Origin: Bacillota bacterium | GTDB taxonomy: Bacteria; Bacillota; Clostridia; Christensenellales; UBA1242 | Assembly: GCA_009784555.1 (NCBI GenBank) | Contig: WRBO01000013.1 | Coordinates: forward strand, 1 to 37,969 | Length of the DNA stretch: 37,969 nt | Reading direction: 5' to 3' | In this document: piece after piece, positions 1 through 37,969 of the stretch | How positions within the stretch are numbered: position 1 is the first letter of the stretch | Layout of the letters: each line of letters begins with the position of its first letter | The notes under the pieces: generated by a model | Databases searched by the model: none | What the model was told of the DNA's origin: nothing | The model's input: only the letters and a program-made list of their open reading frames with translations | Program-made: the position numbers and the translations under genes

Positions 1-1
1 C

Positions 2-898
2 ATTTACAAGAGCGCGATTCGCAGTTACAAAGAGTTGCCTATTAAATACGCAGAGACGAGTGTTCTGTTCCGTAACGAGGCCAGCGGCGAGATGCACGGC
101 CTGACCCGTGTTCGTCACTTTACATTGGCCGAGGGGCATATCATGGCGCGCCCAGACCAGGTAGAGCAGGTCATGGATGAGTGTTTAGATCTGTCCAGTA
201 TGTTGATGAAGAAGATTGGTGTGGCCGACAAGATTTGGTACCGATTGTCGAAATGGGACCCAAAGAACAAGAAGAAGTATTTGGGAACGGCCAAGGAGTG
301 GGAGGAGAGTCAAGAGACCCTGCGCCGAATTTTGAAAAAACATAACCTGCCGTTTGTCGAGGCCGAGGGCGATGCCGCGTTTTATGGGCCAAAGATAGAT
401 TTACAGGCGCGTAACGTTTATGGCAAGGAAGACACGATAATGACATTGCAGTTGGATTTCAGTTTGGCCGAGCGTTACGACATGACGTATGTTGACGAAC
501 GGGGCGAGAAGCAACGCCCGACAATTATCCACCGTGCAAGTTTGGGATGTTACGAGAGAACCTTGGCGATGATTATTGAAAACACGGGCGGGGCATTCCC
601 GATTTGGATTGCGCCCGTCCAGGCCGTTGTGATGGGTATATCAAACAAGATGGATGATTATGTGGAACGGGTTTGCGCCGAATTGCGTGCGGGCGGCGTG
701 CGTGTGGAACGCGACATTCGTCCGGAAAAGGTCGGGTACAAAATCCGTGAACACACAAAGAAGAAGGTTCCGTTTTTGGTCGTAGTTGGCGAGAAAGAGG
801 AGCAGGAAGGCGTAATAAGCGTCAGGACGCGCGAGGGTGAGGATAAGGGCACGATGTCCGTTGCGGAATTGATTGCCATAGTCAAAGCCGCCCAGTAA
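2..898 (+). CDS. thrS: Threonine--tRNA ligase, C-terminal part (partial)
   Basis: Class II aminoacyl-tRNA synthetase that charges tRNA-Thr in the cytoplasm. The reading frame is already open at base 2, so the N-terminal TGS, editing and first catalytic parts lie outside the window and 298 residues remain. Visible are the motif-2 region (RNEASGEMHGLTRVR), two probable zinc-ligand histidines (in EGHIM and in IIHRASLG), and motif 3 ending in GCYERTLAMIIE. The anticodon-binding domain follows from about PIWIAPVQAVV to the C-terminus. The wording HFTLAEGH instead of the common GFTQDDAH places it in a divergent ThrRS subgroup; this is from memory of the family. The gene is followed by two hairpins and converges on the next gene. 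Identification is secure. Confidence 0.97.
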   Translation: MYKSAIRSYKELPIKYAETSVLFRNEASGEMHGLTRVRHFTLAEGHIMARPDQVEQVMDECLDLSSMLMKKIGVADKIWYRLSKWDPKNKKKYLGTAKEWEESQETLRRILKKHNLPFVEAEGDAAFYGPKIDLQARNVYGKEDTIMTLQLDFSLAERYDMTYVDERGEKQRPTIIHRASLGCYERTLAMIIENTGGAFPIWIAPVQAVVMGISNKMDDYVERVCAELRAGGVRVERDIRPEKVGYKIREHTKKKVPFLVVVGEKEEQEGVISVRTREGEDKGTMSVAELIAIVKAAQ

Positions 899-909
899 TT
901 GTTGCAACG

Positions 910-941
910 AAAAACCGAGGGGATGCCCCCTCGGTTTTTTG
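910..941 (+). terminator. Intrinsic terminator of thrS
   Basis: A hairpin with arms AACCGAGGGG and CCCCCTCGGTT followed by a T run begins 12 nt after the thrS stop codon. The A-run before the stem could let it work in both directions. Confidence 0.9.
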
Positions 942-966
942 GTGTGGTTGTTTGGGTTAAGACCTA

Positions 967-998
967 GGAAATATCGCCAGATATTTCCGTGTGATTTT
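967..998 (+). terminator. Second hairpin downstream of thrS
   Basis: A perfect 9-bp stem (GGAAATATC / GATATTTCC) with the 4-nt loop GCCA is followed a few bases later by a run of six T. It may be a back-up terminator between the two convergent genes; the gap between stem and T run makes this less certain. Confidence 0.5.
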
Positions 999-1016
999 TT
1001 GGATTCATTAATGTCC

Positions 1017-1061
1017 AAAAAAGTCGGGACGCGTGTAACGCGCGCTGGGCGCGACTTTTTT
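1017..1061 (-). terminator. Bidirectional terminator at the 3' end of the Met-rich gene
   Basis: AAAAAAGTCG at 1017 pairs with CGACTTTTTT at 1052, enclosing a GC-rich interior that can itself pair. The hairpin touches the stop codon of the minus-strand gene at 1060-1062. The symmetrical A and T runs allow termination from both sides. Confidence 0.75.
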
Positions 1062-3981
1062 ACGCGGGAACCATGTCGCGCTCGTCGAGTTGGCGGTTGA
1101 CGGTTTGCGTTTGTTGGGTGTCTTTTCCGTATGTGCCTTCGGCGGATTCGATTTCGCCTGTGGTCTTGAAATGCTCCATCCCTGATTTGATTTTGCCGAT
1201 GATTGAACCGCCGACTTCCATGGCTTTGTTACCAAATTCGGCCAGGACGCTTGGCTTTTCCGTTGTAGGGTTGCGCAGGGCCATTTCTTCTTTTTTCAAT
1301 GCGTCTGCCTTTGCGTGTAGTACGGCGTCGCCCGTTTCATTTGCCTTTTGGAATGTTGCGCGGTATTCGCGGTGGACGTCGTTTGCGGTGCGTTCGGGTG
1401 CGGGTGCCTCTTGTGCGACGGTTTGTTGTTGGGCGGTTTCGGTTTCTTTGATATCCATGTTGATGTTGATGCCGTCGGCGATTTTGTTGTAGACCTTGTC
1501 ACCCAGGCCCTTGATTTTGTCAAGGAAGCCCGTTGTCGTTTCGACAGGTGCCTGTTCTGTTACGGGCTGTTTTTCCAACTTGTCGAGGGTAATTGGGTTT
1601 GTGCCTTTGTCCATAGCTTTTTGTGTTTTTTCAAAAACCGCCTGTTGGTTGGCCATTTGGTCGGCCATGGCCTGTTCATGAGGTGTTAGCTCTGGTTGTG
1701 GTTGGTCGATGTTGCCAATTTCAAAGTTCATTGGAATTGCGGATGTGACTTTGTCCAGAACTTTGTCACCCAGGTTTTTAATTTTGTCCAGGAAGCCAAC
1801 CTTTTCCGGTTCGGCGGTTTCCGCGGCGACAATTTGGTCGGCCATGTCTTGGGTTGTTTGACCGGACAGCATCTCGGCGGCCTGGGCCTCTAGGGCCGCT
1901 TGGGCTTCTTGTTCTTCGATTTGTTTTACATAATCGGCCTTGGATGGGTCGCCGCGTGCAGTACGCTCGCCTTTCATGTCGCGGTCGATTTCATTTAGTT
2001 TCTTTACGTTTTGTGGAGTCAGGCTGACGTCCAAATCCGGGTCGCCCGCGTATTCGCGCATCATGTTGTTGTGGACTTCGGTTGCGGCGTTGGATGCATC
2101 TTTGTAATTGGCACTGGCGGCAACGAATGCTTTTTGCGCCTCTTTTATGGCGGCCTTGTCACCCGTTTGTTGCGCGGCCTCTAGTGCGCGGTATGCCGCG
2201 GTTTGTTCGCCCAAGGCCTTTTTGGAATTTACCAATGCCTGTGCCTCGGCCCATTGGAGGGCCTCCATTTGTTCGGAGAGGGCAGGGCCCTTGTACCGTG
2301 CGTCTTCGGCGGCGACTTCCGCATCAATGTAACTGTCGATTTGTGACTGGGCGGTTTGACCGTCCAGGATTGCTTTTGCCTCTTGTTCGGCCTTGGCCTG
2401 GGCAACGATTTTGTCGACTTCCGATTGTGGGTCAACGTGTTCGTTGTAGATTTCTTTGCCTTGGGCCTCTTTTTCGCGTGCGTCTACGCGTTGTTGGCGT
2501 TGTTCTTGTTGGTACTTTTCCTTTGCCTCGGCTTGTTTTTCCTCCATCGCTTGGGTGTGGCTGCGGTCGGTAAAGTATTTGTACATGTGGCGGCCCATTT
2601 CGGGGTCGTCTTGGCTGATTTCTTCGTATTCTTTCCACAGGGCGTCAAGGTCCATGTCTTTGTATTGTTCGTCCAGGCTCTTTTGGAAGTCCTGTTCAAA
2701 TGCCGCGGCCTCTTGCTTTTCTGTTTCTTGTTTCTCGTATGCTTCTTTGCGTTTTTGGCTGTCGGCCTCTTTGTATTTGGCCTTTGCCGCTTTTGCCTTT
2801 TCGTCTGACTCGGCTTTTTTGGCGGTTTCTTGTTCGGATTTGACCTCGGCATCGCCGCGTTCCATCAGGTATTTGTAAAGATGACGCGCGGCCTCGGGGT
2901 CGGTTTTTTCATCCATGGCGTGATATTGGTCCCAGAGTTTGTCCAGGGGAACTTTGTCAAAGCTGTTTGCCAGGTTGTCCAGGGCGCGTTGGCTGTAGCC
3001 GTCGGTGGTTTTGTCCGCCGCGGTGTTTTGGTCCATGAATGTGCCGACCTGTTGATTGATGGTGCCAATTTGCTCGGCCGACAGACCATAGTTTTGCAAC
3101 ATTGCATACATGTGCTGGGCGTTCATTTGCGGGTTCATCATGTACGGGTTCATAAACGGCATCATTCCCGCCATGTATGGGTTCATCATTGGCATACCCA
3201 TTCCCATCCCAGGCATCATCCCGGGCATACCCATACCCATGCCGGGCATCATTCCCGGCATCATACCCATATTTGGCATCATCATTGATGGGGCATATGT
3301 TGGGGTGAAACCCGCCGTGTTGTCTTTGCGGATTTGTTGGTGTTGGTTCATATCATAGAGGCCCTTGCCCATCTTTGCCATTTCGGCGGACAACTCGGCC
3401 GACAGGTCGTCAAACATTCCCTTGTCGCTGTGCTGTTTCGCGCGTTCGCCGACTTTGCGCTCTTTGTCGATTGTTTGTGTTGACTCTTTCGCCGTTTCTT
3501 TGGCCGTCTTTTCGTTTGCAACTTGGGGCCCGTTTTTCGACCTTTCTTTTTTCAATTGGGCTTTTAACTTTTTATTCTCGGCTTCCAGTTCCGCTATCTT
3601 GTCCTTGTCCGCCGTGTTTGATTGGGTTTGGGTTTGTGACTGTTCAACTGGTTTCTTTGTTTTTAACACGCCCTCGACACGGTCGGACAGTCGTTGTGCA
3701 TCGGCGGTATACCGTGGGTCTTTTGCCAATACGTCTACCATCTTCCATAATTTGTTTTTGCACTTTTCGGGAATTTTACCGTTCAGTCCGTTCTTTTCAA
3801 CAAAGTCCAACACCGTGCCCATGTCTTTGCGTTTCGCGGCCTCGGTGAACAGGGTATTGAATTGTTTATCGGTGATTTGATTTGCCTGTTCCTGGGAAAT
3901 TTGTCCCAGCATAGCCTTGAACTCCTGTGGCCCTTTCATTTCGCGAATTTGTTTTCTTAATTCCTCGACGGTCATATCCAT
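1060..3981 (-). CDS. Unrecognised large Met-rich, coiled-coil repeat protein
   Basis: I do not recognise this protein of about 973 residues. There is no signal peptide and no membrane segment, so it is probably cytoplasmic. From the N-terminus it shows a helical domain (about 1-110), a coiled-coil Lys/Glu/Gln stretch (about 125-190), and a remarkable Met/Gly/Pro tract (about 230-295) built of units such as GMMPGMGMG and MNPYM. Two copies of a roughly 35-residue helical unit follow (KLWDQYHAMDEKTDPEAARH and ALWKEYEEISQDDPEMGRHM), then a long charged segment. Near the C-terminus lie two amphipathic repeats (GFLDKIKNLGDKVLDK and GFLDKIKGLGDKVYNK) and a weaker third. I chose the ATG at 3981 because the AAAGGGGG Shine-Dalgarno sequence is 9 nt upstream of it; it directly abuts the alternative ATG at 3990. 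A scaffold-like role is only a guess. Confidence 0.8.
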   Translation of the reverse strand: MDMTVEELRKQIREMKGPQEFKAMLGQISQEQANQITDKQFNTLFTEAAKRKDMGTVLDFVEKNGLNGKIPEKCKNKLWKMVDVLAKDPRYTADAQRLSDRVEGVLKTKKPVEQSQTQTQSNTADKDKIAELEAENKKLKAQLKKERSKNGPQVANEKTAKETAKESTQTIDKERKVGERAKQHSDKGMFDDLSAELSAEMAKMGKGLYDMNQHQQIRKDNTAGFTPTYAPSMMMPNMGMMPGMMPGMGMGMPGMMPGMGMGMPMMNPYMAGMMPFMNPYMMNPQMNAQHMYAMLQNYGLSAEQIGTINQQVGTFMDQNTAADKTTDGYSQRALDNLANSFDKVPLDKLWDQYHAMDEKTDPEAARHLYKYLMERGDAEVKSEQETAKKAESDEKAKAAKAKYKEADSQKRKEAYEKQETEKQEAAAFEQDFQKSLDEQYKDMDLDALWKEYEEISQDDPEMGRHMYKYFTDRSHTQAMEEKQAEAKEKYQQEQRQQRVDAREKEAQGKEIYNEHVDPQSEVDKIVAQAKAEQEAKAILDGQTAQSQIDSYIDAEVAAEDARYKGPALSEQMEALQWAEAQALVNSKKALGEQTAAYRALEAAQQTGDKAAIKEAQKAFVAASANYKDASNAATEVHNNMMREYAGDPDLDVSLTPQNVKKLNEIDRDMKGERTARGDPSKADYVKQIEEQEAQAALEAQAAEMLSGQTTQDMADQIVAAETAEPEKVGFLDKIKNLGDKVLDKVTSAIPMNFEIGNIDQPQPELTPHEQAMADQMANQQAVFEKTQKAMDKGTNPITLDKLEKQPVTEQAPVETTTGFLDKIKGLGDKVYNKIADGININMDIKETETAQQQTVAQEAPAPERTANDVHREYRATFQKANETGDAVLHAKADALKKEEMALRNPTTEKPSVLAEFGNKAMEVGGSIIGKIKSGMEHFKTTGEIESAEGTYGKDTQQTQTVNRQLDERDMVPA

Positions 3982-4008
3982 GGACGGCATCCCCCTTTGT
4001 AAAAAACC

Positions 4009-4036
4009 ATTCTATATATTGTCAACTTTATCACAA
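4009..4036 (-). promoter_or_regulatory. Candidate sigma-A promoter of the Met-rich gene
   Basis: On the minus strand TTGTGA (4036-4031) and TAGAAT (4014-4009) are separated by 16 nt. They lie about 28 nt upstream of the start codon, leaving room for the AAAGGGGG ribosome-binding site. Confidence 0.5.
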
Positions 4037-4101
4037 CATAATATAGATACAAAATGAATTAACCGATGGATTGCGATGTCATTCGTGGAATAAACATTTC
4101 C

Positions 4102-4131
4102 TTGACACGTATATAATATATAATGTAGAAT
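4102..4131 (+). promoter_or_regulatory. Promoter of tRNA-fMet
   Basis: A perfect TTGACA at 4102-4107 is followed after 18 nt by TAGAAT at 4126-4131, ending 10 nt before the mature tRNA 5' end. An overlapping TATAAT at 4119-4124 is an alternative -10 box but lacks a good -35 box at proper spacing. Confidence 0.65.
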
Positions 4132-4141
4132 TGTTTGTTAT

Positions 4142-4216
<75 letters not shown>

Positions 4217-4218
<2 letters not shown>

Positions 4219-4240
4219 AAAAGCCCTTGGGGCTTTTTTT
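4217..4240 (+). terminator. Terminator of tRNA-fMet, probably also of the CoiA-like gene
   Basis: AAAAAGCCC, a short loop and GGGCTTTTTTT form a hairpin directly after the tRNA. Because A and T runs flank both sides, it can also end minus-strand transcripts of the gene whose stop lies at 4246. Confidence 0.85.
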
Positions 4241-4245
4241 CATTA

Positions 4246-5058
4246 TTAAAATTCCCAAAAAAGCTGTCCTGTTTGCCAGTGCGAACATATTTGTACGGGG
4301 GTTGTTGACTCCCCGTCATTATGTTGTTTTTCCAAATCCAAACTATCTTTTGTTATGTTGTAAACAAACTCGTCTCGTTTTATTCCTAAAACTTTTCTAT
4401 TTTTCTTTTCGGTTTTTGGCATCAAGCACCATAGTGTATCACAAAGGGTTTTGTCTTCATTGTCAGTAGAATTTTGGAAATCAAAGTAAACAGGAACTGA
4501 ACTGTCAATCCATGTTCTTGGGAAAACTTTAGCAGGTGCTTTCGTGTTAAAAGACATCTTATCAAAAGACAAAGGTAATGTGGACACCATGGATTTCTTT
4601 TCCTTACAATAATACGCAATTGAGGGGGAGCGAAATGACTTTTTGTAGTGTTGGACAAATCTTGGATAATCTTTTTTAAGTCTAGTGCCATTAACAACCC
4701 AAATCATATTTCCATGGAATTCTTCTCGTGCACTACGCACTTTGCAGTCAATGGATGAATGTTGGAATTCAACAACCATCCCGCGCCCAGTTCTTATATC
4801 TGCAATACGTCGTTTCCCTGTATGTTGGTTACTAATAATAATTTCTTGCCATTCTTCAGGGAATTTATTTTTCCATTCACGATGCCATTTAGTTTCTGGG
4901 TCATGCCATTCATCGCACGATACGTTTGATGTGTGTGCCCAATGATGTACTTTGATATCGCCACACTTCGCAAAAACGTGTTCCCCACAAGCAGGACAAA
5001 TACCAGAAACGCCCGCTGTTGCTTTTGTTTTCGTTTCATTTACAAGTGCATACTGCAT
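4246..5058 (-). CDS. CoiA-like competence-family protein (predicted nuclease)
   Basis: A 270-residue protein of the CoiA family, whose founding member is a competence gene. Many homologues elsewhere are of unknown role or sit in mobile DNA. The N-terminus carries a small zinc-binding unit (CPACG at 21-25, then CGDIKVHHWAH at 32-42 and further Cys/His). A PD-(D/E)XK-like nuclease core follows, with D87 in RRIADIRTG and E97/Q99 in VVEFQHS. The start at 5058 fits the family N-terminus (MQYALVN). It has no Shine-Dalgarno sequence, but TATAAT lies 6 nt before it with TTGTGT 17 nt further up, which suggests a leaderless mRNA. The gene is clearly more AT-rich than its neighbours and abuts tRNA-fMet, so it may have been acquired. 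A GTG further upstream (about 5091) with AAGG is an alternative start. Confidence 0.8.
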   Translation of the reverse strand: MQYALVNETKTKATAGVSGICPACGEHVFAKCGDIKVHHWAHTSNVSCDEWHDPETKWHREWKNKFPEEWQEIIISNQHTGKRRIADIRTGRGMVVEFQHSSIDCKVRSAREEFHGNMIWVVNGTRLKKDYPRFVQHYKKSFRSPSIAYYCKEKKSMVSTLPLSFDKMSFNTKAPAKVFPRTWIDSSVPVYFDFQNSTDNEDKTLCDTLWCLMPKTEKKNRKVLGIKRDEFVYNITKDSLDLEKQHNDGESTTPVQICSHWQTGQLFWEF

Positions 5059-5064
5059 AAATAA

Positions 5065-5093
5065 ATTATACATCTGTTCTCTTATTAACACAA
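5065..5093 (-). promoter_or_regulatory. Promoter overlapping the start of the CoiA-like gene
   Basis: On the minus strand TTGTGT, 17 nt and TATAAT (5070-5065) end 6 nt before the ATG at 5058. This places +1 at or next to the start codon. Confidence 0.5.
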
Positions 5094-5264
5094 GTCTCAA
5101 CCTTCAAACACACCTCATTTCAAAGGCTTTTCGGAGTCGTTTTTTGTTGTGGGTGCATATGTATTATTAAAATTTGGGATAGAAGTTGGCGTGGCTAGGG
5201 CTTGTCTTTTTTGGCGTGGTGATGGATACTTGAACCAACTATAATTTTTCATGGGAGGAAAGGT

Positions 5265-8200
5265 ATGAGGAAGTTCTTTGGAAGAAAGTTGTTCGTGGCC
5301 GCAGTTGTTTTGTTGATGGCGGCGACACCAGCATTGTTTTTGACCGCTTGTGGTGGCAGCAACAATAATAACGATGAAGATGAAACACCGCCAGCCCCAA
5401 CGGTTACGTTGAATCCGACATCCGTGTCGATTAACGATACGACACCCACCGCGACCATAGCGGTTGGCGGAACGGCGACGGGGGCGGTCACGTTGAACAC
5501 GTCGCAATTACCATCGGCGGTTGATGCGACCGTCGACGGCACAACAATTACCGTGACGGGAACGCGCCCATCAACAAATGTTGCGGCGGTAACTGGCTCG
5601 CCCGTTATTGTTGTAACGCGTGAGGGTGTTAGCCAGAATTTGACGGTTAACATTAACCTGACGACGACGTATACCCCCGACACGGGTGGGACACCGCCGC
5701 CCCCTGTTCCCGAGATTTCCATTACAACCCAACCAACGGGCGCAACATTGACATACGGATTTGTGGCGGGAGAGTTAACCGTTGTTGCCACCGTTACTTT
5801 GGGTGCAACATTGACATACCAATGGTTGCAACGTGACGGAGAGAATTGGGTCAATGTTGGTACGAACAATCCATCTTTCGCAATTCCGACCGCCCTTGGC
5901 GTAGGCAGGCACGAGTTCCGTGTTCGTGTAAGTACGTCGAACGGGGAGGTCAATGTATTGTCGTCCATTGTCGAGGTTGTTGTTAACGCACCGGAAACAG
6001 AGCCCGGGCAACCGACACGTACAGTTACAATTAACATAACGGGAACAGGCGCAGAGGGCGTAACCCACAGCGCACCGGAAACAATATTACAGACGGCAAC
6101 GGAATTGGAGTTCATATTGGGTGATGTTGCGGGTGACGCAACAATTAACCTGCCACAGGGTGCAACAAGGGCAGGGATGGTGGTCACAGTTGTGATTACC
6201 CCTGGTTCGTCCGCGATTGTTGTTAACATTGAAATTGTTGCGTTTGACCCTGGGCCACCACCCCTTGCGCTTTCGGACTTTGTTACTGTGGTCGAGACAT
6301 TCTTGGACGATGGTATTGGAAATTTCAGAATAGTGGTAACCGAGGCGTTGTTCGGAATGGGCGGAGAGCCATTGGGCGAGATTGAAATTAATATCTTTGA
6401 GGTATTGAATAATGTCATTCGTCAAGACCAGTTCATAACCGAAGACACATACCCGTTTGCTGTGCTGGAACATCAATTTGGTTACCTGGTTACCGAGGAT
6501 GGTTTGGACGGCCCTACAACACGCGTGTTCTTTTTGGTCGAGGACGAATGGTTCTATTGGTGGACGGACAATGATGTGATTTTTTATACCCAGGTTCTTC
6601 TTGGACTGGCCGACCTGGTAGAGTTGTGCACGGAAACATCAACCGCGTACCAGACGGTTTATATGTTTGATGAAGAGTCTTTCTTTGGCGAGGAATTTAT
6701 TTCTATTGTTGTTACCGCCTTGGGATTGACGGTTATTATTGATTTTGGTGCGGATGGACAAACGACATTTGAATTTACAATTGGTGGCGTTGTCATTGAA
6801 ACCGACATTGATGAAATCATTCGTGAGGCAACTTTTATCGGTGGCGGTGGCGAACCTGGGCCACAAATGTTCAGCATAACTGTTGACGATGATATTGTTG
6901 GCGGACAGGTGTACACAGATTTCTCAAGCGCGCATGAGGGTCAAAGAGTCGAAATGTGGTTTACGTTTGATGGCAGATACACTTTTGTGCACTTTACCGT
7001 TAACGGTGACCCTACAACCGACAATTGGTTTTATATGCCTGCTATGGACGTTACCGTCTCTGCGGTTTTTGCGCCGCACCCAACATTTAATATCACTATT
7101 GCGCCTATGGTTGGTGGAACGGTTACCGCATCGCACACGTCTGCCCAAGAATGGGAATGGATTGAATTAACGGTCGTGGCGGATACGGGTTTCCGTTTGG
7201 CCGCGGGAAGTTTGCATGTAAACGGCGAGTACATTGGCATGTGGTTCAGCATGCCCGACCAAGATGTTACAATCACCGCAACGTTTGAACCATTGCCCGT
7301 TGACACGTTTAACATTTTTATCAACATCACCGGAGATGGTTTCATCCATGGGCCAATGCAATATGCGGCGGTTGGTGATTGGGTAGATGTATGGATAAGT
7401 GCGGGGTCGGGTTACCGTTTCGTCGAAGGTTCCCTGATGAAAAACGGCGAACCATGGAATTCGGGGTTTTATATGCCCGCGTACCATGTGACATTGACCG
7501 CGGTGTTCGAGCCAATGCCAACCATCACCATAGAAACGGAAAACGGTTGGATAGACACAATGCAACATGCCGAGGCAGGCGAGACCGTTCATTTTCTTAT
7601 CAACCCATTCCAAGGGTTTATCTTTGTCGAGGGTTCGATTGCAATAAACGGCGTGCCGTTACCGGTTGGCCAATTGTACTTTGTAATGCCGAACATGAAT
7701 GTCATCATAACGGCAACATTTGAACCAATTCCCACAGGGACATTCAGCATCATGGTATCCCAAGGATGGCAAGGCCACATAACGGCCAGCCATGCATACG
7801 CGGCACCAGGCACGACAATCACGGTAACGGTAGAGGCTTTTGGCGTTTGGGTTTTGTCCCAGATTTTTGTTGGCGGCGAGCCGATTGTTGGCACGACATT
7901 CATAATGCCAAACGGGCCAATAGAGATTTGGGCGACATTTGAAGCCCCACCAAGGACCGAGCGCGATATATTCATTGCTTCGCTTGAAAATGGAGACATT
8001 TCGCCAAACATCTGGGAAGCAAACCCAGGCACCACCGTTATACTTACCATTCACGCATCATTTGGCTTTCGCCTGGTGCCTGGTTCCATTCGTGTGAATG
8101 GAAATCCTATTGTGGGTTTGTCATTCATAATGCCGAATGAAGACGTCACAATAACGGCCCAGTTTGAACCATTGCCGCCACAAGTCCATGTTTCATTCGT

Positions 8201-11200
8201 AACAGGGACGGAACAGGTCATTGAATTCATTACGGTGTTTTACCAAGAATCGTACGGCGCATTGCCAAGTGCGGTTCGTGATGGGTTTTTCTTTGTCGGT
8301 TGGTTCACGGCCCCAGACGGTGGGACACAAGTCATGGCAGGGACAACGGTCACAAACATGATGGAACACAACCTCTATGCACGGTGGGAAGCCCAGCGTC
8401 CAATTGTAGAGGTAACAGATGTAAGACAGAATGGAGTTTTCGGTGAAGTAACGACAACACAAATTACAATAGAGTTTTGTTCCGACCCGATTGGTTTGGA
8501 ACTGGGGCATTTTACCATATGGGGTGCCACAGGTGTTGAATTAACGGGTGATGGCAATATCCGCATTTTGCACATCACCGACGTTACATTGTTCAACAAC
8601 CAAATCATCCGTATTTTTATTGCCAGTCCTCCTGGCTCGTCTTTGTTGGGCGGTATGATTGACCTTGCACTTTATGTTGAATTGGATGATGCCATCATCG
8701 CATCCCGAGAATTAATTGTTGCCTTGGAAATGTCGCCCGATTTGGCGGATGTTTTGCCTGACTCGTTGCTTGGTATTGATGGTCACACTATGCCTTTGGC
8801 GGCGGGTGGTATTATGCCTTTGAACTCGGGGTGGGGCCAGCGTGATAATCTCGTTAACCACATGCGCAATTTTGCAGACGGGTTTGCAAGTCACTATGAA
8901 CATTTCCAACGTGGTGCCGAGAGCAACCGAACCTTCTTTGAACGTGCATTATACAGTGATAACTTTGTCGAAATGAATGCGTGGTTTGTGTATTCCGATA
9001 TGTTCTGGCGCGTGAACATTTATGACGACATGACAACTATCGAGGCAACCAGTCTGGGTGGTGCAATTGACTTCCAAGTTATGTTGGTAATTTACAACGA
9101 ATATACTTTCCAACTTCTCATGCTTGAAAACGCACGCCGTTCAATCATCAACCGCGACCGTTATTCTTTCTTTACCGTTGGTGGCGGTGGGATTATCGTT
9201 AATAACGAAGGCACAGACAACGAGTGGCATTTCAACGACCTGCAAGGGTTCGAGTTCAACGAGCTGGAGGATGGCACACGTCAAATCATCCACATGAACC
9301 AACGTAATTATCACTATGTCGGTTCCCTGGGCCAGGACTCTCCATGGCTTGGAAGTTATTCATTAGGGTTCTTTGAATGTGATGGCGTGACATCACAACT
9401 CTACAGCCGCGGCTTGAGTTCGTTCATCAACGCGAACGATTCCCCATTTGCCCAAGACACAGAAACATCAACATTAAGTGTCTTGCGCGGTGACGAATTC
9501 AACCACCTTCGGTACTGGTCACGCTATCGTGCGGATTTGGGCTTTGCCGAAACATGGGAAGCAAACGGATTGACCGTTTGGAACATGGACAACATCAACA
9601 ACATGTTTGAATTCGATGCGGGCTTTGACATGGTTGACCATTTCCAAGAGTTGCAACAGGGACGCGGTGCATCGTTCACCGTTGACGGAATGATGTTCGA
9701 TGAACCAATTACAAAGTCGATTGAGTTCAACACAAACCTTGTCGAATTCGTGGCACAAATCGTCGAGGAAGAAGTAGGGTTCGCGGCGGGGCGTCAATGG
9801 CGACGTAATATCGACACGGTCACATCAAACATACGTACCGAAAATGCAAACTTTACAATGACCGTTGATTCGGGCACGTTGTGTCACAACCAACGTTTAT
9901 GGACGTCTACCGTTCGTATCGATGGAAACCGCGCACACGTCCACAGCGTAGGGGTAGTCACCAGCGAAAATACCTGGCCACAAGACGATGTTATCGAAGA
10001 GCGATATTACGAGCTGGTTGATGGGCAGTTGTACAGTTTTGAATATAACGAAGAAACAGGGACCTTCATAGGCCGACCAACCAACATGCTGGTCCACCAT
10101 GCGTATCCACCGACATTGGCAAGGCACGTTACATGGGATAACACAGCGGTACCAGGTTTCAGTCTGGGACATGTCCTGGGTTCAATCAGGAACGGTTTCG
10201 TAGCGGTAGAGTATCTGGGTGCGGGTGATTTCCGCCTCGCATTAAGTGACTTTGACCCCAATGGTGCGGATTCGTATTTTACAATTACGGATGGTTACCT
10301 GACGCATTTTGATGGCCCGTTGGCACAGATGACAATCGAATACGGAAACACCACAATTGATTTTGGCAACCACATATTTGCAACGCGTTTGGACACACCG
10401 ACAATTGTTTCCGCCGATAATGGCTTGCTGGTATGGGAGGATGTCGAAGATGCCGCCAGGTACAGTGTCCAAGGCCACGTCGTGTGGGACACAGGGCACA
10501 CCAGCGAAATCAACTTCGGTTGGGAGGGTAGTTCTATCGAAGACACCCAATTCGATTTGATGAATTTCTGGAGCCACGGTTTCCCATTTAGTGTCAATGT
10601 CCTGCGGATTAATATTGCCGTTGTCGCACACCCTGGCTATTGGTCCCCACATCTTATGCAAAGCCTGTCTACCGAATATCTCTTCCTGACCCTGTATCGT
10701 GAAGACGCTGACTTTGATAACTGGGTCACCGAAAATATGCAATCGTATTTATTTTGGAACGAAAGTGCTAACTTTCGCGCGACACGTGTCGAAACATACG
10801 GCGGTGTTGAAACAACAACAATATTCCAAACAATCGATAACGTTGGTGTAGATTTCGATGTTGACGGGGATGGTACAAAAACAACAACACAAATTCGATA
10901 TGTTTTGCCGGGTGGTGTTGCGGTTTATTCGTTGCAACCTGATGACCAGGGTCGCTGGGTCCAGGAACGTACTGGTTTCAACCTCTCGCCGGCCTCTGCA
11001 TGGGGTTCGGAAAACCACATCCAAAACCTTAATTGGCACGTTAACGACCAAGGGTATGTATTCCCAACACGTGATGGCGTGGTAGAGGTTACGAATCTTA
11101 ACTATGGGCGCGAACGCGTGCGCATCACGGTAGAGAACAGCAGGATTGTCGAATTCGCACTCTATTTCGACGATGGCCGCAATGTTGTCATAACCATTGA

Positions 11201-12812
11201 ATACGGTGTTGTCGAATATCTTTACATTCCGTCATTGCCGGTCGAGGTAACATTGGAATCTGGAACAGGAGAATCTGTGCCGTCATTGAACACATACTTT
11301 GGTGTGCCATACGGCGACCTGCCAACCCTTGCACGTGACGGACACATATTCATGGGATGGTACACACGCTCTATCGGTGGCGTTCGTGTCGATGCAACCG
11401 ACACGATTGCAATTATGACCGACCACACACTATATGCCCGTTGGCAAGTGGTGATAGAGGTCACCGTTCGTTTCAACACGGGAACGGATGAGTTCTTTGA
11501 TGCACGTACCTTGCGCATGGGGGACACGTATGGCGACCTGCCTGTGCCTGCTGACCGTCATGGGTGGATTTTCCACGGATGGTATCTGAACCACATCGGC
11601 GGGTTTATCGCCGCCGCAGGTATGGAGGTCGCGTTTGATTTTAACCATACGCTTTATGCACGTTGGACGCGCGTTGCGATTGACATCACATTGGTGAATG
11701 GAGAAGAATCGGATGTAATAACACGCGGCTTTGGCACCATGGTTGGCGAGTTACCAATGCCAACGCGCGAGGGATATATTTTCCGCGGTTGGTTTACCGC
11801 GGAAACAGGGGGAGTTCTTGTTGCCCCTGATACAATCGTCGAGGACTTTGGCGGATATACATTCTTTGCCCGTTGGGAAGAAATGCCAAGCATGGATGCC
11901 ATGATTGAATTTGTACGCAATGCTGTTGAAAACCTCTCAATTGGCTTGGCACATGAATTCGTTTCACCCGAACAATTCGCATCATTCCGTGACCTTAACT
12001 TCTGGGGCATTGACCAAAGCATCCGTTCGCAACTCTTTTGGTTCGTTGGCGAAGTCGTTTCGCTCTCGTGGTTTGTCGACAGTTGGAGGTTCGAGGTACT
12101 GCGTGCGGTTACAAGTGATTACCTTGTGCTGGTTGGCGAACCGTTCGAGTTCGGCGGCCGCACATGGATTGTAACAATAGACGGGACAGTCGTTTCTGTT
12201 GCTGCTTTCACGGATGACGGGTTCGAGATGCGCTTGACGATACAGGACGACCAAACATTTGTATTTGCAATGATTGATGGTGCGCGTTATACATACGCGT
12301 CTGGTTGTGCGGATACATTCGTGTTCTATCAATCTTTCCCATCAATGGGCAACAGAATCGAATTTATGTTTGTGTTCGCATGGGGCGAAGATGTAATAGA
12401 GTTCAGTTACCACCACCACATGATTATGGCGGGCGGGTCAATGCAGACATCGATTACGCACTTTGAAATCACTAACTATCAAATTCTTTGGTTCGACACA
12501 ATGTACGGCGAATCGTACCTGCCTGAACAATCTCCATATGCATATTACTCTATCAACACAAGCCTAACAGTTGTCCAGGGTTTCATGAACGGTGTCGTTA
12601 CATCACGCTTCTTTGAACACGACGGAATGACAAGTGAATGGTCAAACATGTTCCTGCACTTTTATCCTGGGTTCGATGTCGCCGCACGCCACGACCTGTT
12701 TGTCACACACTTCGAGACCTTTGTCCTCGACGGCATCGACATGCCAATCGGAATGGATTGGGGCTTCAGCCCAGCCATGCACACCCACATCACAAACCTT
12801 GTCGTAAGGTAG
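5265..12812 (+). CDS. Giant InlB-repeat surface lipoprotein
   Basis: A 2515-residue predicted lipoprotein on the outer face of the membrane. The signal peptide ends in the lipobox LTAC with C29 as the lipidated residue, followed by an Asn/Asp/Pro linker. Two bacterial Ig-like domains lie at roughly 45-240. Six divergent InlB-type repeats of about 70 residues start near 536, 607, 682, 756, 827 and 900, each ending in a motif like MPxxDVTITATFEP. A Listeria-Bacteroides repeat lies at about 974-1044 (GWFTAPDGG, LYARW). Three more lie at about 1993-2207 (GWYTRSIGG, GWYLNHIGG, GWFTAETGG). The segments 1050-1990 and 2210-2515 match nothing I know. An excellent GGAGGAAAGG ribosome-binding site sets the start, and TATAAT at 5240-5245 may be its -10 box. 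Role: probably adhesion or cell-surface binding, inferred from the family. No cell-wall sorting signal is seen. Confidence 0.9.
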   Translation: MRKFFGRKLFVAAVVLLMAATPALFLTACGGSNNNNDEDETPPAPTVTLNPTSVSINDTTPTATIAVGGTATGAVTLNTSQLPSAVDATVDGTTITVTGTRPSTNVAAVTGSPVIVVTREGVSQNLTVNINLTTTYTPDTGGTPPPPVPEISITTQPTGATLTYGFVAGELTVVATVTLGATLTYQWLQRDGENWVNVGTNNPSFAIPTALGVGRHEFRVRVSTSNGEVNVLSSIVEVVVNAPETEPGQPTRTVTINITGTGAEGVTHSAPETILQTATELEFILGDVAGDATINLPQGATRAGMVVTVVITPGSSAIVVNIEIVAFDPGPPPLALSDFVTVVETFLDDGIGNFRIVVTEALFGMGGEPLGEIEINIFEVLNNVIRQDQFITEDTYPFAVLEHQFGYLVTEDGLDGPTTRVFFLVEDEWFYWWTDNDVIFYTQVLLGLADLVELCTETSTAYQTVYMFDEESFFGEEFISIVVTALGLTVIIDFGADGQTTFEFTIGGVVIETDIDEIIREATFIGGGGEPGPQMFSITVDDDIVGGQVYTDFSSAHEGQRVEMWFTFDGRYTFVHFTVNGDPTTDNWFYMPAMDVTVSAVFAPHPTFNITIAPMVGGTVTASHTSAQEWEWIELTVVADTGFRLAAGSLHVNGEYIGMWFSMPDQDVTITATFEPLPVDTFNIFINITGDGFIHGPMQYAAVGDWVDVWISAGSGYRFVEGSLMKNGEPWNSGFYMPAYHVTLTAVFEPMPTITIETENGWIDTMQHAEAGETVHFLINPFQGFIFVEGSIAINGVPLPVGQLYFVMPNMNVIITATFEPIPTGTFSIMVSQGWQGHITASHAYAAPGTTITVTVEAFGVWVLSQIFVGGEPIVGTTFIMPNGPIEIWATFEAPPRTERDIFIASLENGDISPNIWEANPGTTVILTIHASFGFRLVPGSIRVNGNPIVGLSFIMPNEDVTITAQFEPLPPQVHVSFVTGTEQVIEFITVFYQESYGALPSAVRDGFFFVGWFTAPDGGTQVMAGTTVTNMMEHNLYARWEAQRPIVEVTDVRQNGVFGEVTTTQITIEFCSDPIGLELGHFTIWGATGVELTGDGNIRILHITDVTLFNNQIIRIFIASPPGSSLLGGMIDLALYVELDDAIIASRELIVALEMSPDLADVLPDSLLGIDGHTMPLAAGGIMPLNSGWGQRDNLVNHMRNFADGFASHYEHFQRGAESNRTFFERALYSDNFVEMNAWFVYSDMFWRVNIYDDMTTIEATSLGGAIDFQVMLVIYNEYTFQLLMLENARRSIINRDRYSFFTVGGGGIIVNNEGTDNEWHFNDLQGFEFNELEDGTRQIIHMNQRNYHYVGSLGQDSPWLGSYSLGFFECDGVTSQLYSRGLSSFINANDSPFAQDTETSTLSVLRGDEFNHLRYWSRYRADLGFAETWEANGLTVWNMDNINNMFEFDAGFDMVDHFQELQQGRGASFTVDGMMFDEPITKSIEFNTNLVEFVAQIVEEEVGFAAGRQWRRNIDTVTSNIRTENANFTMTVDSGTLCHNQRLWTSTVRIDGNRAHVHSVGVVTSENTWPQDDVIEERYYELVDGQLYSFEYNEETGTFIGRPTNMLVHHAYPPTLARHVTWDNTAVPGFSLGHVLGSIRNGFVAVEYLGAGDFRLALSDFDPNGADSYFTITDGYLTHFDGPLAQMTIEYGNTTIDFGNHIFATRLDTPTIVSADNGLLVWEDVEDAARYSVQGHVVWDTGHTSEINFGWEGSSIEDTQFDLMNFWSHGFPFSVNVLRINIAVVAHPGYWSPHLMQSLSTEYLFLTLYREDADFDNWVTENMQSYLFWNESANFRATRVETYGGVETTTIFQTIDNVGVDFDVDGDGTKTTTQIRYVLPGGVAVYSLQPDDQGRWVQERTGFNLSPASAWGSENHIQNLNWHVNDQGYVFPTRDGVVEVTNLNYGRERVRITVENSRIVEFALYFDDGRNVVITIEYGVVEYLYIPSLPVEVTLESGTGESVPSLNTYFGVPYGDLPTLARDGHIFMGWYTRSIGGVRVDATDTIAIMTDHTLYARWQVVIEVTVRFNTGTDEFFDARTLRMGDTYGDLPVPADRHGWIFHGWYLNHIGGFIAAAGMEVAFDFNHTLYARWTRVAIDITLVNGEESDVITRGFGTMVGELPMPTREGYIFRGWFTAETGGVLVAPDTIVEDFGGYTFFARWEEMPSMDAMIEFVRNAVENLSIGLAHEFVSPEQFASFRDLNFWGIDQSIRSQLFWFVGEVVSLSWFVDSWRFEVLRAVTSDYLVLVGEPFEFGGRTWIVTIDGTVVSVAAFTDDGFEMRLTIQDDQTFVFAMIDGARYTYASGCADTFVFYQSFPSMGNRIEFMFVFAWGEDVIEFSYHHHMIMAGGSMQTSITHFEITNYQILWFDTMYGESYLPEQSPYAYYSINTSLTVVQGFMNGVVTSRFFEHDGMTSEWSNMFLHFYPGFDVAARHDLFVTHFETFVLDGIDMPIGMDWGFSPAMHTHITNLVVR

Positions 12813-12921
12813 TGTTCTATGATGGCAATGTCTGAATATTACAGTCAGTGTGGTATGTAATTCGTACGACTTGACATGCTTGTTCCCTTTGTGTCATCCT
12901 TTTGTGGGAGAATTAAATATA

Positions 12922-15153
12922 ATGACAAAAGTAAAAACGCATAGGTTTACAAAGGACGCAAACGGTGTTTTCCGTAACCCAAACGCCACCCAAACAGGAA
13001 TTGCACAAATCATGTGTGCAGGCGATTTAATGGGAGAACCAGGGGTTCAGAGGGCGGCATTTTTGGACGGTAAGTTTGATTTTACAAAAAGTTTCCATTA
13101 CGTAAAAGAAATATTTAATAAAGCTGACATAGTCCTTGGGAATCTAGAGACAACTGTAAGCACCGATTTCCCATATGCGATGGACCAGCATGTGGTTCAG
13201 GAGCCTAATTATACGCGGTATTTGTGCAATTCACCTGTCGAGTTTTTGGATGCAATAAAGTACGCGGGGTTTGATGTGCTGTGTACCGCCAACAACCATA
13301 ACCTAGACTACGGCATTGATGGTCTAAAGGATACTTTGGCTAATGTGACAAAGCATGGGTTTGCTAATACAGGGATTTTCAAGTCAAAGCAAAAGAGGCA
13401 TCTTTTGGTTGATGTGAATGGAATAAAGTTAGGGATTTTGTCTTATGCAACGTGGTATAACTTCAACGACCAAAAGTTAGAGCAAAAAGATAGAGACACA
13501 TATATCAATGCTTTTTCGCCCGAGCGAGCAAAACAGGATATAGCGGATGTAAAGAAAGAAGGGGCAGAGTTTGTTCTTGTATACATCCATTGGGGACGGG
13601 AAACAGAGTACTCTCATGGGGTAGGTCAAAATCAACAAAGAATGGCCCAAGAGCTTGCCGATGCTGGTGCCGATTATATTGTTGGCTCCCATCCGCACGC
13701 AATACAAGAGCATGACATTTTGAAATCTTCTGATGGGCGAAATGTGCCTGTTGTATTTTCATTAAGCAATTTTTTAACGAGTGACGGGAATGTAATAGCG
13801 CGTAAGAGTATAATTCTAGCTATCACATTAAAGAGAGTTAAGGGTCGTATCGAAATTGCTGATGAATCTTATATTCCATGTTATTGCGCACGAGAGTTCC
13901 AAAAAACGCGATATCTGATTACCCCAACAATTCAAAAGTTTAATGGAGGTCTTACAAGCGAATTCCTTGAAGAAACCCATATGCTTGCGGAAAAAGTTAT
14001 GGGTGTCCACATTAAACCTATGGCAGAATGGGTTAGAAAAAAGATAATAATAGGCAAGCCAGAGGTGAAAAGAGTGGGCGACAAGAGCCGCCTTTGTGTC
14101 GATATAAATATTGATGGGAAAAAACAAGAAATTTGGTACGAGGTTGACCGGAAGTATGAGGAATACCTTTGTCACGAACGTGGAGACGCTTTCCTTGTTT
14201 CTATGTTGCAAATGGCTATGGGTAATCGCTATGATATTGTTGTCGACCCTGCCGCCCCTGTTACTGAAGAATTGCTCTATAATCTTAATGCGCACTATCT
14301 TCCTGCCTATGCTCTAGCCTGCGGTGTGCACCACCCAAAGATAACAGCCACCACTACGACGGAAATAATCAAAAACGCTGGTGGGGTAGGTACTGGTATG
14401 TCTTGTGGGGTTGATTCATTCCATGCGGCTGTTAATCATCTGGATATACCCACCCGTATAGGGCCAAAGCTTACACACCTTGTCGTGAACAACTACGGAT
14501 TTCACATGAATACCTATACCGACTTTGGTGTGGACAAATCAAGACAGGGTTCCTACAAACGGTCAAAGAGAGTTGCCGCAGAAATGGGTCTGCCAATTAT
14601 ACAAACAGACTCAAATTTAAGAAGTGTATATGAAAAGGTTAATCAAGGATTGGCCGTTGGTTTTGCCGTTATGTGTATGCGAAAACTGTGGAAAACATTT
14701 TTATTCAGCTCGGGGTATCCGTATTCAGATTTCAAAATCTTAAAGGGTGACAGCGAAAGGAGCGACTTGCTGTCAACTACTTTTTTGAGCACAGAAGGAT
14801 TACGTATATATTCCGAAGGCGGTTCTGTTACAAGGTTTCAAAAGACAGAGATTGTTGCAAAATTTCCATTGGCGCACAAGAATCTGCATGTATGCTGGCG
14901 CAGCGACGATAATTGCGGAACATGCTTTAAATGTCGTCGAACAATGATAACGTTGTATCTTTTGGATAAACTTGATTTCTTCCGTGAAGCTTTTCCTGTT
15001 GAGTATTTCTATAAAAATACAAGCGGGTATTGGAAATGGCTTATTGAAAAAGTAACCGAGAAAGAGATATTTGCCTTGGATATAGTAAAGCATTCCCAAA
15101 AAACTAGACATGCAAAAAGAATAGAGAAACTTGTTGCGGGTATTAAAGCATGA
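12922..15153 (+). CDS. CapA-type metallophosphoesterase fused to a PP-loop, Cys-cluster domain
   Basis: A 743-residue two-part protein. Residues about 30-285 are a CapA/PGA_cap metallophosphatase-fold domain: CAGDLMG, NLETT, ANNHNLDYG, IHWGRE and GSHPHAIQ supply the metal-binding Asp, Asn and His. CapA proteins are linked to poly-gamma-glutamate capsule synthesis or export. After a linker of unknown structure comes SCGVDSFHA near residue 492, which fits the SGGxDS PP-loop of ATP pyrophosphatases. Near 657-674 a Cys-rich motif (CWRSDDNCGTCFKCRR) looks like a zinc or Fe-S site. I chose the ATG at 12922 because GGGAG stands 9 nt before it; an in-frame ATG at 12850 lacks such a site. There is no signal peptide, unlike many CapA proteins, and the gene is more AT-rich than its neighbours. 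The domain pairing suggests an ATP-dependent activation of a carboxylate, but the substrate is unknown. Confidence 0.8.
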   Translation: MTKVKTHRFTKDANGVFRNPNATQTGIAQIMCAGDLMGEPGVQRAAFLDGKFDFTKSFHYVKEIFNKADIVLGNLETTVSTDFPYAMDQHVVQEPNYTRYLCNSPVEFLDAIKYAGFDVLCTANNHNLDYGIDGLKDTLANVTKHGFANTGIFKSKQKRHLLVDVNGIKLGILSYATWYNFNDQKLEQKDRDTYINAFSPERAKQDIADVKKEGAEFVLVYIHWGRETEYSHGVGQNQQRMAQELADAGADYIVGSHPHAIQEHDILKSSDGRNVPVVFSLSNFLTSDGNVIARKSIILAITLKRVKGRIEIADESYIPCYCAREFQKTRYLITPTIQKFNGGLTSEFLEETHMLAEKVMGVHIKPMAEWVRKKIIIGKPEVKRVGDKSRLCVDINIDGKKQEIWYEVDRKYEEYLCHERGDAFLVSMLQMAMGNRYDIVVDPAAPVTEELLYNLNAHYLPAYALACGVHHPKITATTTTEIIKNAGGVGTGMSCGVDSFHAAVNHLDIPTRIGPKLTHLVVNNYGFHMNTYTDFGVDKSRQGSYKRSKRVAAEMGLPIIQTDSNLRSVYEKVNQGLAVGFAVMCMRKLWKTFLFSSGYPYSDFKILKGDSERSDLLSTTFLSTEGLRIYSEGGSVTRFQKTEIVAKFPLAHKNLHVCWRSDDNCGTCFKCRRTMITLYLLDKLDFFREAFPVEYFYKNTSGYWKWLIEKVTEKEIFALDIVKHSQKTRHAKRIEKLVAGIKA

Positions 15154-15186
15154 AAATATTTACTTAATTTAGCTTCTAAATTTAAT

Positions 15187-15215
15187 TTGTGACAGGTTTT
15201 GTCTCATGTTAATCT
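15187..15215 (+). promoter_or_regulatory. Candidate promoter of the spermidine-synthase-like gene
   Basis: TTGTGA at 15187-15192 and TAATCT at 15210-15215 are 17 nt apart, with TG at 15207-15208 forming an extended -10. The start codon is only 6 nt downstream. Confidence 0.45.
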
Positions 15216-15221
15216 AACCTC

Positions 15222-16673
15222 ATGGACAAATTCCGAAAAATAATATTATTCGCCAGCGTATTTGTGTGCGGGGCGGGGGTGATGATTGTCGAGTTGGTTG
15301 GGGTGCGGTTGTTGGCGCCGTATTTCGGGACGGCAATGTTCGTATGGGCCAGCATCATTGGCGTGATATTGGGCGCGATGGCGTTTGGATATCATTTGGG
15401 CGGGCGGATTGCCGACCGCAACGCCACGTACAATGGCTTTGCGTTTTATATTGGGCTTTGTGCGACGTTAACCATTTTGGTGTCGGTATTGGCCGAGCCC
15501 GTGCTTGCACTATTCTCGTTACCCGCAATCGCGCCGATTGTCGGAGCGTTCATATCCGCGATGATTTTGTATATTCCGGTCAGCATCGCCTTCGGCATAA
15601 TAACCCCCTATGCAATCAAGCTGTCGTTCATGGCATGCAAAGAGGAGGCGGACAAGCACGGTAAAATCGTCGGAAATATAAACAGCATAGCTACGGTAGG
15701 CAGCATAACGGGAACGTTTTTGGCGGGGTTTGTTTTGATTCCGTTCTTGGGCGCAACCACCGTAATGGTGTCGGTTGCCGCCGCGATAATCATACTGGCC
15801 TTTGTTGTCAATATCAAAAACAAATGGGTAACCCAGGTTCCCCTAATTGTAATGTTCGTTATAATTGTCGTGGGGTCATTCGTTTCGTATGTCCAGGTCG
15901 TTTCCGTCCCCGGGATGGTGTACCGCACCAACACGCAATACAACACGGTAACAATAGCGGACCGCGGGAACGTCCGCACGATGTTCCTGGGCACGGGGCG
16001 CAGCTCGGCACGATTCCTGGACAGCGACGACTTGGTATTTGAATACACGCGTCTGTATGACCTGGCATTCGATTTCCACGACAACATACAAACAACGTTG
16101 ATGATTGGGGGCGCGGGGTACAGCTATCCTCAATACTTTGTCCGTAATCATACGGGCACAATGGACGTGATTGAAATCGACCCGGGGGTAACCGAATTGG
16201 CGCGTCGATTTATGGGCCTGACCGACCATCCGCGGATGCGAATATTCCACCGCGACGCGCGAATATTTTTGAACAATAACGAAAAACGTTACGACGTAAT
16301 TTTTGGCGATGCATTTGTCGCGCGAACCCCGCCATGGCACCTGACGACTGTCCAGGCCAAGCAACGCATACACGCATCCTTGGCCGATGACGGGATTTAC
16401 ATCATAAATATAATAGACAGGGTCGCGGGCGGCCGCCTCTTTGCGGCTATCTATCACACCATGGCGCGTGTGTTCCCGTACCAGTTGGTCTTCCGCCCGC
16501 AATACCACTATACGGAATTGGGCGATGTTCAAAACATAACGATAATGGCGTTCAAGAACGAACCACTAGCCAGTGGCACCAGTGAATTTCACTATCGCCA
16601 ATATCACGGCACCGTCCCGCGCGGAATGATATTAACGGACGACAGGGCCCCCGTGGAAACATTGGTTCCATAA
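15222..16673 (+). CDS. Membrane protein with C-terminal spermidine-synthase-like domain
   Basis: A 483-residue protein with about seven hydrophobic segments in residues 10-225 and a Rossmann methyltransferase-like domain from about 240 on. The nucleotide-binding loop is IGGAGYSYPQYF (near 293), followed by VIEIDPGV and YDVIFGDAF, as in spermidine-synthase-family proteins. The GGGEG loop of true spermidine synthases is changed to GGAGY. Such membrane-fused members are common in bacteria, and aminopropyl transfer by them is mostly unproven. There is no Shine-Dalgarno sequence. A promoter TTGTGA, 17 nt, TGT-TAATCT (extended -10) ends 6 nt before the ATG, so the mRNA may be leaderless. The gene lies between the CapA fusion and a surface protein and need not be co-transcribed with either. 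Confidence 0.85.
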   Translation: MDKFRKIILFASVFVCGAGVMIVELVGVRLLAPYFGTAMFVWASIIGVILGAMAFGYHLGGRIADRNATYNGFAFYIGLCATLTILVSVLAEPVLALFSLPAIAPIVGAFISAMILYIPVSIAFGIITPYAIKLSFMACKEEADKHGKIVGNINSIATVGSITGTFLAGFVLIPFLGATTVMVSVAAAIIILAFVVNIKNKWVTQVPLIVMFVIIVVGSFVSYVQVVSVPGMVYRTNTQYNTVTIADRGNVRTMFLGTGRSSARFLDSDDLVFEYTRLYDLAFDFHDNIQTTLMIGGAGYSYPQYFVRNHTGTMDVIEIDPGVTELARRFMGLTDHPRMRIFHRDARIFLNNNEKRYDVIFGDAFVARTPPWHLTTVQAKQRIHASLADDGIYIINIIDRVAGGRLFAAIYHTMARVFPYQLVFRPQYHYTELGDVQNITIMAFKNEPLASGTSEFHYRQYHGTVPRGMILTDDRAPVETLVP

Positions 16674-16720
16674 CTCAAATTTTGCATATTAATATATTTA
16701 TAAAATCCTTGTAATTGGTA

Positions 16721-16749
16721 TTGACATTTCCTATACAAGGATGTATACT
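16721..16749 (+). promoter_or_regulatory. Sigma-A promoter of the second InlB-type gene
   Basis: TTGACA at 16721-16726 and TATACT at 16744-16749 are exactly 17 nt apart. The box lies over an in-frame upstream ATG (16741), which shows that this ATG cannot be the start and supports the ATG at 16792. Confidence 0.85.
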
Positions 16750-16791
16750 TCCATTGAACTAACAAGTAAACACACAAAGGGGGAGGAAACC

Positions 16792-18414
16792 ATGGCAGTT
16801 AAAAGAGTTCTAATCGTCAGTCTGATTGTCATCTTGGTCGTAACTGGTACGATGGTTCTTTTGATGTCCGATATTGGATTTGGCAATTTGAGCGCGGGTC
16901 GTCCTGCGGGCCACTTCTATATCGTATATGAAAATGGATTACAGGGCACAGCAGCACGCAGCACCGAGCAACGCGTTCGCATGTTCCGCAACCGTAACAC
17001 GGACGTTGTCGAAACACGCGCAAACGATGTTCGATTCTTGGGTGCCGACACATTCGCACGTTCGGGCTTTCACTTTACAACATGGTTGGATGCCGATGGC
17101 AACCCATTCGCCGCAAATGGTTACATTCCCGCGGGATGGACATCCGCCGACAACAACCGAATGGTTTTGACACCAAACTGGGTTGCTGGCCAACAACAAA
17201 TCACATTTAACACGGGAACTAACCAGGTCGCGAACCCGGCCGCACGTTCGGTTGAATTCGGTGGCTCGGTTGGAGCCTTGCCAACTGTAACAAGCACAAT
17301 CGTAATCGACGGCCAAACCCACACATGGTTGGGTTGGAGATTTCAACAAGGCGGCGCATGGGTCGACGCATACGACAACATGACCGTCACATGGAGCGGC
17401 AACATCGTCTTCCACGGAAACTGGCACCCACCAATTATACAACCCCCAATCGAAAACTTTGCAATGACATTGAACTTTGCAACCGGAACAACGGCCGCAC
17501 GTCCGACAATCCCAACATCCGTTGCACAACGTACAATTACCGCAACAACTGGTTCACGCACAATGCCAACCGTTACACGCGTCGGACACAACGCCCCAAC
17601 ATGGCGCATGTCCGCACCGGCCGCCGCTGGTAACCGCGTAATTGCTAACATAACCGCCGCGTTCACATTGGCCGAGGCCAACAACTGGCCAACCGTTACG
17701 CTGACCGCAAACTGGACGGAACGTACCATAGAGGTCACATATCGCGTGGTCGAAGGCCGCCGCATAACCGGCCCTGGCACGGTTGCGGGCCGCACATCAC
17801 ACGTAATCACAATGAACTGGTTCGCTACGGCGGCACCTATGTTCACAACTGCTGGCGACTCTGTATTCGGGGCAACGGGACGTACGGGTTATGTATTCCA
17901 CCGTTGGTGGACCCAAGAAAACCCAAACCGTACACGCGTTCCAATTGAAAACATGACCAACCTGCGTAACTACATCTTGAACAACAACATTACAAGCGGT
18001 CGGGTTAGCTTGGTCGTCGGATGGCAGGTTCACTACATCTACAACATCCGCTTCTTCTTTAACGACGGCACAGACAGGTTCCTTACACGTTCATTTAACC
18101 AGGCCGACTTGCACACACCGCTAACACCTGCTCAACTGTACTATGTTCGTTCGGGCAACCGTTGGATTCACAACAACGCAATATTCAGCCGCAACAACCA
18201 CACACGTCTGTGGTGGGCAACACACCGTTTTGCGACAACAACAAACCCTAACGCAACAATCGACCCACGCAACCGTCTGGACCCTGATGCGGGCCGCACA
18301 ATCAACCAATTGCTGCTTGACCCATTCTTCTACAGCTACCGTGTGCGTAACGCCGCTGGACAAAACACAAACGAATTCCGTATCTATGTCTTTGCGGTTT
18401 GGTTGCGCCACTAA
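16792..18414 (+). CDS. Membrane-anchored InlB-type repeat surface protein
   Basis: A 540-residue protein with an N-terminal hydrophobic segment (residues about 5-28) that is a signal peptide or membrane anchor; no lipobox is seen. The rest is extracellular in style, rich in Thr, Asn, Arg and Trp. It carries degenerate Listeria-Bacteroides-type repeats: units run from QQITFNTGTN to VFHGNWHP, from MTLNFATGTTAARP to VTLTANWTER, and from IEVTYRVVEGRR to VGWQVH. The start at 16792 has the strong GGGGGAGG site and lies downstream of a consensus promoter. It shares repeat type with the giant lipoprotein at 5265 and probably acts at the same surface, but no partner or ligand can be read from the sequence. 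Confidence 0.85.
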   Translation: MAVKRVLIVSLIVILVVTGTMVLLMSDIGFGNLSAGRPAGHFYIVYENGLQGTAARSTEQRVRMFRNRNTDVVETRANDVRFLGADTFARSGFHFTTWLDADGNPFAANGYIPAGWTSADNNRMVLTPNWVAGQQQITFNTGTNQVANPAARSVEFGGSVGALPTVTSTIVIDGQTHTWLGWRFQQGGAWVDAYDNMTVTWSGNIVFHGNWHPPIIQPPIENFAMTLNFATGTTAARPTIPTSVAQRTITATTGSRTMPTVTRVGHNAPTWRMSAPAAAGNRVIANITAAFTLAEANNWPTVTLTANWTERTIEVTYRVVEGRRITGPGTVAGRTSHVITMNWFATAAPMFTTAGDSVFGATGRTGYVFHRWWTQENPNRTRVPIENMTNLRNYILNNNITSGRVSLVVGWQVHYIYNIRFFFNDGTDRFLTRSFNQADLHTPLTPAQLYYVRSGNRWIHNNAIFSRNNHTRLWWATHRFATTTNPNATIDPRNRLDPDAGRTINQLLLDPFFYSYRVRNAAGQNTNEFRIYVFAVWLRH

Positions 18415-18437
18415 ATCATCGGTTCGACAAATTATTC

Positions 18438-18470
18438 GGAATGAGGGGGGACATCCCCCTCATTTTATTG
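18438..18470 (+). terminator. Hairpin between the surface-protein gene and spoIIIAA
   Basis: ATGAGGGGG (18441-18449), a 5-nt loop and CCCCCTCAT (18455-18463), then TTTTATT. It looks like an intrinsic terminator for the upstream gene but ends only 11 nt before the spoIIIAA start. Confidence 0.75.
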
Positions 18471-18474
18471 TGTA

Positions 18475-19395
18475 ATGGATATCGTACTGGAAACCCTGCC
18501 CGAACATTTGCGCGCGTACTTTGCCCGCGTGGATTTATCGGCGGTTAATGAAATCCGTCTGCGCGTGAATGCACCCGTGCTTGTGTGTGCGAATGGACGT
18601 AACATGTTCTTGACCCCAAACGGATTGGCGGACAAGGTTCGCCGCGACACGGACGTGGTCTACGCATCGCGGAATGAATTGGAGAGCATCCTGCACAAAG
18701 CCAGCGGTTATTCAATCTATGCCGTGAATGAACAATTAAAGATGGGGTTCATGACCATCCGCGGCGGGATACGTATTGGGGTGGTGGGCGAGGTCGTTTC
18801 GGAAAATGGTATCACGTCCACAATCAAAAACATCCACGCCCTGAACATCCGTATCCCACGCATGGTCTCGGGATGTTCGTATCCGATTTTGCCATATATC
18901 TTTGGCGGCACCATGCCGACATCGACCCTGATAATTGCGCCCCCTGGATGCGGCAAGACAACTATGTTGCGTGACATTGCGTACCAAATCTCGGACAAGT
19001 TCTATATGCTGAACACCCTAATAATCGACGAACGGGGCGAGATTGCCGCAACCCACATGGGCGAATGCCAATTGGACGTCGGCGCGTTCACGGACGTAAT
19101 GACGGGCTGTACAAAGACCTTTGGTTTTGAAAACGGTGTTCGCAGTATGCGCCCCCACGTAATAATCACGGACGAGGTCGCGACATGCGCGGACACAGAA
19201 ATGATAAAAACGGCCACCCACAGTGGCGTTCGTGTCATCGCATCGGTGCACGCGGCGAACATAGAGGAAATTCGCACAAAGCCCAACTTTCGCGAACTGG
19301 TTGAATCTGCGGTATTCGACCGTTACGTTGTCCTGTCTGGCCTTGGAAAAATCGAGGGGGTTTACGACCGCAACCTGCGATTAATGGCGGGGTGA
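18475..19395 (+). CDS. spoIIIAA: Stage III sporulation protein AA (ATPase)
   Basis: A cytoplasmic ATPase of the SpoIIIA-SpoIIQ channel complex that links mother cell and forespore; it resembles secretion ATPases. The 306 residues contain Walker A (APPGCGKTTML near 155), IIDERGEIA as Walker B region, and IITDEV further on. The N-terminus MDIVLETLPEHLRAYF matches the family well, so the ATG at 18475 is very likely right although no Shine-Dalgarno sequence precedes it. It is the first gene of a tightly packed eight-gene operon expressed from the mother cell in known spore formers, where sigma-E drives it. I could not find a clear sigma-E promoter between the upstream hairpin and the start. Confidence 0.96.
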   Translation: MDIVLETLPEHLRAYFARVDLSAVNEIRLRVNAPVLVCANGRNMFLTPNGLADKVRRDTDVVYASRNELESILHKASGYSIYAVNEQLKMGFMTIRGGIRIGVVGEVVSENGITSTIKNIHALNIRIPRMVSGCSYPILPYIFGGTMPTSTLIIAPPGCGKTTMLRDIAYQISDKFYMLNTLIIDERGEIAATHMGECQLDVGAFTDVMTGCTKTFGFENGVRSMRPHVIITDEVATCADTEMIKTATHSGVRVIASVHAANIEEIRTKPNFRELVESAVFDRYVVLSGLGKIEGVYDRNLRLMAG

Positions 19396-19400
19396 GTGTT

Positions 19401-19898
19401 ATGCAGTTTTTTTTACTGGGCGGTATCTTCATGGGCTTCACACTCTGTGGCGTGTATCTGTGGCGGGCATACTTAACTCGGCGCAGGTTTTTTTCGGACA
19501 CAATCACGTTCATGGGATACCTGGGCATTGAAATCGCCTTTTCCAAAAACCAAATCGGCTTGGTAATTGAACGGTACGGCGCGGGCTTTTGTGAACCATT
19601 CCGAAACATGATAACGGCGTACAAACAAATCATGGACTCTCGCGCGGACATCACACGCGATGGGATAAACGAAATCCTCTGGAAACGCCTGCGCCCTGAC
19701 GAACGGGTTGTGGTCGCGGATTTATTGTATAACTTGGGCCGCCATGCATGCGCGCAAGAGGAAAAAAAGCTCCGCACGAAAAACGTCGAAATCGCCCGCC
19801 TGCACGAACGGGCAATCGGCGAAATGCGGTCGCGCGCGTCTATCTATTTGAAACTTTGCATAATCTTGGGTATCGGTGTTGTAATCCTTTTATTGTGA
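19401..19898 (+). CDS. spoIIIAB: Stage III sporulation protein AB
   Basis: A 165-residue membrane-anchored component of the SpoIIIA complex, related to type II secretion GspF-like proteins. It has an N-terminal hydrophobic segment (FFLLGGIFMGFTLCGVYLW), a helical middle part, and a C-terminal membrane segment (LCIILGIGVVILLL). The ATG at 19401 has GGGG at good spacing. A GTG at 19392 overlapping the spoIIIAA stop is an alternative start. Confidence 0.93.
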   Translation: MQFFLLGGIFMGFTLCGVYLWRAYLTRRRFFSDTITFMGYLGIEIAFSKNQIGLVIERYGAGFCEPFRNMITAYKQIMDSRADITRDGINEILWKRLRPDERVVVADLLYNLGRHACAQEEKKLRTKNVEIARLHERAIGEMRSRASIYLKLCIILGIGVVILLL

Positions 19899-19907
19899 GG
19901 TATATGA

Positions 19908-20105
19908 ATGGGCATAGACGTAATTTTCCGAATAGCGGCGATAGGTATATTGGCCAGTGTCGTCAGTTCAATTTTGAAACAATCGGGCAAAGACGAACTG
20001 GGTACCTTTGTGTCATTGGCCGCGGTCGTCATCGTTTTGGTCATGGTCCTGAACATGGTCGCCGAGTTATTTAACACGGTGCGAACGCTATTTTCACTTT
20101 ATTAG
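19908..20105 (+). CDS. spoIIIAC: Stage III sporulation protein AC
   Basis: A small 65-residue protein with two hydrophobic helices separated by the short polar turn KQSGKDELG. Length and layout are typical of SpoIIIAC, an integral membrane part of the feeding-tube complex. GAGG stands before the ATG, and the gene follows spoIIIAB by 9 nt. Confidence 0.95.
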   Translation: MGIDVIFRIAAIGILASVVSSILKQSGKDELGTFVSLAAVVIVLVMVLNMVAELFNTVRTLFSLY

Positions 20106-20122
20106 ATGTAAAGGGGGCACAC

Positions 20123-20509
20123 ATGAATATCGTTGCCGTTATTGGTGTGGCTATGCTGACGACCTTTGCCGTGTTGGTATTAAAACCTCATCGGCCCGAA
20201 ATTGCGGCCCTCCTGTCGGTTGTCGGCGGTCTGGTCGTCATCCTGATGTTTGTTGATGGCCTGCGCGATGTAATTGACGGGCTGTCGAATTTGGTCGAAC
20301 GCACTGGCGTGCGGTCTGACCTTTTTCGCGCGCTTTTGCAAATCATCGGAATTGCATACCTGACCGAGTTCGCGGCGGGCGTATGCGACGAGGCAGGCAA
20401 CGGTGCAATGGCGAAAAAAGTCAATTTAGCAGGAAAGATTATCATTCTAGTCCTGGCCCTACCAATCATTAATAATCTTATCGAGATAATTATAGGGGTG
20501 ATACCGTGA
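20123..20509 (+). CDS. spoIIIAD: Stage III sporulation protein AD
   Basis: A 128-residue integral membrane protein of the SpoIIIA complex with hydrophobic segments at both ends and in the middle, distantly similar to SpoIIIAC. It has a good AAAGGGGG site. Its stop overlaps the GTG start of spoIIIAE by 4 nt, which indicates translational coupling. Confidence 0.95.
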   Translation: MNIVAVIGVAMLTTFAVLVLKPHRPEIAALLSVVGGLVVILMFVDGLRDVIDGLSNLVERTGVRSDLFRALLQIIGIAYLTEFAAGVCDEAGNGAMAKKVNLAGKIIILVLALPIINNLIEIIIGVIP

Positions 20510-21768
20510 AACGATTTTCACAAATCAAATGGGGCAAAACGGGCCGCCGCCTCCGACGCGCCCGCCGTACATTCATGGTCATCTCCGTGGTGTTCGTCCT
20601 TTGCATAATCGTATTCAACTCTATGCAATCCGAAGGCGTATTTGGCGAGGGCGGGATATTCCTAACAAACAGCACCAGCCCTGGCGACCAACTGCGCGAT
20701 AATGTAGAGGAAACCTTGCGCGACATCGACCTGGGCGACTTGGACGATATCGTCGCGGGCCTGGACGGTGGGCGGGGCCTGTTCGGAACGGGCAGCTTTG
20801 GTGACCGCGTCCGACGTATCCTGGGCGGCGAATTCCAAACCGACTATCCAAACATGTTCATTGCAATAATGGCTCTGTTTATGGGTTCCGTCATGGACGT
20901 CATGCCAATCATCGCCCTCATCATCGGGATTGCAATTTTATCGGGCTTTATGAAAAATCTCAAGGTCGAATCGGGTGGTGACGGCGTCCGCAACGTCGTA
21001 CACTTTGTAACCTATGCCGCCGTTGTAATCATCGTCATGGCCGCGGTAGGGATGTTGGTTGCTACGGTCGGGTCGACCTTGGCATCCATGCGGCGGCAAA
21101 TGGATATCGTGTTCCCAATATTGCTAACCCTGATGGTTGCGGTCGGCGGGGGGGCCAGTGCAGGTGTCTACCAACCCGCTGTGGCCGTTTTATCAAACGG
21201 GGTAATGCAAATCTTCTCGGCCGTTGTCATGCCAATCTTTATCATCACTCTGGTGTTCTCGGTCGTCGGCAACCTGTCGGGCAACACACGACTGGACCGC
21301 TTTGTCGGATTCTTTACCTCGGCATACAAATGGATTATCGGCCTAGTATTCACCGTGTTCTTGGCATTTTTGACGGTCCAGGGAATCTCTGCGGGAACAC
21401 ACGACGGTATCTCTATCCGCGCGGCACGGTTCACCATCGGGTCGTATATCCCGTATCTGGGCGGCTATTTGTCCCAGGGCTTCGACTTGGTAATGGCCAG
21501 CAGTATCCTCATAAAAAACGCAATCGGTGTCGCGGGCCTGTATCTCCTGTTCGCCGTGGTGCTGGGGCCTATCTTGAAAATTGCTGTATTCTCGCTTGGA
21601 TTAAAACTGGCCGCCGCAATAACCCAACCAATCGGGGACGAGAGAATAAGCAACTTCCTCGGCACGGTGAACAAATCATTCTCCATGCTCTCGGCGGTTC
21701 TAATCGGTGCTGCTTTCATGTATTTCATCACAATCGGTCTGGTGTTGGTAACGGGGAACTTTATCTAG
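20506..21768 (+). CDS. spoIIIAE: Stage III sporulation protein AE
   Basis: A 420-residue polytopic membrane protein, the largest membrane component of the SpoIIIA complex. A hydrophobic stretch near residue 30 is followed by an extracytoplasmic acidic/Gly-rich loop and then by about seven to eight membrane helices up to the C-terminus. The start is a GTG within the GTGA overlap with spoIIIAD, preceded by AGGGG. The length fits the family. Confidence 0.95.
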   Translation: MKRFSQIKWGKTGRRLRRARRTFMVISVVFVLCIIVFNSMQSEGVFGEGGIFLTNSTSPGDQLRDNVEETLRDIDLGDLDDIVAGLDGGRGLFGTGSFGDRVRRILGGEFQTDYPNMFIAIMALFMGSVMDVMPIIALIIGIAILSGFMKNLKVESGGDGVRNVVHFVTYAAVVIIVMAAVGMLVATVGSTLASMRRQMDIVFPILLTLMVAVGGGASAGVYQPAVAVLSNGVMQIFSAVVMPIFIITLVFSVVGNLSGNTRLDRFVGFFTSAYKWIIGLVFTVFLAFLTVQGISAGTHDGISIRAARFTIGSYIPYLGGYLSQGFDLVMASSILIKNAIGVAGLYLLFAVVLGPILKIAVFSLGLKLAAAITQPIGDERISNFLGTVNKSFSMLSAVLIGAAFMYFITIGLVLVTGNFI

Positions 21769-21778
21769 GGAGGCGTGT

Positions 21779-22222
21779 ATGGGGCCGTGGTTGATGTCTA
21801 TCGCTGGTGTGGTGATTGTCGGGGTGGTGGTGGAACTGCTACTAACGGACAGCGCCATGAGCAAATTCGTCCGCGGCATATACGCATTTTTCATCCTGCT
21901 TGTCATTGTCGCGCCAATCCCGAACCTGATACGTGACGGCGAATTCGTCGGCGGAGAGATGGATGTAATTGACTGGGATTTAATCGGGTCGATTAACAAC
22001 ATGACGGTGGGTGCGGCCCAAACACGGGCAACGGATGCATTGGCGCGTGCGGGATTCGATAACGCAATCGTCGTGATTTGGCACGACCGAAATGCGACAA
22101 ATTTGGTCATTGAACGCGCGTTTGTGAACGCAGCGGGGCACATAAACGCCCGCGACCAAATCATAAGGATTGTCACGACGGTTTTGAATATAGACGAAGG
22201 GAGGATTGAATTCCATGCTTAA
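21779..22222 (+). CDS. spoIIIAF: Stage III sporulation protein AF
   Basis: A 147-residue protein with two N-terminal membrane helices (WLMSIAGVVIVGVVVELLL and YAFFILLVIVAPIPNLI) and a soluble C-terminal domain that has a ring-building-motif-like fold in the family. AGGGAGG precedes the ATG. The 3' end overlaps spoIIIAG by 8 nt. Confidence 0.93.
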   Translation: MGPWLMSIAGVVIVGVVVELLLTDSAMSKFVRGIYAFFILLVIVAPIPNLIRDGEFVGGEMDVIDWDLIGSINNMTVGAAQTRATDALARAGFDNAIVVIWHDRNATNLVIERAFVNAAGHINARDQIIRIVTTVLNIDEGRIEFHA

Positions 22223-22856
22223 GCTAGAGCCGATGTCACAAACAAAAGAGGCACAAACGCAAACCGAGGAAATACCGCCACAGGCGGTCACACAGCCACG
22301 AAAGCGGCTGGCTGGAAACTTCTGGGCCAAATTACGACGGGTCAAGAATATAGAGGTCTATGCCGCGGGCTTGGTCGTCCTCATCATGGTTGGAATTTAC
22401 GCGTCGAACTTTCTCAACCTGGGCGGTGGCAACGAAACGGGCAACAATGTCCAACAACAGGTCGCTCGCAACAACAACCAATTCGCACGCGAAATGGAAC
22501 AACGCCTGGTTCAAACCCTGGGTGCCGTGCGCGGCGCGGGTCGGATAGAGGCCATGGTGACGGTGGTGGGTTCCGCAACTTTGGAAATCGCCTATAACGT
22601 CGACGAACGTACGGTGACCCAGGGCGGTCCCAACGGAACCACAACAACCACGGTCGTCAAAACCCCCGTCATTGTCCAGGGGCCGGGTGGGCCGCAACCA
22701 ATGATTCTTCTGGAAATCAAGCCCCAGATTCGCGGCATCGTAATCGTGGCGGCGGGGGCGAACGATATGTCTGTGCGCCTGTCCATTCTGCGCGCGGTCC
22801 AGGCCCTCGTGGCCGACAACACGGTGAACATCGAAATACTGGCGGGCCGTCCCTGA
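22215..22856 (+). CDS. spoIIIAG: Stage III sporulation protein AG
   Basis: A 213-residue ring-forming component of the channel in the intermembrane space. A cytoplasmic N-terminal tail is followed by one membrane helix (AAGLVVLIMVGIYASNFL) and a ring-building domain with VRGAGRIEAMVTV and IRGIVIVAAGAND. I chose the ATG at 22215, which has AGGGAGG about 10 nt upstream; a TTG at 22206 would sit directly on that site. Confidence 0.94.
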   Translation: MLKLEPMSQTKEAQTQTEEIPPQAVTQPRKRLAGNFWAKLRRVKNIEVYAAGLVVLIMVGIYASNFLNLGGGNETGNNVQQQVARNNNQFAREMEQRLVQTLGAVRGAGRIEAMVTVVGSATLEIAYNVDERTVTQGGPNGTTTTTVVKTPVIVQGPGGPQPMILLEIKPQIRGIVIVAAGANDMSVRLSILRAVQALVADNTVNIEILAGRP

Positions 22857-22926
22857 AATTAAATGGAATACATAACAAATGGCACACATATGAATGGCTA
22901 CATCAAAAAAAAGGGAGAGCAGACAG

Positions 22927-23490
22927 ATGGAAATCGTGGCACAACCACAGGAGGAAGTAACAACCAAAAGAGGAGGCAAGAAGTTCAGCGTCCGCGGCGC
23001 ACTCGGCAAGAGAAGAAAAGTCATGATTCTGGCGGGTATGTTTGTTCTCTTGGTCGTGACTGGATATCTGAACTGGTCGCTGAATAATACAACGCCCGAG
23101 GTCGGCGGCGGAACGGGCGGCGGCGGGAACAACCAACACATGTTCTACACCTTTCGCCAGGTGCGCGACACCGAACACCGCGCCAGCATGCTGATGTACG
23201 AAAACATGGCAACGAACCAGGCAATGAGTGCCGAGGCCCGCGCCAATGCCGAAGCTCGCATCATGGAAATAAGTGCCGCCCGCCTCTTTGAATCCCAGGC
23301 CGAGAATCTCATCCTGGCCGCAGGTTTCCAAGACAGCATAGTCACAAAGAGCGGCGAGAACATCAACGTCCACGTCCGTAACACCGAAAACCTCACCCCG
23401 GTCCAGGTCACCCAAATCAAACTAATCCTCGACAGCGTAGCCAACAGGGTAATCGACATCGACAACATCTTCGTAACTGTGGTGCAATAG
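22927..23490 (+). CDS. spoIIIAH: Stage III sporulation protein AH
   Basis: The 187-residue partner of SpoIIQ: it forms the mother-cell ring of the channel. A basic N-terminal tail precedes one membrane helix (VMILAGMFVLLVVTGYLNW), then a Gly-rich linker and a ring-building domain (QAENLILAAGFQDSIV, IDNIFVTVVQ). I chose the ATG at 22927 because GGGAGAG is about 8 nt upstream; upstream in-frame ATGs lack a site. It is the last gene of the operon and is followed by a strong terminator. Confidence 0.94.
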   Translation: MEIVAQPQEEVTTKRGGKKFSVRGALGKRRKVMILAGMFVLLVVTGYLNWSLNNTTPEVGGGTGGGGNNQHMFYTFRQVRDTEHRASMLMYENMATNQAMSAEARANAEARIMEISAARLFESQAENLILAAGFQDSIVTKSGENINVHVRNTENLTPVQVTQIKLILDSVANRVIDIDNIFVTVVQ

Positions 23491-23512
23491 TCCTGTGGAT
23501 AACCAAAGCAAA

Positions 23513-23538
23513 CAAAAAGCCCCCTCGGGGCTTTTTTG
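23513..23538 (+). terminator. Terminator of the spoIIIA operon
   Basis: AAAAAGCCCC, loop CTC, GGGGCTTTTTT, beginning about 22 nt after the spoIIIAH stop codon. Confidence 0.93.
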
Positions 23539-23612
23539 GTGACACTTCCTTCGTTTGTGTGGTGCCTCCACACATCCGTATAATGATGTCTCTTTGCCAG
23601 ATATAATTAATT

Positions 23613-23831
23613 ATGAACGAACTGGAACAATACACCGAAGACCTGCACCAATTATCGACATCAATGCACAGGGCAGAGCAAATCATTAAAACCCTAGGCC
23701 TCTCTCTCAAATCATTAGACGTGGATTTCGACTCGGCATACTGCATGGTCGAATATCTCTGCGGCTATATTGATTGCATGCTTGATAAAAACATCCCAAT
23801 AATTGTCAGCAACCCCCTTGACCTTAAATAA
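23613..23831 (+). CDS. Small hypothetical protein (72 residues), uncertain
   Basis: A 72-residue open frame without a recognisable family. It is helical, acidic and Cys-containing (YCMVEYLCGYIDCML). There is no Shine-Dalgarno sequence, although TATAAT at 23602-23607 lies 5 nt before the ATG, like other possible leaderless genes in this window. Its last ten codons or so overlap the start of repeated element A. The second copy of that element shows a similar short peptide frame at the same place (KIVSPPLDHK against IIVSNPLDLK). It may be a real small gene or a by-product of the element. Confidence 0.35.
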   Translation: MNELEQYTEDLHQLSTSMHRAEQIIKTLGLSLKSLDVDFDSAYCMVEYLCGYIDCMLDKNIPIIVSNPLDLK

Positions 23832-24077
23832 ATCCATGTTACTGTAGCATGGAGGGACGAAACATATGGAGCAAATAATTTTCGCCAGGCCGAGGACCAG
23901 AAAAAGTGGTCTGTCCCCAAATGTATTTTTAAGGTATGTTCTTGACGACCCTTTTTCCTCCACAGGCCAAGAAAATTCATTTGTCCACTATGTTTCGTCC
24001 CAACGCCACCTGTCCGCGTTCGGAATTCCGAACCCCCCCCAACAGAAAAAATTAAAATTCAATAACCCCCCCCAAGG
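23796..24077 (+). promoter_or_regulatory. Repeated 5' element, copy A (upstream of the ZIP gene)
   Basis: This otherwise gene-poor stretch shares collinear conserved blocks with the minus strand of 27569-27281. Block 1 is ATTGTCAG...CCCTTGACC...CCATGTTACTGTA (23796-23846). Block 2 is CCGAGGACCAGAAAAAGTGG plus CTGTCCC (23890-23920). Block 3 is TGACGACCCTTTTTCCTCC plus ACAGGCCAAG (23943-23975). Block 4 is two runs of eight C in the contexts AACCCCCCCCAACAGAAA (24031-24048) and AATAACCCCCCCCAAGG (24061-24077). GAGG...AAAAAG.GG of block 2 can pair with CCCTTTTTCCTC of block 3. The element ends about 70 nt before the zip start. I cannot assign it to a known riboswitch or leader. Confidence 0.75.
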
Positions 24078-24148
24078 GCGCATCGACAAATTTTTTGTTA
24101 AAAATACCAATACATGATGCATTACACTAAAATTAAAAGAGGTAATAT

Positions 24149-24994
24149 ATGGAATACGACATTTGGCAAATTATAATGCTGGCATCCATCGCGGGAATGG
24201 GCAGCTCTCTCTTGGGCGGCCTAATCGCAATATGCATAAAAAAACCCAGCAAAAATCTAATAGGCATCAGCCTCGCCTTCGCATCCGCTGTACTCTTAAC
24301 CCTGGCATTCATGGACTTAATCCCACATGCAATCGGCCACGACCATCACTCTGACGGCCACGCCCACGGTCACGACAACCACAATGGCGCAGGCATATGG
24401 CTCGCACTCCTCGGTATCGGTGTCGGAATTGGATTGATATTCATCTTGGGCATGTTTGATAAACACGGACACGAACACGTCCACGGAATATTGCCGCATA
24501 ACGACCATTGCTCACATGACGAAGAAACGAAACTGGCCGCGCGCCAAACACGCCGAATGGTGACGGTCGCAATGATTGTCGCATTCGCGGTCGTCCTGCA
24601 CGACTTTCCAAAAGGCCTGGCCATCGGTGCGTCTGGGTCAATACTGGTCGCAATCGCAATCGGCTTTGGATGTCTGCCCGAGGGGTTGGCAATCGCAACC
24701 CCACTAAAGGCGGGTGGGGTGAAATGGTGGAAAATCCTGGCGGTGTGTTTCGCCGCGGGCCTCTCAACCGTCATCGGTGCGGTCGTGGGTTATCTGGTCG
24801 GCGGCATCAATCACGTTGCCGAGGGAATTATCTTCGCCATCGCCGCGGGATGTATAATTGGCGTAGTGTTCAAAGAAATGTTGCCCCTATCATACCAAAA
24901 CACAAAAAACAAAAAAGTCCACGCCCTTGCCATGGCCGTCGGCATTCTGCTAATGGTCGCACTACATTACTTCATGTACGAACTCATGCATTGA
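24149..24994 (+). CDS. ZIP-family metal transporter
   Basis: A 281-residue integral membrane protein of the ZIP family, probably moving Zn2+ or another divalent metal into the cytoplasm. About eight hydrophobic segments are visible, with a His-rich loop between the third and fourth (HDHHSDGHAHGHDNH, residues about 64-80) and a second His cluster (KHGHEHVHG). The family signature HNxPEG of TM4 reads HDFPKG (H151-G156), with Asn to Asp and Glu to Lys changes. The TM5 motif reads GCLPEGLAIATP (174 on), with the usual first two metal ligands replaced. The fold is clear, but transport specificity could be altered. AGAGG precedes the ATG. Repeated element A lies in the leader region. Confidence 0.9.
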   Translation: MEYDIWQIIMLASIAGMGSSLLGGLIAICIKKPSKNLIGISLAFASAVLLTLAFMDLIPHAIGHDHHSDGHAHGHDNHNGAGIWLALLGIGVGIGLIFILGMFDKHGHEHVHGILPHNDHCSHDEETKLAARQTRRMVTVAMIVAFAVVLHDFPKGLAIGASGSILVAIAIGFGCLPEGLAIATPLKAGGVKWWKILAVCFAAGLSTVIGAVVGYLVGGINHVAEGIIFAIAAGCIIGVVFKEMLPLSYQNTKNKKVHALAMAVGILLMVALHYFMYELMH

Positions 24995-25020
24995 AAAAGC
25001 CCCTCACGAGGCTCTTCCAA
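24992..25020 (+). terminator. Weak hairpin between zip and sleC
   Basis: AAAAAGCCCCT, loop, AGGCTCTT gives an imperfect stem with a poor T tract directly after the zip stop. It may act between the two convergent genes. Confidence 0.35.
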
Positions 25021-25097
25021 CAAACTATCATGGGAGGGATTGATTTGCGGATAACTAGACCAAACCACGGACCACGTGTCATGAATGTGAACATAGC

Positions 25098-27200
25098 TCA
25101 CGGATTAAGGGAAACAAAGTCACGGCTGACCCATCCCGTACGCCCGCCAAAAGAGGTCTGCAAGAAATTCCCCCGAACATCCGTAATGGTCAAGGCCGTG
25201 CCATTGGGAATAGACGCCAAAACAGACGAAGTCGTATTCGGTTGCGCGCGCAGGTTCAATGTACCGCCTTGGGTCGTCACACGCGCGGAACGCGGGATGA
25301 TGTTCACGAAATCGCCACTAACCCATCCCGTTTGCCCCCCTGGGGTTCGCACATGATACCAACCGTTCTGCTCGCCCAAAATCGTCAACTGCGTGCCGTT
25401 CGGAATTGATGCGATGACCTGGCTGCCTGTATTCGGCTGTGCACGCAGGTTCAACGTCCCGCCCTGGGTTCGTACCGTTCCCATCAATCCCGCACCCGTG
25501 CCTGGGGGCGGCGGAGGCGGCGTTACTGGTGGTTGCGTTGTTGGCGGGATTGGTGCGGGGTTTGGACTGGATGCTTGGATACTGCGGAATATTTCATACA
25601 ATCGGTTCCATGTCATCGGCCCAACAACACCATCGGGGTTCAGGTTAAAGTTACGTTGGAATTCACGAACGCTGTTTGCCGTTATTGCACCAAATCGACC
25701 ATCAACCGTCAGACCGCCTGGGACAAATTCATGGTACTCGGCGATATAGTTGAGGAGCCATTGCAACTGCCGCACGTCATTGTTATTGGCCCCTTGCCGC
25801 AAGACAACATTCGGCGGGTTTGCGCCAATACCGACCCGAACACCCTCGGCATTCAATTCCGCCAAACGCGTAACCGCAACCCATTTTTGCGTTATGCGGT
25901 TCCATGTTGCCGGCCCAACGACGCCATCAACCCCCAAGCCAAATGTGCGTTGGAATTGCCGCACGGCCGCGTCGGTTGATGCATCGAACACGCCATTGAC
26001 GTTTGGGATAAGCGGAATGAGCGGAAAGTTTTGGCGGATACGGTTCAGGTATGTTTGCATCAGGGCGATGTGAGCACTTGGCGGCGAGCCAACGCGCATT
26101 GGGGTTCCGGGATATGTGCTGCGGATGTCTTGGATGTTGTTGGTGGTTGCTAGTTCAATTTCTTGGCCATAGAAGTGGCGGAGGATTTGGAGGGGGGTGC
26201 GTCCCTGGTTCGCCAATGTCACCGTTCCCCATTGTGACAAGCCGTTACAGCGCGAGGTGGTTCCGTTACAATATGACGTGAAGAATGGGTTTTTGAAACC
26301 AATGCGGCGGACGTATTGGTTAAAGACCTCGGATGCGATTTGGCGCAGGTTTTCAAATATGTTGCGGCCGTGGACATAGTATTGGTCAAAGGCAGTGCTG
26401 TTTGTTATGTCAAAGTTGAAACCGCGGCTGCGGTACCATTCGGTGAAGATACGGTTCAGGGTGAATGTTACGATTGCGTGGATATTGGCGCGTAATGAGG
26501 CATCGGGCCAGGTAGGGAAGATTTCAGAGGACGCCACGTTTGCGATATATTCGACGAATGGGACGGTGACGTTTCGTGCGTTGCGGTTGTCAGGGCGGCC
26601 CAGGTGGACGGTTATGTTTGTTGGGATGAATACCGCGCGTACACCAAGGGGGTTTTCGATACCTATTTGACCTGATTGTTGTGCCTGTAATACTGCGGGT
26701 GGCGGGATGGTGTATGCATCGTCATCAGGCATGGCGGGAATAGGTGCGGCCGTTGGCATGACCGCGATGCCGCCAGGGACGGCCATAGTTGTGGGCGGGG
26801 GGTCGGTGATTTCGGCCATTTGCGGCCCCTCGCCTATGTGCCGCCGAAAGATTCGGGTTATGTTATTTGCGATGTCGCTTTCCTGGGTTGGGTGCATAAA
26901 GGCGGGCAGGTAGGAGTGTGTGCCAGCGACGACCTCTACGTCGTGGACGACGACGGGGTGGAATCCCGCGGCGGTGATTTCGACGTCGTATGTAGAGTAT
27001 CCGTGTTCTGCCGTTTCGGGACTGTATGTTAGTCGTTCGTCGGGGGCATAGAGTTCGATTACGGGTGTCATTCCGTTTGCGTCTGTTATTTGGTCGAACA
27101 GAACCCGTCCGGATTTATCCCGTGTGATTACCCGCGCGCCCTCTATTGGTAGTGTGTCTGCCGCCGTTGACACGTGGGTATGTAGAAAACCTGTTGGCAT
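25098..27200 (-). CDS. sleC: SleC-type spore cortex-lytic enzyme with tandem SH3b tail
   Basis: A 700-residue peptidoglycan-degrading enzyme of the SleC type, which breaks down spore cortex during germination after proteolytic activation. The N-terminal 110 residues form a carboxypeptidase-regulatory-like beta domain (IEGARVITRDKSGRVLFDQ), as in the SleC pro-region. The SpoIID/LytB-like domain covers about 213-350 (VPFVEYIANVASSEIFPTWP, EWYRSRGFNFDIT, LSQWGTVTLANQG). Two PG_binding_1 domains follow at about 380-440 and 467-540 (DGVVGPATWNRI, DGVVGPMTWNRL), then a Pro-rich linker (about 547-567). Two SH3b domains close the protein (about 573-633 and 640-700, both with GGTLNLRAQPNT). There is no signal peptide, as expected for a SleC-like proenzyme made inside the sporangium. 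SH3b domains are not part of the SleC proteins I know. AAGGAGG stands at ideal spacing before the ATG at 27200. Copy B of the repeated element lies upstream. Confidence 0.9.
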   Translation of the reverse strand: MPTGFLHTHVSTAADTLPIEGARVITRDKSGRVLFDQITDANGMTPVIELYAPDERLTYSPETAEHGYSTYDVEITAAGFHPVVVHDVEVVAGTHSYLPAFMHPTQESDIANNITRIFRRHIGEGPQMAEITDPPPTTMAVPGGIAVMPTAAPIPAMPDDDAYTIPPPAVLQAQQSGQIGIENPLGVRAVFIPTNITVHLGRPDNRNARNVTVPFVEYIANVASSEIFPTWPDASLRANIHAIVTFTLNRIFTEWYRSRGFNFDITNSTAFDQYYVHGRNIFENLRQIASEVFNQYVRRIGFKNPFFTSYCNGTTSRCNGLSQWGTVTLANQGRTPLQILRHFYGQEIELATTNNIQDIRSTYPGTPMRVGSPPSAHIALMQTYLNRIRQNFPLIPLIPNVNGVFDASTDAAVRQFQRTFGLGVDGVVGPATWNRITQKWVAVTRLAELNAEGVRVGIGANPPNVVLRQGANNNDVRQLQWLLNYIAEYHEFVPGGLTVDGRFGAITANSVREFQRNFNLNPDGVVGPMTWNRLYEIFRSIQASSPNPAPIPPTTQPPVTPPPPPPGTGAGLMGTVRTQGGTLNLRAQPNTGSQVIASIPNGTQLTILGEQNGWYHVRTPGGQTGWVSGDFVNIIPRSARVTTQGGTLNLRAQPNTTSSVLASIPNGTALTITDVRGNFLQTSFGGRTGWVSRDFVSLNP

Positions 27201-27280
27201 ACTCTTTATCCTCCTTACATATGTAACTGTCTTCAACATATGCAGGGAGAGGGGATTTCGTCCATTTTTTGCCATTTTGT

Positions 27281-27569
27281 CCTTGGGGGGGGTTATTACT
27301 TTTGTAATTTCCGTTGGGGGGGGTTTTTCTAGGGAGGCCTCCTTGCAGGGAAAACTAACTTTCCTTGCCTGCGGAGGAAAAAGGGCCGTCATTGGCCGAC
27401 AGTAAAAGAGCCTTTGGGACAGGCCACTTTTTCTGGTCCTCGGCGGCGGAAAGTTGTTGTTCCCTCGTCGGCCTGTGTTCGTATGTATCTCGACCAATAT
27501 AATATCCTCCCCTGTGCCTTATAGTAGCATGGGAATTTTTATGGTCAAGGGGTGGACTGACAATTTTTG
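27281..27569 (-). promoter_or_regulatory. Repeated 5' element, copy B (upstream of sleC)
   Basis: Read on the minus strand, this copy has the same blocks in the same order as copy A: ATTGTCAG...CCCTTGACC...CCATGCTACTATA (27569-27520), CCGAGGACCAGAAAAAGTGG (27443 down), TGACGGCCCTTTTTCCTCC (27391-27360), and two C8 runs at 27324-27308 and 27297-27281. The first about 50 nt align with copy A without a gap. A roughly 35-nt insertion separates the first and second blocks compared with copy A. It ends 80 nt before the sleC start. Orientation relative to the downstream gene is the same in both copies. Confidence 0.75.
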
Positions 27570-27573
27570 CCAT

Positions 27574-27595
27574 CAAAAAAGTCCCTTGCGGGACC
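27574..27595 (-). terminator. Terminator of RNase P RNA
   Basis: On the minus strand GTCCC, loop GCAA, GGGAC and a run of six T follow the 3' end of rnpB. Confidence 0.9.
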
Positions 27596-27597
27596 CA

Positions 27598-27934
27598 GTG
27601 AGTTAGTCTATAAGCCGAGTTCTGTTTTGATGATTATCTATCTAGGCCTGGCGTTACCGACAGGCTCGAGCGGTGTATGGCCCTGGGAAGCAGGCTGCTT
27701 TTAATTCCAGGACGCTTACCTTGCACCAAGTGGGGTTTGGATTGCCACCGATGTCACCATCGATGCGGTGAGCTCTTACCTCGCCTTTTCAACCTTGCCG
27801 ACCGTGGAGTCGGCGGTATATTTCTGTTCCACTTTCCCTCGTGTTGCCACGGCAGGCCGTTAGCCTGCACTCTGCCATGTGGTGCTCGGACTTTCCTCGC
27901 ATCTTTGTGGATGCGCAATCATCCGACTAACGTG
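27598..27934 (-). ncRNA. rnpB: RNase P RNA (catalytic subunit)
   Basis: The minus strand contains the universal core signatures: GAGGAAAGTCCGAGC near the 5' end, ACAGAAATATACCGCC in the middle, GGTAAGAGCTCACC (P10-P12 region), and CAGAACTCGGCTTATAGAC at the 3' end. GTTAGTC near the 5' end (27931-27925) pairs with GACTAAC near the 3' end (27608-27602) as helix P1. About 335 nt is a normal length. RNase P removes 5' leaders from precursor tRNAs. Confidence 0.96.
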
Positions 27935-27937
27935 ATT

Positions 27938-27966
27938 ATTATAGCATATTACGTGTCAAGAATCAA
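27938..27966 (-). promoter_or_regulatory. Promoter of rnpB
   Basis: On the minus strand TTGATT (27966-27961), 17 nt, TATAAT (27943-27938). The predicted +1 is about 7 nt downstream, which agrees with the P1 helix start. The -35 box lies just 3 nt from the start codon of the divergent gene at 27970. Confidence 0.85.
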
Positions 27967-27969
27967 TAC

Positions 27970-29646
27970 ATGGAATTGGCAGTGTTGACGTCGGCGTGGA
28001 TTGCGTTTTTGGCGACCGTTTTTTTTGTGCGGGCAAAGGGGCCGCGGGGTGTGGATGGGCCGCATTACATTTATCGCAAGTTGGCGAACGAGTTGCGGAT
28101 TTTTCGGCGTGCGTATCGGAATTTTCCGCGGGCAGAGTATCACAATTATTTGGCGCGGTTGCATGTTAATCCGAATTATCGGCCGACGGATATTGATGCG
28201 GTGGGGCGGTTGTTGTATGTTTATGCGGCGTTGAGGTTGGGTGGGCGACAGAGGCACAAGAACGCGATGTATATGTTTGTGGTTGCGCCGATTATCAAGC
28301 AAAAGCGCGTGGTGGCCAAGATAATCCCGTCAAACAGGTATCAGGTATTTGCACCGCGGCATTTTACCGTGCGGAATGGCGGGATAAAGAAGATTACGAT
28401 GGCGGGGGATGTTCCGAGTTTCAAGGTCAAGGGGATAGAGTTCAGGCGGGAGGTGCGGCCGTCGTATGACATGTATTTTGGCGATGGTGTTGTGGTCAAG
28501 AATATGGTGGACAAGATGATGCCCGTTGAATGTTTTGATGTGCGGACGGAGGGCAAGTTTACATTTCAATACAAGACCGAGGTGGACAAGTCAAAGATTA
28601 GCATCCACATGACCGCCGAGACATTTTTTTATACCGACCGTCAGACAAAGCGTGTTGTGGGTGTTTGGGTGGTGGGGGGTGCGCGAGGTTCAGTTTCTAC
28701 GACCGAGCGCGTTGGGGGTGCCGCCATACAATGGGGTTCAAATATGGCGGCGGTGTCGGCGAACGAGTTGAATGTAAATTTGACGACGACGGGTGATACA
28801 AAGATTCATATTGTGCATGGCGAGAGTAAGGCCGAGGTGCAGCAACGGATTGGGTTCCTGCGCGACCATGGGGTGAGTTATATGGGGATATCGGGAGGTG
28901 CGGAGGCCGAGATTTTAACGACCGCACACAGGTCGCGGTATATCAGCGGCAGTAACTTACGCAAGGGGTATTTGGCGGTGTCAAAGTTTGTTCCGTCGTT
29001 ATCTTTGCCTACAATGGTCTTTGTTATAAAAAATATCAATGATTTTTATGAGATGGTCGAAAGAGTAAGCGGTTTTGAAATTGGTATCAGGATGAATGTT
29101 ATTGTGGTCTATTCGGGCCAGAATGACGAAGTGCGGGGAATGTTAGAGAGTTGGAATGTTGCATCGTTGTTGGACAGGGGTTTGTTAGTGTTTATGGTTG
29201 ACAAGATTACCGCGCCGAACGAGGTTGTTTATTACCTTTGCCGAATGGCAGAGGCTGGCGGCCAGAAGATGAGTGTTATCAAAAAAGAGCCCTTTGCCAC
29301 GCGGACAGGGGTGATAGTATCAAAGCAGGTTGCGGGGCAGAAGATGAGTGTCTTTGTCCAGAGCAAGTTAAACAAGGCGGTGAGTGCGACGGTGGTTGTG
29401 CCAGTGAACCTGGGCGAGTCGGTTGTGTCGCGTAAGGGGGCGAAGTTAAAGGTAACCAGTCAGAAGACGGGGAGGGGGTATACGCTGCGCCTGCCCATTG
29501 GTGTGCGGGTGATGTCGCCGTCGACCGAGATATTTACCGATGATGTCCAGACAGATGTGTTGGCCCTTGTTATGGATGTTAATTTGAAGGCCTTTGGCGA
29601 GAAGATTTTTGATGTGACAAAAATGGCCAAGGATGTGGTATCATAG
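27970..29646 (+). CDS. Unrecognised protein with one N-terminal membrane segment
   Basis: I do not recognise this 558-residue protein. It begins with a hydrophobic segment (LAVLTSAWIAFLATVFFV), followed by a basic helical region (about 25-110). A long beta-rich region (about 120-330) contains WVVGGARGSVSTTERVGGAA, and a mixed alpha/beta part completes the protein. There are few Cys residues and no known catalytic motif. No Shine-Dalgarno sequence precedes the ATG, and no convincing -10 box either; the start region overlaps the divergent rnpB promoter. Codon use is host-like. Rubrerythrin follows with its own strong ribosome-binding site 36 nt downstream. The length of the open frame and even coding character make it a real gene; its function is open. 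Confidence 0.75.
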   Translation: MELAVLTSAWIAFLATVFFVRAKGPRGVDGPHYIYRKLANELRIFRRAYRNFPRAEYHNYLARLHVNPNYRPTDIDAVGRLLYVYAALRLGGRQRHKNAMYMFVVAPIIKQKRVVAKIIPSNRYQVFAPRHFTVRNGGIKKITMAGDVPSFKVKGIEFRREVRPSYDMYFGDGVVVKNMVDKMMPVECFDVRTEGKFTFQYKTEVDKSKISIHMTAETFFYTDRQTKRVVGVWVVGGARGSVSTTERVGGAAIQWGSNMAAVSANELNVNLTTTGDTKIHIVHGESKAEVQQRIGFLRDHGVSYMGISGGAEAEILTTAHRSRYISGSNLRKGYLAVSKFVPSLSLPTMVFVIKNINDFYEMVERVSGFEIGIRMNVIVVYSGQNDEVRGMLESWNVASLLDRGLLVFMVDKITAPNEVVYYLCRMAEAGGQKMSVIKKEPFATRTGVIVSKQVAGQKMSVFVQSKLNKAVSATVVVPVNLGESVVSRKGAKLKVTSQKTGRGYTLRLPIGVRVMSPSTEIFTDDVQTDVLALVMDVNLKAFGEKIFDVTKMAKDVVS

Positions 29647-29682
29647 GCCCAGACCAATAAAAACAAAATGGAGGAAATTCAC

Positions 29683-30222
29683 ATGAAAGATATCAAGGGA
29701 ACAAAGACATACGCGAGTTTGGCCGAGGCGTTTGCGGGCGAGAGTCAGGCGTACACCAAGTATATGATTTGGGGTAACGTCGCGCGCAAAGAGGGGCACC
29801 AAGGAATTGCAAAGAAGTTTATCGAAACGGGCGAGAACGAAAAGAGCCATGCGAAGATGTGGTTAAAGCATATGGGTATGGTTGGAGACACGGCGACGAA
29901 TTTGAAAAATGCGGCCGCAGGTGAACATTACGAGTGGACGGACATGTACAAAGAGATGGAGAAGATTGCGCGCGCCGAGGGGTTCACAGATATTGCCGAG
30001 CAGTTCAAGTTGGTAGGAGTGATTGAGAAAGAACACGAAGACATGTACATGGGATTTTTGACACGGTTGCAGGCAGGTACATTGTACAAGCGCGACAAGG
30101 CCGTATGGTGGTTTTGTTTGAATTGCAGTCACCACCACAATGGAACCGAAGCCCCAGAGGAGTGTCCAACATGCAAACACCCACAGGGATACTTTGTTGT
30201 TGATTCGGACTTTTCAAAGTAA
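29683..30222 (+). CDS. rbr: Rubrerythrin
   Basis: A 179-residue non-haem di-iron peroxidase that removes hydrogen peroxide in anaerobes. The four-helix ferritin-like domain carries the metal-ligand motifs GESQAYTKY, ENEKSHAKM, GEHYEW and IEKEHEDMY. The C-terminal rubredoxin-like domain has a CLNC and a CPTC pair for one Fe. GGAGG lies at good spacing before the ATG at 29683. The desulfoferrodoxin gene at the end of the window belongs to the same oxygen-defence theme. Confidence 0.96.
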   Translation: MKDIKGTKTYASLAEAFAGESQAYTKYMIWGNVARKEGHQGIAKKFIETGENEKSHAKMWLKHMGMVGDTATNLKNAAAGEHYEWTDMYKEMEKIARAEGFTDIAEQFKLVGVIEKEHEDMYMGFLTRLQAGTLYKRDKAVWWFCLNCSHHHNGTEAPEECPTCKHPQGYFVVDSDFSK

Positions 30223-30235
30223 TTGGGTTTTTTCC

Positions 30236-30284
30236 TTCAAGAGGTTTGTCCTAGCTGTTGCTGGGGACGACCTCTTTTTTCGGT
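30236..30284. terminator. Bidirectional terminator between rbr and the deaminase-like gene
   Basis: AAGAGG..GTCC at 30238 pairs with GGAC..CCTCTT at about 30269-30277, followed by T residues; the minus strand has T runs after the hairpin as well. The stem is encoded within the last codons of the minus-strand gene. Confidence 0.7.
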
Positions 30285-31223
30285 GCCGTGGATTTGGAAT
30301 ACGCCGCGAGAGCGGGCCTCGAGGGTTTCGTTGCTGTAGGGTAGGGCCTGTCTTAACGTTGTGATGAATGGTTTTTTGGGGTCGCCGCCCATGCCGAGGT
30401 TCATTTTGTCTACGTTTTGCATGTCGGTGAAATAGAGACTTTCGAGCTCGCGCCCGTTAAGCGGTACCGCGCCGTGTTCGTGGTGAACCTTTACCAGCAT
30501 TCGTAGCCATTCCTCGCCCTCGTCCATTGCCCGCATTATTACGCCGTCGACGGGCGAGAGGTTTTGGCTGAAATGTGCGTTTCGGCCGCCGCTGCTGTAT
30601 ACTTGGCCGCTTGCTCCTATTGCCGCGGCACCCCATTCGCCCCATGTGTCGTTTTTATAGGTGTTCAGGTCGTATGGCTGGGCGCGTTTTGTTGCCTCTG
30701 CGATTGCCAGGGTATAGTCGGTGGCAATGGCCCGCTTGGTTAGTGGATGGTTTGGGTACAGGGTCATGAAATGCATCAGGCGGCGTTCGTATGAATTTGC
30801 GGGGGAGAATGGGAGTGCATCGCCGAGGTAGATAAATTGTTCACCGTTGTTGATTGGGATTTTGGTTGAGGTGTTTGCGGGGTTGATGTCGAGGGCCGTT
30901 TGGCGGCATCCGCCACAGGGAGTCGAGTCAATGGGCGTACCGTCCGCGTCGTTTAGGGCCATCATCATGTTATACGAAAAATGCCCATCCATTCGGGCAT
31001 TTTTTATTGCCAAATATTCGCCACAGTTTGTGTTGTTTCCATCGAGTAAATTGTCATTCGAGCCAAAGTAATTTTCGCCTGTGATTGTTTGTACTGCGCC
31101 GACTGTGCCTGCCATTCTTCGCAGGCCGTCGGGAAGTGGCGTTGTGCCAAGATACTTCTTGGTTCCTGTGTACAATTCCTGGTACGTTTCGTACCCCGCC
31201 GTATCTGTGTTGTAGGTTTTCAC
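30237..31223 (-). CDS. Tandem cytidine-deaminase-fold protein
   Basis: About 328 residues with two deaminase-like halves. The first has the zinc site of the cytidine deaminase superfamily: C67-G68-E69 in NTNCGEYLAIKNA, and C103/C106 in TPCGGCRQTA. Here the usual H/C-A-E is CGE. The second half (WGAAAIGASGQVYSSGGRNA, then SPVDGVIMRA, then ITTLRQALPYS) follows the same pattern, but every metal ligand is lost. This recalls two-domain cytidine deaminases such as E. coli Cdd, while most Gram-positive enzymes are single 130-residue domains. The start is unclear. GTG at 31223 is the best in-frame choice but has no clear Shine-Dalgarno sequence. The frame stays open upstream through tRNA-Ala, which I regard as non-coding. 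Substrate (cytidine or another amino-purine/pyrimidine) is unknown. Confidence 0.7.
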   Translation of the reverse strand: MKTYNTDTAGYETYQELYTGTKKYLGTTPLPDGLRRMAGTVGAVQTITGENYFGSNDNLLDGNNTNCGEYLAIKNARMDGHFSYNMMMALNDADGTPIDSTPCGGCRQTALDINPANTSTKIPINNGEQFIYLGDALPFSPANSYERRLMHFMTLYPNHPLTKRAIATDYTLAIAEATKRAQPYDLNTYKNDTWGEWGAAAIGASGQVYSSGGRNAHFSQNLSPVDGVIMRAMDEGEEWLRMLVKVHHEHGAVPLNGRELESLYFTDMQNVDKMNLGMGGDPKKPFITTLRQALPYSNETLEARSRGVFQIHGTEKRGRPQQQLGQTS

Positions 31224-31314
31224 TCTACAGGTAAGTTTAACATCTGTGAAGTGAAATGCAAGTGCAAAAAACTTCTTGCGGGTAGCACTTTGAATTTTGT
31301 GGCAAAATAAATAA

Positions 31315-31344
31315 TTGACTGGGGACGGTGGGTTGTGATATAAT
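31315..31344 (+). promoter_or_regulatory. Promoter of tRNA-Ala
   Basis: TTGACT at 31315-31320, 18 nt, TATAAT at 31339-31344 with TGA directly before it (extended -10). It ends 17 nt before the mature tRNA. Confidence 0.85.
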
Positions 31345-31361
31345 TCCTTTGTTGATTTCGT

Positions 31362-31438
31362 GGGGCTATAGCTCATCTGGCTAGAGCGCCTGCCTTGCAA
31401 GCAGGAGGTGATCGGTTCGACTCCGATTAGCTCCACCA
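31362..31438 (+). tRNA. tRNA-Ala (anticodon UGC), integration target
   Basis: A 77-nt tRNA with encoded CCA. Acceptor GGGGCTA pairs with TAGCTCC, the anticodon loop is CTTGCAA and the T arm is TCGG TTCGACT CCGA. Its last nine bases, GCTCCACCA, are the att core of the element that follows, so the gene stays intact after integration. Confidence 0.97.
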
Positions 31439-32985
31439 ACACATTTCATATTAGAACCGCCTATGGTGGTTCTTTTGTGTTGGGGGTTTTGGGTGCAAAC
31501 TGCGTTGTAATCAATTCCATTCTCGGCTAGTGCATTTTTGAGTTCGTCAAGCGTTATCGGTTTTTCGTTGTCGGTGTTGTAAAACACAAACATACCGCCA
31601 TCGCCAACCCATACGGAATTGATAAGTCCATGAATAATACGCTTGCGATAGTTCGGGTCGGCTATATCGCCATCAACAAACTTTTGTAGGTGCTTTTTAT
31701 AATCATCTTTTGTCTTGGGTATGGCTTGCAAAAATTTAAGTTTCATTAACTCTTGATTTAGGTCGTTCTTCTGCAATTCAAGGTCTTGACTGCGTTGATT
31801 GATTTTCGCTTGCATTGTCGCACCTTGCGAGTTCATGGCAAGGTCGATTAACTTTTCAATTTCTCGGTCTATGTTGTCAAGCCGTCTTTCGTACTCCTTT
31901 ATCTTTTCAAGCGTGATATTCTTTTCGTGAAACTCGGCTAACTTTTGACTTGCTCGGTCAAGGTTTTCGGGTTTGGATATAAACTCCTCTGTGTCGGCTA
32001 CTACGGCGGTTTCTAGGTCTGTTTTGTTCTCGTTCTGCTTGTTGCATGATTTGTATTTGTAACGGCTCTTGCAAGCGTAGTATGTCTTCTTCTCTCCGTT
32101 TCGTGCCGTTCCCGATATTCCGTACATGGTTGAACCATCGTGCAAACAATAGATTTTGCCAGTTAATTCATATTCAACTTTGGCTTTGCCTTTTGCGGAT
32201 AGGCGTTTCGTTTTCGCAAGCATTTCTTGCACCTTTGCGAAAGTCACATCGTCAACGATTTGCGGGAATATGGTCGTCAAGATTTCGCCATATTTCATGG
32301 CTTGCCCTATGTAGTTAATGTTGCTCATAAAGTTGCTTTGTATATTGTTCGTTCCAAATGCTTTCTTGCCTTTGGTCTTTGTGCCTTTTGCGTTTAACTC
32401 TCGCACAATTTGCTTTTTGGTTTTGCCGTTAGCGTAGTCAGTAAAAATCTTTCTCACAATTTCCGCTTGCTCATCGTCAATGTGAACCTTGCGTTCTATG
32501 ACTTTATATCCGTATGGAAGATTACCACCTGTCCATAAACCTTTTTCAACATTCATTCGGTTGCCACGCTTGATTTTTTGCGATAGTTCTGCAGAATAAA
32601 ATTGGTTGTACCCTTCAATAACACTTTCCAATAAAATGCCTTCGGGGGTGTTACTGATTAACTCTGTTGCACTTACAACCGCAACGCCATTGCTTTTCAA
32701 CTCTTTCTTGTAGACTACGCTTTCGTATTTGTCACGGCTGAAACGGTCTAGCTTGTAGACAAGAATAATCGAAAACGGTTTTTCCTTGCTCTTTGCGTGG
32801 TTAATCATTTTTTGAAACTCTGGGCGTTTGTCGTGCGTTCCGCTGATGGCTCTGTCTATGTATTCGCCTACAATGGCTATATTGGCTCTCTGGGCGTATT
32901 CTTGGCAAATCTTGAGTTGCCCCTCGATTGATTGCTCTGTTTGTCTTTCACTACTGTACCTTGCGTAAATGACTGCTTTTTCCAT
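31381..32985 (-). CDS. Large serine recombinase (integrase), tail provided by tRNA antisense
   Basis: A 534-residue site-specific recombinase. The resolvase catalytic domain (about 1-150) has YARYSSERQ with S11 as the likely nucleophile, plus YKLDRFSRD. The Recombinase domain (about 160-265) includes PYGYKVIERKVHIDDEQAEI. A zinc-ribbon-like segment with YCLHDGSTM and YYACKSRYKYKSCNK follows, then a coiled coil (about 350-430). The last 19 or so codons, from the core on (GGANRSRTDHLLLARQAL), are read antisense through tRNA-Ala and stop at 31381. In the excised circle the same frame would run across attP into 36707-36638 and give a different 23-codon tail. The start at 32985 has GGAG upstream. 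This enzyme is expected to catalyse the attP x attB reaction seen here. Confidence 0.92.
   Translation of the reverse strand: MEKAVIYARYSSERQTEQSIEGQLKICQEYAQRANIAIVGEYIDRAISGTHDKRPEFQKMINHAKSKEKPFSIILVYKLDRFSRDKYESVVYKKELKSNGVAVVSATELISNTPEGILLESVIEGYNQFYSAELSQKIKRGNRMNVEKGLWTGGNLPYGYKVIERKVHIDDEQAEIVRKIFTDYANGKTKKQIVRELNAKGTKTKGKKAFGTNNIQSNFMSNINYIGQAMKYGEILTTIFPQIVDDVTFAKVQEMLAKTKRLSAKGKAKVEYELTGKIYCLHDGSTMYGISGTARNGEKKTYYACKSRYKYKSCNKQNENKTDLETAVVADTEEFISKPENLDRASQKLAEFHEKNITLEKIKEYERRLDNIDREIEKLIDLAMNSQGATMQAKINQRSQDLELQKNDLNQELMKLKFLQAIPKTKDDYKKHLQKFVDGDIADPNYRKRIIHGLINSVWVGDGGMFVFYNTDNEKPITLDELKNALAENGIDYNAVCTQNPQHKRTTIGGSNMKCVGGANRSRTDHLLLARQAL
31430..31461 (+). other. attL: core plus P' arm
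   Basis: The core GCTCCACCA (31430-31438) is followed by the 20-bp arm CATTTCATATTAGAACCGCC (31442-31461). This arm is the inverse complement, with 18 of 20 matches, of the arm at attR. Confidence 0.88.
31453..31477 (+). terminator. Element-borne terminator for tRNA-Ala
   Basis: AGAACCGCC, loop TAT, GGTGGTTCT, then TTTT. The 9-bp hairpin (one G-T pair) starts 15 nt after the tRNA and overlaps the P' arm, so it probably takes over from the native terminator displaced to 36728. Confidence 0.75.
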
Positions 32986-33069
32986 GACCTATCTTACTCC
33001 TTTTTTGATTTTCTTTCAACCAAACAAATTATATCTTTGTTGGGTTGAGGGGTGGGGAACAACTTATAT

Positions 33070-33245
33070 CTCCGTCGGGCATCGGGTATGGGGAACATAA
33101 ATAAAAATGCACACGGCGGAAAAGCCGTCAAGGGCGGACTATTTTTCTAATATCATTTTTTGACTGTTGTCCGTGCATTTTACCCTTGACGGCTTTTTTG
33201 CCGTGTGCTACAAAAATTGTTCCCCATACCCGATGACCGACGGAG
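33070..33245. repeat. Nested 176-bp inverted repeat
   Basis: Within the gene-free stretch 32986-33348, four pairs of arms nest in order: CTCCGTCGG/CCGACGGAG, the 18 bases CATCGGGTATGGGGAACA with their complement, GCACACGGC/GCCGTGTGC, and AGCCGTCAAGGG/CCCTTGACGGCT, with a further CGGAC/GTCCG inside. Alternative local hairpins ACGGC-GCCGT exist in each half (33113-33128 and 33189-33204). The function is unknown; candidates are a transfer or replication origin, or a structured RNA. The remaining bases of this stretch show nothing else. Confidence 0.85.
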
Positions 33246-33348
33246 TACGTAAAGAATATTTGTAGAGTATGTGATTTGTATAGATAAAGAAGTTTTTTAT
33301 ACGGGTCTGTCTGTGTTTTGGGAAAATCGCAACACATACGTTTAAGTC

Positions 33349-33555
33349 ATGCAAAAAAGTGTGACTATTCAAATTGGGTCATATCGGCTTTGTGACAAAA
33401 TCACGGGGCAATTTTCGTCATGCCAACCAATTATGAAAACTGTCACACCAAGAGTTGCAGAAGCACTTTCGGAACGAGTTGCAACTATTCTGTCGGATTG
33501 CTATAAAGAATATGAGAACACAAAAAAGCAAAAGCCAAAAACAACAATGCCGTAG
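33349..33555 (+). CDS. Possible small protein of the element (68 residues), doubtful
   Basis: A 68-residue open frame, basic at its C-terminus (KKQKPKTTMP), without a known family. Neither the ATG at 33349 nor the internal one near 33433 has a good ribosome-binding site. Kept only because it lies in an otherwise gene-free part of the element. Confidence 0.25.
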   Translation: MQKSVTIQIGSYRLCDKITGQFSSCQPIMKTVTPRVAEALSERVATILSDCYKEYENTKKQKPKTTMP

Positions 33556-33582
33556 AAAAATAACAGAATCAAAAGCCGATCC

Positions 33583-33625
33583 CGTGCGGGCGGGGCAAGT
33601 CGCCTTGTGCGACGGCCACCGCACG
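33583..33625. repeat. GC-rich nested hairpin
   Basis: CGTGCGG (33583-33589) pairs with CCGCACG (33619-33625) around an inner GTCGC/GCGAC stem. It is a GC-rich patch in AT-rich DNA and lies in the 327-nt stretch 33556-33882 between the small frame and the xre stop, which holds no gene but three strong hairpins. Confidence 0.6.
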
Positions 33626-33682
33626 CACGGCGTTTGTCTGTATTTTCAGGCGTGCTTGTGGTTTGCTTGCTTTTGGTTCTCG

Positions 33683-33727
33683 GTCAGTAGGGGGGGCTAT
33701 ATAACTACGTCTAGCCCCCCTACTGAC
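33683..33727. repeat. Hairpin 1 with ACTACGTCTAG loop
   Basis: GTCAGTAGGGGGGGCTA pairs with TAGCCCCCCTACTGAC, one G bulged. The loop contains ACTACGTC and leads into TAG. It is followed by the short direct repeat CTGACAACTGACAAAA. Confidence 0.7.
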
Positions 33728-33830
33728 AACTGACAAAACCCACTATATTTTTATTCTTTAGCCCCCATAACACAAAACACAACATTGTAATTCTATTTAT
33801 ATCCCCCCCTAGCACATAGCACAAAACAAT

Positions 33831-33868
33831 GTTACGCAGGGCGTGTACTACGTCTAGCCCTGCGTAAC
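33831..33868. repeat. Hairpin 2 with ACTACGTCTAG loop
   Basis: GTTACGCAGGG (33831-33841) pairs perfectly with CCCTGCGTAAC (33858-33868). The loop again holds ACTACGTCTAG although the stem differs from hairpin 1. It is followed by TAACACATAGCACAAAAA. On the minus strand it may also act as a terminator for xre, since it stands 15 nt after its stop, but the T tract is weak. Confidence 0.7.
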
Positions 33869-33882
33869 ACATAGCACAAAAA

Positions 33883-34194
33883 TTAATTTGCAATGTACTG
33901 TGACATTATTGCAAGCAACGATTCTTTTTGTGCCTTTGTCAATTTTGACCAATTATCAAAAAGTTGCTTTCTCTCGGCGGTCAATTCAAAGTGTTCGCCC
34001 TGTTTGAAAAACTCTGAAAGAGTGATTCCAAAGGCATCGCAAATCTGCTCTAACATTGGTATAGTCGGCATGGTGTCATTGTCAAACCATTTATGTATTG
34101 CTGATTGTGTGACCCCCGATTGCTCGGCAAGTCGGTAAACAGTCCAGTTTTTCTCTGTTCTTAATTTGTCTATTTTCTCTGCGACTTTATTCAT
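33883..34194 (-). CDS. XRE-family (Cro/CI-type) transcriptional regulator
   Basis: A 103-residue DNA-binding protein. The HTH_3 domain lies at about 5-60 (IDKLRTEKNWTVYRLAEQSG, VTQSAIHKWFDN), followed by a short helical tail. AAAGGAG is well placed before the ATG at 34194. It is divergent from the cargo genes and is the likely repressor of the promoter at 34299. As the only regulator in the element it may control both integrase and cargo; this is inference. Confidence 0.88.
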   Translation of the reverse strand: MNKVAEKIDKLRTEKNWTVYRLAEQSGVTQSAIHKWFDNDTMPTIPMLEQICDAFGITLSEFFKQGEHFELTAERKQLFDNWSKLTKAQKESLLAIMSQYIAN

Positions 34195-34298
34195 AGTCCA
34201 CTCCTTTGCTAATTGTTTATTGACAGGTGTGAACTATTGTAATAAATGCCTTGTGCATAGGCACTAAACTCCTTTGCCAATATTTTACTTCTCTACAG

Positions 34299-34334
34299 TT
34301 GACTAATCAGCTATCAACGCTGTATACTAGTCAA
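34299..34334 (+). promoter_or_regulatory. Cargo promoter with inverted-repeat operator candidate
   Basis: TTGACT (34299-34304), 18 nt, TATACT (34323-34328). The promoter is framed by TTGACTA at 34299 and its complement TAGTCAA at 34328, with a related CTATCAA at 34311. Such sites are plausible operators for the divergent XRE protein. Confidence 0.6.
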
Positions 34335-34367
34335 ACAGGCAAAGGGTTGAACATCAATGGGGGGAAA

Positions 34368-34775
34368 ATGAAACAAGCGGAACTAACGGCGAAATGGCGA
34401 ACATACATAACCGCCATAAGACAAGCGGAAGAATACGCAGAGAGCCGAGAAACAGGGCATGCAGATATGGATTTGGAATTTCCAACCGAACCATGCCTTG
34501 AAACAAACAAAAGACAAATCATTAAAATGCTTAACGAGGTTATAACGGACAAATCAATTCGCTTTCCCTTAGCTCGCACTTATCAAGCCAAAGGCAGACC
34601 AGAGTTTCAAAAATTGATTTACACAATCGAATTGACTGACAGAATATTCTTCGTTGGTAACGAGCGTTATTTCGCAAACATCATATACGACCATTACAAC
34701 ATAGAGCATGGCATACATGGGATTTATGAGATTGTTAGTCAATTCGTAAATTGGGTTGATTTGGATATAAATTGA
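34368..34775 (+). CDS. Unrecognised 135-residue protein of the element
   Basis: I do not recognise this protein. It starts with a helical region (KQAELTAKWRTYITAIRQAEEYAESRE), has a central part ending in FPLARTYQAKG, and a C-terminal segment (ANIIYDHYNIEHGIHGIYEI). No signal peptide or membrane segment is visible. GGGGGG lies 4 nt before the ATG at 34368, downstream of the promoter at 34299. It stands 31 nt upstream of the DUF262 gene, so it could be a small accessory or control protein of the DUF262-HEPN module, or just another cargo gene. Confidence 0.7.
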   Translation: MKQAELTAKWRTYITAIRQAEEYAESRETGHADMDLEFPTEPCLETNKRQIIKMLNEVITDKSIRFPLARTYQAKGRPEFQKLIYTIELTDRIFFVGNERYFANIIYDHYNIEHGIHGIYEIVSQFVNWVDLDIN

Positions 34776-34801
34776 CAGTTCATGGTTTTGACTTGTATAA
34801 T
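34772..34801 (+). promoter_or_regulatory. Promoter of the DUF262-HEPN pair
   Basis: TTGACA (34772-34777), 18 nt, TATAAT (34796-34801). The -35 box overlaps the stop codon of the preceding gene and the -10 box ends 5 nt before the ATG of the DUF262 gene. Confidence 0.75.
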
Positions 34802-34806
34802 ACGTC

Positions 34807-35925
34807 ATGGCAAAAAATGAAGAAAAAGAACTGTTTACCGAATATGATATAACAACATCTGCACGGGACTTTTCGTTATCAAATATCGTAGATTTAATTG
34901 ATAGCGGTCAAATTGAAATTCCATTGTTCCAAAGAGAATATGTTTGGAAGGATAAAGATGCCTCAAAGTTGATTGATTCTCTCATACTGAATTTGCCCAT
35001 TCCAGAAGTATTTTTGTTTATGGATGAACAAGATTCTAAACTGAAAGTTGTTGATGGTCAGCAGCGATTGATGTCTGTATATTTTTATATAAAGCAACGT
35101 TTTCCTAAAGACGATATGGCTAGAACGAGTATGCACAATCTAGTTAATTACCAAACAACGCTTTTGCAAAATGCAATACAGAATGAAAAATTGTTCAAAT
35201 TATTCCGGTTGACGTTCGATGAAGATTATCAGTCAAAGTATGAAAAAAAACTTTTCAGCGAACTACCTGAAGATTTGCAAATGAAATTAAAATTACGTCG
35301 TTCTATTAGAGCTCAGGTTCTACGTCAAAACAAACCCGATGATGGCGGCTCTGCGATGTTTGAAGTATTCAACCGCTTAAATACCACAAGTAGACCACTT
35401 AATGCACAAGAAGTACGTGCAAGTCTTTTCTATTGTGACTTTTATGTAATGATGCAGAAATTAAACGGCAATTCTCTATGGCGACAATTACAAGGGAAAG
35501 AGAGCACCGCATTACGTGGTAAAGATATAGAACACATACTTACCGCTTTTGCGTTTTTGGAAAATGTCGATATGTACAATGGTAAAAAGAAACAATTCCT
35601 AAATAAGTATTCACAGGCAAGTAAAAAATTCGATGCACCAAAAATCAAAAAATTAGAAACTCTCTTTGTCGATTTTCTCAATGCCTATGTAGAAGTATAT
35701 AAGCAAAACTTGCCACAAAACAAATTCAGTATTCTAGAGTTTGAAACTATTTTTACCATACTCTGCGAAGATGCCTATAAGAATAACGGCGACATAATCG
35801 TAGACATCAACAAAATAAAAGCGTTGCTTTCCGATACTACTTTCAAATCTTGTGTTAGCAAGGACACATCTACTGTAGCCAACGTTGAACGAAAATTAGA
35901 CATAGCAAGAAAGATACTGCTTTGA
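34807..35925 (+). CDS. DUF262-domain protein (GmrS-like N-terminal domain only)
   Basis: A 372-residue cytoplasmic protein. The DUF262 domain (about 20-230) has FQREYVW at 41-47 and the signature VVDGQQRL with D83-R87, the nucleotide-handling ParB/sulfiredoxin-like fold known from GmrSD-type restriction and related defence proteins. The helical C-terminal half has no HNH (DUF1524) nuclease motif, so it probably senses or hydrolyses a nucleotide and needs another protein as effector. The HEPN gene 10 nt downstream fits that role. There is no Shine-Dalgarno sequence: a consensus promoter ends 5 nt before the ATG, so the mRNA is probably leaderless. No other Met occurs until residue 72. Confidence 0.88.
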   Translation: MAKNEEKELFTEYDITTSARDFSLSNIVDLIDSGQIEIPLFQREYVWKDKDASKLIDSLILNLPIPEVFLFMDEQDSKLKVVDGQQRLMSVYFYIKQRFPKDDMARTSMHNLVNYQTTLLQNAIQNEKLFKLFRLTFDEDYQSKYEKKLFSELPEDLQMKLKLRRSIRAQVLRQNKPDDGGSAMFEVFNRLNTTSRPLNAQEVRASLFYCDFYVMMQKLNGNSLWRQLQGKESTALRGKDIEHILTAFAFLENVDMYNGKKKQFLNKYSQASKKFDAPKIKKLETLFVDFLNAYVEVYKQNLPQNKFSILEFETIFTILCEDAYKNNGDIIVDINKIKALLSDTTFKSCVSKDTSTVANVERKLDIARKILL

Positions 35926-35935
35926 TAGGGGTGGT

Positions 35936-36574
35936 ATGACTGATTTCACAAATGTCAATGCACAATTAAGAGAGATTGCAAGTTATAACAATTCAACACC
36001 TTGCACATCTTTGACAGACCATTTACCAAAGTTGTGTGTGATTATTGTTGTTACGGAATTTGAAAAATGTATCAAAAATGCTATTGAAAATTTTCTTTCA
36101 AAACCAAAATCAGGCATGGTTGGTTTAATTGAAACATTGGAAGCCACAAGCAGAAAAGATATTGATTTTATCTATGGAAGATTTTTCCCTGTGGCGAAGC
36201 GTGGCACAATATACTCATGCGCAAGAGATTTTTTCAAGTTAATGGGAGGAAGATTTTCTAAAATATCGGAAACGACATCGTTTGGAAGATTCTCCAAAAA
36301 TCAAGAAACGCTGTATACAAGAGAGCTATCAAAGGTTAGATTGTCTCCAACAAATAGAATTGATATTGAAAACGAATTAAACATAGTGCGAGTAACGAAT
36401 TTTGACGAAGCACAAGACCTTTTTTTAGAATTAAAAAATTTAAGGAACGATGTTGCACATGAATATATTCTTGACGGTTCATACACAGTCGATAAAGTAA
36501 TCGAAAAATATCATAGGGCGAAACTTTTTGTTGGTGCGTTGGAAAAAACATTTAAGTTTTATACCTTGCCTTAA
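35936..36574 (+). CDS. HEPN-domain ribonuclease candidate
   Basis: A 212-residue, all-helical protein with the HEPN catalytic motif R-x4-H as R170-NDVA-H175 in LKNLRNDVAHEYI. It resembles the MAE_28990-like HEPN group, which has been noted next to DUF262 genes; this assignment is from memory. HEPN proteins of this kind act as RNases in toxin-antitoxin and abortive-infection systems. The gene starts 10 nt after the DUF262 stop with AGGGGTGG before the ATG and is surely co-transcribed. It is the last gene of the element; 109 nt remain to the right attachment arm. The likely role is an RNA-cleaving effector controlled by the DUF262 protein. Confidence 0.8.
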   Translation: MTDFTNVNAQLREIASYNNSTPCTSLTDHLPKLCVIIVVTEFEKCIKNAIENFLSKPKSGMVGLIETLEATSRKDIDFIYGRFFPVAKRGTIYSCARDFFKLMGGRFSKISETTSFGRFSKNQETLYTRELSKVRLSPTNRIDIENELNIVRVTNFDEAQDLFLELKNLRNDVAHEYILDGSYTVDKVIEKYHRAKLFVGALEKTFKFYTLP

Positions 36575-36614
36575 AGCGTTGACTGGGTTTTTCGGGTGGG
36601 TAGGGTTGGAAGAG

Positions 36615-36637
36615 AAAAAACGAGATTGCTCTCGGCT
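36615..36637 (-). terminator. Minus-strand terminator completing the integrase gene in the circle
   Basis: On the minus strand CGAGA, loop GCAA, TCTCG then six T. It follows, by 2 nt, a TAG at 36640-36638 that is in frame with the integrase when the element is circular. In the chromosome no minus-strand gene runs into it. Confidence 0.7.
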
Positions 36638-36683
36638 CTACGCAATAAATATGCCTATCATCCCACGACAAACAATCAAGGTT

Positions 36684-36716
36684 GACGGTTCTAATATAAA
36701 ATGGTATGCTCCACCA
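36684..36716 (+). other. attR: P arm plus core
   Basis: The arm GACGGTTCTAATATAAAATG (36684-36703), four bases, and the core GCTCCACCA (36708-36716). The arm is the near-perfect inverse complement of the attL arm. Confidence 0.88.
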
Positions 36717-36727
36717 CAACATGAAAG

Positions 36728-36753
36728 AACCGGGGGTTGGCCTCGGTTTTTTT
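36728..36753 (+). terminator. Displaced native terminator of tRNA-Ala
   Basis: AACCGGGG, loop GTTGG, CCTCGGTT followed by T residues. It stands 12 nt after the core, where the terminator of the uninterrupted tRNA-Ala gene would have been. Confidence 0.75.
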
Positions 36754-36760
36754 GTGAATC

Positions 36761-36789
36761 TTGAACTGATGCCAGTAAAATGCTATAAT
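36761..36789 (+). promoter_or_regulatory. Promoter of the transglutaminase-like gene
   Basis: TTGAAC (36761-36766), 17 nt, TATAAT (36784-36789). A GTG start codon follows after 6 nt. Confidence 0.75.
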
Positions 36790-36795
36790 TTAGTC

Positions 36796-37404
36796 GTGTC
36801 AGAAGATTTTGAAAGATTTAGTGCCCTGTGTAAAATATTTAATAGATGGGAGGAAGAAAAGTCCCAACTTAACAATGGTGTTTATACCCTGCAAGGTAAA
36901 AAAATCAACTTGTTGACGAGGGGAGAGATTGATGATGTAATGTCAAATATTAACATCTCTCTGGATGGTTCAACAATGCATACAGGCAAAAAATTGTTTC
37001 AGCAAAAAGCAATGGGTGGTTGGTGTTGGCAAATGTCAAACTTCATGGCAGCCCTCTTGAGGGCGGATGATAAGGTCATGAGAGGGAATTTAGTCAGTAA
37101 TTATTTCCACGGCTGGCTTGAAATTGAACGGTTCAAAAATGATTATGTATTTGACCCAGCATTCAGTGTGTTGTGCAAGAAAAAAGATTACTATAAATTA
37201 TTGCAACCACAGATTAAGGGAGGAGTCATGGCAGGACAAATACAGGAAACTCTTATGAACGTTTGGAATGACCCAACAGCAAGAAATGAAAGATTGTATG
37301 GTGGTGATGATGTCAATGCGCCCATCTTTCGTGGTGTATATGATTTTTCCCTGGATGTAATAATGGACGATAAGATAAAAGGCGTTGAACTTGTTGCAAG
37401 ATAG
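36796..37404 (+). CDS. Transglutaminase-like cysteine-protease-fold protein
   Basis: About 202 residues when started at the GTG at 36796. The pattern GGWCWQMSNFMAALLR (C77), YFHGWLEIE (H105) and YVFDPAF (D120) is the Cys-His-Asp arrangement of the transglutaminase/papain-like fold, so it may cleave or cross-link peptides; the family is not certain. There is no signal peptide and no Shine-Dalgarno sequence. A good promoter ends 6 nt before this GTG, so the message may be leaderless. In-frame ATGs at 36706 and 36769 lie inside the att core or promoter and are rejected. The gene is AT-rich like the element but lies outside attR. Confidence 0.65.
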   Translation: MSEDFERFSALCKIFNRWEEEKSQLNNGVYTLQGKKINLLTRGEIDDVMSNINISLDGSTMHTGKKLFQQKAMGGWCWQMSNFMAALLRADDKVMRGNLVSNYFHGWLEIERFKNDYVFDPAFSVLCKKKDYYKLLQPQIKGGVMAGQIQETLMNVWNDPTARNERLYGGDDVNAPIFRGVYDFSLDVIMDDKIKGVELVAR

Positions 37405-37420
37405 AGCGACACAATGTTAT

Positions 37421-37840
37421 TTAGTTTTTGTTTTTGATTTCGGTTAGTTTTATTACGGCGTTTGCGTCGGATTTTGATTTTACGTCGAAGCGGAAGCCGA
37501 AGCCGCAGACACATTGTTTTGCGTCGGGGATTAGGTCTTTGATCTCTTTTGGCAAATCCGAGTTGTGGACGGCGGTGACGGCCTTTTCGCCCAGTGTAAA
37601 ATAGACTTGGAACTTGTCACGCATAGGAACAAACATGAAGAGTGTTCGTTTGTCGCTCTTTATATTTTTTGTCCATCCGGATTCTTTGCCGTAGAACTTC
37701 CATTCTTCGTTAATTTTTTTGTAATTTGCGGACAGGTGTTCTTTTATTGCTTTCCATAAGGCGTGACTGGCCCCCAGTACCGTTGGCACCATGTCGTCGT
37801 TGGGGGTGAATGCTTTGTCGTCGAAAATGCTTAATGCCAT
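37421..37840 (-). CDS. DUF3788-family protein
   Basis: A 139-residue cytoplasmic protein. The order of LWKAIKEHL, EEWKFYGKESGWT, RTLFMFVPMRDKFQVYFTLG and NSDLPKEIKDLI fits DUF3788, a small family of unknown function. An extended -10 promoter (TGT-TATAAT, 37855-37847 on the minus strand) ends 6 nt before the ATG at 37840, and no Shine-Dalgarno sequence is present, so it is probably leaderless. It converges on the transglutaminase-like gene with 16 nt between the stops. Confidence 0.8.
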   Translation of the reverse strand: MALSIFDDKAFTPNDDMVPTVLGASHALWKAIKEHLSANYKKINEEWKFYGKESGWTKNIKSDKRTLFMFVPMRDKFQVYFTLGEKAVTAVHNSDLPKEIKDLIPDAKQCVCGFGFRFDVKSKSDANAVIKLTEIKNKN

Positions 37841-37846
37841 AATTGG

Positions 37847-37855
37847 ATTATAACA
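37847..37855 (-). promoter_or_regulatory. Extended -10 promoter of the DUF3788 gene
   Basis: TGT-TATAAT on the minus strand, 6 nt before the start codon; only a poor -35 (TTGGGC, 19 nt away) is seen, as is usual with extended -10 boxes. Confidence 0.55.
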
Positions 37856-37921
37856 ACATTTTGTGCTCTTTGCCCAATGGTTTTGTGATATATATGATTA
37901 TACAAATATGGGAGGTTTTAT

Positions 37922-37969
37922 ATGGAAGTGATTTTCAAGAAGTGTGGGTTGTGCGGTAACATTGTGCAA
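37922..37969 (+). CDS. Desulfoferrodoxin / superoxide reductase, first 16 codons (partial)
   Basis: Sixteen codons before the window ends encode MEVIFKKCGLCGNIVQ. KCxxCGNIV near the N-terminus is the desulforedoxin-type iron site of desulfoferrodoxin, which reduces superoxide in anaerobes. GGGAGG is well placed before the ATG. Together with rubrerythrin it fits an anaerobe's oxygen defence. Confidence 0.75.
   Translation, partial: MEVIFKKCGLCGNIVQ

Follow-up and report, generated by a model that had tools for sequence, protein, structure and literature searches.

The window, as we call the whole stretch of 37,969 nucleotides analysed here, is the entire contig C13, one of 29 that make up an incomplete genome of 1.12 Mb, and ends with that contig at position 37969. 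It carries, on the minus strand, the gene for a large serine recombinase (31381–32985; Resolvase, Recombinase and Zn_ribbon_recom domains), the C-terminus of which overlaps tRNA-Ala(TGC) at 31362–31438; this overlapped tRNA is likely the attachment site of a genomic island. The 3' end of the tRNA faces the island. The integrase gene starts 85 nt from a long nested palindrome (33070–33245), and beyond the palindrome lie two plus-strand cargo genes, one for a DUF262/GmrSD_N protein (34807–35925; NsnA and PD-T4-2_A models) and one for a HEPN (RiboL-PSP) protein (35936–36574), which together (34807–36574) likely form a two-gene antiphage system of the NsnA/PD-T4-2_A-like kind. Neither a relaxase nor a Rep gene is seen on the window contig, though either may lie past 37969, where it stops; a related serine-integrase element, that of G047:C1, does encode a rolling-circle Rep. 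Direct repeats that would convincingly mark the island ends are likewise not found within this contig-bounded window.

Two perfect 13-bp hairpins at 33683–33727 and 33830–33869, with related loops ...ACTACGTCTA, lie within degenerate 34-nt direct repeats, and one of the two loops includes TACTACG. This pair (33683–33869) may be an oriT or a double-strand origin; its CTACGTCTA loops are absent from the other elements checked. Elsewhere in the same genome we find a second copy of the palindrome family (L125 1501–1656; G000:C1:3601–3756), upstream of a tyrosine integrase, and a CRESS-type Rep (L076; G000:C4:7856–8107).

Structure of the palindrome

The long nested palindrome claimed by the first-pass annotation is borne out by folding. 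The 28-nt outer arms (33070–33097 and 33218–33245) are 96% complementary and pair over 9 + 18 bp, the 26-nt inner arms (33109–33134 and 33183–33208) are 92% complementary, and a 5-bp apical stem (33135–33139/33169–33173) closes the rod, leaving a conserved, unpaired 3' bulge, TGCATTTTA (33174–33182). Read on the plus strand, this bulge adjoins a −35-like TTGACG (33186–33191) that is fully paired in the predicted fold, followed 17 nt on by an extended −10-like TGC-TACAAA (33206–33214), the hexamer of which is predicted to be unpaired (P 0.79–0.99). The minimum free energy of the plus-strand RNA is −111.2 kcal/mol, compared to −47.7 ± 4.2 kcal/mol for shuffled sequences (z = −15.2), a value reached by 0 of 200 shuffles; the minus-strand RNA gives z = −14.4, and DNA folding parameters return the identical rod for the plus strand at −67.5 kcal/mol.

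The ACGGC/GCCGT hairpins put forward as alternative folds of each half are indeed present in the window, but at about −4.4 and −4.3 kcal/mol they are far weaker than the rod, and they are not conserved: a local hairpin of −2 kcal/mol or below is possible in the 5' arm of 13 and the 3' arm of 5 of 35 copies. Local hairpins are not a family feature, and we therefore set aside two exclusive local folds as the function. A scan of the palindrome region for ordinary double-stranded DNA promoters gives no more matches than shuffled sequences.

Copies in related bacteria and their neighbours

The palindrome is not unique to the window's element. BLASTN over 148 related genomes returned short matches in three genomes of the same genus which, on inspection, are complete nested palindromes built on the plan of the window's copy: an outer arm, an AT-rich 5' spacer, an inner arm ending in CAAGGG and the loop, then the bulge TGCATTTTA, CCCTTG with the second inner arm, TGTGC-TAC, a short 3' loop and the second outer arm. 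A covariance model of six copies (R1) finds relatives in 12 of 118 genomes of the same taxonomic family, and one of ten copies (R2) finds them in 19 of 396 genomes of the order (E ≤ 0.001) and 13 of 391 of the class (E ≤ 1e-4), at one or a few palindromes per genome; one copy resides on a plasmid of Pusillibacter faecalis (Clostridia). The family is thus spread across related bacteria. Compared with plasmids and phages by BLASTN, the palindrome had chance matches only, and a search of viral contigs for the serine recombinase gave no match.

The stem is maintained by compensatory change in these relatives. In a 27-copy alignment of the inner stem, 90.2% of cells are paired and 22 of 26 pairs show double substitutions, with a covariation score of 0.490 against 0.157 ± 0.014 for shuffled alignments and at most 0.146 when the partner is slid by 1–3 columns; in the outer arms the letters vary among copies while complementarity is retained in most. 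Arms diverging without compensation, the outcome that would have counted against the original proposal, did not occur.

The readable contexts of these copies are mobile elements. Serine recombinases flank the palindrome on its 5' side in the window and in G003:C1, G007:C47, G047:C1, G047:C26, G047:C29, G176:C21, G176:C32, G026:C5, G003:C3 and G315:C15, mostly beginning within about 360 nt of it, and a tyrosine integrase takes this place in G000:C1, the window's own genome; each of these 12 integrases is encoded antisense to the palindrome strand (two-sided p = 0.0005). Several elements encode rolling-circle Reps, either Viral_Rep or REP_ORF2/G2P. Five copies reside in cassettes with a CRESS-type Rep (assigned to PF02407 in the three cassettes tested), most of them with a tyrosine integrase as well: small integrated cassettes are found in G002, G003 and G047 and a remnant in G004, and here the palindrome is on the rep-sense strand. 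A REP_ORF2/G2P Rep lies near the palindrome in G060 and in a 7.3-kb element of G047:C1 (L080 7367–14728), which is bounded by 16-bp direct repeats and holds a serine integrase, the palindrome, the Rep, and a HaeIII methylase and nuclease; restriction-modification genes are often the cargo of palindrome elements. The same integrase, palindrome and Rep as in L080 recur in G047:C4 (L074). Several other copies lie near sigma-factor genes of Tn916-like ICEs and have an additional 5'-side hairpin. Such a hairpin (e.g., GAGGGCGCAAGCGG..TTTGCGCCCTCTTG) is seen in L093, L097, L098, L099, L101, L102, L148, L151 and L157, several of which adjoin a Tn916-like sigma-factor gene.

Promoter-like letters and likeness to single-stranded promoters

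We then counted the letters of 35 copies, which include a few near-duplicates and were anchored at the 3' arm. The −35 reads TT in 35/35, G in 33/35, A in 26/35 and C in 27/35, and the −35 to −10 spacing is 16–18 nt in all 35, a conservation that is partly ascertained by the model and a register that is the best of three spacings. The extended −10 (TGnTA) begins at the internal loop, with TGn in 30/35 copies and TA at the start of the −10 in 32/35 (3/35 for the mirror position in the opposite arm), and the −10 scores above its mirror position (Wilcoxon p = 0.002). The T at −7 is not conserved (6/35), such that the −10 reads TACnnA rather than TATAAT. In eleven class-level copies that lie outside all models the architecture is intact, nearly all carry the signature, and one has TATAAT.

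This arrangement resembles that of Frpo of the F plasmid, which rebuilds −10 and −35 elements in folded single-stranded DNA, recruits RNA polymerase and drives early expression of leading genes after transfer (PMC9849209; PMC11541004); Frpo1, Frpo2 and the ssi sites of ColIb-P9 are taken here from PMC9849209, citing Masai & Arai 1997, and from PMC11541004. As in those sites, an imperfect hairpin would restore −35 and −10 elements about 17 nt apart, the palindrome's −10 being only partly canonical, and an asymmetric 3' bulge like GTGCATTTxACCC adjoins the −35. The short bulge GTGCATTTTACCC beside the −35 is also present in the proven single-stranded promoters of F (Frpo1 and Frpo2) and ColIb-P9 (the ssb promoter), and the shared motif sits at the same 3' bulge in the Frpo and ColIb-P9 folds. 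Scored with a 20-nt family matrix, the T-strand site upstream of ssb in ColIb-P9 comes first among 186,760 sequence windows and Frpo2 of F 8th among 198,280, joint ranks matched by 1 of 1000 column-permuted matrices. The motif TGCAT[CT]T[CT]ACCC has a single occurrence in each plasmid, within Frpo1 in F and at this same ssb site in ColIb-P9. The leading gene of F is found to the 5' side of its hairpin, in antisense orientation to the T-strand; the integrase has this placement relative to the palindrome strand, a match to F if that strand is the one transferred.

There are differences: the palindrome has TTGAC and an extended −10 where Frpo has TGGACA, the outer arms differ, and the palindrome lies beside integrase or Rep genes in Clostridia-type integrative elements while Frpo and ssi lie in ssb/psi leading regions. 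An R2 profile search gives no match to F, M13, pUB110, pTA1060 or pC194, and nhmmer finds no link to Frpo, M13 or the classic sso's (E > 1). The link to the F and ColIb-P9 promoters is one of short motif and shape, above chance; since profile methods do not join the families, we do not claim common ancestry.

Single-strand origins are a second point of comparison. RNA polymerase acting at folded sso's primes rolling-circle plasmids, and the sso's of ICEBs1 and such plasmids, like the palindrome, belong to Gram-positive mobile elements; they are orientation-specific, in many cases use RNA polymerase for priming, and can depend on structure over sequence (PMC4595007), as we propose for the palindrome. 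Those of the sso1 type differ in having three stem-loops (PMC4595007), and R2 has no match on pTA1060, pUB110 or pC194. Rolling-circle sso's lie on the displaced strand, normally the rep-sense one; the CRESS-Rep copies are likewise on the rep-sense strand, here predicted to be the one displaced. The five copies in CRESS-type Rep cassettes recall the integrated pCRESS plasmids described in PMC6668415, the part of which considered here mentions no such palindrome structure; the palindrome differs from what is described there in occurring also in islands that have a serine integrase and either REP_ORF2/G2P or no visible Rep.

A candidate single-stranded promoter and its alternatives

These features lead us to propose that the palindrome probably serves, in single-stranded DNA, as a promoter and primer site in the manner of Frpo, ssi and sso. 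The plus strand of the excised element, predicted to be the active one, would fold into the rod when single-stranded in transfer or rolling-circle replication, and the 3' inner arm would then offer the −35 (TTGACG) as duplex and an extended −10, 17 nt further along, pre-melted in the internal loop, a promoter geometry that would be absent from double-stranded DNA. Host RNA polymerase would start at the hairpin with the 5' arm as template, the 5' inner arm serving for the −35 and spacer and the 5' outer arm for the downstream part, and would continue past the base of the hairpin into the 5' flank. The resulting RNA could prime the complementary strand and, in the window, would be sense for the serine integrase, such that entry into or replication in a cell would prime the second strand and switch on the integrase at once. 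From sequence we infer that the island passes through single-stranded DNA. In elements with a CRESS Rep the flank on the 5' side runs antisense to rep, so that the proposal would there cover priming but not the expression of the closest gene.

Two alternatives are about equally improbable. One is a primase-type initiation site, in which the hairpin positions DnaG (or PriA) and an unpaired trinucleotide at the stem foot is the start. Firmicute primases start at CTA/TTA, and most copies do carry a conserved, unpaired CTA/TTA (YTA) at the inner-stem foot, but this model, which we regard as unlikely, leaves unexplained the stem TTGAC, the 16–18 nt spacing, TGn, and the −35-adjacent bulge held in common with the RNA-polymerase-dependent Frpo. 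The other is a nicking origin, either a double-strand origin or an oriT, at which a Rep or relaxase supplied in cis or in trans would cut. We give it the same low standing: the palindrome does lie beside Rep genes, and some of its elements show no relaxase, but nicking origins are Rep-specific, the same structure occurs at ICE-like loci and with two Rep families that are unrelated to each other (PF02407 and PF23343), and long compensated outer arms are unnecessary for nicking. A primer made by polymerase would require no element protein and so fits sites beside unrelated Reps and without a visible Rep; a host factor, RNA polymerase, fits this distribution better than a particular helper protein does. 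What survives of the first-pass idea of an origin used by helper proteins is thus a function in replication or expression at a single-stranded stage, our best reading, and not a nicking origin tied to one helper protein.

That annotation had also raised a regulatory RNA. A structured RNA transcribed from double-stranded DNA, e.g., one that regulates the integrase, would account for the very stable, covarying fold and has terminator-like stems near the palindrome in its favour, but leaves the −35/−10 pattern unexplained. The promoter-like boxes lie inside the structure, and a transcript from them would omit the 5' arm. An Rfam search finds no family above the gathering score, the palindrome associates with many unrelated genes, and we judge this reading rather less probable still than the previous two. 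A mobile foldback repeat (MITE or REP-like) hitchhiking on islands would agree with the dispersal of copies over several genomes but is very improbable given their fixed orientation, close spacing to integrase or Rep genes, low number per genome, divergent sequences with retained structure, and readable contexts in mobile elements.

A single-stranded promoter and primer site would be a Frpo/sso-like element in a new setting, the principle itself being known. Within the literature found, gene-driving single-stranded promoters have been demonstrated only in enterobacterial conjugative plasmids, and that principle would be widely extended by a structural family which, in another phylum, occurs in integrase islands, CRESS-Rep cassettes and Tn916-like elements. 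We hold it conceivable, at somewhat under even chances, that the palindromes form a large, unnamed family of single-stranded promoters of Clostridia-type integrative elements, with a Frpo-like −35-adjacent bulge, that activates the integrase from incoming single-stranded DNA. If so, a palindrome would mark islands as passing through single-stranded DNA even without a visible relaxase, would offer a sequence signature for the single strand where an element's transfer route is not established, and would predict, as a rule open to testing, that integrases belong to the earliest genes to be expressed.
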